Below are positions 1-64,000 of a stretch of DNA of 64,000 nt, piece after piece. The notes beneath the pieces were generated by a model. It worked only from the letters and a program-made list of their open reading frames with translations. It had not been told where the DNA came from and ran no database searches. Every line of letters begins with the position of its first letter. Position 1 is the stretch's first letter. The position numbers were made by a program, and so were the translations under genes. Origin of the DNA: Azospirillum brasilense (GTDB lineage: Bacteria; Pseudomonadota; Alphaproteobacteria; Azospirillales; Azospirillaceae); the NCBI RefSeq assembly GCF_022023855.1, contig NZ_CP059449.1, forward strand, positions 854,501-918,500, in the 5' to 3' direction.

Positions 1-183
1 CATCAGCAGGTAGGCCGCGAGCAGAATCGCCAGGGTGGCGACCGTCGCCCCCGGCAGAAGGAAAGCCAGCAGGCCGAGCATCACCGCCGCGGCGCCGCGC
101 AACGCCAGCGCCCACCAGTTGCGCGCCAGCAGATCGTTCATGCCCTGGACCCGCCTAGCCTCGTACATCGCCTCCGTTGCCAT
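1..183 (-). CDS. HdeD-family (DUF308) membrane protein, 3' part cut off by window edge
   Basis: The first 61 codons are visible. A short charged N-terminus is followed by an Asn-Trp-Trp-Ala motif and a hydrophobic helix, then a Leu-Pro-Gly-Ala turn and a second hydrophobic stretch. This pattern is typical of the HdeD/DUF308 family of small inner-membrane proteins, named after an E. coli acid-resistance protein. The start at 183 is supported by a GGGGAG ribosome-binding site just upstream. The exact role in this organism is unknown. Confidence 0.65.
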   Translation of the reverse strand, partial: MATEAMYEARRVQGMNDLLARNWWALALRGAAAVMLGLLAFLLPGATVATLAILLAAYLLM

Positions 184-334
184 GTCTCGTCTCCCCTCAT
201 CCGTTCGAGTGCACCAGACGCGGGTGAGCGCGCCCCATACAGCACGGCAACAGGATCGGGAGGACTTCGTTGCGGCGGCGGGTTGTCGTGGCGGCGGGAT
301 TCGCGCGAAATCCGTGCGAATTCGTTGAGGCGGG

Positions 335-997
335 TCAGTTGCTGCGGCCGTAGTCGCCTTTGCTGGGTTCGATGAAGTAGAAGAGCTTCGAGTCGAACTG
401 CATGCCCTCGCGCGGGTTCATCAGCGCCACCTCGGTCGTCAGCCCCTGGGCGTCCAGCACCCGCCATTTGCGGAGCTGGAAGGGCCGATCCTCGAAGACC
501 AGCGTCAGGGTGCCCTTGCCGGGGTCCTTGGTCTCGGTCAGGCTGATCTCCACCAGCCCCGGCGCCTGAAAGACGCCGGTCACCGTCACGTCGCCGGACA
601 GCCGGATGTTCTTGCGCAGGATGAAGTCGGCCAGCGTGCTGCCGATGGGAGCGCTGGACTGCTGCCGCATCTCCCCGTCCCAATAGAAGATGAAGGCACC
701 GTCGGCAACGACGAAGTCCTTCACCGGCGGGTCGTATTCCAGCCGCATCCGGCCGGGACGCGCGAGGTAGAAGGTGCCGGCGGTCTGGTGCCCGTTGGGG
801 GCGACCTGCACGAACTTCGATTGCAGCGTGCCGATGCCGTTCAGATAGCTTTCCGCCTGGGCCACCAGCGCCTGGTCCTGGGTGGACAAGGCGGCGGCGC
901 GGGGAGCGGCGAGCGCGGGGTCGAGGACCGCTCCCGCCGTGGTGACGGACAGAGCGACAGCAGCGGCAGCCAGAATGCGGCGGAACGGGATCTTCAT
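335..997 (-). CDS. lolA: LolA-family outer-membrane lipoprotein carrier protein
   Basis: A 220-residue periplasmic protein. Residues 1-30 form a signal peptide (basic start, Ala/Val-rich core, ALA cleavage region). The mature part has LolA-family features: an early 'GIGTLQSKFVQ' segment, 'ARPGRMRLEYDPP', and an aromatic 'FIFYWDGEM' strand. LolA shuttles lipoproteins from the LolCDE exporter to the outer membrane. I start at Met-997 because the upstream in-frame extension to 1087 would place 30 non-signal residues before the signal peptide. It lies downstream of ftsK on the same strand, separated by a GC-rich palindromic repeat; ftsK-lolA linkage is common in alphaproteobacteria. Confidence 0.88.
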   Translation of the reverse strand: MKIPFRRILAAAAVALSVTTAGAVLDPALAAPRAAALSTQDQALVAQAESYLNGIGTLQSKFVQVAPNGHQTAGTFYLARPGRMRLEYDPPVKDFVVADGAFIFYWDGEMRQQSSAPIGSTLADFILRKNIRLSGDVTVTGVFQAPGLVEISLTETKDPGKGTLTLVFEDRPFQLRKWRVLDAQGLTTEVALMNPREGMQFDSKLFYFIEPSKGDYGRSN

Positions 998-1078
998 GAT
1001 GCCTGCTAGGTAACCGGACGTTCCGGGCGGAAATGGGGCGCGGCGGTGGTGGTTCCAAGGATTAAAGCGAACTCTCAA

Positions 1079-1183
1079 TGCCCCCACCCTAACCCTCCCC
1101 CGCTAACGCAGGGGAGGGGGCTGCCGCCGCTTCGCGCTAAACTCCCTCCCCTGCGAAGCGGGGGAGGGCTAGGGAGGGGGCAA
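1079..1183. repeat. GC-rich palindromic intergenic repeat, copy A
   Basis: Two C-run/G-run hairpins lie in tandem between ftsK and lolA. The left outer end reads TGCCCCCACCCTAACCCTCC and the right outer end AGGGAGGGGGCA, with an internal GCAGGGGAGGGG / CCCTCCCCTGCGAAGCGG pairing. Copies with the same core are at 11601-11719 and 24678-24783. All three are intergenic, so this is a REP/BIME-like family. Confidence 0.75.
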
Positions 1184-1190
1184 ACGCTGC

Positions 1191-3716
1191 TCACTCCTCG
1201 ATGTTGCGGGCCAGGACCTCGCGCTTGCCGGCGTGGTTTGGCTTGCTGACCACGCCTTCGGTCTCCATCCGCTCGATCAGACGGGCGGCGGAGTTGTAGC
1301 CGATGCGGAGCTGGCGCTGGATGAAGCTGGTCGACGCCTTGCGCTCGCGGCAGACCACGGCGACCGCCTTGTCGTAGAGGTCGTCGCCCGATCCGCCGCC
1401 GGCACCCGACCCGTCGTCGAAGGAGCCGCCGTCCTCGTCGTCCTCCTCGGTGATGGCGTCGACGTAGCTCGGCTCGCCCTGCGTCTTGAGGAACTTCACC
1501 ACCTGCTCCACCTCGCCGTCGGCGACGAAGGGGCCGTGGACGCGGGTGATGCGGCCGCCGCCGGCCATGTAGAGCATGTCGCCCTGGCCGAGAAGCTGCT
1601 CCGCCCCCTGCTCGCCGAGGATGGTGCGGCTGTCGATCTTGCTGGTGACCTGGAAGCTGATGCGGGTCGGGAAGTTGGCCTTGATGGTGCCGGTGATGAC
1701 GTCAACCGACGGGCGCTGCGTCGCCATGATCAGGTGGATGCCGGCGGCCCGCGCCATCTGGGCCAAGCGCTGGATCGCCGCCTCGATGTCCTTGCCCGCC
1801 ACCAGCATCAGGTCGGCCATCTCGTCCACGATGACCACGATGTAGGGCAGCTCCTTCAGGTCGAGCGGCTGCTCCTCGAAGATCGGCTTGCCGGTGTCGG
1901 GGTCGAAGCCGGTCTGGACGCGGCGGGTCAGCAGCTCGCCGTCGGCGCGGGCCTCGCGCAGGCGGGCGTTGTAGCCCTCGATGTTGCGCACGCCCAGCTT
2001 GGACATGTTGCGGTAGCGGTCCTCCATCTCCCGCACCGTCCATTTCAGGGCGACCACCGCCTTCTTCGGGTCGGTGACGACCGGCGTCAGCAGATGGGGG
2101 ATGCCCTCATAGACCGACAGCTCCAGCATCTTGGGGTCGATCATGATGAAGCGGCAGCGGTCGGGCGGCAGGCGGTAGAGCAGCGACAGGATCATCGTGT
2201 TGATCGCCACCGACTTGCCCGAGCCCGTGGTGCCGGCGACCAGCAGATGCGGGAAGCGGGCGAGGTCGGCCACCACCGACTGGCCGCCGATGTCCTTGCC
2301 CAGCGCCAGCAGCAGTTTGCCCGCCGTCTTGTCGAAGACGTCGCCGGCCAGCAGCTCGCGCAGCAGAACGGTCTCGCGCTTGGCGTTGGGCAGCTCGATG
2401 CCGATCACGTTGCGGCCCGGCACCACGGCGACGCGGACGGACACCGCGCTCATCGAACGGGCGATGTCGTCGGCCAGGCCGATGACGCGGGACGACTTGG
2501 TGCCGGGGGCCGGCTCCAGCTCGTAGAGGGTGACGACCGGGCCGGGATGGACCTTCTGCACCTCGCCGCGCACGCCGAAGTCGGACAGCACGCCTTCCAG
2601 CTTCACCGCGTTCTCGCGCAGCGCCGCCTCGTCCACCTTCTCGCCGCGCACGCTGGTCGGGACGATCTGGAGCAGGTCGAGCGGCGGCAGCTCGTAGCCG
2701 TCCGCCTCCTCCAGATTGAGGGCGGCCTGCTTGGACGGGCGCCCCTGGTCGGCGGCCTTCGTCTTGCCCCCGGCGGGCGGGGTCACCACCGGAACGGCGC
2801 GGGTCTTGGCCTCCACGCGCGGCTCCACGCTGATGGAGTCGGACAGCCGGCCGCGCGGCGCGGCGCGCAGGGTGATGACGGCGCTGTCCTCGTCGGGTGT
2901 CTCGTCGAGAGTCGGGGCGGCGGCCTTCTTGTCCGCGGTGGCGAGGCTGGGCTCCCGGCGCAGCAGGCCACCGGTCTGGTGAACCGCGTTGCGCGCGGCC
3001 TCCGCGCCCTTGTCGCGCACGAAGGACACGCCGGCCCGCGCGCCCCGCCCGAGGCGGGCGAGGCCGGCGGCGGTCTCGCGCAGGCTGGTTGCCCATTCGC
3101 GGATCGACAGGCCCATGGCGACGAACAGGATCAGCCCGCCGGCCACGCCGGCCACAGTGCCGACCAGCGGATTGCCGGGGCCGCCGAACAGCAGCTTGCT
3201 CACCCCGTCCAGCAGGACGATGCCGAAGCTGCCGCCGGGATGGCCGTTCAGCGGGTCCCCGCCCCCGCCGCCCATGCCGGCCAGGAACATGGCGACCAGA
3301 AGCACGCCCCACACCGCCAGCACGCTGCGGAACAGCGGGTGGCGGATGCTCTTCTGCAGGCTGAGCCGCCAGCCCCACATCATCGGGACCAGCGCCAGCA
3401 GATAGGCCGCCCAGCCCAGCGACTGGATCAGGACGTCCGCCAGATGGGCGCCGAACCGGCCGAACAGGTTGTGGATGTGGGTGTTCGCCGCCGGAACCGC
3501 GTTCCACGAGGGGTCGGCCGGGTTGTAGCTGCCCAGGATGACCATCAGCACCAGACCGACCACGCCCAGCGCGAAGCCCGCCAGCTCGCGCGCCCGCGCG
3601 ACCACGAAGGCGCGCGTGGCGGGCGAGAAGAAGGGCGGCTTCTCCGGCCGCGCTCCGGCGGGCCGTGCTCCGGCGCTTTTGCCGCTTCCGCTGCGGGGGC
3701 TTGCGGGTCGTGCCAT
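1191..3716 (-). CDS. ftsK: DNA translocase FtsK
   Basis: An 841-residue membrane-anchored DNA pump that resolves chromosome termini at the division septum. Residues 40-210 hold about four transmembrane helices with a Gly-rich loop. Residues 210-360 are a linker. The RecA-like motor follows, with Walker A 'GTTGSGKS' near residue 494 and Walker B 'IVVIVDEMADL' near 630. A C-terminal winged-helix gamma domain carries 'STSFIQRQLRIGYNSAARL', the part that reads KOPS polarity sites. An acidic/Gly linker lies before gamma. Start at Met-3716 (MARPASPRSG); the frame stays open further upstream but that stretch is antisense to the aminotransferase gene. Length and domain order match compact alphaproteobacterial FtsK. 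Confidence 0.95.
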   Translation of the reverse strand: MARPASPRSGSGKSAGARPAGARPEKPPFFSPATRAFVVARARELAGFALGVVGLVLMVILGSYNPADPSWNAVPAANTHIHNLFGRFGAHLADVLIQSLGWAAYLLALVPMMWGWRLSLQKSIRHPLFRSVLAVWGVLLVAMFLAGMGGGGGDPLNGHPGGSFGIVLLDGVSKLLFGGPGNPLVGTVAGVAGGLILFVAMGLSIREWATSLRETAAGLARLGRGARAGVSFVRDKGAEAARNAVHQTGGLLRREPSLATADKKAAAPTLDETPDEDSAVITLRAAPRGRLSDSISVEPRVEAKTRAVPVVTPPAGGKTKAADQGRPSKQAALNLEEADGYELPPLDLLQIVPTSVRGEKVDEAALRENAVKLEGVLSDFGVRGEVQKVHPGPVVTLYELEPAPGTKSSRVIGLADDIARSMSAVSVRVAVVPGRNVIGIELPNAKRETVLLRELLAGDVFDKTAGKLLLALGKDIGGQSVVADLARFPHLLVAGTTGSGKSVAINTMILSLLYRLPPDRCRFIMIDPKMLELSVYEGIPHLLTPVVTDPKKAVVALKWTVREMEDRYRNMSKLGVRNIEGYNARLREARADGELLTRRVQTGFDPDTGKPIFEEQPLDLKELPYIVVIVDEMADLMLVAGKDIEAAIQRLAQMARAAGIHLIMATQRPSVDVITGTIKANFPTRISFQVTSKIDSRTILGEQGAEQLLGQGDMLYMAGGGRITRVHGPFVADGEVEQVVKFLKTQGEPSYVDAITEEDDEDGGSFDDGSGAGGGSGDDLYDKAVAVVCRERKASTSFIQRQLRIGYNSAARLIERMETEGVVSKPNHAGKREVLARNIEE

Positions 3717-3802
3717 GGGCAGAAGGTCCTCAAGAACGTGCTGAACCGGACCCGTCCTTCGGGGCGAAAGACCGGGGTGACTTGAACCGAACCGGGCGGC
3801 CC

Positions 3803-5035
3803 TTATCCCAGAATGCGGGCGATGGTGCTGCAGGCGTGGGCGACCGTCTCGGCGTCGTTCACCAGCGCGATGCGGATGAAGGGGGCGCCGGGGTTGGCCT
3901 CGCCGGGGTTGCAGCGGGTCAGGTAGGCGCCGGGCAGCACGCGGATGCCGCCCTCCGCCCACAGGCGGCGCGTCGCCTCCTCGCCGTCGCCGACCTCCAG
4001 CCACAGGAAGAAGCCGCCGTCGGGCCGGTAGTAGCCGTAGCGCCCGTTCAGCGCGGCCTCCGCCGCGTCGAACTTGGCGCGGTAGAGCGCGCGGTTCTCC
4101 TCGACATGCGCCTCGTCCCGCCACAGGGCGGCGCTGGCCGCCAGCACCGGCAGCGGCATCCCGGCGTTGGAGTAGCTGCGCAGGCGTGTGAAGCGGGACA
4201 TCAGCTCCGGATCGCCGGCCACGAAGCCCGACCGCAGCCCGGCGGCGCTCGACCGCTTGGACAGGGAATGGAAGACCAGGATGTTCGTCCAGGGCTTCCC
4301 GCCGTGATGGAGACCCGACGCGACCTGGAGCGCGCCGACCGGCGGCTTGTCCAGGTAGATCTCGGCGTAGCACTCGTCCACCGCCAGGATGAAGCCGTAG
4401 CGCCGCGCCAGCCCGATCGCCCGCTCCAGATAGGCGGCGTCGGCCGCCGCCCCCTGCGGGTTGGCCGGGGTGCAGAGGTAGAACAGCGCCGTGCGCTCCA
4501 GCAGCTCCGGCGTCAGCGCGTCGAGATCGGGCAGGAAGCCGGTCTCGCGGGTGGAGGGCAGGAACACCGGCTCCGCCCCCGCCAGCAGGGCCGCCCCCTC
4601 GTAGGGCGCGTAGAAGGGGTTGGGCATCAGCACCGCCGGCTGCCGGCCCGCCTTGCTCGGCGGTACGGCCAGCAGGGCGAGCAGGAACAGCGCCTCGCGC
4701 GTACCGGACACCGGCAGGACGGATTTTTCGGCGTCGAACAGCCCGTCGGGCAAAGCGTAGCGGCGGGCCAGCCAAGCGCCCACCGCCTCGCGGAACTCCG
4801 GCGTGCCACCGACCGGCGGGTATTTGCCCCACAGATGGGCGTTGGCGCGCAGCGTCTCGTCGATGATGGCCGGCGGCTGGTGCTGCGGCTCGCCCACCGA
4901 CATCATGATCGGCTCGGCGTTGGCGCGCGGCGTCACCCCGGACAGCAGGGCCGCCAGCCGCGTGAAGGGGTAGTCCGACAGCCGGTCGAGCCGGTCGTTG
5001 ACGAGAGCGAAGGTGCCGAGGTCCGGGAGCGACAT
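3803..5035 (-). CDS. aat: PLP-dependent class I/II aminotransferase (DapC/Aat-like)
   Basis: A 410-residue fold-type I aminotransferase. The N-terminus (VNDRLDRLSDYPFTRL, then LLSGVTPR) resembles the DapC succinyldiaminopimelate aminotransferase group. The PLP lysine lies in 'FHSLSKRSSAAGLRSGF' near residue 257, and the 'ANPQGAAA' Asn and 'VDECYAEIY' Asp motifs are present. Likely a lysine/peptidoglycan-pathway transaminase, but substrate is inferred. I recall an aat gene downstream of glnZ in A. brasilense, which matches this layout. Met-5035 has AGGA upstream; Met-5056 is an alternative start. A hairpin separates it from glnZ, so it may have its own promoter. Confidence 0.85.
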   Translation of the reverse strand: MSLPDLGTFALVNDRLDRLSDYPFTRLAALLSGVTPRANAEPIMMSVGEPQHQPPAIIDETLRANAHLWGKYPPVGGTPEFREAVGAWLARRYALPDGLFDAEKSVLPVSGTREALFLLALLAVPPSKAGRQPAVLMPNPFYAPYEGAALLAGAEPVFLPSTRETGFLPDLDALTPELLERTALFYLCTPANPQGAAADAAYLERAIGLARRYGFILAVDECYAEIYLDKPPVGALQVASGLHHGGKPWTNILVFHSLSKRSSAAGLRSGFVAGDPELMSRFTRLRSYSNAGMPLPVLAASAALWRDEAHVEENRALYRAKFDAAEAALNGRYGYYRPDGGFFLWLEVGDGEEATRRLWAEGGIRVLPGAYLTRCNPGEANPGAPFIRIALVNDAETVAHACSTIARILG

Positions 5036-5310
5036 GCCGCCGAGAATCCTTTCCATGAGGACGGCCCGAGAAGGCCGGGCCGGCCCCGAGGGGCACGGCC
5101 CGTCAGTGGCCTCTGGGGGCCTCTGCCCGATACGAAACGGAAACGATCCTATCGACGGTGGAGTCCCGGCACAAGGGCACAAAACCGGACGAGGCCCGGT
5201 CAAGGGAAAGCATACGCCGCCCGTTCCGGCGGCCTTGGCGCCACGGTGGAAAGACTGGCGCGCCCGGCCTCAAGTCACCGGGCAGATCATCGATGCCCTG
5301 CGGCAAGAAA

Positions 5311-5373
5311 AAGCGGACGCGCCTTCCCCCCTCGCGGGAGGGGCCGGGCCATGACGCCCCGCCCTGTCCGCTT
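5311..5373 (-). terminator. Hairpin between glnZ and the aminotransferase gene
   Basis: AAGCGGAC (5311) pairs with GTCCGCTT (to 5373), and an inner CCCCTC/GAGGGG arm adds stability. Read on the minus strand, the structure ends in CGCTTTTTCTT, so it should terminate glnZ transcripts. The rest of 5036-5386 holds no recognisable gene. Confidence 0.6.
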
Positions 5374-5386
5374 CCTCCAGGACGCC

Positions 5387-6016
<630 letters not shown>

Positions 6017-6043
6017 CTACACTGATCGAAGGGCAGCGCCATC

Positions 6044-7294
6044 ATGACCGAATCGGGCACCACCGCAGCGCAGGAGATCACGACCGACGTCGTCGTGTTG
6101 GGCGGCGGACTGGCCGGACTCAGCATGGCGGCGGCCCTGGCCACCGCGGGCGTTCCGGTCGTCTGCATCGACCGCGACAGCCCGGACCGGCAGGCGGGGG
6201 ACGACTTCGACATCCGCACCACGGCGGTCGCCTACGCCTCGATGAAGGTGCTGGAGGGAGCGGGCGTGTGGAAGCACATGGAGCCCCACGCCGGCCCGAT
6301 CCTGGACATCCGGGTGGCCGACCAGTTCTCGCCCCTGTTCGTCCATTACGACCACACGGAGCTGACCTGGGACGGCAAGAACCAGCCCTTCGGCTGGATT
6401 CTCGACAACAAGGACATGCGCCGCGCCCTGTTCGCCCGCGCCAAGGAACTGCCCGGCCTGCACCATCTGACCCCGGCCCAGGCGGTGTCGATTGAGCGCA
6501 CCCGCAGCGGCGCCACGGTGACGCTGGCCGACGGGCGGGTGGTCAAGGCGCGGCTGGTCGTCGGGGCCGACGGGCGCCGCTCGCTGGCGCGGGAGAGCGC
6601 CGGGATCAAGCTGCGGACCTGGGCTTACGACCAGTCCGCGATCATCTGCACGATCCGCCATTCGGAGCCGCACAACGGCGTGGCGGTGGAGCATTTCCTG
6701 CCCAACGGCCCCTTCGCCGTTCTGCCGATGACCGAGAACCGCTCCTCCATCGTGTGGAGCGAGAAGCGGTCGCTGGTCGACATGTATCTGAAGCTGCCGG
6801 AGGACCAGTTCATCGACGAGCTGACCCGCCGGTCGGGCGGCTATCTGGGCGACATCGAGCTGGTGACCCGGCGCGACGCCTGGCCGCTGTCGGTGCTGCT
6901 GGCCGAGCGTTTCATCGCCGAGCGCGTCGCCCTGATCGGCGAGGCGGCCCACGCCATCCACCCCATCGCCGGGCAGGGGCTGAACCTGGGCCTGCGCGAC
7001 GTGGCCGCTCTGGCCGAGGTGATCGTGGACGCCCACCGGCTGGGGCTGGACGTCGGTTCGCCGGAGGTGCTGGCGCGCTTCCAGCGCTGGCGCCGCTTCG
7101 ACACGGTGCTGCTGGCCGTGGTCTGCGACGGTCTGGTGCACCTGTTCTCGAACAACATCCCGCCGATCAAGCTGGCCCGCGACGTCGGCATGGCCGTCGT
7201 CAACCGCCTGCCGCCGCTGAAGCGCTTCTTCATGCGGCACGCGATGGGCGTGGTCGGCGAGCTGCCGCGGATGATTAAGGGCGTGCCGCTGTAA
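6044..7294 (+). CDS. UbiH/UbiF/VisC-family FAD-dependent hydroxylase
   Basis: A 416-residue flavoprotein monooxygenase of the ubiquinone-biosynthesis family. The Rossmann 'VVVLGGGLAGLSMA' starts at about residue 17, the 'VVGADGRRS' DG motif is near 172, and the 'VALIGEAAHAIHPIAGQG' FAD ribose-binding motif near 290 has Glu in place of the usual Asp. It probably hydroxylates the benzoquinone ring on the way to ubiquinone, at the inner membrane. Which ring position it attacks cannot be read from sequence, because alphaproteobacterial members often have relaxed specificity. It is divergent from glnZ. Confidence 0.85.
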   Translation: MTESGTTAAQEITTDVVVLGGGLAGLSMAAALATAGVPVVCIDRDSPDRQAGDDFDIRTTAVAYASMKVLEGAGVWKHMEPHAGPILDIRVADQFSPLFVHYDHTELTWDGKNQPFGWILDNKDMRRALFARAKELPGLHHLTPAQAVSIERTRSGATVTLADGRVVKARLVVGADGRRSLARESAGIKLRTWAYDQSAIICTIRHSEPHNGVAVEHFLPNGPFAVLPMTENRSSIVWSEKRSLVDMYLKLPEDQFIDELTRRSGGYLGDIELVTRRDAWPLSVLLAERFIAERVALIGEAAHAIHPIAGQGLNLGLRDVAALAEVIVDAHRLGLDVGSPEVLARFQRWRRFDTVLLAVVCDGLVHLFSNNIPPIKLARDVGMAVVNRLPPLKRFFMRHAMGVVGELPRMIKGVPL

Positions 7295-7309
7295 GGCGCC
7301 GCCCGCCCG

Positions 7310-7846
7310 TCATCCCAACCCGTATTCCGACAGCGCCTCGTACACCGCGGCCCCCTTGCCCAGGTGGCTGCGGTAGAGCGTGAAGTGCTCCACCCGGATC
7401 GGACCGGCGCGGAACATCCCGCGCTCCTCGACGAAGCGCCCGATCCGGTCCTTCGGCGCGTCCTTCAGCCGGGCGAGCGTGACGTGGGGCGAGAATTTGC
7501 GCTCCTCCGCCGGCAGGCCGCAGCGGACCAGCGCCGACTCGACCTTGGACTGGAGGTGCGACAAGGCGTCGCTGCGCTCCACCCCGGCCCAGAGGACACG
7601 GGCGTTGCGGCCACTGCCGTACACGCCCACGCCGTCCAGAACCAGATCGAAGGCCGGCGCCGCGATCTGCGCCAGCGACTCGTCGATCTCCGCCGCCTGA
7701 TCTCCCGGCACCTCCCCGATGAAGCGGAGCGTCAGGTGCAGGTTGTCCGCGTCGGTCCAGCGGGCGCCGGGCACGCCGCCGCCCAGCCCCGCCAGACGCC
7801 GGCGTACATCCTCCGGAAAATCGAGGGCGACGAAGAGACGGATCAT
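7310..7846 (-). CDS. thpR: RNA 2',3'-cyclic phosphodiesterase (2'-5' RNA ligase family)
   Basis: A 178-residue two-histidine phosphoesterase. The paired HxTx catalytic motifs are 'HLTL' at residue 37 and 'HVTL' at residue 121, with the standard N-terminus 'IRLFVALDFPE'. The family opens 2',3'-cyclic phosphates and can ligate tRNA halves in vitro. It is the last gene of a minus-strand run (tesA, FIST, aldo/keto reductase, thpR) with gaps of 5, 13 and 16 bases, so it is probably co-transcribed. It converges with the hydroxylase gene, stop to stop 15 bases apart. Confidence 0.9.
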   Translation of the reverse strand: MIRLFVALDFPEDVRRRLAGLGGGVPGARWTDADNLHLTLRFIGEVPGDQAAEIDESLAQIAAPAFDLVLDGVGVYGSGRNARVLWAGVERSDALSHLQSKVESALVRCGLPAEERKFSPHVTLARLKDAPKDRIGRFVEERGMFRAGPIRVEHFTLYRSHLGKGAAVYEALSEYGLG

Positions 7847-7862
7847 TGGCTTTCCGGAACGG

Positions 7863-8906
7863 TTACGGGCAGGGGTCGGGATAACGGGCGTTGACCGCCT
7901 CGATGTCCTTCATCACCTCGTCCGACAGCGTGACATCCACCGCCGCGATGTTGGACTTCAGGTCCTCCATGGTCGTAGCACCGATCAGCGAGGACGCGAC
8001 GAAGGGCTGCCGCAGGGTGAAGGCGATGGCCATCTGCGTCGGCGACAGGCCGTGGCGCCGGGCGACGTCCAGATACTCCCGGGTGGCCACGTCGGCGTTG
8101 ACGGTGGCGTAGCGCGACTTGCGGTGATCCAGCGCGCGGCGGGTGCCGGCGGGAACGGCGCCGTCCAGATACTTGCCGGTCAGCGTGCCGGCGGCCAGCG
8201 GCGAATAGGCGAGAAGCCCGACATCCTCGCGCAGGCACATCTCGGCCAGACCCTGCTCGAAGGTCCGGTTCAGCAGGTTGTAGGCGTTCTGGATCGAGGC
8301 GATGCGCGGCAGGCCCTTGTCCTCCGCCAGCTTGAGGAACTGCATCACCCCCCAGGGCGACTCGTTCGACACGCCGATGTGGCGGACCTTACCGGATTTT
8401 ACCAACTCGTCGAGCGCCGACAGCGTCTCCTCGATTGGGGTGCCGTCCTTCTCCGGCCGGTGGACGTAATTGCGCGCGCCGAAGCGGTTGGTCGAACGGT
8501 CGGGCCAGTGGAGCTGGTACAGGTCGATGTAGTCCGTCTGGAGCCGGCGCAGGCTGGCCTCCACCGCCGCAAAGATGTTGGCGCGGTCGAGCTTCGCCTC
8601 GCCGTTGCGCACCCAGGCGAAGCCACCGTCGGTGGCGCCGACGACCTTGCTCGCCAGGATCACCTGGTCGCGCTTGCCGGTCGCCTTGAACCAGGTGCCG
8701 ATCACCTCCTCCGTACGTCCGTACGTGTCGGCGGTCGGGGGGATGGCGTACATCTCCGCCGTGTCCCAGAAATTGACGCCCTCGCCGAGCGCATAATCCA
8801 TCTGGGCGTGGCCTTCGGCCTCGCTGTTCTGGCGGCCCCAGGTCATGGTGCCCAGGCCGATGGCGCTGACAGACAGGCCGGTGCGGCCGAGCGGACGGTA
8901 TTGCAT
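7863..8906 (-). CDS. Aldo/keto reductase (Tas-like)
   Basis: A 347-residue NADPH-dependent TIM-barrel oxidoreductase. The N-terminus 'YRPLGRTGLSVSAIGLGTM' is diagnostic. The catalytic tetrad can be placed at Asp and Tyr in 'FWDTAEMY', Lys in 'VILASKVVG' and His in 'YQLHWPDR'. The insertion 'IPPTADTYGRTEEVIG' and overall length match the Tas group. The substrate is unknown. It is third in the tesA operon. Confidence 0.88.
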   Translation of the reverse strand: MQYRPLGRTGLSVSAIGLGTMTWGRQNSEAEGHAQMDYALGEGVNFWDTAEMYAIPPTADTYGRTEEVIGTWFKATGKRDQVILASKVVGATDGGFAWVRNGEAKLDRANIFAAVEASLRRLQTDYIDLYQLHWPDRSTNRFGARNYVHRPEKDGTPIEETLSALDELVKSGKVRHIGVSNESPWGVMQFLKLAEDKGLPRIASIQNAYNLLNRTFEQGLAEMCLREDVGLLAYSPLAAGTLTGKYLDGAVPAGTRRALDHRKSRYATVNADVATREYLDVARRHGLSPTQMAIAFTLRQPFVASSLIGATTMEDLKSNIAAVDVTLSDEVMKDIEAVNARYPDPCP

Positions 8907-8919
8907 TTGGCTATGATCC

Positions 8920-10095
8920 TTAAAGGAACAGGGTGAGCACGCCCGTGTATCCGTACAGGCGGGCGTTGGAGATTTCGCCGCTGGCGAAGAATCCGGCCAG
9001 CGGGATGTCGCCGAAGGTTTCGCGGATCAGCGCCAGTTCCTGGCTGCCCTCGCCGAACAGGCTGGGGCCGCGGGCGATGCAGCTGACGTAGAGGGCGCCC
9101 TTCGGGGTGGTCTTCACGCGCTTCTTCAGATTGGCCAGCATGCGGCGCATGTCGGCCTCGGCGCTCTGCTGGTCGCGGCGGGTGAACAGGATGGGCTGGC
9201 CGCTCTGCACATGGTGGGCGACGGCGATCCAGCCGGCGCGCGGGTCAATGGCGATCAGGTCGCGGACCAGATAGTCCGCCGTGTCGCTGCCGGCGATCGG
9301 CAGGCCTGCGAAGATGTAGCCGGACACCCGCTTGAGGTCGCGGGCCAACAACTCGCCGATGTCCTCCTTGAAGACCTCCAGCGCCGGGCGCCCGTCGATC
9401 TCCAGGACGACGTTGTCCTCCGCCGCGGTGATGGTGCGCACCGGCCCGATGGGCGTGCAGCCCTGGCTGAGGCCGGTGGCGACCGGCACCTGCGGCGCGA
9501 ACAGCACGCCCGACACGCCGCCGTCGGCCACCGGCCCGCCGACCATCGTGGCGGTGTTGCCGGGGATGGTGAATTGCGGGAACTCCGACCGCGAGGCCGA
9601 CAGGCCGCCGACCAGGAAGGCCCCGGTTGATTCCGCCAGCGAAACGACCAGCCCGGCCAGATCCTGGTGACGCGGGTCGGCGTGGGCGAGCGCCAGCATG
9701 GCGCCATGCTTGTCCAGCCAGCCGCCGGCCATGCGGCGCAGCGGCTCCATGTCGCCCGACACCACCGGGAACAGGCGGAAGCCCTCCGGCGGCAGGCGGG
9801 CCACCATCACGGCGATGCCCGGCTTGTCGAAGATTTCCTCGTCGTTGGCGCAGACGCCGATGCCGACCGTACCCACCCAGTCGCGGATGCCGGTGACACC
9901 GCGCAGCAGCGTGACCATGCTCGTCGCGTGCTCCGCCAGCGCGTCGGTAATGTAGAGGAAGCCGAGGTTGCAGCCCTCCACCGCCCCCAACTCGTCCAGG
10001 CAGGACTTGACGACGGCGCCCCATTCGGTGCCGGAGGCCGATGCGGCCTTGAAGAAAGTCTCGGTGGTGGCGGTGTCGCCGGCCAGGGTCGCCAT
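8920..10095 (-). CDS. FIST-domain signalling protein
   Basis: A 391-residue cytosolic protein with FIST_N (about residues 30-225) followed by FIST_C (about 235-375). Recognisable segments are 'GTVGIGVCANDEEIFD', 'AFLVGGLSASRSEFPQF', 'GLSQGCTPIGPVRTIT' and 'GFFASGEISNARLYGYTGVL'. FIST domains are predicted small-ligand sensors often fused to or beside GGDEF, MCP or kinase genes. Here the protein is stand-alone, five bases downstream of tesA. Start Met-10095 follows from the operon spacing; no transmembrane segment is seen. Confidence 0.85.
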   Translation of the reverse strand: MATLAGDTATTETFFKAASASGTEWGAVVKSCLDELGAVEGCNLGFLYITDALAEHATSMVTLLRGVTGIRDWVGTVGIGVCANDEEIFDKPGIAVMVARLPPEGFRLFPVVSGDMEPLRRMAGGWLDKHGAMLALAHADPRHQDLAGLVVSLAESTGAFLVGGLSASRSEFPQFTIPGNTATMVGGPVADGGVSGVLFAPQVPVATGLSQGCTPIGPVRTITAAEDNVVLEIDGRPALEVFKEDIGELLARDLKRVSGYIFAGLPIAGSDTADYLVRDLIAIDPRAGWIAVAHHVQSGQPILFTRRDQQSAEADMRRMLANLKKRVKTTPKGALYVSCIARGPSLFGEGSQELALIRETFGDIPLAGFFASGEISNARLYGYTGVLTLFL

Positions 10096-10100
10096 GGGTG

Positions 10101-10796
10101 TCAGTCTCCGCTCTTGGCGATGCCGTCCAGAAGGCGGGCGACGTGGGGCGCGATGCGCTCCACGATCACCTTCACGCCGGCCGCGTTGGGATGGATGCCG
10201 TCGGGCTGGTTCAGCGCGGCGTCCGCCGCCACGCCGTCCAGGAAGAAGGGATAGAGCTGTACGTCGTACGTCTTCGCCAGTTCCGGGTAGATGGCGTTGA
10301 AGCGGTCCCCGTACGCACGGCCCAGGCTGGGTGACGCGTACATCCCGGCCAGCAGCACGGGCAACTTCTCGCTGGTCAGCCGCTTCACGATGGCGTCGAG
10401 GTTGGCGCGCGCCGCGCCGGGGTCGAGCCCGCGCAGCATGTCGTTCGCCCCCAGCTCCACCAGCACGGCGTCCGGCTTGTCGGCCAGCGCCCAGTCGAGC
10501 CGCGACAGCCCGCCCGCCGTGGTGTCGCCCGACACGCCGGCGTTGACGACAGTCACGTCGTAGCCCTTCGCCCGCAGCGCCGCCTGCAACTGTGGAGTGA
10601 AGGACTGCGCTTCGGGAAGGCCGTAGCCGGCGGTCAGGCTGTCGCCGAGCGCCAGTAGGATGTAAGGCCCTTTCTCCGAACCACCCTGGGCGAACGCGGG
10701 AGCGGTCATGCCGATTCCCGCGCCAATTCCCGCAACGACGGCGAGAGCGGCCAGCCCCGACCGAAGGAGGGCCGTGTTGAAATGGCGGCGCACCAT
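10101..10796 (-). CDS. tesA: Arylesterase / thioesterase I (SGNH hydrolase)
   Basis: A 231-residue periplasmic esterase. Residues 1-36 are a signal peptide ending near AFA. Block I 'LALGDSLTAGYGL' carries the nucleophile at Ser-53, block III 'VLVELGANDMLRG' the oxyanion Asn, and the C-terminal 'DGIHPNAAG' the Asp-His pair. TesA/TAP enzymes hydrolyse acyl-thioesters, aryl esters and lysophospholipids. It is divergent from an ABC ATPase/permease pair, the classical tesA-ybbA-ybbP arrangement. It is first gene of the minus-strand operon with the FIST gene. Confidence 0.92.
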   Translation of the reverse strand: MVRRHFNTALLRSGLAALAVVAGIGAGIGMTAPAFAQGGSEKGPYILLALGDSLTAGYGLPEAQSFTPQLQAALRAKGYDVTVVNAGVSGDTTAGGLSRLDWALADKPDAVLVELGANDMLRGLDPGAARANLDAIVKRLTSEKLPVLLAGMYASPSLGRAYGDRFNAIYPELAKTYDVQLYPFFLDGVAADAALNQPDGIHPNAAGVKVIVERIAPHVARLLDGIAKSGD

Positions 10797-10848
10797 GCCA
10801 TATGGCGTGAGGTTTTCCCGCCCATTCCCCCGCCCGTTCCAGAGACGC

Positions 10849-11589
<741 letters not shown>

Positions 11590-11600
11590 GCGTCCTTTGA

Positions 11601-11719
11601 GGGAGTGGTCGCGTCGCGCCCCCCTCCCGACCTCCCCCCGCTTCGCAGGGGGAGGAGATAAAGCCCTCCCTTGCGAAAGCGGGGGAGGGTTGGGTGGGGG
11701 CCCGACGCGACCATTCCCC
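11601..11719. repeat. GC-rich palindromic intergenic repeat, copy B
   Basis: Outer arms GGGAGTGGTCGCGTCG and CGACGCGACCATTCCC enclose the same C-run/G-run double hairpin as copies A and C. It separates the ABC ATPase gene from its permease partner, so it sits inside a likely operon and could affect mRNA stability there. Confidence 0.75.
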
Positions 11720-11750
11720 ACCACCACCCCACATCTTGCCGGACGCACCG

Positions 11751-14276
11751 ATGACCAACCTCGCCCTCGCCTTCCGTCTGGCCCGCCGCGAGCTGCGCGG
11801 GGGGCTGAAGGGGTTCCGCATCTTCCTGGCCTGCCTGACGCTCGGCGTCGCGGCCATCGCCGCGGTGAATTCCGTGTCCGGCGGCGTGCTGTCGGGCCTG
11901 CAGGCGGACGGGCGGGCGATCCTGGGCGGCGACGTCGCGCTGCGGCAGATCTACGCACCGCCGACCGACGAGCAGCGCTCCTGGCTGGAACAGGCCGGGC
12001 GCCTGTCGCAGTCGGTGGACATGCGCGCCATGGCCCGCTCCGCCGACGACGCGCGGTCCACGCTGGTCGAGCTGAAGGCGGTGGACGGCGTCTACCCGCT
12101 TTACGGCTCTGTCGCCCTGGCGCCGGAGGGTGACCTGCACACGGCGCTGGCCAACCGCGACGGGCGCTGGGGCGCGCTGGTCGAGGACGGGCTGCTCGAC
12201 CGGCTGGGGCTGAAGACCGGCGACACGCTGCGGCTGGGCGAGGGCGAGTTCGCCGTGCGCGGCGTCCTGACGCGGGAGCCGGACCGCGCCTCCAACGGCG
12301 CCTTCTCGCTGGGGCCGCGGGTGATGATCGGCCTGCCGTCGCTGGAGGGCACCGGCCTGCTCCAGCCCGGCAGCATCGTCTATTGGACCGCCAAGCTGGC
12401 CCTGCCGCCGGGCACCGACGTGGCGGCGTGGCAGAAGGCGCTGACGGCGCGCTTCCCCGATGCCGGCTGGCGGGTCCGCGACTTCACCAACGCCTCCCCG
12501 CAGATCGAGCGCTTCATCGACCGCATGACGCTGTTCCTGACGCTGGTCGGGCTGACCGCCCTGCTGGTCGGCGGGGTCGGGGTGGGCAACGCGGTGCGCA
12601 GCCATCTCGACTCGCGCGCCCGCACCATCGCCACGCTGAAATGCCTGGGCGCGCCGGGCGATCTGGTCTTCCAGGTCTATCTGCTGCAGATCCTCGCCTT
12701 GTCCGGGCTGGGCATCCTTCTGGGGCTCCTGCTCGGCGCGGTGGCGCCGCTGGGGCTGGGGTCGCTGCTCGACCAGGTGTTGCCGGTTCCCACCCGGATC
12801 GGCGTCTACCCGAGCGCCCTGGCCCTGGCCGCGCTCTACGGGCTGCTGACCGCGCTGACCTTCTCGCTGTGGCCGCTGGGCCGCGCGCGGGAGGTGCCGG
12901 CGGCGGCGCAGTTCCGCGACGTGGTCGCCCCCGCCGGGGGCCGCCCGCGCGCGGTCTATCTGGCGGCGATGGCGCTGACCGTGGTGGCTCTGGCCGGGCT
13001 GGCGGTCGCCACCGCGCACAACAAGATGTTCGCTGCCTGGTTCGTCGGCGGCTCCATCGCCACCTTCATCGCCTTCCGCGTGGCCGCCTGGCTGGTGGTG
13101 CGCGGGGCCGCGGCGGCGGGGCGCCCACGCCGTCCGGGGATGCGGCTGGCGCTCGCCAACCTGCACCGGCCGGGCAACCCGACCGGGGCGGTGGTGCTGT
13201 CGCTCGGCCTCGGCCTGACGGTGATGGTCGCCATCGCGCTGATCGAGGGCAACTTCTCCCGCCGGGTCAACGAGACGATCCCCAAGGACGCGCCCAGCTT
13301 CTTCTTCGTGGACATCCAGCCCGACCAGTTCGAGCCGTTGAAACAGATGGTCAACGCCCTCCCCGGCACCAGCGGGTTCGAAGCGGTGCCGTCCTTGCGC
13401 GGACGGATCGAGACGGTGAACGGTCAGCCGGCGGAGAAGGCGCTGGTCAACCCTGAGCAGTCGTGGGTGCTGTCCGGCGACCGCGGCATCACCTATTCCG
13501 CCAAGCTGCCGGAGCATTCGGAGATCGTCGCCGGCTCCTGGTGGCCGGAGGACTACAAGGGGAAGCCGCTGATCTCCATCCACCAGAACGTGGCGAGCGC
13601 CTTCGGCATCGGTCCCGGCGCGACGATGGGGATCAACGTCCTGGGCCGCACCATCGAGGCGACGGTGGGCAACGTGCGCGCCGCCGACTTCTCGACGCTG
13701 GCCATCAACTTCGCCCTGGTCTTCGCGCCGGGCACGCTGGAGCGGGCGCCGCAGACCTGGATCGCCACCGTCCGCAGCACCCCGGCGGCGGAGCCGGAGG
13801 TGCAGCGCTCCGTCCTGCAGCGCTTCCCCAACGTGACGCTGGTGCGGGTGAAGGACGCGCTGGACACGGTGGGCACCATGCTGGGCCACATCGGCACGGC
13901 GGTGCGCATCACCGCGGGCATCACGCTGGCCGCCGGCACGCTGGTGCTGGCCGGCGCGGTCGCCGCCGGGCACCGCCGTCGGGTCTACGACGCGGTGGTG
14001 CTGAAGGTGCTGGGGGCCACGCGGGCCGACGTGCTGAAGGCGTTCCTGCTGGAATACGGGCTGCTGGGCATCCTGACCGCGGCCATCGCCGGGGTCATCG
14101 GCACCATCACGGCCTGGGCGGTGATGACCTTCCTGATGCGCTGGGACTGGACCTTCCTGCCGTCGGCCGTGCTGACCACGGCGCTGCTCAGCACGGCGAT
14201 CACGCTGGCCTTCGGCTTCCTCGGGACGTGGCGGGCGCTCGGCCAGCCCTCCGCCCCGCTGCTGCGCAACGACTGA
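11751..14276 (+). CDS. FtsX-like ABC permease (YbbP family)
   Basis: An 841-residue inner-membrane permease. One helix lies near residue 25, a large periplasmic domain follows, then several helices at about 260-470. A second periplasmic domain (about 500-690) and three final helices complete the duplicated FtsX layout of YbbP. '[13 protein letters not shown]' and '[18 protein letters not shown]' are the two coupling-helix repeats expected of the fold. The start at 11751 follows the palindromic repeat. It should form a complex with the ATPase encoded upstream; transport direction (export) is inferred from the family. Confidence 0.9.
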
Positions 14277-14285
14277 CGGAAAGAG

Positions 14286-15545
14286 TCAGGCCGGTTCGGG
14301 GACGCGGTCGTCGGCAACAATGCGGTTCTTGCCGGACTGCTTGGCCGCGTACATGCGCTGGTCGGCCAGATCCACCAGCCTTTCCCAGTCCACCGGGCGA
14401 TCGTGGAGGTATTCGGCGACGCCGATGCTGGCGGTCTGCAGGGTGCCGTCCGGGCGCTTGCCCAGGCCCCGCTCGTGCAGCCGCTCCACCGCGGTCAGGG
14501 CGCCCTGACGGCCGGTGTTGGGCATGATGACCACGAACTCCTCGCCGCCCCAGCGGACCAGCACGTCGGACTGGCGCAGCATGGCGCGGATCGCCTCCGC
14601 CGATCGCCCGAGCTGCTTGTCACCCTGGTCATGGCCGAAGCGGTCGTTGATCGACTTGAAATTGTCCAGGTCGAAGAAGATCACCGACAGCGGATGGTCC
14701 GAGCGCTGGGCGTGGGCGAACTGCAGCCGCAGAAGCTCCTCCCCGATGCGGCGGGAGAAGGCGCCGGTCAGCCCGTCGTGCGACGCCTGATCGACCAGGG
14801 CCATCATGAAGTGCAGCTGGCTCATCGCCGCCAGCGTCGCCACCACCATGATGAGCACCAGCAGCCACAGGGCGCCCAGATAGGAGGGGAAGGGGAAGAC
14901 CAGCGAACCGTAGACCCCGGCCAGCATGTGCGCCGCCAGCATCGGCGTCGCAAAGGCGAGTCCCTCCAGCGCGGTCAGCGGGAAGACGCTGAGCCCCGCC
15001 ACCATCACGAAGGGCAGGAAGGCGTAGCCGGCGGCGACCGCCAGCGCGCTGCCCGCGATCATGTCCTCATTCAGCATGGGGTGCGAGGCGAGGAAGAAGA
15101 TCGTCGGCACCGCCAGCAGCAGGGCCAACCCCCGCCACGCGCTGCCCATGTCGTCGCAGATCCGGTAGCCGAGCGCCAGCGCGCCGAAGGCGAAGCTGGA
15201 CACCAGCCGCAGGCCGGCCAGATAGCCCCACAACGGCCAGGGGAAGATGAAGACGTCGATGACGATCCACAGCGGCGTCAGCACGGCGAAGACCGCCGCG
15301 ACCATGCGGACGCGGGAATGGATCAGCACGGCCCGGCGACGCTGGATGATCGGGGTGTGCCCCCCGGGATGCATCAGGTCGCGCAACTGCTCGAAGGAGA
15401 GATCGCCACTCACCGCCTGGAATGCCCTCTCCGCGAACCGTCTGAGGAGATTAAGCGCTTGTTGATACACGCGATGCCCCCCATCGGCAACGGCAATTGC
15501 TGTGATTTCCAGGGATACGTGCGTATGCGGCGCGGCCTGTGGCAT
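14286..15545 (-). CDS. Membrane-bound diguanylate cyclase (GGDEF)
   Basis: A protein of about 419 residues. Residues 70-250 contain about six hydrophobic helices, followed by a GGDEF domain. The active loop is 'RWGGEEFVV' near residue 330 (the functional GGEEF variant), with an RxxD inhibitory site 'RQSD' five residues before it. It should make cyclic-di-GMP and be product-inhibited; the membrane part may sense an unknown cue. The true start is uncertain: Met-15545 is used, though the frame extends to 15629. It converges on the permease gene with only 9 bases between stops. Confidence 0.88.
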   Translation of the reverse strand: MPQAAPHTHVSLEITAIAVADGGHRVYQQALNLLRRFAERAFQAVSGDLSFEQLRDLMHPGGHTPIIQRRRAVLIHSRVRMVAAVFAVLTPLWIVIDVFIFPWPLWGYLAGLRLVSSFAFGALALGYRICDDMGSAWRGLALLLAVPTIFFLASHPMLNEDMIAGSALAVAAGYAFLPFVMVAGLSVFPLTALEGLAFATPMLAAHMLAGVYGSLVFPFPSYLGALWLLVLIMVVATLAAMSQLHFMMALVDQASHDGLTGAFSRRIGEELLRLQFAHAQRSDHPLSVIFFDLDNFKSINDRFGHDQGDKQLGRSAEAIRAMLRQSDVLVRWGGEEFVVIMPNTGRQGALTAVERLHERGLGKRPDGTLQTASIGVAEYLHDRPVDWERLVDLADQRMYAAKQSGKNRIVADDRVPEPA

Positions 15546-15647
15546 CAACGCATGTGTACGTGATTTGCCGGGACAGTCTTCCCGCCGACCGCCGCTGTCA
15601 ACGCCGGAGTGGTCATACCACTGGGGCAAAAGAACGCGGCACGCATA

Positions 15648-15678
15648 AAGAAGGCCCGGCTGGGGGCCGGGCCTTTAT
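15648..15678 (-). terminator. Rho-independent terminator of dnaKJ
   Basis: AAGGCCCGGC and GCCGGGCCTT form a strong stem about 30 bases after the dnaJ stop. On the minus strand it is followed by a T-rich run (TTCTTTAT). Confidence 0.75.
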
Positions 15679-15704
15679 CACGGGTCGGAACGAAGGGACG
15701 GTGG

Positions 15705-16850
15705 TCAGTCCTTCAGGTCTTCCCAAAGCTCCTTCACCTTGGCGAAGAAGCCTTCGGACTGCGGGTGGGAGCCTTCCTTGCCGGCGGTGTCGAACTCGCG
15801 CAGAAGCTCCTGCTGCTTCTTGGTCAGATTGACCGGAGTCTCGACGACGGCCTGGATGTACATGTCGCCGCGCTGCTGGCTGCGCAGCACCGACATGCCC
15901 TTGCCCTTGATGCGGAACTGGTGGCCGGACTGGGTGCCGGGCGGGACCGTCACCTTGGTGCGGCTGCCCTCGATGGTCGGCACCTCCACCGTGCCGCCCA
16001 GCGCCGCGGTGGTCATCGGGATCGGCACCCGGCAATGGATGTTGGCGCCGTCGCGCTGGAAGATCGGGTGCGGCGCGATGGCCAGGAAGATGTAGAGGTC
16101 GCCCGGCGGCGCGCCGCGCAACCCCGCCTCGCCCTCGCCGGCCAGACGGATGCGCGTGCCGTCCTCCACGCCCGCGGGGATGTTGACCTGGAGGGTCTTC
16201 TCCTTGCGCAGGCGCCCGGCGCCGCCGCAGCTCTTGCAAGGGTCCTTGATGACGCGGCCCTGGCCGTGGCAGGCCGGGCAGGTGCGCTCGATGGTGAAGA
16301 AGCCCTGCTGGGCGCGCACTTTGCCATGGCCCTGGCAGGTCGGGCAGGTGACCGGCTGGGTCCCCGCCGCCGCCCCGGAGCCGCTGCAGGAGTCGCAGGC
16401 GACGGTGGAGGGAACGCGGACGTTGGCCGTGGTGCCCTTGAAGGCCTCCTCCAGCCCGATCTCCAGATTGTAGCGCAGATCCTGGCCGCGGCCCGACGCG
16501 CCGCCGCCGCCGCGGCGCCCGCCCATGAACTCTCCGAACATCTCGTCGAAGATGTCGGCGAAGCCGCCGCCACCGCCGCTGAAATCGAAGCCGCCGAAAC
16601 CACCGCCGGCCCCGCCGCGCCCGTTCTCGAAGGCGCCGTGGCCGAAGCGGTCGTAGGCCGCGCGCTTCTGCTCGTCCTTCAGAACGTCGTAGGCTTCGCT
16701 GATTTCTTTGAACTTGTGCTCGGCGTCCTTGTCACCCTGGTTGCGGTCCGGGTGATACTGCATCGCCATCTTGCGGTACGCTTTTTTGATCTCGTCCGCG
16801 CTGGCGCCCTTCGCCACCCCGAGCAGCTCGTAATAGTCCTGTTTCGCCAT
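15705..16850 (-). CDS. dnaJ: Chaperone DnaJ (Hsp40)
   Basis: A 381-residue class A J-protein that delivers unfolded proteins to DnaK and triggers its ATPase. The J-domain has the HPD motif at residues 33-35. A Gly/Phe-rich linker runs from about 75 to 125. Four CxxCxGxG zinc-finger repeats follow ([32 protein letters not shown]), then the substrate-binding C-terminal domains. It lies downstream of dnaK on the same strand with a 162-base gap that contains a long hairpin. Confidence 0.98.
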
Positions 16851-16963
16851 GGGCCCCGACCGCCTTCACATACTAATAGACCAATCATATCTCCGGCCCG
16901 CCACCGCAGGACGGATGACGGGCCGGACGATACTGCATGGCGCCGGGTTCTCCCGGCTGTGAC

Positions 16964-17003
16964 ACCGGAGGCAACGGGCGGTTGCCCAACGGTTGCCTCC
17001 GGT
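16964..17003 (-). promoter_or_regulatory. Long hairpin between dnaK and dnaJ
   Basis: A perfect 12-bp stem (ACCGGAGGCAAC / GTTGCCTCCGGT) encloses a smaller GGGC/GCCC stem, starting 9 bases after the dnaK stop. There is no clean T-run on the minus strand, so it is more likely an attenuator or mRNA-stability element that lowers dnaJ relative to dnaK than a full terminator. Confidence 0.5.
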
Positions 17004-17012
17004 TCCGAACGC

Positions 17013-18932
<1,920 letters not shown>

Positions 18933-19140
18933 GTTCAGCCTCTGTTGTTCGGCAGATGCGTGGCGGCCCGTTTGGTCCGGCACCGCCGCGATCCCCTTGG
19001 GGTCGGTGGAACGGTTGGGTGGATTCACGTCTGTCGCCGGAGATATAGGCAGGTGCGTTTCGGGCTGCAACGCCCTGGTCATTCCGCCAACCGTCAAAAG
19101 ACCAAAAGGTGACGCGCACGCCGGGGCATATCGTCGCGCC

Positions 19141-19176
19141 TGCGGCTTCGCGCCGCAAGTGAATACCAGGGTATTC
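19141..19176 (-). promoter_or_regulatory. Tandem inverted repeats in the dnaK upstream region
   Basis: About 210-245 bp before dnaK are a TGCGGC-TTCGC-GCCGCA hairpin (19141-19157) and a GAATACC-CT-GGTATTC inverted repeat (19161-19176; minus-strand reading). A CTTGC that could act as a heat-shock -35 lies between them, but the -10 candidate spacing is poor. Probably the dnaK control region; which factor binds is unknown. Confidence 0.35.
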
Positions 19177-19279
19177 AGAAGCATAAGGCGTGCAACCGCC
19201 CTCCTTTATCCCCCGACCGTGCCGGAAGCGGTCTGTTACAGGGCTTTAACACAAGCAAAACGGTCGCAACCCAGCCATG

Positions 19280-19295
19280 TTAACTTTTCATTAAC
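19280..19295 (+). promoter_or_regulatory. CtrA-type binding site TTAA-N7-TTAAC
   Basis: TTAACTTTTCATTAAC is an exact match to the alphaproteobacterial CtrA consensus TTAA-N7-TTAAC. TTAA is rare in DNA of this GC content, and I found no second full match in the window. It lies about 190 bp upstream of the 67-codon gene at 19483. The surrounding 18933-19482 stretch is AT-richer than its flanks and holds no gene. Confidence 0.55.
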
Positions 19296-19482
19296 AAGTA
19301 ATGGTGTGCATTACAGTGCACAATCAATTGCCGGTTGCCTTGTTTCTTTGTTGTCCGAAGATTCTAATAGTGGAGAATCGAAGGAAATATGATATATCCC
19401 TCTCTGGTCAGGGGGCCGCTCTTGCCAGCAGATATGGCTTTCCGAAGCGGGACCGTGTGCAGCATTCCATAGGGGGATCAAG

Positions 19483-19686
19483 ATGATGGACGAACGGCGC
19501 GACATGGCTCTGGCCATCAAGTCCTGCCTCGACAGCCTTATGGACGACGCGACGAAGTGCGACTTGGACGATTTGGCGCGCTTCATCAGCCTGGCCGCCC
19601 TGGCGGCGGAAGAGGCGGCCATGGCCTTCGATCCGAAGGCGGCGCAGTTGAAGGCCCTGATGTCCGGCGGCGCCGGCCACTGCTGA
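19483..19686 (+). CDS. Small acidic hypothetical protein downstream of a CtrA box
   Basis: Sixty-seven residues, predicted all-helical, Ala/Asp/Leu-rich, with two Cys (CLDSL and KCDLDDL) and a final Cys. No family recognised. An AGGGGG element seven bases before the ATG supports translation. A shared terminator follows at 19806. It could be a small regulatory or cell-cycle protein given the CtrA-like site, but that is inference from position only. Confidence 0.6.
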   Translation: MMDERRDMALAIKSCLDSLMDDATKCDLDDLARFISLAALAAEEAAMAFDPKAAQLKALMSGGAGHC

Positions 19687-19805
19687 CCACCGGAATCTTG
19701 ATTGCCGGAATCTTGACCGCCTGAGCGCTGAACGCCTGAACCGGTGCGGGAACGCCGGAGACTTCGGACTCGCAAGACATCAGGCCGCAAAAGAACCGGA
19801 AAAGA

Positions 19806-19832
19806 AAAAGCCGCCCTCGACGGGGCGGCTTT
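19806..19832. terminator. Bidirectional terminator
   Basis: AAAAGCCGCCC-TCGAC-GGGGCGGCTTT is a symmetric hairpin with A-run and T-run flanks. It can end the small plus-strand gene at 19686 and the minus-strand gene ending at 19862. Confidence 0.75.
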
Positions 19833-19861
19833 CCTGCTTCCGACGGCTGTCCCGAATCGTT

Positions 19862-20377
19862 CTACAGGATCTCCGCCGCGCGGATCGCCCCGTCGAGCAG
19901 GGCCAGCGTGCCGGCGCAGGACTCATCCCCATCCATGACCATGGGCAGACGGTAGCTGAACATCGCCGCCGCCGCCTTGCCGTCCCGCTCCGCCCCGACC
20001 AGCCAGAGGTAATGGGCGTCGGTGCCGCCGTCCTCCTCCGTCATCATCACCGCCTGGGCCAGCACGCCGTCGTCGCCCCAGGGCTCGACGATCCGGTCGC
20101 TGGCCCGCGGGTCGTCGGGGCGCACGAAGCGCAGCGCCATCTCGTGCAGCACCGCCACGGCGCCGTCCGGCCCGTCCTTGGGCGCCACCCGGTCGGTGAC
20201 CAGCCGCAGCACGCCCCCCGCCGGGGCCGGCGGGTGGAAGGCGGCCACGGCGTGGCCCTCATGCTCCTCCACCTCCGGGCGCCAGCCGTCCGGCAGCCGG
20301 AACCGCACCACCCCTTCCCACTCCACGCTGTGGCCCGCACCGTTGCCCACGCTGTGGCCGTCCTGTCCGCCCGTCAC
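19862..20377 (-). CDS. Hypothetical protein, possible Mog1/PsbP-like fold
   Basis: About 171 residues from a GTG at 20377 preceded by AGGGGAGGA. The protein alternates strands and helices ('VRFRLPDGWRPEVEEHEGH', 'LHEMALRFVRPDD', 'AMFSYRLPM'), reminiscent of small beta-sheet proteins of the DUF1795/Mog1 type, but I cannot assign a family firmly. It is cytosolic (no signal peptide). It is divergent from the DUF1848 gene at 20487. Confidence 0.65.
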   Translation of the reverse strand: MTGGQDGHSVGNGAGHSVEWEGVVRFRLPDGWRPEVEEHEGHAVAAFHPPAPAGGVLRLVTDRVAPKDGPDGAVAVLHEMALRFVRPDDPRASDRIVEPWGDDGVLAQAVMMTEEDGGTDAHYLWLVGAERDGKAAAAMFSYRLPMVMDGDESCAGTLALLDGAIRAAEIL

Positions 20378-20486
20378 GGCATCCTCCCCTGATCCAGTGC
20401 CCCTCTGATCCTGTGCCGGCACTTTAGGCCGAAGCGCCGGCGAATCCAGCCTTGATCGCGGCCCACAGAGCCACCATGGTCCGGCG

Positions 20487-21383
20487 ATGATCATTTCCGC
20501 CAGCTACAAGACGGACATCCCCGCCTTCTACGGGCGCTGGTTCCTGAACCGGCTGAAGGCCGGGCACTGCCGCATGGTCAACCCCTACGGCGGCCAGACC
20601 TACCGCATCGGCCTGACACGCGCGGAGGTGGACGGATTCGTCTTCTGGACCAAGAATCTCGGCCCCTTCCTGCCGGCGCTGGAGGAGGTGTCCGAGCGCA
20701 GCTTTCCCTTCGTCGTCCAGTACAGCATCACCGGCCTGCCCACTGCGCTGGAGCGCTCCGTCCCCGACGCGGAGCGTGCGGTGGAGCACATGGCCCGGCT
20801 GCGCGACCGCTGGGGGCCGCGCGCCGCCGTCTGGCGCTACGACCCCATCGTGATGGCGCCCATCGTGAAAGCAGAGGCCACGCCGCCGTCCTGGCACCGC
20901 GAGACCTTCACCCGGCTGGCCGGCCGGATGCGCGGCCTGACCGACGAAGCGGTGGTGTCCTTTCTCCAGCCCTACCGCAAGACGGCGCGCAACCTGGACG
21001 CCGCCGGCGTGCCCTGGCGCGACCCGGACCCGGAGGAAAAGCGCGCCCTACTGGCCGATCTGGCCGGAATCGCCGCGGACCATGGCATGACGCTGACGCT
21101 GTGCACCCAGCCGGAGCTGACCGGCGTCCCCGGCACGGCGCCGGCCCGCTGCGTGGACGCGCAACGGCTTTCCGACGTCGCCGGGCGGCTCATCGCGGCC
21201 AAGGAAAAGGGAAACCGCCCCGGCTGCCTGTGCGCGGAAAGCCGCGATATCGGCGATTACGATACCTGCCCGCATGGCTGCGTCTATTGCTACGCCGTCG
21301 CCAACCGCGCCACCGCGCAGCGGCGCTTCGCCGCCCACGATCCGGAGGGGGAGTTCCTGTTCACGCGGGAGCGGGCGGGATAA
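20487..21383 (+). CDS. DUF1848 family protein
   Basis: A 298-residue protein with the DUF1848 opening 'MIISASYKTDIPAFYG' and 'DGFVFWTKNLGPFLPAL'. The C-terminus has a Cys cluster (CLC near residue 247, then DTCPHGCVYCYA) that could hold an Fe-S cluster, like photolyase/radical-SAM-type relatives. The biochemical function is unknown. Start chosen at 20487 because the family begins MIIS. Confidence 0.85.
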   Translation: MIISASYKTDIPAFYGRWFLNRLKAGHCRMVNPYGGQTYRIGLTRAEVDGFVFWTKNLGPFLPALEEVSERSFPFVVQYSITGLPTALERSVPDAERAVEHMARLRDRWGPRAAVWRYDPIVMAPIVKAEATPPSWHRETFTRLAGRMRGLTDEAVVSFLQPYRKTARNLDAAGVPWRDPDPEEKRALLADLAGIAADHGMTLTLCTQPELTGVPGTAPARCVDAQRLSDVAGRLIAAKEKGNRPGCLCAESRDIGDYDTCPHGCVYCYAVANRATAQRRFAAHDPEGEFLFTRERAG

Positions 21384-21417
21384 GGCCCCCCGGCCCGCCG
21401 TCTCGGCCCCTTCCCGG

Positions 21418-21783
21418 TTACGGGCAGACCTTCTTCACGGTCTCGACCAGCTTGTCCGGGTTGAAGGGCTTGACCAGCCAGCCGGTGGCCCCGGCCTCGC
21501 GGCCGGCGGTCTTCTTGGCGGGATCGGCCTCGGTGGTCAGCAGCAGGACAGGGGTGGCGCGGTTGAGCGCGCTGCCGCGGATGGCCCGGGTCAGCGCCAG
21601 ACCGTCCATGCCCGGCATGTTCAGGTCGGTGATGATGCAGTCGAACTTCTGCCGGTTCACCTCCGCCAGACCGGCTGTGCCGTCCGCCGCCTCGGTGACG
21701 CCATAGCCGGCGTTGCGCAGCGTGAAGGCGACCATGTCGCGGATGGTCTTGGAGTCGTCGACGGTCAGAATGGTCTTGGCCAC
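21418..21783 (-). CDS. CheY-like single-domain response regulator
   Basis: A 121-residue receiver domain with no output domain. Acidic pocket D9/D10, phospho-acceptor D53 ('IITDLNMPGMDG'), Thr at 83-84 and Lys-105 ('WLVKPF') are all present. The 'MAKTILTVDDSKTIRDMV' N-terminus is typical of chemotaxis CheY. No cognate CheA lies in the window; a chemoreceptor gene is 5 kb away. Confidence 0.92.
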   Translation of the reverse strand: MAKTILTVDDSKTIRDMVAFTLRNAGYGVTEAADGTAGLAEVNRQKFDCIITDLNMPGMDGLALTRAIRGSALNRATPVLLLTTEADPAKKTAGREAGATGWLVKPFNPDKLVETVKKVCP

Positions 21784-21954
21784 GGGTCCGGTTCCCTGAA
21801 TGAGCGGCCGCCCGGAACGGGCAATTCACGAGGCGCCGCGAGACTCCCCGACGCGAATCGGGGTTCCGATGCGAATAGGCGAAGGACCAGCCCGGCGCAA
21901 GCCCTTCGGTACGCAAAGGATCGCGCGCGGAACTCATCCGGAGACCGCCGGGCG

Positions 21955-21992
21955 AAAAAAAGCGGCGCGGCGGGCCATGCCGCCGCGCCGCC
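21955..21992 (-). terminator. Strong terminator after grpE
   Basis: The hairpin GCGGCGCGGCGG-GCCATG-CCGCCGCGCCGC is followed on the minus strand by seven T residues. It is placed about 60 bases past the grpE stop. Confidence 0.85.
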
Positions 21993-22051
21993 GCAAGAGA
22001 CGTGCAGCCTGCCGTCCGGAGGGCGGATCAGGCCATCCGTCCTGGAAACGG

Positions 22052-22660
22052 TCAGGCCTTCGTATCGACGTGCTGGCCGCCCATCTCGTGAGGACCGGCC
22101 TTGGCGACGCCCACCATGGCCTCGCGCAACAGGCGGCCGTGGATGGTGTAGCCAGGCTGGAGCACCTGCACGACGGTGCCGGCGGGCTTGCCGGTGTTCT
22201 CGATCTCGAACATCACCTGATGGAAATTCGGATCGAACAGCTCGCCGGTCGGGTCGATCTTCTTGATGCCCGCACGCTCGAAGGCGGAGATGAGCTGGCG
22301 CTCCGTCGCCTCCACGCCGACGGAGAGGCTCTTCAGCACCTCGTCGTTCTCTCGGCCCTCGGCGGGGACGGCCTCCAGCGCGCGGCGCAGGTTGTCGGCC
22401 ACCGTCACCAGCTCCTTGGCAAAGCTGGACACGGCGAACTTGCTGGCGTCCTCCCGGTCGCGCTGGGCGCGGCGGCGGGTGTTCTCCACCTCGGCCATCT
22501 GGCGCAGGAGCTGGTCCTTCAGGCTGGCGACCTCGGCCTCAAGCTGGGCCACGCGATCCCCGGCACCGGCGTCCGCGGCCTTGTCCTGGGCGGCCTTGTC
22601 CTGGACGGCTTCGGTCTGCTCCATCTCGGCTTCGGCGGGCTTGTTCTGCTCTTCGCTCAT
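22052..22660 (-). CDS. grpE: Nucleotide exchange factor GrpE
   Basis: A 202-residue cochaperone that releases ADP from DnaK. An acidic N-terminal tail, a long coiled coil (about residues 45-95, 'VAQLEAEVASLKDQLLRQMAE'), and the beta-wing signature 'PNFHQVMFEIEN' plus 'VVQVLQPGYTIHGRLLREAMV' are present. It is transcribed with hrcA (80-base gap). Confidence 0.96.
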   Translation of the reverse strand: MSEEQNKPAEAEMEQTEAVQDKAAQDKAADAGAGDRVAQLEAEVASLKDQLLRQMAEVENTRRRAQRDREDASKFAVSSFAKELVTVADNLRRALEAVPAEGRENDEVLKSLSVGVEATERQLISAFERAGIKKIDPTGELFDPNFHQVMFEIENTGKPAGTVVQVLQPGYTIHGRLLREAMVGVAKAGPHEMGGQHVDTKA

Positions 22661-22739
22661 GGCTCTCTCGTTGTCGTCTCTGGTCGTCGTCTGATGGGGG
22701 ATGGGTGAAGCATTGCCAAGGTCGTCACCCGACAGGGCG

Positions 22740-23780
22740 TCACCCGACAAGGCGGCTGATGACCTTGGCTGTATAATCCACAAGCGGGATGATCCGGGCA
22801 TAATTGATGCGGGTCGGGCCGATCACGCCGATGGCGCCGATCACCTGCTCGCGGCTGTTCTGGAACGGCGAGATGATGAGCGAACAGCCGGAATGGCCGA
22901 ACAGCACATTCTCCGCGCCGATGAAGATCTGCACCCCGTCGCCCTTCCCGGTGGCGTCGAGCAGGCGCAGCATGGTCTCTTTGGTCTCCAGAGCCTCGAA
23001 CAGGGCGCGCACGCGCTCCAGGTCCGACAGGGCGGTGACGTCCTCCAGCAGCTTCGCCTGGCCGCGCACGATAAGCTGGCCGCTGCTCTGCCCGCCGCTG
23101 CCCGCCCAGGTGGCGAGACCGGCGGAGACCACGCGCTGCGACAATTCGTCCAGCTCGGTCTTCTGGTCCTCGATCTCGCACAGCACGGCCTGCCGCGCCT
23201 CGTCCAGCGTGCGGCCGACCAGCTTCGCGCTGAGGAAGTTGGAGACCATCTGGAGCGTCGCGGCAGGGACGCCCACCGGCACCTCGATGACGCGGTTCTC
23301 GACCAGCCCATCCTCGTTGACCAGCACGACCAGCGCCCGGCCGGGGGCCAGCGAGACGAACTCGATGTGCTTCAGCGGCCGGTCGGTCTTCGGCGCCACC
23401 ACCAGCCCGGCGCAGTGCGACAGTCCCGACAGCAGGGTGGACGCCTCGCCCAGCACGTCCTGCAGCGACCGCCCGGAGGAGGCGCATTTCGCCTCGATGG
23501 AGCCGCGCTCGTCCTCGCTCAGGCTGCCGATCTCCAGCAGGCCGTTGACGAACAGGCGCAGACCCGCCTCGGTCGGGATGCGGCCGGCGGAGGTGTGGGG
23601 GGCGTAGAGCAGCCCCTGTTCCTCCAGGTCGGCCATGACGTTGCGGATGGTCGCGGGCGACAGGGCCATGCCGAGCCTCCGCGAGATCGTGCGCGAGCCC
23701 ACCGGCTCGCCGGTCGCCACATAGGCGTCGACGATCAGCCGGAAGATCTCGCGGGACCGTTGGTTCAGCTCGGTGATCAT
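22740..23780 (-). CDS. hrcA: Heat-inducible transcription repressor HrcA
   Basis: A 346-residue repressor that binds CIRCE operators, usually upstream of groESL in this class. An N-terminal winged helix carries '[35 protein letters not shown]'-type helices (given here by its two ends, residues 25-60). The C-terminal domain has '[11 protein letters not shown]' and the '[23 protein letters not shown]' tail. It is divergent from rph and followed by grpE, a conserved alphaproteobacterial arrangement. Confidence 0.96.
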
Positions 23781-23943
23781 GGCGGGGCAGGGACCGGGCG
23801 GTGCGGGTGGGTTGCGAAAGGGGCGTCCCGAATTTAGGCAGGTGTCCGCGCCGAATCAACGTGCGCCCCGGTTGCGCGCTGGACGGCGGGGGCGGCGGGC
23901 GCTAGCTTGCCGCCGATTTCAACAGATTCGCGGATCATGCCCG

Positions 23944-24663
<720 letters not shown>

Positions 24664-24677
24664 AGGCGCGGTTGCGC

Positions 24678-24783
24678 TTGCCCCCACCCTGACCCTCCCC
24701 CGCTTTCGCAGGGGAGGGGAAATCGGCCCTCCCCTGCGAAAGCGGGGGAGGGAGGGACCCGCGAAGCGGGAGGGTGGGGGCAA
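24678..24783. repeat. GC-rich palindromic intergenic repeat, copy C
   Basis: It is bounded by TTGCCCCCACCCT and AGGGTGGGGGCAA and has the same internal CCCCCGCTTTCGCAGGGG-type hairpins as copies A and B. It fills nearly all of the rph-rdgB gap. Confidence 0.8.
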
Positions 24784-24808
24784 CAGTCCACATCGAAGGA
24801 ACTCCCCC

Positions 24809-25411
24809 ATGACCACGCCTCCCCGCCGCTTCACGGGCGGCACGCTGGTGATCGCCAGCCACAACAAGGGCAAGGTCCGCGAGATCGCGGCGCTGCTCGG
24901 CCCCTACGCCGCCTCCTTCGTGTCCGCGGGCGAGCTTGGCCTGCCGGAGCCGGAGGAGACGGGGACCACCTTCGTCGCGAACGCCGAGCTGAAGGCCCTG
25001 GCCGCCGCCAAGGCGGGGCACGTCGCGCTGGCCGACGACAGCGGGATGGTGGTGCCGGCCCTGAACGGCGACCCCGGCATCTACTCCGCCCGCTGGGCCG
25101 GCCCGGCCAAGGACTTCCAGATGGCCATGGGCAAGGTCGAGGACGGGCTGAAGGGCCAAGCCGACCGCCGCGCCTGGTTCGTCTGCGCCCTGTCGCTCGC
25201 CTGGCCGGACGGCCATGTCGAGACGGTCGAGGGCCGCTGCCCCGGCACGCTGGTCTGGCCGCCGCGCGGCGCGCATGGTTTCGGTTACGATCCGATGTTC
25301 AAGCCGGACGGCTACGACATCACCTTCGGCGAGATGGACCCGGCCAGGAAGCACGAGATGAGCCACCGGGCCGACGCCTTCCGCCAGCTTGTGGAGCGAT
25401 GCTTCAAGTGA
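24809..25411 (+). CDS. rdgB: XTP/dITP diphosphatase (non-canonical purine NTPase)
   Basis: A 200-residue Ham1/RdgB house-cleaning enzyme that hydrolyses dITP and XTP. '[14 protein letters not shown]' at the N-terminus, '[14 protein letters not shown]', '[22 protein letters not shown]' and 'HGFGYDPMF' are the nucleotide-binding blocks. Its 3' end overlaps hemW by 13 bases, which implies translational coupling. Confidence 0.96.
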
Positions 25412-26565
25412 CCCCCGATCCGGGCTTCGGGATCTACATCCACTGGCCCTTCTGCAAGGCGAAGTGCCCGTACTGCGACTTCAACAGCCACGTCCGCGAC
25501 CGGGTCGAGCATGACCGCTGGCGCGCCGCGCTGGTGCGGGAGCTGGATCATTACGCGGACGCAACGCCCGGCCGCCGGGTCACCTCGGTCTTCTTCGGGG
25601 GCGGCACGCCGTCGCTGATGGAGCCGGCGACGGTCGGCGCGGTGTTGGAGCGCATCGCCGCCCGCTGGACGGTGGGCGACGACCTGGAAGTATCGCTGGA
25701 GGCCAACCCGACCTCGGTCGAGGCGGACAAGTTCCGCGCCTTCCACGCCGCCGGGGTCAACCGCCTGTCGATGGGCATCCAGGCGCTGGATGACACCGCG
25801 CTGAAGTTCCTCGGCCGCCAGCACAGCGCGGCGGAGGCGACCGGCGCCATAGCGCTGGCCGCCCGCACCTTCCCCCGCTTCAGCTTTGACCTGATCTACG
25901 CCCGCCCCGGCCAGTCCGTCGCGGCGTGGGAGGCGGAGCTGACCCGCGCGCTGGACCACGCGGTCGGCCATCTGTCGGTCTACCAGCTGACCATCGAGGA
26001 GGGCACGGCCTTCTTCCCCCTGCACGCGCGGGGCGATCTGGTGCTGCCCGACGAGGATCTGGCCGGCGACCTCTACGAGGCGACGCAGAGCCTGCTCGAC
26101 CGCGCCGGGCTGCCCGCCTACGAGATCTCCAACCACGCCCGGCCCGGCGAGGAGAGCTGCCACAACCTGACCTACTGGCGCTACGGCGATTACGTCGGTG
26201 TCGGTCCCGGCGCCCATGGCCGGCTGACGCTGGACGGCGAGAAATTCGCCACCCGCGCCCACCGCGCTCCGGAAATCTGGCTGGAGCGGGTGGAGCGCGA
26301 CGGCCACGGTGCCGCCGCGCCCGAACCGGTCGCCCGCGAGTCGCGCGGGTCGGAGCTGCTGATGATGGGGCTGCGCCTGCGCGAGGGGGTGGCCCGCGCC
26401 CGGCTGGTCGAGGAGACCGGCCGTGACCTCGACGGGCTGGTCGATCCCGCGGCGCTGGAGCGTCTGATGGCCGGCGGCTTCCTGGAGGTCGGCAAGGACA
26501 CGTTGCGCGCCACCCACGAGGGGCGGCAGCGGTTGAACGCCGTTCTGGGGGCTCTTCTGGCCTGA
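25399..26565 (+). CDS. hemW: HemW, radical-SAM heme chaperone
   Basis: A 388-residue radical SAM protein. The cluster motif C19-x3-C23-x2-C26 sits in '[17 protein letters not shown]', with GGGTPS-type SAM-binding '[10 protein letters not shown]' next. '[10 protein letters not shown]' and the HemN-like C-terminal domain follow. The family binds heme and was long misannotated as coproporphyrinogen oxidase; it lacks the extra Cys of HemN. It is last in the rph-rdgB-hemW operon. Confidence 0.93.
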
Positions 26566-26753
26566 CCGCGCCAATACCCGGAAACGTGGTGTGACAAAGG
26601 CGCCCAGTGCCCGGCGAGCGCCGCATTTTTATATGTCCGTTTATGATTTTCCTGTGACTGTCGATCGTTCTTGGAGTCCTGGCAAAGACAAGGGCAAACA
26701 ACCGCCGCTTGCCGGGACGCGGGACAGGGCAGACAGTTTCAGGCAGACATCCC

Positions 26754-28445
26754 ATGACCCTCACGAAGCTTTCCATTCGGGCCAAGCTGTGGGCGCTCGT
26801 CGTCGCGGCTTCGGTCGCATCCTTCGCCATCGCCGGTGCCGGTCTTTATCTCAATTACAGCCGAATGCACGCCGACCGGCTGGAGACGCTGCACAGCATC
26901 GTGGAGACCGGGATCACCCTGGCCACCACGCTGGAGGCGGACGCCGCCGCTGGCAAGATCACCCGCGAGGAGGCGCAGGCCCGCTTCAAGGCGGCGGTGG
27001 CCGGCATCCGCTACGCTGGCGGCAAGGAGTATCTCTTCGCCCACACCATGGACGGCTACGGCTTCGCCCACGTCAACGCGAAGCTGATCGGCGCCGACGT
27101 CAAGCCGCTGAAGTCGGCCAACGGCGTCCACATGATCGTGGAGTTCATCCGCATGGTCCGCGCCACCGGCGACGGCCTGCTGGAGTACGACTGGCCGCGT
27201 ACGGTCGGCGGCAGCGATCTGGCGTTGAAGCTGGGCTATGTCCGCGGCTTCGAACCGTGGAACATCTTCATCGGCACCGGCATCTTCATCGACGACATCC
27301 GGGCCGCCTTCCTGGACCAGCTGCGGACGCTGGCCTTCGTCATCCTGGCGTTGGCGGTGCCGGCCGTCGGCCTGATCGCCTGGGTCGGCACCGACATCAG
27401 CCGGGTGCTGCGCGGGCTGGGCGCCAAGATGCGGTCGCTGGCCGACGGCGACCTGTCCACCCGCTTTCCGGAGGCGGAGCGCGGCGACGAGATCGGCGCC
27501 ATGGCCAAGGCCGTGCTGGTTTTCCAGACCAACGCCCGCGACAAGCAGCGGCTGGAGGCCGAGCAGGCCGCGTCGGCCCAGCGCGCCGAGGAGGACAAGC
27601 GCCGCGCCATGCTGGCGCTGGCCGCCAGCTTCGAGCAGAGCATCGGCGCCGTCGTCCGCACCGTCTCCGACGCGGCGGCGACGATGGAGGAGCGGGCGGC
27701 CGAGATGAACCGCGCCGCCGCCCAGACCGACGAACTGGCGACCTCGGTCGCCGCGGCGACGGAGCAGACCTCCGCCAACGTGCAGACCGTGGCCGCCGCC
27801 TCGGAGGAACTGGCCGGCTCGATCCAGGAGATCAGCCGTCAGGTTGCCGAGTCGTCGCGCATCGCGGGCGAGGCGGTGACCCTCAGCGGGCGGGCCAACG
27901 ACAAGGTTGGCGGGCTGGCCGAGGCGGTGCAGAAGATCGGAGCGGTGGTGCAGCTCATCAACGACATCGCCAGCCAGACCAACCTGCTGGCGCTCAACGC
28001 GACCATCGAGGCAGCCCGCGCGGGCGAGGCCGGCAAGGGCTTCGCCGTGGTGGCGAGCGAGGTCAAGGCGCTGGCCAACCAGACCGCCAAGGCCACCGAG
28101 GAGATCGCCGCCCAGGTCGCCAACATCCAGACGGCGACCGGCGACGCGGTCGGCGAGATCCAGGGCGTGACCCAGGTGATCCTGCGGGTGAACGAGATCG
28201 CCACCTCCATCGCCTCGGCGGTCGAGGAACAGGGGGCGGCGACCCGCGAGATCAGCCGCAACGTCCAGGAAGCGGCGGGCGGCACGCAGGAGGTGTCGGC
28301 CAACATCACCGGCGTCACCGGTGCGGCGACCCAGAGCGGCGCCACCGCCCGCGACGTGCTGGAGATGTCGCGCCGGCTCGGCCACCAGCTCGACACGCTG
28401 CACCGCGAGGTCGGAGGCTTCCTTCAGCAGCTCCGCGCGGCGTAA
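26754..28445 (+). CDS. Methyl-accepting chemotaxis protein with single Cache domain
   Basis: A 563-residue chemoreceptor. TM1 is at about 10-30, then a periplasmic sCache_2-type domain ('[20 protein letters not shown]', '[18 protein letters not shown]'), TM2 at about 190-215, and HAMP ('[18 protein letters not shown]'). The cytoplasmic hairpin has the conserved tip '[20 protein letters not shown]' near residue 405. It senses a small molecule, probably a carboxylate as for many sCache_2 receptors (inference), and signals to CheA. Start Met-26754 gives the usual short cytosolic tail before TM1. Confidence 0.93.
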
Positions 28446-28477
28446 GGTGGGGTGAAGCGGCAGGGAAAGGGGTTGGG

Positions 28478-28984
28478 ATGCGCATCAGTCTGGTGGTGGC
28501 CGCCGCGCGCAATGGCGTGATCGGCCGCAACGGCACCCTGCCCTGGTCTCTGCCCGGCGACCTGAAGCGCTTCCGGGAGCTGACCATGGGCAAGCCGGTC
28601 CTGATGGGCCGGCGCACCTGGGAGTCGCTCCCACGCAAACCCCTGCCCGGCCGCGACAACCTCGTGGTCAGCCGCAGCGTCCCGCCGGGCGAGCGGGACG
28701 GGGCGCGCTGGTTCGGCGGCCTCGACGCGGCGCTGGACTGGTGCCGCGGCCGCGGCGTTCCGGAAATCAGCGTGATTGGCGGCGCCGAATTGTTCCGCGA
28801 ATCCCTGCCGCTCGCCGACATCGTCCACCTGACCCGCGTCGAGCAGGATGTGGAGGGCGACACCGTCATGCCGCCGCTGGGGCCGGAGTGGGTGGAGACG
28901 GAGCGCGGCCCGCTGCTGACCGAGAACGGTCTGGATTACCGGTACGTCGATTACCGGCGCGCCGCTTCTACCGCCGGCCCGTAA
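28478..28984 (+). CDS. folA: Dihydrofolate reductase
   Basis: A 168-residue DHFR. The N-terminus 'ISLVVAAARNGVIGRNGTLPW' holds the Met20 loop; 'LPGDLKRFRELT' carries the substrate-binding Asp, 'VLMGRRTWESLP' and 'ISVIGGAELF' the NADPH-binding parts. It reduces dihydrofolate for thymidylate and purine synthesis. No thyA is adjacent in this window. It converges on the XRE regulator gene with only 4 bases between stops. Confidence 0.95.
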   Translation: MRISLVVAAARNGVIGRNGTLPWSLPGDLKRFRELTMGKPVLMGRRTWESLPRKPLPGRDNLVVSRSVPPGERDGARWFGGLDAALDWCRGRGVPEISVIGGAELFRESLPLADIVHLTRVEQDVEGDTVMPPLGPEWVETERGPLLTENGLDYRYVDYRRAASTAGP

Positions 28985-28988
28985 CGGG

Positions 28989-29855
28989 TCAGGCCAGCAG
29001 CGCCCGCACCCGCTCGGCGTCGTCCGGGGTTGCCGGGTTGTAGACGAGCATCGTCAGGTCCGGCCGCCTGTCCACGGCGAAGGCCGAATATTCCAGCTCC
29101 AGCGTGCCCAGCGTGGGATGGCGGAGGCGTTTGACGCCCTCCCCGAAATGACTCACGTCGTTCGCAGTCCACAGGGCGGCGAATTCGGGACTCTGGCGCG
29201 ACAGATCCTCGATCAGCGCCCGCACCGCTTCGTGGGCACCGGCGCGCGCCGCGTCGGCGCGGAAGGCACCGACGACGAAGCGCGCCACCCCTTCCCAATC
29301 GAACTGGGCGGCCCGCACGCGCGGGTCGCAGAAGATGAGCCGCAGGATGTTGCGCTGGGCCGCCGGCAGGGCGCCGTAATCGGTCAGCACCGCGGCGGCG
29401 GCGCGGTTCCAGGCGACGACGTCCCAGGTTGCCGTCTTGACCAGGGCGGGGCTGGGGTTCAGCGCGTCCAGCACGCGCTGCAGGCGCGGCGTGACCGCCT
29501 CCCCCACCGGATGGCGCAGTGTCGGCAAGCGGTTGAGGCCGAGGAGGAAAAGATGCTCGCGCTCGGCGTCGGTGAGCATCAGGGCGCGGGCGATGCGCTC
29601 CAGCACGTCGGCGGACGGCGCTCCGCCGCGCCCCTGCTCCAGCCAAATGTACCAGGTTGTGCTGATGTTCGCGCGCTGGGCCACCTCCTCGCGGCGCAGG
29701 CCGCGCGTGCGCCGGCGCTCCGCGGAAAAGCCGAAGGCCGCCGGATCGAGCTTCGCCCGGCGGTCCTTCAGATAGGCGCCCAAGCGGCTTTCGCCGGAGC
29801 TTTGTTGTGCGGAACCGTTCTCCATCATGGCGCGCCGGCCCGTCCTGTTGGTCAT
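28989..29855 (-). CDS. XRE-family regulator with MmyB-like ligand-binding domain
   Basis: A 288-residue protein (279 if Met-29828 is used). An HTH_XRE region at about 25-95 ('TRGLRREEVAQRANISTTWY', 'GAPSADVLERIARAL') is followed by the MmyB-type domain, with 'LVKTATWDVVAWNRAAAAVL' at its start and 'LGTLELEYSAF' late in it. Such regulators often control an adjacent, divergent oxidoreductase or epimerase gene. That is the layout here, with 82 bases to the epimerase start. Confidence 0.88.
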   Translation of the reverse strand: MTNRTGRRAMMENGSAQQSSGESRLGAYLKDRRAKLDPAAFGFSAERRRTRGLRREEVAQRANISTTWYIWLEQGRGGAPSADVLERIARALMLTDAEREHLFLLGLNRLPTLRHPVGEAVTPRLQRVLDALNPSPALVKTATWDVVAWNRAAAAVLTDYGALPAAQRNILRLIFCDPRVRAAQFDWEGVARFVVGAFRADAARAGAHEAVRALIEDLSRQSPEFAALWTANDVSHFGEGVKRLRHPTLGTLELEYSAFAVDRRPDLTMLVYNPATPDDAERVRALLA

Positions 29856-29937
29856 TATACCCCGATAACGTCACGACTTTACCAGGATAAGCCCCGCGCC
29901 GACAGTGGCCTGCGACCCTGATCGGAAGAGGTTTCCC

Positions 29938-30831
29938 ATGCGTGTCTTCGTCACCGGCGCCACCGGCTTCGTCGGTTCGGCCATCGTTCAGGACCTGCTC
30001 GCCAACGGGCACCAAGTTCTCGGCCTCGCCCGCTCCGACGCGGCGGCGGCGGCCCTTGCCGCGGTCGGGGCGGAGGTCCACCGCGGCTCCCTCGACGACC
30101 TGGAGAGCCTGCGCGCCGGGGCCTCCGCGGCCGACGGCGTGATCCACACCGCCTTCAACCATGACTTTTCGCGCTTCGCCGACAACTGCTGGGAGGACCA
30201 TCGGGCGATCCTCGCCATGGGCGAAGCGCTGGAGGGCAGCGACCGCCCCCTGCTGGTGACGGCCGGAGCGGTCGTGGCCGCGCGCGGGCCGGTGGCGGTC
30301 GAGAGCGATCCGCACCGGCCACCGTCCGACGCCCTGCCCCGCCGCACCGAACTCGCCGCCAGGGAGCTGGCCGCCCGCGGCGTCCGGGTCGGCGTCGTGC
30401 GCCTGCCGCCCTCGACCCACGGCGTCGGCGACCATGGCTTCGCGCGCATCCTGCACGACATCGCCCGCCGGACCGGAGTCTCGGCCTATGTCGGCGACGG
30501 TGGGAACCGTTGGCCGGCGGTGCACCGCCGGGATGCGGCGCGGCTCTACCGGCTGGCGCTGGAGGCCGGCGCCCGGGGCGGCCCGTTCCACGCCATCGCC
30601 GAGGAGGGCGTGCCGCTGCGCCGCGTTGCCGAAGCCATCGGCGCGCGGCTGGGCCTGCCAGCGGTCTCGAAGACGCCGGAGGAGGCGGCCGCCCATTTCG
30701 GGTGGTTCGCCTTCTTCGCGGGGATCGACTGCCCGACCTCCAGCGCCCACACCCGCGCCCTGCTGGGGTGGGAGCCGCGCGAGACCGGCCTCGTCGCCGA
30801 CCTCGGCCAGCCCGGCTATTTCACCGAGTGA
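29938..30831 (+). CDS. NAD(P)-dependent extended SDR / epimerase-like protein
   Basis: A 297-residue Rossmann protein with '[15 protein letters not shown]' at the N-terminus. The catalytic YxxxK of classical extended SDRs is not evident in the expected place ('[15 protein letters not shown]'), so it is the atypical group often annotated 3-beta hydroxysteroid dehydrogenase/epimerase. The substrate is unknown. Probably the target of the divergent XRE regulator (inference). Confidence 0.88.
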
Positions 30832-30865
30832 CCGGCTGGCGGGGGAGTGCGGGGGGCTTCGACCC

Positions 30866-31822
30866 TCAGGCCCCCTTGTTCTCGCGGTGGCGGCGCTCGA
30901 TGGCGTCCCACAGGGTGGCCTCCAGCGCCGACCCGTCGAGCCGGTTGATCTCCTGGATGCCGGTGGGCGAGGTCACGTTGATCTCGGTCATGTAGTCGCC
31001 GATCACGTCGATCCCGACGAAGACCAGACCCTTCTCGCGCAGTACCGGGCCGATGGCCTTGCAGATCTCCTGCTCGCGCGGGGTCAGCTCCGTCTTCTTG
31101 GCGCTGCCGCCGGCGTGGAAGTTGGCGCGGGCCTCGCCCTCCTGGGGCATGCGGCTGACGGCGCCGGCGGGCTCGCCGTCGATCAGGATGATGCGCTTGT
31201 CGCCCTGGCGGATCTCCGGCAGGTACTTCTGCACGATCACCGGCTCGCGGTAGAGCTGGGTGAACAGCTCCAGCAGTGAGCCCAGGTTTTCGTCGTCCGG
31301 CTTCAGGTGGAAGACGCCGGCCCCGCCGTTGCCGAACAGCGGCTTGACGATGATGTCCTTGTGCTGCGCCCGGAAGTCCAGGACGGCCTGCTTGTCGCTG
31401 GTGATCAGCGTCGGCGGCATCAGGTCGGGGAAATGGGTGACGAACAGCTTCTCCGGCGCGTTGCGCACCTCCGCCGGGTCGTTCAGCACCAGCACCTTGG
31501 GCTGGATGTGCTCCAGCATGTGGGTGGCGGTGATGTAGGCCATGTCGAAGGGCGGGTCCTGGCGCATCAGCACCACGTCCATGGTCGACAGGTCGACGAT
31601 CCGCGGCTCGCCCAGCGTGTAGTGGGCGCCCTTCTGGCGGACCACGGTCATCTCGCGCAGGCGGGCGGTCAGGACGTTGCCGGTCAGGCTGAGGTCGCGC
31701 GGGTGGTAGTGGTACAGCGTGTGCCCGCGCTTCTGCGCCTCAAGCGCCATCATGAAGCTCGAGTCGGTGTCGATGTTGATGGACTCGATGGGGTCCATCT
31801 GGAAGGCGACGGCGAGGCTCAT
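30866..31822 (-). CDS. gshB: Glutathione synthetase
   Basis: A 318-residue ATP-grasp ligase that joins gamma-glutamylcysteine and glycine. The start '[20 protein letters not shown]', '[14 protein letters not shown]', the ATP-grasp '[16 protein letters not shown]', '[20 protein letters not shown]' and '[13 protein letters not shown]' are all present. It is the last gene of the minus-strand run rsmI-yraN-sirB1-gshB. Start Met-31822; upstream in-frame codons lie over the sirB1-like gene. Confidence 0.97.
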
Positions 31823-31857
31823 CCTGCGGGTCTCCGGAACGGGCTTTTGAAGTGGGG

Positions 31858-32691
31858 TCAGTTCAGTTGGTTCTTGAGCTGCTGGATCAGCGCGGCGACC
31901 TGATGGCGGTGCCGTTCGCTGGCGGTCAGCTCCAGGAAGGTTTCCAGCGCGGCGATGGCGGCGCCGAGGTTGCCGTTGTGGGCCTCCAGCAGGCCGGTTT
32001 CCCGCCACAGCGACGCCTCGCCCGGCGCGAACAGCCGCATCGCCTCCAGCACCTCCAGCGCGCGCGGAACGTCGCGGGCGGAGAGGTGGCGCAGCTTGAT
32101 GTTGTTCTGGAGCCGCAGCAGAATCTCGCGGTTGGTCACCGTCTGGTAATGGCCGGGCTCCAGCTCCGCGGCGCTGCCGGCGGTGGCCTTCAGCAGGTCG
32201 CGCAGGTCCACGGCGGTGCGCACCTGCCCCTCGTTGAAGGGGTCGAGGATGGCGCGGGCGCCGTCGGCCTCCAGCCGCACCAGGAAATGGCCGGGGAAGT
32301 TCAGCCCCAGCATCGTCCAGCCCTGCGAGCGGGCGGCGTGCAGGTACAGGATGCCCAGCGCCACCGGCAGGCCGCGGCGGCGGTCGATGACGCGCAGCAG
32401 GTTGGCGTTCTGCAGGTCGTCGTAGGTTTCCTGGTCGCCGGCGTAGCCGTGCCGCTCCACGATCACCTCGTGCAGCCAGGAGATGCGGGCCTCCAGCCCA
32501 TCGAGGGTGGGCGAGACGCGCTCGGCCAGATCGTGGGCGATGTCGGCGAGGTGACGGCGGTAGTCGGCCAGCGCGGCGCCCGGCACCTCCAGCGCGCCCA
32601 GCGCGAGGGCGGCTTCGGCCAGATCGATCTGCTCGTCCGGCTGCTGCCCCACGCGGCGCAGGATGTCACGGGCCTCGGCGCGGCTGGTCAC
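31858..32691 (-). CDS. SirB1-family protein (transglutaminase-like + TPR)
   Basis: A 277-residue protein. The transglutaminase-like core includes '[20 protein letters not shown]', '[20 protein letters not shown]' and '[11 protein letters not shown]', where a Cys is not at the usual nucleophile place, as in most SirB1 members. A C-terminal TPR stretch ('[19 protein letters not shown]') follows. The function of the family is poorly defined. It lies 33 bases after yraN and 35 before gshB, so probably co-transcribed. Confidence 0.88.
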
Positions 32692-32724
32692 GGGCAGCGT
32701 CCTTCCTCTTCTTCAGCCTTCGCG

Positions 32725-33093
32725 TCAGGCCCGCCACGCGTCCGGCACGTGGCGCGGCCAGGACCAAGGGGTAACGAGCATGACGTCGAAGCGCAAGACA
32801 TAGCCGGCATAGTGGGGGTTGGCCCCCAGATAGGCGTGGGCGGCGCGGGCGAGGCGGCCCCGCTGGCGGGCGTTGACCGCCTCGTTCGCGGTGTCCCAGT
32901 CGCCGCGGGCCTTGACCTCGACGATCGCCAGAGTGTCGCCCCGCCGGGCCACGATGTCGATCTCTCCCATCGGGGTGCGCAGGCGGCTTTCCAGGATGCG
33001 GTAACCCTTCAGCCGCAGCGCCAGCCGGCAGAGCTGCTCGGCGTAGCGGCCGTAGCTCTCCGCCCGGCGGCGCAGGGCGTCCGGCGCGCTCAT
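32725..33093 (-). CDS. YraN family (UPF0102) endonuclease-like protein
   Basis: A 122-residue protein with a restriction-endonuclease-like core. 'ESRLRTPMGEIDIVARRGDT' and 'LAIVEVKARGD' show the E-x-D...V-x-V-K metal-site pattern of the YraN family. The start ATG overlaps the rsmI stop by 4 bases (ATGA), so translation is coupled. The rsmI-yraN pairing is widespread in proteobacteria. The biological role is unknown. Confidence 0.92.
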   Translation of the reverse strand: MSAPDALRRRAESYGRYAEQLCRLALRLKGYRILESRLRTPMGEIDIVARRGDTLAIVEVKARGDWDTANEAVNARQRGRLARAAHAYLGANPHYAGYVLRFDVMLVTPWSWPRHVPDAWRA

Positions 33094-34043
33094 GGTTTCC
33101 CCTCCCGCGACAGTTCCAGCGCGCGGGCATAGACGGTCCGCTTGTTCTGGCCGGTGCGGGCGGCCACGTCGGCGGCGGCGTCGCGGACCGACAGGCGGGT
33201 CAGCGCCTCGCGCAGCAGGGCGTCCACGTCGGCCTCGGTCGGGGTGGCCTCCTCGCCGGGCGGGCCGATGACCAGCACGACCTCGCCCTTGGGCGGTCCG
33301 GCCTCGGCGTAATATGCTGCCAGCTCGGGCAGGGTGCCGCGCCGCACCTCCTCGTAGAGCTTGGTCAGTTCCCGCGCCACCGCGGCCTCCCGTGCACCGA
33401 GGATGTCGGCGAGGTCGGCCAGCGACTCGGGCAGGCGCTGCGGCGACTCGAAGAAGACCAGCGTGGCCGGAACGTTCTTCAGTTCCCCGGAGGTGGCGCG
33501 CCGCGCGCTGCTCTTGTTCGGCAGGAATCCGGCGAACAGGAAGCGGTCGGTCGGCAGGCCGGACAACACAAGCGCCACCAGCGGTGCGGAGGCGCCGGGC
33601 AGCGTGGTGACCGCCACCCCCTCCGCCACGCACTCGCGCACCAGCTTGTAGCCGGGGTCGGAGACCAGCGGCGTGCCGGCGTCGGTGACCAGCGCGATGG
33701 ATTCGCCCGCTTTCATGCGGCCGATGAGGACCGGACGCATCTTCGCCGCGTTGTGTTCATGATAGGAGACGAAGGGCGTGTGGATGCCATGGATGCCCAT
33801 CAGCTTCGCCGTCACCCGCGTGTCCTCGCAGGCGATGGCATCGGCGCGGCGCAGCGTGTCGAGCGCGCGCAGCGTGATGTCGGCGGCGTTGCCGATGGGG
33901 GTGGCGACCACATAAAGGCCGGCGCCGAGTTTACTTGCGGCCCTCGGCTCGCTACCTTCAGCGTCACCAGAGACGCCGGGCCCGGAAACGGGCTCGGGCG
34001 CCGGACCGGATGTGGAGATCGTTGGTGGCACGCTTGACGACAC
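33090..34043 (-). CDS. rsmI: 16S rRNA 2'-O-methyltransferase RsmI (C1402)
   Basis: A 317-residue SAM-dependent tetrapyrrole-methylase-fold enzyme. After a 38-residue low-complexity tail come 'GLYVVATPIGNAADITLRAL', 'EDTRVTAKLM', 'ALVTDAGTPLVSDPG' and 'LPGASAPLVALVLSGLP'. It methylates the ribose of C1402 in the decoding centre. The start is a GTG at 34043. No internal ATG before the catalytic core is available, so the 5' ends of this gene and the divergent lipoprotein gene overlap by 34 bases. Confidence 0.93.
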   Translation of the reverse strand: MSSSVPPTISTSGPAPEPVSGPGVSGDAEGSEPRAASKLGAGLYVVATPIGNAADITLRALDTLRRADAIACEDTRVTAKLMGIHGIHTPFVSYHEHNAAKMRPVLIGRMKAGESIALVTDAGTPLVSDPGYKLVRECVAEGVAVTTLPGASAPLVALVLSGLPTDRFLFAGFLPNKSSARRATSGELKNVPATLVFFESPQRLPESLADLADILGAREAAVARELTKLYEEVRRGTLPELAAYYAEAGPPKGEVVLVIGPPGEEATPTEADVDALLREALTRLSVRDAAADVAARTGQNKRTVYARALELSREGKP

Positions 34044-35215
34044 CTTTCTCGCGCGCTTGGGGGCAGCGGGCTGCCGCCGCCCTGTTGGTTGTCGGCACGC
34101 TTTCGGCCTGCTCGACTGTAAAGGCCCCGGCGCCGCCGACTCAAGCGCCGCAAGCGCCCGTCGCCGCCGTTCCGGCCGCCCCGCAGACCTTGAAGGTGGC
34201 GATTCTGCTGCCGCTGTCCGGGTCGAGCGCCGCCATCGGGCAGGCCATGCTGGAATCGGCGCAGATGGCGCTGTTCGATCTGGCCGGCGACCGCTTCGAG
34301 CTGCTGCCCCGCGACACCAAGGGCACGCCGTCCGGCGCCGCCGACGCGGCGCGGCAGGCGATCGCCGAGGGGGCGAGCCTGATCCTCGGCCCGCTGTTCG
34401 CCGCCGACGTGGCGGCGGTGAAGCCGGTCGCCCAGTCCGCGGGCGTGGACGTGCTGGCCTTCACCAACGACTGGACCCAGGCCGGCAACGGCACCTATGT
34501 GCTGGGCTTCGTGCCCGCCGATCAGGTCACCCGCGTGGTCGGCTTCGCCCGCTCGCGCGGTGCGACGCGCTACGTCGCTCTGGCCCCGCGCACCGCCTAC
34601 GGCGACGCCGTGGTCAACGCCGTGCAGGCCGCCTCGCGCCAGTTCGGCGGACAGGTGGCGCAGGTCGAGCGCTACGACCCGGCGGTGACCGACCTCGCCC
34701 AGCCGGCCCGGCAGGTGACCCAGGCCGGCGTTCAGCCGCAGGCGGTCATGCTGGCCGAAGGCGGGCCGCGCGCCCAGGGTCTGGCGTCGGCGCTGTCGGC
34801 CAACGGGCTGAACACCCAGCAGGTCAAGCTGCTCGGCACCGGCCTGTGGGACGAGCCCGGCCTGGGCCAGGAACCCGCTTTGGCCGGCGCCTGGTTCGCC
34901 GCCCCGTCCCCGCAGAGCCGCGCCGACTTCGAGGCGCGTTTCGAGAGGACCTATGGGCGCAAGCCGCCGCGCATCGCCACCCTGTCCTACGACGCAACGG
35001 CCATCGCCGCGGTGCTGGCCAAGATGCCCGACGCGTCGGGCCGCTTCGACCGCGCGGCGCTGAACAATCCCAACGGCTTCGAAGGCATGGACGGCATCTT
35101 CCGCCTGCGCGCGGACGGTGTCGTGGAGCGCGGACTGGCCGTTCTGGAGGTCACCCCCGGCGGTCCCCGCGTGCTCGATCCCGCCCCGTCCAGCTTCGAA
35201 GTGCTGGGGCAGTGA
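34010..35215 (+). CDS. LppC-type penicillin-binding protein activator lipoprotein
   Basis: A 401-residue lipoprotein. The signal peptide ends in lipobox 'LSAC' with Cys-34, then a Pro/Ala linker. A periplasmic-binding-protein-like domain follows, starting 'LKVAILLPLSGSSAAIGQAM' and continuing 'SLILGPLFAADVAAVKPVAQ'. LpoA/LppC relatives stimulate PBPs; in alphaproteobacteria the gene usually sits divergent to rsmI, as here. Start Met-34010 gives a standard n-region; an upstream start at 33935 would add a non-signal extension over rsmI. Confidence 0.88.
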   Translation: MWRSLVARLTTPFSRAWGQRAAAALLVVGTLSACSTVKAPAPPTQAPQAPVAAVPAAPQTLKVAILLPLSGSSAAIGQAMLESAQMALFDLAGDRFELLPRDTKGTPSGAADAARQAIAEGASLILGPLFAADVAAVKPVAQSAGVDVLAFTNDWTQAGNGTYVLGFVPADQVTRVVGFARSRGATRYVALAPRTAYGDAVVNAVQAASRQFGGQVAQVERYDPAVTDLAQPARQVTQAGVQPQAVMLAEGGPRAQGLASALSANGLNTQQVKLLGTGLWDEPGLGQEPALAGAWFAAPSPQSRADFEARFERTYGRKPPRIATLSYDATAIAAVLAKMPDASGRFDRAALNNPNGFEGMDGIFRLRADGVVERGLAVLEVTPGGPRVLDPAPSSFEVLGQ

Positions 35216-35240
35216 CCACAACACCTTGATGTGAAGAGCG

Positions 35241-35326
35241 TTTTTAACCACGAAGACACGAAGGGCACAAAGGAATCACAAAGGTCTTCGTGATTGTCTT
35301 CGTGTCTTCGTGTCTTCGTGGTGAAC
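35241..35326. repeat. Imperfect palindromic repeat with ACGAAGACACGAAG units
   Basis: AACCACGAAGACACGAAG on the left arm (35246 on) and its complement CTTCGTGTCTTCGTGGT (to 35322) on the right, with a second CTTCGTGT unit inside. It lies between the convergent LppC and phasin genes and can form a long hairpin on either strand, so it may act as a bidirectional terminator. Similar 'cacgaagacacgaag' repeats are seen in many proteobacterial genomes. Confidence 0.7.
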
Positions 35327-35332
35327 CGCAAA

Positions 35333-35848
35333 CTATCCGTGCTGCTTCGCCAGACGACGGGCGTTGGCGCGGACGGTGCGGTAGGCGGGGGTCATGCCCG
35401 CATGGGTCAGAGCCGTGGCCGACTCGACCATGTAAAGCGCGGCGTGGATGCCGGCCTCGACCGTCTCGGTGATGGTGCGGCGCTGCAACTCCATCAAATC
35501 GGCGGGGTTGCGGCACTGGCCGAGGCCGGTCACCATCACCATGGCGGCCTGAAGCTGGCCCTGCATGAGGGTCATCCAGGCCTGCTGCATCTCACCGATG
35601 CCCTTGGCGACGGCGTGGGTGGCCTCCACCATCGCCTCCACCTTCTCGGAGCCCATGCGGACGAACTCCGGGTTGGCGAGGTCGATGGGGTTGTTCATGG
35701 CCGCCGCCATCATCGCGGTGCGGTAGCCGATCGTCTGGGCCGCCGCCACCCCCATCTCGCCGGTCTTGACGCCGGTCCGGGTCAGATCGCCCGCGACCGT
35801 CAGAAAGCGTTGCGTCGGTTCGCCGTTGCCGGCCTTGCGTCTCGCCAT
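35333..35848 (-). CDS. Phasin family protein
   Basis: A 171-residue helical protein of the Phasin_2 type ('DLANPEFVRMGSEKVEAMVE', 'AWMTLMQGQLQAAMVMVTGL', 'VEAGIHAALYMVESATAL'). Phasins coat polyhydroxybutyrate granules. There is no pha gene nearby, so granule association is inferred from family. Start Met-35848 (MARRKAGN); the in-frame Met-35932 adds 28 low-complexity residues. Confidence 0.82.
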   Translation of the reverse strand: MARRKAGNGEPTQRFLTVAGDLTRTGVKTGEMGVAAAQTIGYRTAMMAAAMNNPIDLANPEFVRMGSEKVEAMVEATHAVAKGIGEMQQAWMTLMQGQLQAAMVMVTGLGQCRNPADLMELQRRTITETVEAGIHAALYMVESATALTHAGMTPAYRTVRANARRLAKQHG

Positions 35849-35959
35849 TCGCTCCACCTCACCAAAGGACCCGACCGGACCAAAAGCCCCGGCCGAGTCG
35901 AAAAAACCGTGACCCGGACGCCAACGCTGCACTGCAGCATTTGGTTCCGGGTCCAGTCT

Positions 35960-37168
35960 TTACAGGGAAGCGAGCGCTCGGTCGAGATCTTCAACGATGT
36001 CCTGGGCGTCCTCCAGCCCGACGGACAGGCGGAGCAGGTTCGGGCGGATGTTCGCCGCCGCCTTCTCCTCAACCGTCAGCTTGGAGTGGGTGGTGGTGTC
36101 GGGGTGGGTGATCAGGCTCTTGGAGTCGCCCAGGTTGTTGGAGATCATCACCATCCGCAGGTCGTTCAGGGCGCGGAAGGCCTCCTCCTTGCCGCCCTTC
36201 AGGAAGATCGACAGCATGGTGCCGCCGCCGGTCATCTGGCTGCGGACAAGATCGTGCTGCGGGTGGCTGGGCAGGCCCGGGTAGAGCACCCGCTCCACCT
36301 TCGCGTGGCCTTCCAGGAACTCCGCCACGGTCAGGGCCGCCGCGCTCTGCGCCGACACGCGCAGTTCCAGCGTCTCCAGCCCCTTCAGCAGCAGCCAGGC
36401 GTTGAAGGGCGAAATAGTCGGGCCGGTGTGGCGCAGGTAGGGATGGATCACGTCCGACCCGTACTGCTTGTCGTTGGTCAGGATGATGCCGCCCAGACAG
36501 CGGCCCTGGCCGTCGATGTGCTTGGTCGCCGAATAGATGACGACGTCGGCCCCCATCTCGAACGGGCGCTGCAGCACCGGCGTGGCGAAGGCGTTGTCCA
36601 CCACCACCTTGGCCCCGGCCTTGTGGGCGAGAGCGCTGACGGCGCGCAGGTCGACGACCTCCAGCCCCGGGTTGCTGGGTGTCTCCAGGAAGACAACCTT
36701 GGTCGGCTTGGCCAGCGCCTCCTCCCACTGGGACAGGTCGGTGCCGTCGACGAAGACCGCCTCGACCCCGAAGCGGGCCGACAGTTCCTTGATCACCCAG
36801 TAGCAGGAGATGAACAGGGAGCGCGGCGCCACGATGCGGTCGCCGGTGCGCAGGTTCGACCACAGGGCGCCGTGCACCGCGGCCATGCCGCTGGTCGTGG
36901 CGTAGGCCCAGGCCGCCCCCTCATACTCGCACAGCCGGTCCTCGAACATCGCCGTGGTCGGGTTGCGGAAGCGGGAATAGACGTGGCGGGAGCCGTCGTT
37001 GACGAAGGCGCTCTCCGCCTCCTCCGCCGAGCCGTAGACGAAGCCGGAGGTCTGGTAGAGCGCCTCGCAGGTCTCGTCGAAGGACGAGCGGCGGACGCCG
37101 CCATGGACCAGACGGGAACGCGGGCGAAGCCCCGCAACGTTCGGATTGCGATGATCGGTGCGCGCCAT
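35960..37168 (-). CDS. metZ: O-succinylhomoserine sulfhydrylase
   Basis: A 402-residue Cys/Met-metabolism PLP enzyme that makes homocysteine directly from sulfide. 'LVHGGVRRSSFDETCEALYQ' at the start, the 'YSRFRNPTTAMFEDRLCEYE' region, and the PLP lysine in 'VIYSATKHIDGQGRCLGG' are present. The 'TSGFVYGSAEEAE' segment is typical of MetZ rather than MetB/MetC. A SAM-II riboswitch and a terminator lie in its 5' leader. Start Met-37168. Confidence 0.94.
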   Translation of the reverse strand: MARTDHRNPNVAGLRPRSRLVHGGVRRSSFDETCEALYQTSGFVYGSAEEAESAFVNDGSRHVYSRFRNPTTAMFEDRLCEYEGAAWAYATTSGMAAVHGALWSNLRTGDRIVAPRSLFISCYWVIKELSARFGVEAVFVDGTDLSQWEEALAKPTKVVFLETPSNPGLEVVDLRAVSALAHKAGAKVVVDNAFATPVLQRPFEMGADVVIYSATKHIDGQGRCLGGIILTNDKQYGSDVIHPYLRHTGPTISPFNAWLLLKGLETLELRVSAQSAAALTVAEFLEGHAKVERVLYPGLPSHPQHDLVRSQMTGGGTMLSIFLKGGKEEAFRALNDLRMVMISNNLGDSKSLITHPDTTTHSKLTVEEKAAANIRPNLLRLSVGLEDAQDIVEDLDRALASL

Positions 37169-37208
37169 GGCCGCTTTGTCTCCTCTGTCCGCCGGCGGGG
37201 CAGACCGG

Positions 37209-37245
37209 CAAAACAAAAAACGCCCCGACCGATCGGGTCGAGGCG
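37209..37245 (-). terminator. Riboswitch expression-platform terminator before metZ
   Basis: On the minus strand CGCCTCGACC-CGAT-GGTCGGGGCG forms a ten-pair stem (one G-U) followed by TTTTTTGTTTT. It is placed between the SAM-II aptamer and the metZ start, so SAM binding could favour early termination. Confidence 0.75.
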
Positions 37246-37257
37246 CGGACGCGGCTC

Positions 37258-37322
37258 GGACCTTTTTAGCGGGTTGTTTTACGTGGCCCGCAAGCCGGTC
37301 GACCAAATCACCACGTGCCCTC
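37258..37322 (-). ncRNA. SAM-II riboswitch
   Basis: The minus strand reads GCACGTGGTGATTTGG, then a loop with CCGGCTTGC, then GGCCACGTAAAACAACC and CGCTAAAAAGG. These are the conserved blocks of the SAM-II (metA) pseudoknot: CGTGGTGATTTG, CTTGC, GCCACGT-AAA and GCTAAA, in the right order and spacing. It lies about 90 bases upstream of metZ, with a terminator in between. SAM-II is largely an alphaproteobacterial element that shuts off methionine genes when SAM is high. Confidence 0.9.
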
Positions 37323-37450
37323 GCTTGTAGGACCGCCGCGGCGCGCCGTCAAGGGACAAGGAAGCCGTGACAAAAAGAGGCCGCCTGCGTCAACATCGCG
37401 CAGGATCCGAGGGCGCCACCCGCTTGCCCGGCAACGGCCCGGACCGGATC

Positions 37451-37963
37451 ATGGCCGCCGGACGTCGGAAAGGGGTGCGGGCCGTGCAGTATCGCAAGGA
37501 GCAGGAGCGGCACTTCGCCCGTCTGGTGCTCACCGGGCGCTTCACCAGCCAGGACGCCGGCCCGGTGCGGCAGGCCATCGCCGACGTGAAGGACGGGGCC
37601 GAGCGCCGCCACCTCCTCGACCTGACCGGGCTGGAGTTCATCGACAGCGCCGGCATCGGCCTGCTGCTGGTGATGAACGGCGAGGCCCTGTCGGCGGGCA
37701 AGGCGCTGTCCCTGCTCTGCGCCTCCGGGCAGGTGCGCAAGGTGGTGGAGCTGACCCGCATCGCCATGATCATCCCGGTGCACGAGACGGTGGCCGACTA
37801 CATCGCCGCCAGCGTGCCCGAAGCCCTGCTGGCCGCCACCCATCCCTGCGCGCCGGGCGAGGACCCCATGGCCGTCGCCGCCCGCGCGCTGCACGCCAAG
37901 CCGCTCCTGCCACCCGCGAGCGCTCCACCGGACGCTTCCGATCGAGACAGCGCTTCGGGATAG
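37451..37963 (+). CDS. STAS-domain anti-sigma factor antagonist-like protein
   Basis: A protein of about 170 residues. The STAS domain spans about residues 12-110, with 'LVLTGRFTSQDAGPVRQAI' and the phospho-site region 'LLDLTGLEFIDSAGIGLLLV', where the Ser in 'DSAG' is the usual phosphorylation site. A Pro/Ala-rich tail follows. No anti-sigma kinase lies nearby. Met-37451 or GTG-37484 (better spaced AAAGGGG) may be the true start. It is divergent from metZ. Confidence 0.82.
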   Translation: MAAGRRKGVRAVQYRKEQERHFARLVLTGRFTSQDAGPVRQAIADVKDGAERRHLLDLTGLEFIDSAGIGLLLVMNGEALSAGKALSLLCASGQVRKVVELTRIAMIIPVHETVADYIAASVPEALLAATHPCAPGEDPMAVAARALHAKPLLPPASAPPDASDRDSASG

Positions 37964-38039
37964 GGCGCTCGCAGCGCGGGCACGGGCTTCCCATCTGAAG
38001 CATCGGACAGAGTCCGTTCCGCGTTGGGGGAGGCACCGA

Positions 38040-38237
38040 ATGGTACATCTGCACAAGTCGCTGGAATCCGAAGCGTCGAAGGCCGCCGAGCGGGAGGGCC
38101 GTTCGCTCGACCAGTTCGTGAACGAGGCGGTGGAGGAGAAGCTGCGCCACGCGCAACGCCCCGCTACCCAACGCCATGTCACCCCTATCCGCGACCGCGG
38201 CGCCCCGATGGACGAGGACGCCGTGGAACGGGCGTGA
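38040..38237 (+). CDS. HicB-like ribbon-helix-helix small protein
   Basis: Sixty-five residues: 'VHLHKSLESEASKAAEREGR' and 'SLDQFVNEAVEEKLRHA' match the C-terminal Arc/MetJ-type part of HicB-family antitoxins. A strong GGGGGAGG lies 6 bases before the ATG. There is no HicA toxin beside it, so it may be an orphan DNA-binding regulator. A mutS terminator lies between it and mutS, which converges. Confidence 0.7.
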   Translation: MVHLHKSLESEASKAAEREGRSLDQFVNEAVEEKLRHAQRPATQRHVTPIRDRGAPMDEDAVERA

Positions 38238-38278
38238 CCCCGACTGGCGGGATCAACGCCGGCGCATTTGACGTCTGA

Positions 38279-38303
38279 CCCCTCTCCCGGGGCGGGAGAG
38301 GGG
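38279..38303 (-). terminator. Hairpin after mutS
   Basis: CCCCTCTCCCG-GGGC-GGGAGAGGGG is a perfect stem in the gap between the convergent small gene and mutS. There is no T-run, so strength is uncertain. Confidence 0.5.
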
Positions 38304-38316
38304 ATATCGTTCCCGT

Positions 38317-41019
38317 TTAAGGGAGCAATCCCCGCAGACGGTACAACTCGTCGAGCGCCTGACGCGGCGTCAGGCTGTCCGGGTCGATGGACTTCAGCGC
38401 CTCCTCCACCCGCGACGGTTCCGACGGGGCGGCGGGGGACGCCGTAGGGGCCGGCGGCGGACGCTTCAGGGCGGCGCTGAACAGCGGCAGGTCCTCGGCC
38501 AGACGGTGGATGGCCGCGTTCTGGTCGCCCGATTCCAGGATGGTCAGCACCTCCTCGGCGCGGCCCACCACGGCGCCGGGCAGGCCGGCCAGCTTCGCCA
38601 CATGGATGCCGTAGCTGCGGTCCGCCGCCCCGGCCGTCACCTCGTGCAGGAAGACGACGTCGCCTTGCCATTCCTTGATGCGCATGGTGTGGCAGGACAG
38701 GCCCGGCAGCTTGCCGGCCAGCATGGTCAGCTCGTGGTAATGGGTGGCGAACAGCGCGCGGCAGCGGTTGACGTCGTGCAGATGCTCCACGCAGGCCCAG
38801 GCGATCGACAGGCCGTCGAAGGTCGCCGTGCCGCGCCCGATCTCGTCCAGGATGACCAGCGCGCGGTCGCCGGACTGGTTCAGGATGGCCGCCGTCTCCA
38901 CCATCTCCACCATGAAGGTCGAGCGGCCGCGCGCCAGATCGTCGGCGGCACCCACGCGGCTGTAGAGCCGGTCCACCACCCCGATGTGGGCGCTCTCCGC
39001 CGGCACGAAGCCGCCCATCTGGGCCAGCACGGCGATCAGCGCGTTCTGGCGCAGGAAGGTCGATTTGCCGGCCATGTTCGGGCCGGTCAGCAGCCACAGC
39101 CGGTTGTCCGGGGCGAGGTCGCAGTCGTTGGCGACGAAAGGCCCGGCGTTGCCGGCGTCGAGCACCGCCTCCACCACCGGGTGCCGTCCGCCCTTGATCG
39201 AAAAGGCGAGGCTGCCGTCCACCACCGGCCGGCGGTAGCGCCGCTCCGCCGCCAATTCGGCCAGCGCGGCGGCGACGTCCAGCGCGGCCAGCGCGTGGGC
39301 GGCCTGGGCGATGGCCTCGGCGCGGCTGGTCACCTCCTCCACGAGGTCGTTGAACAGCTCCAGCTCCACGGCCAGCGCCTTGTCGGCGGCCTCGGAGATG
39401 CGGCGTTCCAGGTCCGACAGCTCGACCGTGCCGAAGCGCACGGCGTTCGCCATGGTCTGGCGGTGCATGAAGACCTCGCGCCCCTTCTCGGACATCAGCT
39501 TGTCCGCGTGGGTCGCCGTCACCTCGATGTGATAGCCGAGCACGTTGTTGTGCTTGATCTTCAGCGCCGGCACCCCGGCGATGCCGGCGTATTTGACCTG
39601 AAGCCCGGCGATCAGCCGCCGGCTCTCGTCGCGCAGGGTCACCAACTCGTCGAGCGCGTAGGAATAGTCGCGCGCGATGAAGCCGCCGTCGCGGGCGAGC
39701 AGCGGCAGCTCCGGCGCCAGCGCCTGGGTCAATTGCTGGACCAGCTCGCTGTGCTCGCCCAGCCCCTTGGCCACGGCGCCCAGCCCGTCGGGCAGCGGGC
39801 CGCCGGGATGGCCGTTGAGCAGCAGGCGGATAGCCGAGGCCTGGGCCAGACCGTCGCGCACCGCGGCGAGGTCACGCGGGCCGCCGCGCCCCAGCGTCAG
39901 GCGGGACAGGGCGCGCTCCAGGTCCGGGCAGCGGCGCAGCGCCTCGCGCAGGTCGCCGCGCAGCCGCTCCTCGTTCAGCGCGAATTCGACCATGTCCAGC
40001 CGCTTGGCGATGGCCGCGGGGTTGGTCAGCGGCGCGGAGAGCTGGGCGGCCAGCAGACGCGCCCCCGCCCCGGTCACCGTGCGGTCGATGGTGGCGAGCA
40101 GGCTGCCGCGCCGGTCGCCGGTCAGGGTGCGTGTCAGCTCCAGGTTGCGGCGGGTCGCCGCGTCGATCTCCATGACCGCGCCGGGGCCGAGCCGGCGCGG
40201 CGACGACAGGCGCGGCACGCGGCCCTTCTGCGTCAGCTCCACGTAGGCGACCAGCGCGCCGGCCGCCGCCACCTCGGCGCGGGAGAACTGGCCGTAGGCG
40301 TCCAGCGTGCCGACGCCGTAGAGGGTGAGCAGCCGCTGCCGCCCGTTCTCGCTGTCGAAGCGCGGGGTCGGCTGCACGGTCAGGCGGGACTTCCATTCAC
40401 CCCACAGCTCGTAGAGGTCGGGGCTCTGGCACAGCTTCTCGGAGACCAGCACCTCCTGCGGGTCGAGGCGGCCGAGCGCGGCGCCCAGTCCGGCGCGCTC
40501 CACCGGCTGCACGACCAGCTCTCCGGTGGACAGCTCCAGCCAGGCCAGCCCGAGGCCGCCCGCCGCTTCCGCCACCGCGGCCAGCCAGTTGGAGGCGCGG
40601 GAGTCGAGCAGGCTGTCCTCGGTCAGCGTGCCGGGGGTGACGATGCGGATGACGCCGCGCTTCACCACCGACTTGGAACCGCGCTTCTTGGCCTCCGCCG
40701 GGTCCTCCATCTGTTCGCAGATGGCGACGCGGAAGCCCTGGCGGATCAGGCGCTGAAGATAGGATTCATGGCTGTGGACCGGGACGCCGCACATCGGGAT
40801 GTCCTCGCCCAGATGCTGGCCGCGCTTGGTCAGCGCGATGTCCAGCGTCCGGGCGGCGTTCACCGCGTCCTCGAAGAACATCTCGTAGAAATCGCCCATC
40901 CGGTAGAACAGCAGACAGTCGGGATGGGCCTGCTTGATCTCCAGGTACTGCGCCATCATCGGGGTGGCGTCGGGAGGAATGATGGCGGCGGGCGAAATGG
41001 CGGCGGGCGCGTCGGACAC
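38317..41019 (-). CDS. mutS: DNA mismatch repair protein MutS
   Basis: A 900-residue mismatch sensor and ABC-type ATPase. The N-terminal mismatch-binding '[19 protein letters not shown]' holds the Phe-x-Glu wedge. The connector, core and clamp follow. The C-terminal ATPase has Walker A '[16 protein letters not shown]' near 642 and Walker B '[16 protein letters not shown]'. It is divergent from the GTG-start gene at 41157. I recall mutS next to glnD in several alphaproteobacteria; here two small genes lie between. Confidence 0.98.
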
Positions 41020-41156
41020 GGGTCTTCAACCGGTTGCGTTGTGACGGGCAAGGTCGGGCCGGCACCCTAGCACGCCCGCGCTGGTGCCGCGATGACCGCT
41101 TCGTTAGACTGTTCGATGCCCGTAGAACGAGCAAGCCGAAGCTGAAGGAGACCGCC

Positions 41157-41693
41157 GTGACGCAAGCGCCCGACAACACTGATGGCCGGACCACGAACGG
41201 CCAGGACACCGTCCGGGAGGTGCGCGAGGTCGTCGCCCTGTTCAAGACCCGCGAGGCGTTCGACAAGGCCGTGGCCGCCCTTCTGGACGCCGGCTTCGAC
41301 CGCGACGACCTGTCGGTGCTGGCCAGCCACACCTCGCTGGAGGCCGCCGACCGGCGCCCGCCGGCCCCGTCGGACGAGGCCCTGACAGGGCTGGTGGGCG
41401 AGCTGAAATACGCCTTCCCCCTGACCACCGCCGGGCTTCTCGCCATCGTCGGCGGCCCGATCGCCGCGCCGCTGGCGGCCATCGTCGCCGCCGGCCTGGG
41501 CGGCGTCGCCATCAAGGATTACCTGGACGAGCTGACCAGCCACCCCGACACCGACGAGTTCAGCCGCGCGCTGGAGGCCGGCGGCGTCATCCTGTGGGTG
41601 CGCACCGCCGAGGTGGAGGACGAGGTGGAGGCCGCCGAGATCCTCGAAGGCAACGGCGGCGCCAACATCCACCTGTCGGTGCGCGAGGAGTAG
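41157..41693 (+). CDS. Hypothetical protein with YflT-like N-terminus and hydrophobic core
   Basis: A 178-residue protein from a GTG with AAGGAG spaced 6 bases before it. Residues 20-55 ('VVALFKTREAFDKAVAALLD', 'AGFDRDDLSVLA') resemble the heat-induced stress protein YflT/general stress 17M N-terminal module. Residues 88-120 are hydrophobic and Gly/Ala-rich (likely a membrane hairpin). The C-terminus is acidic. No function is assigned. Confidence 0.75.
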   Translation: MTQAPDNTDGRTTNGQDTVREVREVVALFKTREAFDKAVAALLDAGFDRDDLSVLASHTSLEAADRRPPAPSDEALTGLVGELKYAFPLTTAGLLAIVGGPIAAPLAAIVAAGLGGVAIKDYLDELTSHPDTDEFSRALEAGGVILWVRTAEVEDEVEAAEILEGNGGANIHLSVREE

Positions 41694-41715
41694 GCAGGGA
41701 AGGAAACGCCGTCCG

Positions 41716-42036
41716 TCAGGCGGCGCAGGCGCGCCTCTCGCCTCCGCCGCCGACCACGGTCAGCCCGCGCAGGCGGAACTGCGCCCGCACCACCGCGGCC
41801 CAGCCCTTACGGATCTGGGCGATCTTGATGGCGTCGGAGGCCTTGGCGTCGGTGGCGGTGCCGCAGATCTCGAACAAAAGCGCGTCGCCGATGGAGCCGG
41901 GGCACAGCGCCAGGGCGTGCACCAGCCAGGCCATCAGCTCGGCCGGGGTGTGACGCGGCAGACCGCGCTCCGCCAGGGTCAGGGCGTTCCCGAGGTTCGC
42001 CAGCTCCCGCCGTGCCGTTCCGGGGTTCGGGATCAT
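41716..42036 (-). CDS. Hypothetical protein
   Basis: About 106 residues from Met-42036 (MIPNPGTARRELANLG). Predicted helical with 'HTPAELMAWLVHALALCPG' and a basic C-terminus 'IAQIRKGWAAVVRAQFRLRG'. No family recognised. It converges with the YflT-like gene and is divergent from glnD. An alternative start is 42063. Confidence 0.55.
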   Translation of the reverse strand: MIPNPGTARRELANLGNALTLAERGLPRHTPAELMAWLVHALALCPGSIGDALLFEICGTATDAKASDAIKIAQIRKGWAAVVRAQFRLRGLTVVGGGGERRACAA

Positions 42037-42288
42037 CAATGGCCTCCCTCGCGCGTGTCTCACGGACGACTCCTTACCTCTTTGGAATGGAGCGCGTCAG
42101 TGACGGCCATCACAGCACGGCCGTTCCAGCACAGCCGTCACAGCAGCGCTCCCAGTTGGATCATGCAGGAAACAGACGGCAGCCTCTTTTGGTGTGCCGC
42201 GTGCGAATTATCCTCTTTCCCGTTATAGTCGGGACGCCGCACGGTTCGTCGCACCCCTAGCATCCCTGGGAAGGCTCACGTTTTGTCG

Positions 42289-45090
42289 ATGCTCTCCACC
42301 CGCGCCGCCTCCGCCGACGCGTCCGACGCCAAGGACGCCGGCACCGCCAACATCCCCAACAAGCGCGCGATCCTGTCCCGGCGCAAGCTGGCGGAGGATC
42401 TGGAGAAGCTGGTGGCGGAGCATGGGACCGGCGACAAGCTGCGCCCCGCCCTGATCGCCCGACTGCGCGGCGCGCTGAACGACGGGCGGGCGGAGGTGCG
42501 CGCCCGCTTCGAGGCCAAGGGATCGGGTGAGGACTGCGTGCGGCAGAACTGCTACCTCGCCGACGGGGTGGTGCGTTCGCTGGCCGACCTCACGGTCACC
42601 CACATCTTCCCCTCGCCCAACCCGACCTCCGGCGAGGTGTTCGACATCGTCGCCACCGGCGGCTATGGCCGGGGCGAGCTGGCCCCCTTCTCCGACATCG
42701 ACCTGCTGTTCCTGCTGCCCTACAAGCGCACCCCGCGGGTGGAGCAGGTGGTGGAGTACATGCTCTACATCCTGTGGGACCTCGGGCTGAAGGTCGGTCA
42801 CGCCGTGCGCAGCGTCGACGACTGCATCCGCCAGTCCAAGGCCGACGTGACCATCCGCACCGCCATCCTGGAATCCCGCTACCTCTGGGGCCCGCGCAAG
42901 CTGTTCACCGAGCTGCGCCGCCGCTTCGACCGCGAGGTGGTGGCCGGCACCGGGCCGGAATTCGTCGAGGCCAAGCTGGCCGAGCGCGACAACCGCCACC
43001 TGAAGCTGGGCGACAGCCGCTACGTGCTGGAACCCAACCTGAAGGACGGCAAGGGCGGCCTGCGCGACCTGCAGACGCTGTTCTGGATCGCCAAGTACCT
43101 CTACCGCGTGGAGGACGTCGACGATCTGGTCGGCAAGAAGGTGCTGCTGCCGGAGGAGGCGCAGCGCTTCGCCAAGGCGCAGAACTTCCTGTGGACCGCG
43201 CGCTGCCATCTGCATTACCTGACCGGTCGCATGGAGGACCGGATGACCTTCGACGTCCAGACGTCGATCGGCAACCGCATGGGCTACACCGACCACGCCG
43301 GGACCAAGGGCGTGGAGCGCTTCATGAAGCATTACTTCCTGGTCGCCAAGGACGTGGGCGACCTGACCCGCATCTTCTGCGCGGCGCTGGAGGCGGAATC
43401 GAAGCGCCCGCCCAAGTTCAACATCCTGCGGCTGGCCGCACTCGCCCGCCGCAAGGACGTGGACGGCTTCGTGGTGGACGGCGAGCGGCTGAACGTCCGC
43501 AACGACCGCCAGTTCAAGGACGAGCCGCTGGACATGATCCGGCTGTTCCACACCGCCCAGCAGAATGACATCGACATCCACCCCAACGCGCTGCGCGCCA
43601 TCACGCGCTCGCTGTCGGTGGTGGGGCCGAAGCTGCGCGCCGACCTGGAGGCCAACCGGCTGTTCCTGGAGATCCTGACCGGCCGCAAGGACCCGGAGAT
43701 CACGCTGCGCCGCATGAACGAGGCCGGGGTGCTGGCCCGCTTCATCCCCGACTTCGGCCGGGTGGTCGCGCAGATGCAGTACGACATGTACCACGTCTAC
43801 ACGGTGGACGAGCACACGCTGTTCGCTCTCGGCATCCTGCACAAGATCGAGATGGGCGAGCTGACCGACGAGCTGCCGCTGTCGTCGGAGGTGATCCACA
43901 AGGTGGTGTCGCGACGCGCGCTCTACGTCGCCGTGCTGCTGCACGACATCGCCAAGGGCCGCGGCGGCGACCATTCCGTCCTCGGCGCGCGGGTGGCGGA
44001 GAAGCTGTGCCCGCGGCTCGGCCTGACGGCGGAGGAGACGGAGACGGTGGCCTGGCTGGTGCGCTGGCACCTCGCCATGTCCTACACCGCCTTCAAGCGC
44101 GACCTGGAGGACGACAAGACGGTGCGCGACTTCGTCTCGCTCGTCCAGTCGCCGGAGCGGCTGCGCCTGCTGCTGGTTCTGACCGTGGCGGACATCCGGG
44201 CGGTCGGGCCGCAGCGCTGGAACAACTGGAAGGCCACGCTGCTGCGCGAGCTGTACAACCGCTCGGAGGAGGTGATGTCCGGCGGCCTGTCGGTCGAAGG
44301 GCGCGGGCGCCGCATTCAGGCCGCCCAGGCGGCGCTGCGGGCCGAGCTGTCCGACTTCGACGATGCCGATTTCGAACGGCATCTCGCGCTCGGCTACCCG
44401 GCCTACTGGCTGGCCTTCGACGCGGAGACGCTGGGCCGGCAGGCGCGGCTGGTCCGGGAGGCGCTGCGCGACGAACGGCCGCTGACCGTCAACACGCGCA
44501 TCGACCGCGGCCGGGCGATCACCGAGGTGACGATCTTCGCCACCGACCACCACGGCCTGTTCTCCCGCCTCGCCGGGGCGCTGGCGGCGGCGGGGGCGGA
44601 CATCGTCGACGCCCGCATCTTCACGATGACCAACGGCATGGCGCTGGACGTCTTCACCGTGCAGGACGCGGCGGGCGGCGGCGCCTTCGAGAGCGGCGAC
44701 AAGCTCGCCAAGCTGTCGGTGATGATCGAGAAGGTGCTGTCCGGCCAGTTGAAGCCGCTGCACGACCTGACCAAGCGCAAGGCCCCGCACGCCAGCCGCA
44801 CCCGCGTCTTCCACGTGCCGCCGCGCGTGCTGATCGACAACAACGCCTCCACCACCCACACGGTGATCGAGGTCAACGGGCGCGACCGCCCCGGCCTGCT
44901 CTACGACCTGACCCGCGCGCTGACCAACCTGACCCTGCAGATCTCGTCGGCGAAGATCTCGACCTACGGGGAGAAGGCCATCGACGTCTTCTATGTGAAG
45001 GACGTCTTCGGCCTGAAGGTCACCCACGAGAGCAAGCTGGCCCAGATCCGCGAGCGGCTGCTGCACGCGCTCGCCGATCCGGCGGGGTGA
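42289..45090 (+). CDS. glnD: Bifunctional PII uridylyltransferase/uridylyl-removing enzyme GlnD
   Basis: A 933-residue nitrogen sensor that uridylylates PII at Tyr-51 when glutamine is low and removes it when high. The nucleotidyltransferase motif 'GGYGRGELAPFSDIDLLFLL' is near residue 123. An HD phosphohydrolase with 'LLHDIAKGRGGDHS' is near 550. Two C-terminal ACT domains ('ATDHHGLFSRLAGALAAAG' near 747 and 'NGRDRPGLLYDLTRAL' near 863) bind glutamine. ATG-42289 or the upstream TTG-42283 are both possible. Its substrate GlnZ is encoded in this window; glnB is not. Confidence 0.97.
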   Translation: MLSTRAASADASDAKDAGTANIPNKRAILSRRKLAEDLEKLVAEHGTGDKLRPALIARLRGALNDGRAEVRARFEAKGSGEDCVRQNCYLADGVVRSLADLTVTHIFPSPNPTSGEVFDIVATGGYGRGELAPFSDIDLLFLLPYKRTPRVEQVVEYMLYILWDLGLKVGHAVRSVDDCIRQSKADVTIRTAILESRYLWGPRKLFTELRRRFDREVVAGTGPEFVEAKLAERDNRHLKLGDSRYVLEPNLKDGKGGLRDLQTLFWIAKYLYRVEDVDDLVGKKVLLPEEAQRFAKAQNFLWTARCHLHYLTGRMEDRMTFDVQTSIGNRMGYTDHAGTKGVERFMKHYFLVAKDVGDLTRIFCAALEAESKRPPKFNILRLAALARRKDVDGFVVDGERLNVRNDRQFKDEPLDMIRLFHTAQQNDIDIHPNALRAITRSLSVVGPKLRADLEANRLFLEILTGRKDPEITLRRMNEAGVLARFIPDFGRVVAQMQYDMYHVYTVDEHTLFALGILHKIEMGELTDELPLSSEVIHKVVSRRALYVAVLLHDIAKGRGGDHSVLGARVAEKLCPRLGLTAEETETVAWLVRWHLAMSYTAFKRDLEDDKTVRDFVSLVQSPERLRLLLVLTVADIRAVGPQRWNNWKATLLRELYNRSEEVMSGGLSVEGRGRRIQAAQAALRAELSDFDDADFERHLALGYPAYWLAFDAETLGRQARLVREALRDERPLTVNTRIDRGRAITEVTIFATDHHGLFSRLAGALAAAGADIVDARIFTMTNGMALDVFTVQDAAGGGAFESGDKLAKLSVMIEKVLSGQLKPLHDLTKRKAPHASRTRVFHVPPRVLIDNNASTTHTVIEVNGRDRPGLLYDLTRALTNLTLQISSAKISTYGEKAIDVFYVKDVFGLKVTHESKLAQIRERLLHALADPAG

Positions 45091-45112
45091 GGACGGGGGT
45101 GACGCCCGTTCC

Positions 45113-45691
45113 TCAGGACAGTTGGTCCTCCACCCAGCCGTCGATCACTTCGGCGGCCAGACCGGCCAGCACGCCCGTCGCCATGCCGGCGGCGTAGTCG
45201 GACGCCCAGTGCCGTTCGGTGGCGAGGCTCGACCAGCCCACCGCCGCGGCGAAGCCCAGGCTGACCATGGTCGCCGAGGACAGGCCGCGGTTCAGCCCGA
45301 CCGCCGTGGTCAGCGCTGACATGTTGATGGCGTGGCCGGAGGGGAAGGAGGCGTGCTTGCCGTCGGCCTTGCCCCAGCGGCTGGGGTCGCGGCCCTCGTT
45401 CGGGCGGGCGCGGCAGACGACGCGCTTGATCCCCTTGCCGGCCACCGTCCCCAGCGCGATGGCGAGCAACCCCTGTCGGGCGAGGCGCGACCAGCCCGGC
45501 TTATTCATGCCCAGCCCGGCGGCCCACAGCGCCCCCAGCGCCGGCATCAGCACCATGCGGGAGCTGGGCACCTGGAGCCCGTCGCGCAGAGCCGGCACCT
45601 CCGCGCCCAGGGCGACGGCCTTGCGGCGGGCGGTTCCGTCCAGCACGTTCACGCCGTCCAGAACGCGGTCCGTGAAACCCTCGTCGCTCAT
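45113..45691 (-). CDS. PAP2-family membrane phosphatase
   Basis: A 192-residue phosphatidic-acid-phosphatase-type protein. The three signature blocks are 'KRVVCRARPNEG', 'ASFPSGHAINMSALTTAVG' and 'SLATERHWASDYAAG' (the usual KxxxxxxRP...PSGH...SRxxxxxHxxxD, with Thr-Glu-Arg in the third). It likely dephosphorylates a lipid phosphate at the membrane. Start Met-45691; the in-frame stretch upstream lies over the iteron region and is not coding. Its promoter must overlap the RepA origin, so RepA could affect it. Confidence 0.82.
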   Translation of the reverse strand: MSDEGFTDRVLDGVNVLDGTARRKAVALGAEVPALRDGLQVPSSRMVLMPALGALWAAGLGMNKPGWSRLARQGLLAIALGTVAGKGIKRVVCRARPNEGRDPSRWGKADGKHASFPSGHAINMSALTTAVGLNRGLSSATMVSLGFAAAVGWSSLATERHWASDYAAGMATGVLAGLAAEVIDGWVEDQLS

Positions 45692-45813
45692 CTCGCGGAT
45701 CTCCCAAAGCACGCCCCCAATCACCGCGGAGGCCAAGCGTAAACAGCCGCGCTGGCGTTTCGTGCCCGCATGGCCCCGCAAGGCAGAAGTGCCCGGCGCG
45801 GAGGGGCGCCGCC

Positions 45814-46179
45814 TTGGCAATCGCCGACCATGCCGCTTCCCCTCACCCGCCGAGGAGAGGGAGGAGTCGGCGATTGCCAAACCGGCCCACCGTGGCGCCT
45901 TGGCAATCGCCGACCGCCGGCCCAGACATCGGCCAGACATCGCCAAGATCACCCATGAAATCCCGAGTCGCGACTCGCCCGCTCCACTCCGCCTTGGCAA
46001 TCGCCGACCAATGCCCGAGTCGTCCCGAGTCACCGATGATTCCCACACGGTCCCTTGGCGAACGCCGACGAGTCTTCTGGCAATCGCCGACGCACCCCCG
46101 AGTCGTCCCCAGGCAATCGCCGACCTAGCAAATAGACTCCAGCAATTAGGTCTCAATTAGCCTCGTCGGCGATCGCCAA
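45814..46179. other. Iteron-containing replication origin upstream of repA
   Basis: Eight copies of a 15-bp iteron, consensus TTGGCAATCGCCGAC: 45814 (+), 45866 (-), 45900 (+), 45994 (+), 46055 (+, two changes), 46077 (+), 46110 (+), 46165 (-, one change). Copies at 46055, 46077 and 46110 start 22 and 33 bases apart, so they lie on one helix face. An AT-rich 35-bp segment with two CAATTAG direct repeats (46143, 46154) lies between the iterons and repA and is a good unwinding candidate. Nine GANTC sites lie in 45965-46187. A second motif, CCCGAGTCGTCCC, recurs at 46014 and 46097. No DnaA box was seen. Confidence 0.8.
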
Positions 46180-46234
46180 ATGGACTCTCCGGGCGGTGCA
46201 TGATCGACTGCAGGCAGAATGGACGGGGGGACCT

Positions 46235-47167
46235 ATGGGCGACGTGCACCAACTCATCATGACGCATGGCCGGCGCGAGGCACGGAACCTCGTGGACCCG
46301 AAGCGGGCCAGCGTCGTCGATGTCGCGGCGGCGGTGCTGGAGGACGAGTCCAACGCGCTGGGCATCACCTACTCCGGCTTCTGCCTGACCAGCCTGCCCC
46401 ACCGGAAGCTGGCGCCGGACGCCGAATGGCGCCGCGACCAGGGCCGCGTCACCCTGCTGGTGGAACCGGGCAAGGAGCGCAAGCGAGACGGCAGCCTGAT
46501 GCCGGTCGGCGTCCCCTACGGCGCCAAGGCGCGGCTGATCCTGCTCTATCTCCAGACCCGCGCCATCCAGGACAACAGCCGCGAGATCGAGCTGGGCCGC
46601 TCGATGAACGACTGGCTCGACCGCATGGGCGTCTCGGCCGGCGGGTCCACCTACAAGGCGGTGCAGGAGCAGGCGACCCGCATCAACCTGTGCCGCCTGA
46701 CCTTCTTCTGGGACAAGGATGGGGCCGAGGGCTTCGCCAAGGAGAACATCGTCAACGGCGGCATCCGCCTGCGCGACGACGACGGCCAGGGCACCCTGTG
46801 GCGCGAGACGGTGCAACTGTCGGAAACCTTCTTCGCCGCGCTGAAGCGCTCCCCTGTCCCGATCTGGGAGCCGGCGATCCGCCACATCGGCGGCTGCTCG
46901 ATGGCGATCGACGTCTATGTCTGGCTGGCCTACCGGCTGCATGTGCTGCGCGACCCGATTCCGGTGACCTGGAAGGCGCTCTTCACCCAGTTCGGCGGCG
47001 GCTACAAGGAGCTGAAGCACTTCAAGCCGGAGTTCCGCGTGGCGCTTGATCTGGCGCTGGCCGTCTACGAGGCGGCGCGGGTGGAGTTCTCCGACACCGG
47101 CGTCCTGCTCTACCCCTCGCCCCCGCCGATTCCGGAGCGCAAGATCCTCCCCGCCGCGCGCGGGTGA
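46235..47167 (+). CDS. repA: Plasmid-type replication initiator RepA
   Basis: A 310-residue protein of the RepA_C 'plasmid encoded RepA' family. Diagnostic stretches are 'LPHRKLAPDAEWRRDQGRVT', 'VPYGAKARLILLYLQTRAI', 'SREIELGRSMNDWLDRMG', 'ATRINLCRLTFFWD' and 'PIWEPAIRHIGGCSMAIDVY'. These initiators bind iterons and open the origin; two winged-helix regions are expected. ATG-46235 with GGGGGG 6 bases upstream is preferred over GTG-46196. It is flanked on both sides by matching iterons. No parA/parB, toxin-antitoxin or relaxase genes are beside it. Confidence 0.9.
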   Translation: MGDVHQLIMTHGRREARNLVDPKRASVVDVAAAVLEDESNALGITYSGFCLTSLPHRKLAPDAEWRRDQGRVTLLVEPGKERKRDGSLMPVGVPYGAKARLILLYLQTRAIQDNSREIELGRSMNDWLDRMGVSAGGSTYKAVQEQATRINLCRLTFFWDKDGAEGFAKENIVNGGIRLRDDDGQGTLWRETVQLSETFFAALKRSPVPIWEPAIRHIGGCSMAIDVYVWLAYRLHVLRDPIPVTWKALFTQFGGGYKELKHFKPEFRVALDLALAVYEAARVEFSDTGVLLYPSPPPIPERKILPAARG

Positions 47168-47182
47168 GTCGGCGGCAGGCAA

Positions 47183-47234
47183 GTCGGCGATTGCCAACCC
47201 ACCCGGCTCCGGAATCGGAGTCGGCGATTGCCAG
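47183..47234. other. Two downstream iterons of the RepA origin
   Basis: GTCGGCGATTGCCAA at 47183 and GTCGGCGATTGCCAG at 47220 (both minus orientation, starts 37 apart) begin 16 bases after the repA stop. Four GANTC sites (47166, 47212, 47218, 47234) lie among them. Confidence 0.8.
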
Positions 47235-47257
47235 AGTCCCAGCGGCCGAGGCGACGC

Positions 47258-47659
47258 CTACCCCGCCTTGAAGGCCTGCACGTTGACGCCTTCCCGCGTG
47301 TAGACCTGCATCGGGCGGCAGCTCTCGTCCATCTTGACGATGAGGACGCCGGCCTTGTCGCGCGGATAGAGCCACATCTCGTACTGCGACACCCGCGCGC
47401 TCGGCCCGGTGCGCGCTTCGCTGTAGATCGCGGCCCGGAACTGCCCGACCGGAATCCCCTCCCCGGCCAGAACGGAGGCGACGGGACGGTTGCAGGGTCC
47501 CTTCACCATGCCATCCAACGCCGCCACCGCTCCAGGCGCGGGCTCCGCGGTGCGCGGCGGCCCCAGCGAGGCGCAGGCGCCGAGGCCGAGAAGGCCGGCG
47601 CACAGGATTATCCCGGCGGTCCTGCGATTGCGCGAACGGCGTCCGGCGTGGCGATGCAT
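47258..47659 (-). CDS. Small lipoprotein, function unknown
   Basis: A 133-residue protein with a lipoprotein signal (basic n-region with HRHAGRRSRNRR, hydrophobic core, lipobox LGAC with Cys-29). The mature part contains two Cys that could pair ('VKGPCNRPV', 'KMDESCRPM') and a compact mixed alpha/beta pattern. No family recognised. It converges with repA across the two downstream iterons. Confidence 0.65.
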   Translation of the reverse strand: MHRHAGRRSRNRRTAGIILCAGLLGLGACASLGPPRTAEPAPGAVAALDGMVKGPCNRPVASVLAGEGIPVGQFRAAIYSEARTGPSARVSQYEMWLYPRDKAGVLIVKMDESCRPMQVYTREGVNVQAFKAG

Positions 47660-47738
47660 CGCGGTCTCCCTGCCCAATGGCGGTGTTCGGTTACCTCTGC
47701 GCAAACACGGCAGCGGGGAAAAAGGTTCGTGCCGGCCC

Positions 47739-47753
47739 TTGGCAATCGCCGAC
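47739..47753 (+). other. Isolated iteron between the lipoprotein and binding-protein genes
   Basis: An exact TTGGCAATCGCCGAC copy 570 bases beyond repA, followed by GANTC sites at 47760 and 47776. It extends the origin's repeat field beyond one gene. Confidence 0.75.
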
Positions 47754-47794
47754 CATCGAGAATCAGGCGGGCCGAGAATCGGACGGGCAGAAAA

Positions 47795-47820
47795 AAGGCG
47801 GGGCACCGTGGCCCCGCCTT
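47795..47820 (-). terminator. Terminator after the branched-chain amino acid binding protein gene
   Basis: AAGGCGGGGC-ACCGTG-GCCCCGCCTT followed on the minus strand by TTTT. About 25 bases past the stop. Confidence 0.75.
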
Positions 47821-47844
47821 CCTTTCCGAATCGGCCGGATGGAC

Positions 47845-48957
<1,113 letters not shown>

Positions 48958-49139
48958 GGGTGGATTCCTCTCTCCGGGAACAGGTTCTTTTTGTCGAACG
49001 CTTTCGGGTCGGAGACCGCGGACGCTGCCTCCGAAACAGGCAAACAAGCAAAGGGACGGGTTCGACGCAATGGGCAAACAGGCACGGGCTGCCGCACGCC
49101 CGGCGCATGACACGGCCTTTAGAATGGCGAAGGGTTGGT

Positions 49140-51713
49140 TCAGTCGACCAATTCGCGCGACGCCGCGCCGGACGGCGTGGCTAGCGCCGGCGGGGCCAGC
49201 GCGGCCGGGGCCAGGGCCAGTGCGATGGCCCGACGCAGATCGTCGGCCAGGACGGGCTTGTGCAGGATGCTGAACTTGCCGGCCTCGGCCTCCGCCAGAC
49301 GCTCCGGGGCGGTGTCGCCGGTTACCAGGATGCCAGGGATCGGGCGCTTCGACCGCCGCCGCACCTCACGGATGGTTTCTGTGCCGGTGTGCCCCTCGCC
49401 CAGCCGGTAATCGGCGACGATCACGTCCGGATCGGGGTGACGGCGCAAAGCCTCCACCGCCTCGCCGAAGCTGGCGGCGGGAAACACCTCGTGCCCCCAT
49501 TGCCGGATCATCGCGCACAGCCCCTCGCGCACGATGGGGTCGTCCTCGACCACCAGCACGCGGGCGCCGGCCCGCATGCGGGCGGTCACGGGGAAGTCCT
49601 CCGGCAGCGTCTCGGCCGGGACGGGGGGATCGGCGAGCGGCACCTCCACCCGGAAGACCGACCCCCGCCCCGGTTCGGAGCGCAGGCTGATCGGGTGGTT
49701 CAGCATGCCGGTCAGCCGGCGCACCACGGCGAGCCCCAGCCCCAGCCCCTGGTCGCGGTCGCGGCTGGCGTTCCCGACCTGAACGAACTCCTGGAAGATG
49801 TCCTCCTGCCGGTCGGTGGGGATGCCGATGCCGGTGTCCCACACCTCGATCCGCAGCACCGCGCCGCGCCGCCGGCAACCGACCAGGATGCGCCCGCGGT
49901 TGGTGTAGCGCAGCGCGTTCTCGACAAGGTTCTGCAGGATGCGGCCGAGCAGCATCGGGTCGCTGTCCACATGGGCGCCGCAGGGCATGATGTGCAGCAG
50001 CAGCCCCTTGCGCACCGCCACCGGACGGCTGTTGGCGGTGATGCGGTCCAGCAGGTCGGTCACCGGGAAGACCGTGCGCTTCGGCTCGACCGCCCCGGCC
50101 TCCAGCCGCGACACGTCGAGCAGCCCGTCGAGCAGCATCTTCAGGGCGCCCAGCGCGCGGTCCATGGTGGTCAGGATCTTGCGCATGGCGGGGTCTGTGG
50201 CGCGGGTGGACAGCGCCTCCATCAGCAGCATCAGCGACTGCACGGGCTGGCGCAGGTCGTGGCTGGCCGCCGCCAGGAACTTCGACTTGCCGATGTTGGC
50301 GCGGTCGGCCTCCCGCCGCGCCTCGGCCAGCGCGGCCTGGGCGGTCTTGTGCTCGGTGATGTCACGGACGGTGGCGATCACGCTGACCAGCCTCCCCCCG
50401 GCGCCGCGCACTGGCGAGGCGCGCAGCTCCAGCCAGACCTCCGGTGCACCGGGACCCGCGGCACCGCCGGGACGCAGGAACTCCGCGCTCATGTCCCCGG
50501 CGTCCTCGGCGCCGTCGCACAGCGGGCCCAGCCCCGCCTCGTCCCCCATCAGCCCGGCCAGCACCTCCCGCGCGGCGCGCCCGTCGGCGGCGCCGGGGCC
50601 GATCCCCATCAGCCGGGAAAAGGCGGGGTTGGTGTAGACCACCGGCACGCCCGGCCGGGTGGCGTCGGCGATCAGGATGCCGTCGCCGCTCCATTCCATC
50701 GCACGGTTGCGGATGCGCAGCGCCCGGTCGCCGTGGCGCCGCCGCTGAAGCTCCACCAGGAAGGCGGTGGTGAACAGCAGGATCACCGCGGTGGCGGCGG
50801 CGGCCCAGATGATGGAATAGAAGCGGTTCTGCCGCCACGCGCCGAACACCGTCTCCACCGACTCGCCGACCACCGTCATCAGCGGGTAGTCGGCGGAGGC
50901 GCGGAAGGCGTAGATGCGCTCGACCCCGTCCACCGGGCTGACGACGCGATGGTGCCGGACCGTTCCGCTGCCGGCCTCCGGCCACAGACCGGAGCCCCGG
51001 AAGCTGCGCCCGAACACCTGATCCTGAAGGGCTTGGCGGGCCAGCAGGGGGCCGTCCGCGCGGGCAATGGCGACCGAGCTGTCGCGCGGCAGGTCCAACC
51101 GGCCATAGAAGCGGGAGAAGATCTCCGCCGGGACGTCCACCACGGCGACGCCGCGAAACGCCCCGTCCGGCCCCTCCAGCCGGCGCGACACCGGGATGAA
51201 CACGTCCGACGTGCCCGGGCTGACGAAGGGCAGCCCGATGACGAAGCCCTTCTGATTCCCCTTCCGGTGGGCGTTCGACTTGTGCCGGGCGAACTCCTCC
51301 CACTCCAGCACTGGATTGCGGGTGGTGGTCCGCCCCAAGCCCATGGACAGCCAGCTGTTCGCGTCGTAAATCCGGATGGAGGCGGCCAAGCCTTCCTCGA
51401 ACGACCGCCGGGTGGGAATCAGGAGCGGAATGTCCTTTTCGACATGGGAGGCGACGTCGATCAGAAGATCGTCCAGCCGGCGGAAGGTGGCGATGGCCTG
51501 TTCCTCGACCAGCTGCGCCATCGCCGCCGTGTGCTGGCGGGTCGTCTGGTCGAGGAAGCGTTCCTCGCGGTCGATGCGGGTCAGCAGCGTCCACCACAGC
51601 GCCGCGATGGCGACGGCGACCGCAACGGCGGGAAGAACGAGACGAGCCTCCATCCCCCGCGGAAAAGCGATCCTTCGTCGCACTGCCGACCTCAAACACT
51701 GCCTAATGGTCAT
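49140..51713 (-). CDS. Hybrid sensor histidine kinase
   Basis: An 857-residue membrane kinase. TM1 is near residue 30, a periplasmic Cache-like sensor follows to about 300, TM2 near 310, then PAS (about 345-460), HisKA with His in 'AAASHDLRQPVQSLMLL' near 481, HATPase ('NLVENALRYTNRG', 'DTGIGIPTDRQ', 'QGLGLGLAVVRRL'), and a C-terminal receiver with phospho-Asp in 'VIVADYRLGEG' near 763. It resembles NahK/ErcS'-type hybrid kinases. No partner regulator is adjacent. Start Met-51713 or Met-51653 (MEARL). Confidence 0.9.
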   Translation of the reverse strand: MTIRQCLRSAVRRRIAFPRGMEARLVLPAVAVAVAIAALWWTLLTRIDREERFLDQTTRQHTAAMAQLVEEQAIATFRRLDDLLIDVASHVEKDIPLLIPTRRSFEEGLAASIRIYDANSWLSMGLGRTTTRNPVLEWEEFARHKSNAHRKGNQKGFVIGLPFVSPGTSDVFIPVSRRLEGPDGAFRGVAVVDVPAEIFSRFYGRLDLPRDSSVAIARADGPLLARQALQDQVFGRSFRGSGLWPEAGSGTVRHHRVVSPVDGVERIYAFRASADYPLMTVVGESVETVFGAWRQNRFYSIIWAAAATAVILLFTTAFLVELQRRRHGDRALRIRNRAMEWSGDGILIADATRPGVPVVYTNPAFSRLMGIGPGAADGRAAREVLAGLMGDEAGLGPLCDGAEDAGDMSAEFLRPGGAAGPGAPEVWLELRASPVRGAGGRLVSVIATVRDITEHKTAQAALAEARREADRANIGKSKFLAAASHDLRQPVQSLMLLMEALSTRATDPAMRKILTTMDRALGALKMLLDGLLDVSRLEAGAVEPKRTVFPVTDLLDRITANSRPVAVRKGLLLHIMPCGAHVDSDPMLLGRILQNLVENALRYTNRGRILVGCRRRGAVLRIEVWDTGIGIPTDRQEDIFQEFVQVGNASRDRDQGLGLGLAVVRRLTGMLNHPISLRSEPGRGSVFRVEVPLADPPVPAETLPEDFPVTARMRAGARVLVVEDDPIVREGLCAMIRQWGHEVFPAASFGEAVEALRRHPDPDVIVADYRLGEGHTGTETIREVRRRSKRPIPGILVTGDTAPERLAEAEAGKFSILHKPVLADDLRRAIALALAPAALAPPALATPSGAASRELVD

Positions 51714-51847
51714 TATGCGCCAGCCGACTTCCCCCTTCAATGGACAAACCGGCGACCAATGATACAGGAAATAGAGAGCAATCAAACTTTTGCGGGTTCT
51801 TTGGTACCGCCGCCGCAAGGATCGGCGCCGAACGGGACGGTCGGCGG

Positions 51848-53422
51848 ATGAGTTTCGCCCGCGCCATCGCAACCGTCGGCAGCCTGACGCTGCTGAGCCG
51901 GCTGGCCGGCTTCGCCCGCGACATTCTGACCGCGGCGGTGCTCGGCGCCGGGCCGGTGGCCGACGCCTTCTTCGTGGCGCTGAAACTGCCCAACTTCTTC
52001 CGCCGCCTGTTCGCGGAGGGGGCCTTCAGCGTCGCCTTCGTCCCGCTGTTCGCGGCGGAGCTTCAGCGCAACGGCCGCGCCGCCGCGGTGGCCTTCGCCG
52101 AGCAGGCGCTGGCGATCCTGCTGACGGTGCTGCTGCCCTTCACCGCCCTGGCCATCCTGGGGATGCCCGCGCTGATGCACGTCCTGGCGCCGGGCTTCGT
52201 CGACGAGCCGGCGAAGTTCGCGCTGGCCGTCGACATGGCGCGGCTGACCTTTCCCTATCTGACGCTGATTTCGCTGGTGGCGCTGCTGGGCGGCGTGCTG
52301 AACGCGCTGGACCGCTTCGGCCCCTTCGCCGCCGCCCCCATCGCCTTCAACCTGACGCTGATCGCCGCCTTGCTGACCGCGCCGCGGCTGGGGCTGGAGC
52401 CGGGGCGGGCGATGGCCGCGGCGGTGACGCTGTCGGGCGTGGTGCAGCTGGTCTGGATGGGATGGGCCTGCCGGGCGGCGGGGGTGACGCTGCGCCTGAC
52501 CCTGCCGCGGATGACCGAGGGGATGCGCCGCCTGTTCCGGCTGGTCGGGCCGGGGGCCATCGGCGCCGGGGTCATGCAGATCAACCTGTTCCTGAACGTC
52601 GTACTGGCCTCGCTGCTGCCGTCGGGGGCGGTGTCCTTCCTCTATTACGCCGACCGGCTGAACCAGATGCCGCTGGGCGTCATCGGCATCGCCATCGGCA
52701 CCGCGCTCTTGCCCGTGCTCGCCCGCCACGCCGCGGCGGGGGACGAGCGGATGGTCCGCCACTACCTCAGCCGCGCTTTGGAATTCAGCCTGCTGCTCGG
52801 CCTGCCGGCCGCGGTGGCGCTGGGGGTGGCCGGGGCGCCCATCGTCTCGGTGCTGTTCGAGCGCGGCGCCTTCGGCCCGGCGGAGGCGCAGGCGACGGCC
52901 TGGGCGCTGGGCGCCTACGCAATTGGCATCCCCGCCCATGTGATCGTCAAGGCGCTGAACGCCGCCTTCTTCGCCCGCCAGGACACGGCGACCCCGGTGC
53001 GCGTCGCCGTGGTGGTGACGGTGGCCAACCTGGCGCTGGGCATCGCGCTGATGCCGGTGTTGGGGCATGTGGGGATCGCGCTGGCGACGGGGCTGACCGC
53101 CTGGTTGAACCTCGCCCTGCTGGCCCACGCGCTACGCCGCCGCGGATTCCTGCAGCTGGACGGGCGCTTCCTCGGCCGCGCGCCGCGCATCGCCGCGGCG
53201 GCGCTGGGAATGGGGGCGGCGCTGCTGGCCGGCGCGTCGGCCTTGGCGCCGTGGCTGGAGGCGGCGTCCACTCTGGTCCGCTTCGGCGCGCTGGCCCTGC
53301 TGGTCGGCGGCGGCGTGGCGGTGTTCGGGACGCTGGCGCAGCTGACCGGCGCCGCTGACCTTGCCGACCTGAAGGGCTTCCTGCGCAAGGACACTCCGGA
53401 ATTGGAGCCGCCCGTGTCTTGA
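51848..53422 (+). CDS. murJ: Lipid II flippase MurJ
   Basis: A 524-residue polytopic MOP-superfamily protein with about fourteen helices. '[20 protein letters not shown]' and '[20 protein letters not shown]' carry the conserved Arg residues; '[20 protein letters not shown]' is typical of MurJ/MviN. It moves lipid-linked peptidoglycan precursors across the inner membrane. It is followed by trpS after 61 bases. Start Met-51848; an upstream Met-51740 would add 36 residues not seen in the family. Confidence 0.95.
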
Positions 53423-53483
53423 CCCCGCCCGGTTCCGGCGCGATAACAGCCGCCTTCCAGAAGTTTCGAGCGAGAGACCTCCC

Positions 53484-54482
53484 GTGAACCGCATCTTCTC
53501 CGGCATGCAGCCGACCCGGCAGCTTCACCTCGGCAACTATCTGGGGGCGCTGCGCAACTGGGTCGAGCTGCAGAACAGCTACGAGTGCATCTTCTGCGTC
53601 GTCGACCTGCACGCGCTGACCATCGACCAGGACGCGGAGGTCCTGCGCAACAACATCCGCGAGGTCACCGCGGCCTACATCGCCGCCGGCATCGACCCGG
53701 AGAAGAACATCCTCTTCAACCAGTCCTTCGTCCCGGCCCATTCGGAACTGGCCTGGATCCTCTCCTGCCACACGCCGCTCGGCTGGCTGAACCGCATGAC
53801 GCAGTTCAAGGAGAAGGCCGGCAAGCAGAAGGACATGGCGAACCTCGGCCTCTACTCCTACCCGGTGCTGATGGCCGCCGACATCCTGCTCTACAAGGCG
53901 ACCCACGTCCCGGTGGGCGAGGACCAGAAGCAGCATCTGGAGCTGGCCCGCGACATCGCCGGCGCCTTCAACCGCCGCTACGACACCGAGTTCTTCCCGC
54001 TGCCCGAGCCGCAGATCCTGGGCGAGGCGACGCGCGTGATGTCCCTGCGCGACGGCACCAAGAAGATGAGCAAGTCGGACGAGTCCGAATATTCGCGCAT
54101 CAACATGACCGACGACGACGACACCATCGCGACGAAGATCCGCAAGGCCAAGACCGATCCGGAGCCGCTGCCGGACACTGTGGCCGACCTGGAGAAGCGT
54201 CCGGAGGCCGACAACCTCGTGACCATCTACGCCGCCCTGTCTGGCCAGACGCGCGAGCAGACGGTGCAGCAGTTCGCGGGCGCCCAGTTCTCCGGCTTCA
54301 AGGCGGCGCTGGTCGACCTGTCGGTCGCCAAGCTCGCCCCGATGACCACCCGCATGAAGGAGCTGCTGGACGACAAGGCGGAGATCGACCGCCTGCTGCG
54401 CCGCGGCGGCGAGCGCGCGGCGGCCATCGCCGAGGCAAACCTGAACGGCGTGAAGGACATCATCGGCCTTCTGCGTCCCTGA
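53484..54482 (+). CDS. trpS: Tryptophanyl-tRNA synthetase
   Basis: A 332-residue class Ib synthetase. HIGH-like 'HLGN' at 15-18 and '[10 protein letters not shown]' near 193-197 are intact, with '[19 protein letters not shown]' between. Standard length and start '[20 protein letters not shown]'. It charges tRNA-Trp. Confidence 0.97.
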
Positions 54483-54507
54483 ACACCCCGACCGAAAGGC
54501 GTCCGCC

Positions 54508-55125
54508 GTGACGGCTCCCATCCTGCTCACCGGGTTCCAGCCCTTCGGGGATCACGCCGTCAACCCGACGGCGCTCCTCATGGAGCGGCTGGCCGGCGAG
54601 CCGGGGATCGTCACCGCGGTCCTGCCCGTCGAGTACGACGCCTGCGGCGTGGCCTTCGCCGTCCTGCTGGAGGAGCACCGGCCCGCCGCTGCCCTGTGCT
54701 TCGGGCTGGCCGCCGGGTCCGAATACATCAAGATCGAGCGGCTGGCCTGGAACCGCGACGAGAGCGAGCAGGCCGACAATGCGGGGGTGGTGCGCACCGA
54801 CGACGCCATCGAGCCGGACGGGCCGACCGCCTACGGCTCCACCCTGCCGGTCCCCACGCTGGTCCGCGAGCTGGCCATCGCCGGCCTGCCGGTGACCTTC
54901 AGCGACCATGCCGGCGGCTTCGTCTGCAACCACCTGTTCTACCGCGCCCGCCACGTGATCGAGACGACGGACCTCGACGTACCCATGGGCTTCGTCCACC
55001 TGCCGCCGCTGCCGGAGCAGGTCGCCGACCAGCCGGGCCGCTCCGGCCTGACGCTGGAGCAACAGGAACGGGCGGTGCGGGCACTGGTCGGGCTGCTGCG
55101 CCAGGGGCTGGGGATCGCCGCCTGA
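54508..55125 (+). CDS. pcp: Pyroglutamyl-peptidase I
   Basis: A 205-residue cysteine peptidase that removes N-terminal pyroglutamate. 'LLTGFQPFGDHAVNPT' at the start, Glu region 'GSEYIKIERLAWN', catalytic Cys in 'GGFVCNHLFYRARH' near 140 and His in 'MGFVHLPPLPEQ' near 163. It lies 25 bases after trpS. An unusual palindromic repeat follows. Confidence 0.93.
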   Translation: MTAPILLTGFQPFGDHAVNPTALLMERLAGEPGIVTAVLPVEYDACGVAFAVLLEEHRPAAALCFGLAAGSEYIKIERLAWNRDESEQADNAGVVRTDDAIEPDGPTAYGSTLPVPTLVRELAIAGLPVTFSDHAGGFVCNHLFYRARHVIETTDLDVPMGFVHLPPLPEQVADQPGRSGLTLEQQERAVRALVGLLRQGLGIAA

Positions 55126-55141
55126 TTGAAGACGTGCGGAT

Positions 55142-55230
55142 TCTTCACGGATTTCGCGGATTTGGGCACGGATGAACCGGATGGAAAAATTCCGCGAAAT
55201 CCGTGTCCAAATCTGTGAAATCCGTGAAGA
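55142..55230. repeat. Imperfect palindromic repeat with GAAATCCGTG units
   Basis: TCTTCACGGATTTCGCGGAT on the left (55142) is answered by ATTCCGCGAAATCCGTG and AAATCCGTGAAGA on the right, with an extra CACGGAT unit. It lies between the convergent pcp and YkgJ-like genes. A related GCGAAATCCGTGCGAA piece occurs at 304-319 downstream of the HdeD-family start. Confidence 0.7.
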
Positions 55231-55254
55231 CCCTGTTGTCTGCCGACGGAGCGG

Positions 55255-56016
55255 TCACCCCCGCTGCGCCAGCCGCTCCATCTCCTTCGCCCAGCCCGCG
55301 TAGTTCCTGTGGAAATCCGCCAGCGCCGGATCGGTCCGGGTGCGCTCGGCCATCGCTTGCATCAGCGGCGCCTGGGCCGCTGCCAGCTCCCGCGCATCGG
55401 TCCGCCGGGTCGCCGTCAGGAAGGAGGACAGGCTGGTGACCAGCTTTCCCCCCGCCGGGGCCGCCGCCATCTTCGCCAGATCGTTGACGATCCACGGCAT
55501 GTATTTCAGCACATAGTCGGCGTAGGTGCGCATGACCGGCGCCTGCTCCAGCAGTTCGGCGCGCTCGCGGTCGAAGTCCTTGCGGTCGAGGATGGCGTGG
55601 TTGCGGTAGACGACCGGCGCTTCCGCCGAGACGTCGCACTCCCAGCCCTTGCGCGGAACCAGCAGGTCGGCCTGATCCTTTTCCTCGCGGTAGGGGTAGA
55701 AGGGCATGGTCCGGCAGCGCGACGGCTTGTCGGCGTGGATGCCGCAGAGGTTGTCGGGCTGGAGCGCCGGGCAGGGAAAATGGTTCGGCAGGTAGGCGGT
55801 GGGCTGGATCAGCACCGCCACCGTCTTGCGGTTGGGCAGGCGCACGCTGGTGCCCAGCCGGGTGGCGAGGTCGTAGGATTTCGCGTTCGACCGCACCACC
55901 GTCCAGACCAGCGCCAGCGGGAAGCGGACGGCGTGGGCCACCGCGTCCGTGAGCGTCAGCGGCAGCAGCCCATGGCAGCATTTTCCGCAGGCGGTGCAGG
56001 CGAAGCGCGGTTCCAT
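55255..56016 (-). CDS. YkgJ-family cysteine-cluster protein
   Basis: A 253-residue CxxCxxxCC protein. The metal/Fe-S ligands are 'CTACGKCCHG' at the N-terminus and 'CPALQPDNLCGIH' plus 'KPSRCRTMPFYP' near 100. The C-terminal helical part has no known fold. YkgJ/FliB-like proteins bind Zn or Fe-S; the role is unknown. It lies 22 bases after the YchJ-like gene on the same strand. Confidence 0.88.
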   Translation of the reverse strand: MEPRFACTACGKCCHGLLPLTLTDAVAHAVRFPLALVWTVVRSNAKSYDLATRLGTSVRLPNRKTVAVLIQPTAYLPNHFPCPALQPDNLCGIHADKPSRCRTMPFYPYREEKDQADLLVPRKGWECDVSAEAPVVYRNHAILDRKDFDRERAELLEQAPVMRTYADYVLKYMPWIVNDLAKMAAAPAGGKLVTSLSSFLTATRRTDARELAAAQAPLMQAMAERTRTDPALADFHRNYAGWAKEMERLAQRG

Positions 56017-56038
56017 GGTCCGGGTCCCCGTCCGGCCT

Positions 56039-56518
56039 CTACCGGCCGCAGCAGGCCTTGAACTTCTTTCCTGACCCGCAGGGACAGGGCTCGTTGCGGC
56101 CCACCTTGACGACCCGGCGCGGCTCGCCCTTCGGGTTCACCTCGCCCGCGCTGTAGAGCCACTGGCCGTCGACGCGGCGGAAGGACGCGCGCTCGTGGTG
56201 GCGCATGTCCTGGCCGTCTCGGCGGAAATGGATCAGGAACTCGACGGTGCCCTCGTCGCCCTCCTCCGTCGCGCGCAGCACGTCGAGCCGCTGCCAGTCG
56301 CACTCGTCGGCCACCCGCTCCGCCTCGGCGCGGTTGAAGTCGTCGCGGATCTCCGGCGCGTGGGTGCGCTCCACATGGTCGAGGTCGTGGCGCACGAAGG
56401 CGGTGTAGCGCGACCGCATCAGCGCCTCGGCCGTCGCGGAGGGCGCGCCGGCCAGGATCGGGCCGCAGCAGGTCTCGAAGGAAAGGCCGGAACAGCAGGG
56501 GCAGGCGGAGGAGGTCAT
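56039..56518 (-). CDS. YchJ-family SEC-C motif protein
   Basis: A 159-residue protein. The N-terminal '[18 protein letters not shown]' and C-terminal '[18 protein letters not shown]' are SEC-C zinc-binding motifs; the middle domain ('[20 protein letters not shown]') is NTF2-like. Matches YchJ length and layout. Start Met-56518 (MTSSACP). Function unknown; probably co-transcribed with the YkgJ-like gene. Confidence 0.92.
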
Positions 56519-56615
56519 GGCGCGCGGGTCCGTCGGTGGGTCCGGGGCTGGTGTGGCAGGATGGGCCACCCCGGTCAAGCGCTGCGGACCGAACACAACG
56601 GATGGGCAGGTGGAC

Positions 56616-57002
56616 TCAGGCCGAACGGGCGCGGCGCGGTTCGGACGGGGTGTGGACCACCGGCTTCACGATGGCGCGCAGTTCCTCGAGGAAGGCGCGG
56701 CCGGTGTCGGTGAGCGTGACGATCTTGCGGCGGCGTTCGCGCGGGTCTTCCTGGGCCTGGACGAGGTCGAGTCCGGCCTTCCCGAAGCTGTGCCAGCGGC
56801 TGAGGGCCGCGACGTTGCGCGACGCGGAGGATTGGGCGATGCCCAGGCGTTCCGCAAGCTCGCCGATGGAAATCCCTTCGTTCTGCGCGATCGTCATGAA
56901 GGACAGCGCGTATTGAATCGGCAGGTCGGGATCGAGCTTGCGAAACGCCTCGAGCACATGGACGACGGTGGTCACCTCGTCAGGGCGAACGTGGGCCGGC
57001 AT
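56616..57002 (-). CDS. MarR-family transcriptional regulator
   Basis: A 128-residue winged-helix protein. The recognition helices are '[20 protein letters not shown]' and the wing '[20 protein letters not shown]' is basic. It probably represses an unlinked or upstream gene; no target is adjacent. No ligand can be inferred. Confidence 0.85.
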
Positions 57003-57395
57003 CAGCGACCCTCCCCGAGCGAGGACCCCATCGGGCCGGTGTGTAGATGATGTTCAGGCGTCCAAGCCATATCACGAATTCCCCGTTATCCCGCCGGGCG
57101 TCGAAGAAACGATCCGGAGAGGCCCAGTGGGCGTGCTCAACGAAGACCGAACGACCGCAAAACCCCAAAAAGACACACATGGCTTCCTCTCGATATCCGG
57201 AATTCGCGTTCCAATGCGCTGGGTTGAAGAAGGGAGCCGGTAGCTCGCTGGGTGGTATGGTTGGACCAATCGCCCTGTCGGCGATTCGGGGTGGTGGGTA
57301 CGATGGCTTTCATCGTGGTCTCCATGGGTTGAAGGAAGGCAGGGGTTGAAGGAAGGCGCGGCCCCGAAGGGAACCGCAGGATCGGGTATCGCCTG
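57003..57395. other. 393-base stretch with no convincing gene
   Basis: Short open frames on both strands lack ribosome-binding sites or recognised domains. Visible are an AATCGCC-CTGTC-GGCGATT hairpin (57268-57286) and a tandem GGTTGAAGGAAGGC repeat (57327-57354). It may hold the MarR promoter and a degraded gene. Confidence 0.5.
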
Positions 57396-57596
57396 TCAGC
57401 GATACGCTTGCAACGTCAAAAATGACCGGGCATCCGAAAGGTTCCGCTCCCGGATGTGTTGGGCCGGAACATAGCCCGCTTCGGTTCCGTCCAGCCCGAT
57501 GTCGCGCCGCAGGTGGGCGCTCAGCGTCTCCACGCCGGCGTCGTCGCCGTCGCGGTCCAGCCACTGCCGCAGCAGGGCGTTCCACAAGGTCTGCAT
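57396..57596 (-). CDS. DUF1127-like small protein
   Basis: Sixty-six residues. 'LSAHLRRDIGLDGTEAGY' matches the conserved DUF1127/YjiS core (L..RLLRDIGL). An AAGGAGAGGAG element precedes the ATG at 57596. DUF1127 proteins are small, often stress- or phosphate-regulated RNA-binding-type proteins; the N-terminal aromatic part 'LWNALLRQWLDRDG' fits. Confidence 0.7.
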   Translation of the reverse strand: MQTLWNALLRQWLDRDGDDAGVETLSAHLRRDIGLDGTEAGYVPAQHIRERNLSDARSFLTLQAYR

Positions 57597-57704
57597 GACT
57601 CCTCTCCTTGGTGCAGAGGAGCAATTAATCCGCTATCGGATGATTTCCGTCAAGCCTGATTCCCACCTGCCGGACCAAGCGGTTGGATTGCTCCGCGTTC
57701 GCCC

Positions 57705-57733
57705 TTGGCGATCCGCGTTTCCCGCCGTATAGA
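57705..57733 (+). promoter_or_regulatory. Sigma-70-type promoter for the CatB-like gene
   Basis: TTGGCG (57705) and TATAGA (57728) are 17 bases apart. Transcription would start near 57740, right before a 12-codon frame (57742-57780). Confidence 0.5.
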
Positions 57734-57741
57734 GTTCCGTC

Positions 57742-57780
57742 ATGAAGGCGAGCCCAAGTACCACCTGCATCGTGCTCTGA
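57742..57780 (+). CDS. Possible leaderless leader peptide upstream of catB-like gene
   Basis: ATG at 57742 opens [12 protein letters not shown] and stops at 57780, within the catB-like 5' leader. No ribosome-binding site fits if transcription starts near 57740, so it would be leaderless. The GC-rich region 57781-57900 can fold and could make the pair an attenuator, as for other chloramphenicol-type genes. Speculative. Confidence 0.25.
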
Positions 57781-57901
57781 CGCGTTCGACGCGGAGAGCC
57801 TGAACGCGCGCGCCCCGGAAGGGGAGCCCGCGGTGTGTCCCTGCGCCCGCGCGCAGGCGGAAAGCGGCCGCGTCGGCGGCTCACAGGCAGTGAGCAACTT
57901 C

Positions 57902-58537
57902 ATGGAAAACGTCTTTGAAAGCCCGTTCAAGGGCATGTTGCTGGAAAAGCAGGTCACCAATCCGAACATCATCGTCGGCCGGTACAGCTATTATTCCGGC
58001 TATTATCATGGCCACAGCTTCGACGACTGCGCCCGGTTCCTTCTCCCGGACGAGGGCGTCGACCGGTTGGTGATCGGCAGCTTCTGCTCGATCGGGTCTG
58101 GCGCGGCGTTCATCATGGCAGGCAACCAAGGCCACAGGAACGATTGGATCAGCACCTTTCCCTTCTTCTGGATGCCCGAGGTCCCGTCGTTCGCCGGCGC
58201 CCGGAATGGCTATCGGCCTGCCGGCGACACGGTGATCGGCAACGACGTCTGGATCGGTTCGGAGGCGATCGTCATGCCCGGCGTCACCATCGGCGACGGC
58301 GTTGTGATCGGCACGAGGGCCTTGGTGACGCGGGACGTCGAGCCTTACGCGATCGTGGGCGGCAACCCCGCCCGGGTGATCCGCAAGCGCTTCGACGACG
58401 ATCTCATTGCGTTGCTGCTTGAGATGAGGTGGTGGGATTGGTCCGATGACCAGTTGCAGGGCGCCATGCCGATCCTGACCAGCGGCGACGTCGCGCTTCT
58501 GCACCGCCACTGGCAGGACATGGTCAAACCCAGCTGA
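57902..58537 (+). CDS. catB: CatB-type xenobiotic O-acetyltransferase
   Basis: A 211-residue left-handed beta-helix acetyltransferase. '[18 protein letters not shown]', '[20 protein letters not shown]', the catalytic-His region '[11 protein letters not shown]' (His-78) and the hexapeptide stretch '[18 protein letters not shown]' closely match the CatB chloramphenicol acetyltransferase group. It probably transfers acetyl from acetyl-CoA to a hydroxyl on chloramphenicol or a similar compound. Start Met-57902 fits the family; upstream in-frame codons are in the leader. Chromosomal catB homologues need not confer clinical-level resistance. Confidence 0.9.
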
Positions 58538-58616
58538 CGGCAACCTTGTCGGCTTCGCCTGTTCATTGGCAGGCGAAGCCACCCCCCGTGAGTGACACCG
58601 GACGCGTCCGGAAAGC

Positions 58617-59303
58617 TCAGGGGGCCGGGCGGCCGCCGACGCGGGCGTCCCAACCCAGCATCGCGACCTCGGCCACGGCCTCCAGCTCGGCGCGCTCCGC
58701 GCCGTCGCGGGCGAGGATCGACATGCCGGCCTGCACCGTCTGCACGAAACGGGCGAGCGCGTGGAGATCGACCGAGGCCGGGATCTCGCCCTCGGCCACG
58801 GCCCGCGTCAGACGCTCGGTCAGGATGCCGACCGCCGAGGCGCGCGCCGACCGCACCACTTCACCCAGTTCGGCGTGCCCCTCGCTGCCGACCGCGGAGA
58901 GCGTCACCATGCAGCCGCGCGGGATGTCGCCGCGGCAGCCGGTGAGCGCCGCGGCCGAGTCCATCAGCAGCGCCATCACCGCCTCGCGCGCCGTGCCGGC
59001 GGCGGCAAACCGCCCCCAGACCAACCCCTCGTAGCTTTTGCGGTAGTGGTTCACCGCCTCGACGTAGAGCGCTTCCTTCGAGCCGAAGGCGGCGTAAAGG
59101 CTGGGCGAGCCGATCCCCATGGCCTCCGTCAGGTCGGCGATGGAGGTGGCCTCGTAGCCCTTGGACCAGAACAGGCGGGTCGCTTGGGTCAGGGCAGCCT
59201 CGCGGTCGAACGCGCGCGGTCGTCCGCGCCCACGGGCGGGCAGCGTGCCGGCCGTCTGGGCGGTCCTGTCCTCGGTGGGCGGAGTCGGGCGTGATTTCTG
59301 CAT
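58617..59303 (-). CDS. TetR-family repressor
   Basis: A 228-residue TetR protein. The HTH spans about residues 35-80 ('YEATSIADLTEAMGIGSPSL', 'YAAFGSKEALYVEAVNHYR'); the C-terminal domain has 'CRGDIPRGCMVTLSAVGSEG', the AcrR/YcdC-like ligand part. It is divergent from the SDR gene, with two matching operators between them. Confidence 0.9.
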   Translation of the reverse strand: MQKSRPTPPTEDRTAQTAGTLPARGRGRPRAFDREAALTQATRLFWSKGYEATSIADLTEAMGIGSPSLYAAFGSKEALYVEAVNHYRKSYEGLVWGRFAAAGTAREAVMALLMDSAAALTGCRGDIPRGCMVTLSAVGSEGHAELGEVVRSARASAVGILTERLTRAVAEGEIPASVDLHALARFVQTVQAGMSILARDGAERAELEAVAEVAMLGWDARVGGRPAP

Positions 59304-59362
59304 CGATCACTATTTAATCCCGCCGCCGCGTGGGGGCAATGGCCTCGGACAGCGGCGTTCTA

Positions 59363-59386
59363 TTTTTGTGTCGATCAATACAAAAA
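59363..59386. promoter_or_regulatory. TetR operator 1
   Basis: TTTTTGTGTCGATCAATACA followed by AAAA: an inverted repeat TTTTTGTrTcGa...AtACAAAAA. It lies just upstream of the SDR -35 element. Confidence 0.65.
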
Positions 59387-59389
59387 CCA

Positions 59390-59418
59390 TTGACCGAGGT
59401 ACCGAACGCCTCTAGCTA
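59390..59418 (+). promoter_or_regulatory. SDR-gene promoter
   Basis: TTGACC (59390) and TAGCTA (59413) with a 17-base spacer. It is flanked by operator 1 upstream, and operator 2 overlaps its -10/start region. Confidence 0.6.
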
Positions 59419-59441
59419 TTTTTGTATCGAACGACACAGAA
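59418..59441. promoter_or_regulatory. TetR operator 2
   Basis: TTTTTGTATCGAACGACACA then GAAA: the same half-sites as operator 1 with two or three changes. It overlaps the presumed transcription start of the SDR gene, so bound TetR would block it. Confidence 0.65.
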
Positions 59442-59451
59442 AGGCCGGATC

Positions 59452-60204
59452 ATGGTTGAGCCGAGTGGTGAGTTGGTTGGCAAGCGCGCCCTGGTGACGG
59501 GCGGTTCGCGGGGCATCGGCGCCGCCATCGCGCTGGCGCTCGCCGACAAGGGCGCGGATGTGGCGATCTCCTACGAGCGGTCGGCCGAGCGCGCCGCCGA
59601 GGTCGTCCGGGCGATCGAGGCGAAGGGCCGGCGCGCGGTCGCCATCCCGGCCGACAGCGCCGATCCGGCGGCCATGGCGGCCCTGGTCGGCCGGACGGTG
59701 GAGGCGCTCGGCGGCCTCGACGTCCTGGTCAACAACGCCGGCATTGCCCGCCAGGGCATGGTCGCGGAGATGAGCCTCGCCGACATCGACGCGCTTCTGA
59801 ACGTCAACGTGCGCGCGGCGGTGCTCGTGGCGCAGGCGGCCATCCCGCATCTCAAGGACGGGGGGCGCATCGTCTTCATCGGGTCGTGCCTCGCCGACCG
59901 CATCACCGCCCCGGGCGTCACCGTCTATTCGATGACCAAGTCGGCGCAGATCGCCCTGACGCACGGCCTCGCTCGCGAGCTTGGCCCGCGCGACATCACG
60001 GTGAATCTGGTCCAGCCGGGGGCGACCGACACCGACATGAATCCGGCGAACGGCGACCATGCCGAAATCCTGCGCTCGCAGACGCCGCTCGGCCGCTACG
60101 GCAAGCCAGAGGACGTGGCGGCGGCGGTGGCCTTCCTGGCCAGCCCGGCGGCGCGGCAGATTTCCGGGGCCACCCTGACGGTGGACGGCGGCCTGAACGC
60201 CTGA
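59452..60204 (+). CDS. SDR-family oxidoreductase
   Basis: A 250-residue classical short-chain dehydrogenase. 'ALVTGGSRGIGAAIALAL' (NADP-type), 'LVNNAGIARQG', the catalytic Ser in 'IVFIGSCLADR', 'YSMTK' with Tyr-159 and Lys-163, and 'LTVDGGLNA' at the end. It probably reduces a carbonyl or quinone substrate and is under the TetR protein encoded divergently. Confidence 0.93.
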   Translation: MVEPSGELVGKRALVTGGSRGIGAAIALALADKGADVAISYERSAERAAEVVRAIEAKGRRAVAIPADSADPAAMAALVGRTVEALGGLDVLVNNAGIARQGMVAEMSLADIDALLNVNVRAAVLVAQAAIPHLKDGGRIVFIGSCLADRITAPGVTVYSMTKSAQIALTHGLARELGPRDITVNLVQPGATDTDMNPANGDHAEILRSQTPLGRYGKPEDVAAAVAFLASPAARQISGATLTVDGGLNA

Positions 60205-60543
60205 AGCCTCGCCTCCTCCCGTAAGGACGTGTTCAACCGGGCGATTGGCGGGCCTGCCTGACAGCGCACCCCACCCGGTGCATGCTGGCTGCCGTTCCCA
60301 GCCGAGAGGCACCCGCAGCTCTCCATCAGGAGACCGAACGTGAAGCACGTTGTCCTGCTCGTGACCAATCCCGCGATGATGGGGTCCTAATCGCGCGGCG
60401 GGGCCATAACCGCCCTTGCCCTGGACAACGCCGCCAAGCTGGGTCAAAGAGAAAGCATCAAAAGTGGTGGACTTGGCGGGGGGCCGCCGCGTGGCGAGCC
60501 CCCTCCCCCGTCCCTCTTTCGCTGCTGAGGACGATCGACCCGC
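60205..60543. other. 339-base intergenic stretch with a gene fragment
   Basis: It contains a 17-codon frame at 60340-60390 (GTG start, TCAGGAG upstream, MKHVVLLVTNPAMMGS) that looks like the N-terminus of a DJ-1/PfpI-type protein cut off by a stop. No other gene is seen. Confidence 0.4.
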
Positions 60544-62047
60544 GTGACGAGACGCGCCCATCATCGGTGGTTCGGAGCCCTTGCCTCCGCCTTGCTGGCG
60601 GTGACGCTGGCCCCGCAGCCGGCCAAGGCCGACCCCCGCTTCGTGCCCGGCCCCTGCTGGTTCTCCGTGCCGGAGGAGGCCGCGCTGTGCGGGACCGTCG
60701 GCGTGCCCGACCGGCGCGACCGTCCGGTGACGCGGGCCTTCCGTCTGCCGGTCGTCGTCCTGCTGTCCACCGCCAAGCAGCCGTCCCCCGACCCGGTCCT
60801 GTTCCTGGAGGGCGGCCCCGGCGCCTCCCCCTTCGGCAGTGGCGAGGCGGTGGAGGAGCGGATGGAGGTGTGGTGGTCGCTGACCGCCGGATTCCGCCGG
60901 TCGCGCCACGTCGTGCTGTTCGACCCGCGCGGCGCCGGGCGAGCGGAGCCGGACACCGACTGCCCGGAGCTGGACGTGCTGGGCGCCTCGCCCCGCCTGC
61001 GCCCGGTGTCGCGGGACCGCCGCGCCGCGCTGGAGCGCACCGCCATCGCCGCTTGCCGCGACCGATTCACCGCCGCCGGGCCTGGACGGCGCCATGTTCA
61101 CCACCCCCATCGCCGCCGACGACGCCATGGACGTCGCCGCGGCGCTGGGCGCGCAGCGGGTCAACCTGTTCGCCGTGTCCTACGGCACGCGGGTGGCGCT
61201 GGAGATCCTGCGGCGCCATGGCGGGCGGGTGCGCACGGCGGTGCTCGATTCCATCTACCCGCCGGACGTCAACGCGACGGAGGAGGCGCCCTGGCTGGCG
61301 CACCGGGCGTTCAAGCGGCTGTTCGACGATTGCGCGGCCAACCGCGTGTGCCGCGCCGCCTATCCCGACCTGGAGCGCCATCTGCTGGAGCTGGTGGAAC
61401 GGCTGGGCAAGGCCCCGGTGGACGTGCCGGTGGGCGATCCAGAGATTCCGCGCTGGGCGCGGCTGGACAGCGGCGCCGCTCTATCGGCCCTGCTGGAGGC
61501 GATGGCCGAGGGCGAGAGCGTGCCCCGCCTGCCCGCCCTGATCGAACGGGCGTGGCGGGGGCGGTACGACCGCCTGTCCGACTGGGTGCCCGCCCCCTGG
61601 CTGGGCGACCCCGACTCGGCGGAGGGCATGGCCTTTTCCATCGAATGCCGGGAGACGGTGAACCCCGCCGACCCGCTGCGGCTGGCCGACGCCGCCCGCC
61701 GCTTCGCCCCCTACGGCGCCGTCACCGCCGACGATCCCGGCCGACGCGTCTGCGCCCAATGGCCCGCCGCCGCGCAGGAGGCGTCGGAACGGCTGCCGGT
61801 AGCCAGCCCGGTGCCGGTGCTCCTGCTGTCCGGCGCTTACGACCCGCTGACCCCGCCGGAATGGGCGGAGCGCGCCGCGGCGACCCTGCCGAAAAGCCGG
61901 CATCTGGTCTTCCGCAGCGCCGGGCATCTGGTCACGGCGTCGGACGACTGCGCCGTCGCCGCCGCCCACCAGTTCGTGGATTCGGAAAGCCTGCCCGCCA
62001 ACGCCTGCCCAGCGGCGGCCAAGCCGCCGGGATTCCAGCCGCCCTGA
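60544..62047 (+). pseudogene. Alpha/beta hydrolase (TAP-like) interrupted by a +1 frameshift
   Basis: The 5' part (60544 to about 61080) encodes a signal peptide (ALLAVTLAPQPAKA) and 'VLFLEGGPGASPFGSGE', 'RHVVLFDPRGAGRAEPD', the N-terminal half of a tripeptidyl-aminopeptidase-like hydrolase. The 3' part (from about 61083, next frame) continues with 'MFTTPIAADDAMDVAAALGA', nucleophile region 'LFAVSYGTRVALEIL', 'LLSGAYDPLTPPEWAERAAA' and 'VFRSAGHLV'. Removing one base in GGGCCTGG at 61079-61086 restores one frame (TAAGLDGAMFTTP). So it is a recent mutation, a programmed shift, or a sequencing error. It converges on speE. Confidence 0.8.
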
Positions 62048-62065
62048 GCCCTATGTCAATGAGCT

Positions 62066-62926
62066 CTACTTCAGCGCGTCCAGCATAAAGGCCGGCAGGG
62101 CGAAGCTGGCGACGTGGATGTCGGGCGTGTAGTAGCGGGTGGCCAGCCCCGCCGCCTCGAAGCGCGGGCGGATCGCCTCCGCCGTCTGGCGGCGCAGCGC
62201 CGCGTCGTCGGTGGCCCAGCCGAAGGCCATGAAGCCACCATAATAGCTGGGCACCGGCGCCACGAAGAAGCCGGCGTCCCCGAACAGCCGGCCGAGCCGC
62301 CGGTGACTGTCCTTCAGCTCGTCCGGCTGGAGGAACGGCACGCCGTTCTGGGTGACCAGCACACCGCCGGGGGTCAGCCGGGCCTTGCAGTCGGCGTAGA
62401 AGTCCTCGGTAAAGAGGACGGCGCCCGGCCCGTGGGGGTCGGTGGAATCGACGATGACGACATCGAACCGTTCCGTGGTCTCCTTCACGAAGGCGCAACC
62501 GTCGGCGATCACCAGATCGGCGCGCGGGTCGTCGAAGGCGCCGGCGCTGATCGACGGCAGATGGGCGATGGACAGGTCGACCACCGAGCGGTCGATCTCC
62601 ACCATCGTCACCCGTTCCACCGCCTTGTGCTCCAGGCAGCGGCGCAGCATGCCGCCGTCGCCGCCGCCGACGATCAGCACGCGGCGGACGCGCCCATGCG
62701 CCAGGATCGGCACATGGGTCAGCATCTCGTGATAGACGAACTCGTCGCCCTCGGTGGTCTGGACGACGCCGTCGAGCGCCATCACGCGGCCCAGCACCGG
62801 GTTCTCGAAGATCACCAAGTCCTGGAGGCCGGTGCGGTCGCGGTGCAGGACGCGGCCCATGCGCAGGCACTGGGCCACGTCCTTATGCAGCGTCTCGTCG
62901 TACCAGCCGGAGCCGGAGTCGCTCAT
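62066..62926 (-). CDS. speE: Spermidine synthase
   Basis: A 286-residue aminopropyltransferase. 'GWYDETLHKDVAQCLRMGRV', the SAM-binding 'VLIVGGGDGGMLRRCLEH', acidic 'VVIVDSTDPHGPGAVLF', 'YYGGFMAFGWATDD' and 'RYYTPDIHVASFALPAF' are all standard. It joins aminopropyl from decarboxylated SAM to putrescine. Its start overlaps the speD stop by 4 bases. Confidence 0.97.
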   Translation of the reverse strand: MSDSGSGWYDETLHKDVAQCLRMGRVLHRDRTGLQDLVIFENPVLGRVMALDGVVQTTEGDEFVYHEMLTHVPILAHGRVRRVLIVGGGDGGMLRRCLEHKAVERVTMVEIDRSVVDLSIAHLPSISAGAFDDPRADLVIADGCAFVKETTERFDVVIVDSTDPHGPGAVLFTEDFYADCKARLTPGGVLVTQNGVPFLQPDELKDSHRRLGRLFGDAGFFVAPVPSYYGGFMAFGWATDDAALRRQTAEAIRPRFEAAGLATRYYTPDIHVASFALPAFMLDALK

Positions 62927-63432
62927 GACCCGGTTTCGCCGCGCAGCAGCTCGTCGCACTTCACGCCCGTGGGCTTGAAGGCGCGCTCCAGCACCGGGAT
63001 GGCCTTCATGGGTTGGGCGTCGCCGCACATGAAGATGTCCAGCGCGGCGTAGCCGCGTTCCGGCCAGGTGTGGATGCTGATGTGCGACTCGGCGAGCACC
63101 GCCACACCGGAAATGCCGCCGTTCGGCGTGAAATGGTGCAGGTGGATGTGCAGGAGCGTCGCCCCCGCCACCTCCACGGACTCGATCAGCGTGGAACGGA
63201 CATGGTCCAGCTCGTCCAGACGTTCGGCACCCCACAGATCGACGATCAGGTGGGTGCCGGCGCAGACCTTGCCATCGCGGACGATGAAATGGTCCTTGCG
63301 GTCGTCTTGAGATTCCCTCCAGGGACCAGAAGTCACGTTGGTCCGGTTGGAGATTTGACCTTCCGTTTGGGCTTTCCTTGGATCGCTTCCCAAGTCCATC
63401 CCCAATTGGAAGAGAGAAGCGGTCTTCGCCAT
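62923..63432 (-). CDS. speD: S-adenosylmethionine decarboxylase proenzyme
   Basis: A 169-residue class I pyruvoyl enzyme. The self-cleavage site is Glu-115/Ser-116 in 'VLAESHISIHTWPE', with Ser-116 becoming pyruvoyl; proton donor Cys-136 in 'DIFMCGDA'. The N-terminal 45 residues are an extension beyond the compact SpeD core. It makes decarboxylated SAM for SpeE, with which it is translationally coupled. Confidence 0.96.
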   Translation of the reverse strand: MAKTASLFQLGMDLGSDPRKAQTEGQISNRTNVTSGPWRESQDDRKDHFIVRDGKVCAGTHLIVDLWGAERLDELDHVRSTLIESVEVAGATLLHIHLHHFTPNGGISGVAVLAESHISIHTWPERGYAALDIFMCGDAQPMKAIPVLERAFKPTGVKCDELLRGETGS

Positions 63433-63496
63433 CGTTCTCCCCCATCAGCAGATGTTCCGCGCAGATGGCGCGGAGGAGGGGGGCATATGGGACAAA

Positions 63497-63510
63497 TTCG
63501 CATGCGAATC
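63497..63510. promoter_or_regulatory. 14-bp perfect palindrome upstream of speD
   Basis: ATTCGCATGCGAAT is perfectly symmetric and lies about 65-78 bp before the speD start and 130 bp before the PuuD-like gene. Possibly an operator; the binding factor is unknown. Confidence 0.35.
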
Positions 63511-63640
63511 AACAGAATTCTGTCCCTGCATCCCCTTTGTGCTTGGCGGCGGACCTCTGGCGCGGCGCGCGGCGGCAGAGCATAATCGCCCGTCCGCCGC
63601 CTTCCGGAGCGGTCCGGCATCCTGTCTGGAGGTCCCCGCC

Positions 63641-64000
63641 ATGAACCGCAAGCCGCTGATCGGCGTTCCCGCCTGCGCCCGCATGATGGGCGAGCATCCC
63701 TTCCACGTCGTCGGCGACAAGTATGTCCGCGCGGTGTCGGACGGGGCCGGCGGCATGCCACTGCTGATCCCGGCGCTGGGGACGGCGCTGGACATGGACG
63801 AGGTGGCCGGACGGCTCGACGGGCTGCTGGTCACCGGAAGCCCGTCGAACGTCGAGCCGCACCGCTACGGCGGGTCGCCCAGCGAGCCGGGCACCCTGCA
63901 CGACCCGGAGCGCGACGACACCACCCTGCCGCTGATCCGCGCCGCGCTGGAGATGGGCGTCCCGCTGCTGGGCATCTGCCGCGGCTTCCAGGAGCTGAAC
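63641..64000 (+). CDS. Gamma-glutamyl-GABA hydrolase-like protein (PuuD, peptidase C26), cut by window end
   Basis: The first 120 codons are visible. 'PLIGVPACARMMGEHPFHVV' , 'LDGLLVTGSPSNVEPHRYGG' and nucleophile Cys-113 in 'VPLLGICRGFQELN' are C26-peptidase features. PuuD releases GABA from gamma-Glu-GABA in putrescine breakdown, which would fit its place beside the spermidine genes (inference). Start Met-63641. Confidence 0.88.
   Translation, partial: MNRKPLIGVPACARMMGEHPFHVVGDKYVRAVSDGAGGMPLLIPALGTALDMDEVAGRLDGLLVTGSPSNVEPHRYGGSPSEPGTLHDPERDDTTLPLIRAALEMGVPLLGICRGFQELN

Follow-up and report, generated by a model that had tools for sequence, protein, structure and literature searches.

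Two origin types on a single chromosome have been described in Agrobacterium tumefaciens C58, whose dicentric chromosome combines the DnaA-type ori1 with a plasmid-type origin; in the passages cited, CcrM control has been shown at the latter (PMC11514494). This second origin is a repABC system with its own partition genes and is apparently essential, and the dicentric form is found in many laboratory strains (PMC11514494). Azospirillum is likewise an alphaproteobacterium, and the locus described here shares with C58 both origin types on one chromosome and GANTC sites at the plasmid-type origin. It differs in being a RepA_C/iteron unit with no ParA motif close by, which is fixed across species among core genes and is a candidate origin by its anatomy. 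The Vibrio cholerae strains NSCV1 and NSCV2 likewise have a single chromosome that bears both oriC and the plasmid-type ori2, and of the solved folds that of RctB, the initiator of ori2, comes closest to the predicted Azospirillum RepA. These strains are described as natural single-strain exceptions, of which one has an active ori2 and the other a silent one (PMC6284228), whereas the Azospirillum module is widespread in the genus and lies near oriC.

A further parallel is Vibrio crtS: there, as in Azospirillum, the genome is multipartite and its main chromosome bears a site related to an initiator. In the parts cited, crtS is described as short and as acting on the chromid, with the initiator gene elsewhere (PMC13342612, PMC7858055), whereas in Azospirillum the gene lies beside its iterons and no trans target could be seen. 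RepA_C/iteron plasmids of Azospirillum, Roseomonas, Acetobacter and others encode a related initiator, and most of the loci examined agree with the chromosomal ones in iteron spacing and are likewise rich in GANTC upstream. Their RepA copies are, however, less than 60% identical to chromosomal RepA, and a ParA motif lies within 4 kb at 13 of 14 other RepA loci as compared to none of 23 chromosomal-type loci. According to the section of a review cited here, large alphaproteobacterial replicons usually use repABC, and iteron origins are found there only in small plasmids (PMC6090056). Our search of the open-licence literature on Azospirillum chromosomal RepA and on two-origin or RepA chromosomes found no description of the repA module.

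We analysed a stretch of 64,000 nucleotides from Azospirillum brasilense (contig NZ_CP059449.1, positions 854,501 to 918,500), hereafter the window, in which a sequence-only reading had pointed to a RepA_C-family initiator gene with iterons, an AT-rich segment and many GANTC sites (Table 1). The gene assignment held: RepA scores 81.8 bits against PF04796 (RepA_C) in a Pfam profile search, above the curated cut-off of 26. Its start is probably ATG 46235 (310 aa), as predicted by a gene caller. A search of the PDB by sequence gave two matches only (E 0.23 and 0.74) and no relative, and NCBIfam gave no family at E 0.01. The predicted fold, modelled from 13 sequences with a mean pLDDT of 70.3, is best matched by RctB domains 2-3 (Z 15.4 over 233 residues) and next by RepE54 (Z about 11). 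By this model RepA is an iteron-type (RctB/RepE-like) initiator with two winged-helix folds.

Table 1. Features of the repA locus and its surroundings (window coordinates).
Feature	Position	Strand	Details
glnD (context)	42283..45090	+	Pfam GlnD_UR_UTase, HD, ACT
PAP2-family phosphatase gene	45113-45694	-	immediate neighbour of repA
Upstream iteron array, eight	45814..46179	mixed	45814+, 45866-, 45900+, 45994+, 46055+, 46077+, 46110+, 46165-
Ten GANTC sites	45864..46187		45864, 45965, 45972, 46017, 46027, 46038, 46070, 46100, 46135, 46183
Conserved GATTCCCACA element	46038..46047	+	invariant in 10/10 aligned sequences
AT-rich block, candidate unwinding element	46119..46169		between last two upstream iterons; near-invariant, 10 aligned sequences
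repA, RepA_C-family initiator	46196..47167	+	323 codons from GTG 46196
Two downstream iterons, 47183 and 47220	47183..47234	-	TTGGCAATCGCCGAC, at most 2 mismatches
Third downstream iteron	47739..47753	+	TTGGCAATCGCCGAC, at most 2 mismatches
Substrate-binding-protein gene	from 47845	-	immediate neighbour of repA
murJ (context)	51740..53422	+	Pfam MurJ, 380 bits

Allowing at most two mismatches, the iteron TTGGCAATCGCCGAC occurs eleven times in the window, always at the repA locus, with the same count and the same split into eight upstream and three downstream copies as reported before. Raising the limit to three mismatches gives 16 matches in the window (shuffle mean 3.3, maximum 9 in 100 shuffles), and 7 of the 11 exact matches to TTGGCRATYGCCGAC in the whole genome (7.39 Mb) fall at the repA locus. 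Offsets of -140, -118, -85 and -31 from the GTG are kept in the window and at loci L017-L023, L025 and L026. The downstream pair recurs in L017-L024 at about +942 to +1054, together with a counterpart of the third downstream iteron at about +1533 to +1608. A core spacing of 21-22, 32-33 and 54-59 bp is common to most chromosomal and plasmid-type RepA loci (exceptions are L165, with 44 for 33, and the C2 copy L110, which lacks the pattern). Since this spacing stays while the iteron letters vary between RepA types, RepA and iterons have changed together.

With an iteron array adjoining the initiator gene and an AT-rich segment, the locus has the anatomy of an iteron-type origin. The AT-rich block seen in the earlier reading has a GC content of 0.42-0.45 (40-bp steps) in DNA of about 69% GC; it is the minimum of 45.4-48.2 kb though not of the window, where 135 of 63,960 40-mers have a GC of 0.40 or less. 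The GATTCCCACA element weakly resembles a DnaA box (2 mismatches to TTATCCACA) and might represent one. Promoter and terminator scans found nothing, and the DNA folding of 46105-46240 is not notable (z -1.08).

GANTC, the candidate CcrM site, is indeed abundant, with ten copies in 45790-46240 as compared to an average of 0.71 (sd 0.99) per 450 bp in the surrounding 368 kb. Nine remain upstream of repA once iterons are masked, and several of the ten are invariant in the control-region alignment. In the genome of the window (G000), the regions upstream of hemE and of repA, with ten sites each, are the top two loci among 14,698 overlapping scan windows and the joint densest GANTC cluster of the sampled chromosome. 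They are also the top two of 15,982 scan windows in G018 (hemE 9, repA 7); in G064 repA is the top locus (10), with no enrichment at hemE. Among 41,702 scan windows in other sampled C1 stretches, none reaches seven sites. Plasmid-type RepA loci are also GANTC-enriched, and some control palindromes contained in iterons are likewise frequent there; the enrichment at repA may simply be inherited from plasmids.

The repA unit lies at 900.3-902.3 kb of contig C1 and the hemE region at 971.9-972.3 kb. This hemE-linked region, 71 kb from repA, holds the best DnaA-box cluster of the 368 kb; this cluster shares the replicon with dnaA and the only two parS-like sites, all at 60-170 kb from repA; the sequence-only reading had proposed a search for dnaA and a hemE-linked oriC away from repA. 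The genome is multipartite, with 8 contigs. Because C1 carries the dnaA/hemE/parS set, and thus does not have plasmid-type replication and partition as its sole system, it is the main chromosome and not a chromid; that a plasmid or chromid had acquired these genes was a possibility raised by the sequence-only reading. By anatomy alone, two origin units of different type stand on one replicon. Among the flanking genes named before, Pfam confirms glnD and murJ; mutS and trpS were named by eye only. A small ORF is also among the immediate neighbours of repA. Inspection of the flanks covered known neighbour genes and the ParA motif.

The repA gene has a dN/dS of 0.000-0.109, the lowest of the compared genes in 6 of 6 pairs (in one pair 0.047 versus 0.25 for murJ, 0.36 for the PAP2 gene and 0.49 for the substrate-binding-protein gene). 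Four lipoferum-type pairs give 0.03-0.05, and G000 and L020 show zero nonsynonymous changes in repA at a dS of 0.12. The control region, including iterons and AT-rich block, is conserved in 10 aligned sequences. RepA is 99-100% identical within the brasilense group, and of 45 genomes of the genus 20 carry it at 89-100% identity, the opposite of a loss of function in close relatives that the sequence-only reading had considered. In G014 hemE is on C1 and RepA matches are found only on C2 and C4; because its hemE contig has no RepA match, not every lineage needs the module. The chromosomal repAs form three clades which the tree does not unite, and one clade of all chromosomal RepAs is rejected (AU p 0.0017). 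Among the pairwise unions bra+lip (p 0.001) and bra+g10 (p 0.006) are rejected and lip+g10 (p 0.06) is not; long-branch warnings apply to these tests, and the bra set included L030, which has no replicon assignment. In each of the three clades the chromosomal repAs lie near hemE, mostly at 71-191 kb, where contigs allow. None of 898 matching plasmid records has a RepA of at least 60% identity, in a set that may lack entries from the window's own genome or one very close to it.

The locus is held under strong selection, and it is probably neither a relic nor the main origin but a second one under methylation control. Even chances are what we give to the full account, a complete plasmid-type RepA/iteron origin unit on the main chromosome, domesticated as a CcrM-gated accessory or reserve origin. 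Its basis is the gene family, the fold match, iterons, AT-rich block, GANTC sites and selection, further the lack of a nearby ParA motif, the proximity to hemE and the presence of a DnaA-type region. We infer from the sequence that RepA, as an RctB/RepE-like winged-helix protein, would bind the 15-bp iterons, would repress repA through the iteron adjoining the start and, when active, would melt the AT-rich block, upon which replication would start. The GANTC cluster would couple this origin to the cell cycle: soon after setting out from the oriC region, a fork would pass repA and leave hemimethylated GANTC sites, and firing by RepA would be blocked or timed until CcrM acts. Against an accessory origin stand the absence of a clear strand-asymmetry sign of a fork start at repA, the G014 hemE contig, the GANTC enrichment at plasmid-type loci and the fact that the conserved sequence could serve RepA autoregulation alone.

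Strand asymmetry bears on two other explanations, namely that RepA is the main initiator of the chromosome in place of the DnaA-type oriC, which we hold to be highly improbable, and that the chromosome uses one or the other of two origins depending on the cell or the conditions, with the evolutionary strand switch averaging between them, which is improbable. As alternating origins would have it, the best motif switch falls between repA and hemE, at neither, in four of four Azospirillum genomes (G000, G018, G021 and, if its contig is circular, G010), and G018 has mixed motif polarity over 2420-2580 kb (28 forward, 30 reverse). Alternation predicts uniform mixing between repA and hemE, yet G000, G010 and G021 show a divergence point, and in G064 the best motif switch is outside this interval. 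G014, moreover, may share the displacement from hemE with no RepA match on that contig: among the sites listed, forward sites are dense from about 727 kb and hemE is at 697 kb. Simultaneous firing of both origins was rejected as the cause of the displaced switch, since it predicts convergent forks between them and the reverse is seen. By the motif measures, in none of the five genomes tested is the best switch at repA. With GGGNAGGG the likelihood at repA falls short of the best switch by 6.6 log units in G000 and by 9.8 in G018, and with GGGCAGGG by 7.2 in G021; the likelihood switch lies 42 kb from repA in G000 and, if the contig is circular, about 124 kb in G010. These distances argue against RepA as main initiator, as do the DnaA-type set on the same replicon, G014 and the fourfold-site skew of G018 (2567-2634 kb, hemE 2609; repA 5.6 worse). 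For it speak that hemE is likewise disfavoured as motif switch, that the cumulative minimum of G000, when bootstrapped (28 motifs), falls in a range of 895-944 kb with repA (901) inside and hemE (972) outside, that the zone adjoining repA in G018 and G021 is mixed or of repA-side polarity, and that the best fourfold-skew point of G064 is 2.5 kb from repA, in an interval of nearly the whole stretch. GC skew, proposed earlier as a check, is flat-lowest over about 0.83-1.14 Mb in G000, which favours the same explanation; within the window alone its signal is too weak, and the fourfold-site intervals of G000 (784-1109 kb) and G064 give no resolution. An initiator replacing DnaA-oriC, one of three possibilities in the sequence-only reading, is not supported by the DnaA-type set and the motif switches, but the G000 bootstrap leaves room for repA in that genome, and hemE is not at the switch either.

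Its second possibility, a decaying relic of an integrated plasmid, agrees with the lack of a ParA motif nearby and is refuted by the low dN/dS of repA, the conserved control region and the spread of RepA through the genus. The third, an origin beside a DnaA-type oriC, fits the anatomy and conservation of the maintained unit. A somewhat unlikely competitor is that chromosomal RepA no longer initiates and serves as a regulator, either through a locus that, by titrating RepA or marking fork passage, times or limits other replicons as crtS does for RctB, or by incompatibility against same-type plasmids. It would suit the missing start signal in the strand asymmetry, the multipartite genome, a second inverted iteron pair at C1:452649/452719 and the fold match to RctB, whose chromosomal partner site crtS times another replicon. 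The lack of close RepAs among the 898 plasmid records is expected under exclusion, and equally if this type is simply chromosomal. However, the exact iteron was found on no other replicon of the genome (C2, C3 and C4 have only scattered single one-mismatch sites) and the repeats at the two further RepA_C loci of G000 are different ones, so that no trans target is visible; a regulator alone would also not need the AT-rich block and origin spacing.

Returning to the accessory origin, it is possible, and we propose it tentatively, that main chromosomes of Azospirillaceae took up RepA/iteron origins of different kinds on repeated occasions and retained each of them close to the DnaA oriC, as a stable second origin gated by CcrM and firing under normal or stress conditions; the position near oriC would be selected, an active extra origin elsewhere being harmful. 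A selected RepA/iteron unit on a main chromosome does not fit the simple picture of repABC for large and iterons for small replicons. With the repA locus, nature provides an example of one bacterial chromosome that has kept two origin types over the long term, and it offers a route to testing how cells keep a second origin quiet or useful, and any role of CcrM methylation therein.

The module described by the sequence-only reading is present in all its parts on C1 (2,810,413 bases) of the Azospirillum brasilense genome G000 (7.39 Mb in 8 contigs), where the window spans C1:854501-918500. It comprises a RepA_C gene (repA, profile match of 81.8 bits), eleven iterons when at most two mismatches are allowed (eight precede the gene, three follow it) and, upstream, an AT-rich block and ten GANTC sites. 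Exact matches to TTGGCRATYGCCGAC number 11 across the genome, 7 of them at the module. An inverted second pair of such iterons lies intergenically after an apparent histidine-kinase gene (see table) and is a possible RepA binding site.

The repA module is kept. An initial scan for RepA yielded 21 loci, 17 under Azospirillum titles. The same repA between glnD and murJ, suggested for a search in related genomes, was recovered: the order mutS-glnD-PAP2-repA-SBP-HK-murJ is intact at eight loci (L017-L024) and partial at L025 and L026 (PAP2 to murJ) and L028 (glnD to repA); neighbours differ at L027, L029 and L030. Any RepA match occurs in 68 of 82 genomes of the family, and window-type RepA (89-100% identity) in 20 of 45 genomes of the genus. 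repA had the lowest dN/dS of the genes compared in all six pairs (L020 0.000, L023 0.007, L024 0.007, L025 0.047, L026 0.039, L028 0.109); for L025 and L026 the comparison could not include mutS and glnD, and for L028 it was limited to glnD, PAP2 and a weak HK match. Across ten aligned upstream regions, iteron cores, GANTC sites and the AT-rich block are invariant amid variable DNA.

A DnaA-type origin region shares the replicon with repA; dnaA and a hemE-linked candidate oriC, to be sought elsewhere according to the earlier reading, both lie on C1. The dnaA gene matches the Bac_DnaA profile with 240.7 bits. TGTTNCACGTGNAACA, which we take to be the parS motif, has two sites only in the whole genome at up to one mismatch. 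The neighbouring genes in the table were presumptively assigned by eye; parAB, gid, mnmE, dnaQ, coaE, aroE, maf and hemE make up the gene set typical of alphaproteobacterial origin regions. Within 368 kb, the best DnaA-box cluster is the one preceding hemE (7 boxes with at most two mismatches vs 4 in the next best). Four weaker Bac_DnaA matches occur in G000, three of which (C3:400980, C3:846848, C8:2893) are perhaps copies of one mobile gene, since their score and extent are identical; the fourth is at C8:21.

Features of G000 and distances between repA and hemE by RepA type
Feature	Position or distance	Detail
dnaA	C1:1070659	
TGTTNCACGTGNAACA sites	C1:960533, C1:962516	
parB, parA, gidB, gidA, mnmE	C1 958-964 kb	by eye
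dnaQ, coaE, aroE, maf	C1 968-971 kb	by eye
hemE	C1:972306-973364	by eye
Inverted iteron pair	C1:452649-452733	L004:1431-1515
RepA_C gene locus, second replicon	C2:1652350-1653916	L110
Brasilense type	71-91 kb	12 genomes: G000, G002, G004, G005, G007, G008, G009, G015, G036, G038, G039, G043
Brasilense type, larger distance	157, 159, 191, 290 kb	G010 (circular closing assumed), G028, G044, G017
Brasilense type	different contigs	G006, G019, G029, G032
Lipoferum type, context read	127-190 kb	G018, G027, G031, G034, G045; G021 and G025 with circular closing
Lipoferum type, context read	1.76 Mb	G033
Lipoferum type, context read	another contig	G035
Lipoferum type, by identity only	108, 186 kb	G020, G037
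Lipoferum type, by identity only	different contigs	G013, G022, G024, G026, G041
Genus g10 type	128, 131, ~132 kb	G063, G058, G064 (circular closing)

Sampled GC skew of C1 is flat-lowest at ~0.83-1.14 Mb, with its maximum near 2.36-2.40 Mb. repA (901 kb) lies inside this flat part; the formal minimum is in the 1.09-Mb stretch. 8-mers learned outside the region give a cumulative minimum at 935 kb. The likelihood switch lies at 935 kb (918-936) for 28 motifs and at 943 kb (837-958) for GGGCAGGG, repA being 4.4 and 2.9 log-likelihood units worse; GGGNAGGG with gene strand as covariate switches at 943 kb (932-953; repA 6.6, hemE 7.6 worse). Bootstrap intervals of the minimum are far wider (895-944 kb for 28 motifs, 773-938 kb for GGGCAGGG, 773-953 kb for GGGNAGGG), so repA is not excluded by bootstrap in G000. 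Fourfold-site skew (784-1109 kb) gives no resolution. The motif switch (C1:938-943 kb) lies ~30 kb from hemE on the parAB side, away from the DnaA-box cluster, and no such cluster was seen at this position or at the switch of G010 (C1 77-87 kb).

The motifs of G018 switch at 2511 kb (2503-2518; repA 9.8, hemE 16.2 worse), with mixed polarity from ~2420 to 2580 kb, and its fourfold-site skew at 2597 kb (2567-2634; repA 5.6, hemE 2.3 worse). GGGCAGGG switches at 83 kb (77-87) in G010, where hemE (115 kb) is 9.3 worse and repA, at -41 kb assuming a circular contig, lies beyond the stretch listed for this motif; in G021 it switches at 93 kb (52-95; hemE at ~0 kb 10.1, repA at 179 kb 7.2 worse). 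For G005 the reverse motif only was read, dense up to 55.7 kb and sparse beyond (repA 18 kb, hemE 91 kb). G064, of another genus, has its motif switch at 98-185 kb, outside the repA-hemE interval (-93 to 39 kb), and its best fourfold-skew point at -96 kb, at repA, with an interval spanning nearly the whole stretch. In G014, whose hemE contig lacks a RepA match, forward motifs among the matches listed are dense from ~727 kb (hemE 697 kb), which may be a displacement similar to that in repA-bearing genomes; the reverse motifs were covered up to 672 kb. Given these positions, forks have probably not started at repA over the long term, and the switch is displaced from hemE as well; either initiation occurs elsewhere than at hemE or the asymmetry lags.

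Chromosomal RepAs form three separate clades, one for each type. In the brasilense type, 16 of 20 genomes carry repA and hemE on a single contig and 4 on separate ones. For the lipoferum type the gene context was read at nine loci (L146-L154), seven of them within 190 kb of hemE. In genus g10, both genes share a contig in 3 of 7 genomes and lie on separate contigs in 4. Tree tests on 31 rows (the larger tree had 49 after 25 redundant rows were dropped) rejected a single clade of all chromosomal RepAs (p 0.0017), brasilense with lipoferum (p 0.001) and brasilense with g10 (p 0.006); lipoferum with g10 was not rejected (p 0.06). Neighbours of lipoferum-type repA map to 577-592 and 730-736 kb of G000, and g10 repA is flanked by genes that map to 852 and 877-881 kb; the gene context thus differs from one type to another. 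Random placement of three captures on a 3-Mb circle puts all within 190 kb of hemE with a chance of ~0.002 (290 kb, ~0.007), computed after seeing the data, with captures taken as independent and G033 and split-contig genomes left out. Contig C1 of G033 (7,541,676 bases), holding hemE, a lipoferum-type repA and further RepA matches, reflects either fused replicons or an error of assembly.

RepA matched 898 plasmid records, all below 60% identity, in a search that may omit records of a very near genome. None of 23 chromosomal-type loci showed a ParA Walker motif (L017, L020, L023-L029, L163, L164, L146-L154, L160-L162, without L018, L019, L021 and L022; L027 and L164 are from the same genome, and L029, on an 18.8-kb contig, is presumptively chromosomal), nor did L030 (78% identical; on a 15-kb contig that may or may not be chromosomal). 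Of the 14 other RepA loci, 13 have one at most 4 kb away, the exception being C6 of G000. The AlphaFold model of RepA (13 sequences, mean pLDDT 70.3) best matched RctB domains 2-3 (Z 15.4, 233 residues, rmsd 3.6; Foldseek E 3.1e-7), followed by RepE54 and by Rep proteins in complex with iteron DNA.

GANTC, the candidate CcrM site, is densest in G000 before hemE and before repA (10 each, among 14,698 overlapping 450-bp windows), followed by a locus downstream of repA (6); none of 41,702 windows in other sampled C1 stretches (about half of C1) reached 7. Densest in G018 are hemE (9) and repA (7), then 6 elsewhere (15,982 windows), and in G064 repA (10), its hemE region being without enrichment. 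Each of 28 upstream regions of RepA loci contains 4-12 sites vs 0.4-1.4 expected; GANTC richness is therefore a trait of the origin type, not peculiar to chromosomal copies. Control palindromes are also frequent where iterons contain them (TGNCA, 10, in L030; GTNAC, 8, in L155-L157). The 2.05-Mb C2 of G000 is a RepA-type megareplicon in an alphaproteobacterium: its RepA_C gene is 37% identical to that of the window, with repeated elements and 12 GANTC in a 450-bp upstream window, and a ParA motif lies 1.6 kb from it.

The main alternative is that the repA locus does not initiate replication but serves regulation or titration. G000 showed no trans target for RepA, since the exact iteron is absent from its other replicons and the C2 and C6 RepA loci carry different repeats. 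The portions of the literature searched contained no mention of a repA/iteron module on an Azospirillum chromosome; comparison cases come from PMC6284228, PMC11514494, PMC6090056, PMC13342612 and PMC7858055, among them a plasmid-type origin under CcrM control in Agrobacterium (PMC11514494). We infer that the chromosome would fire at the repA unit, under CcrM control and with autoregulation of repA.
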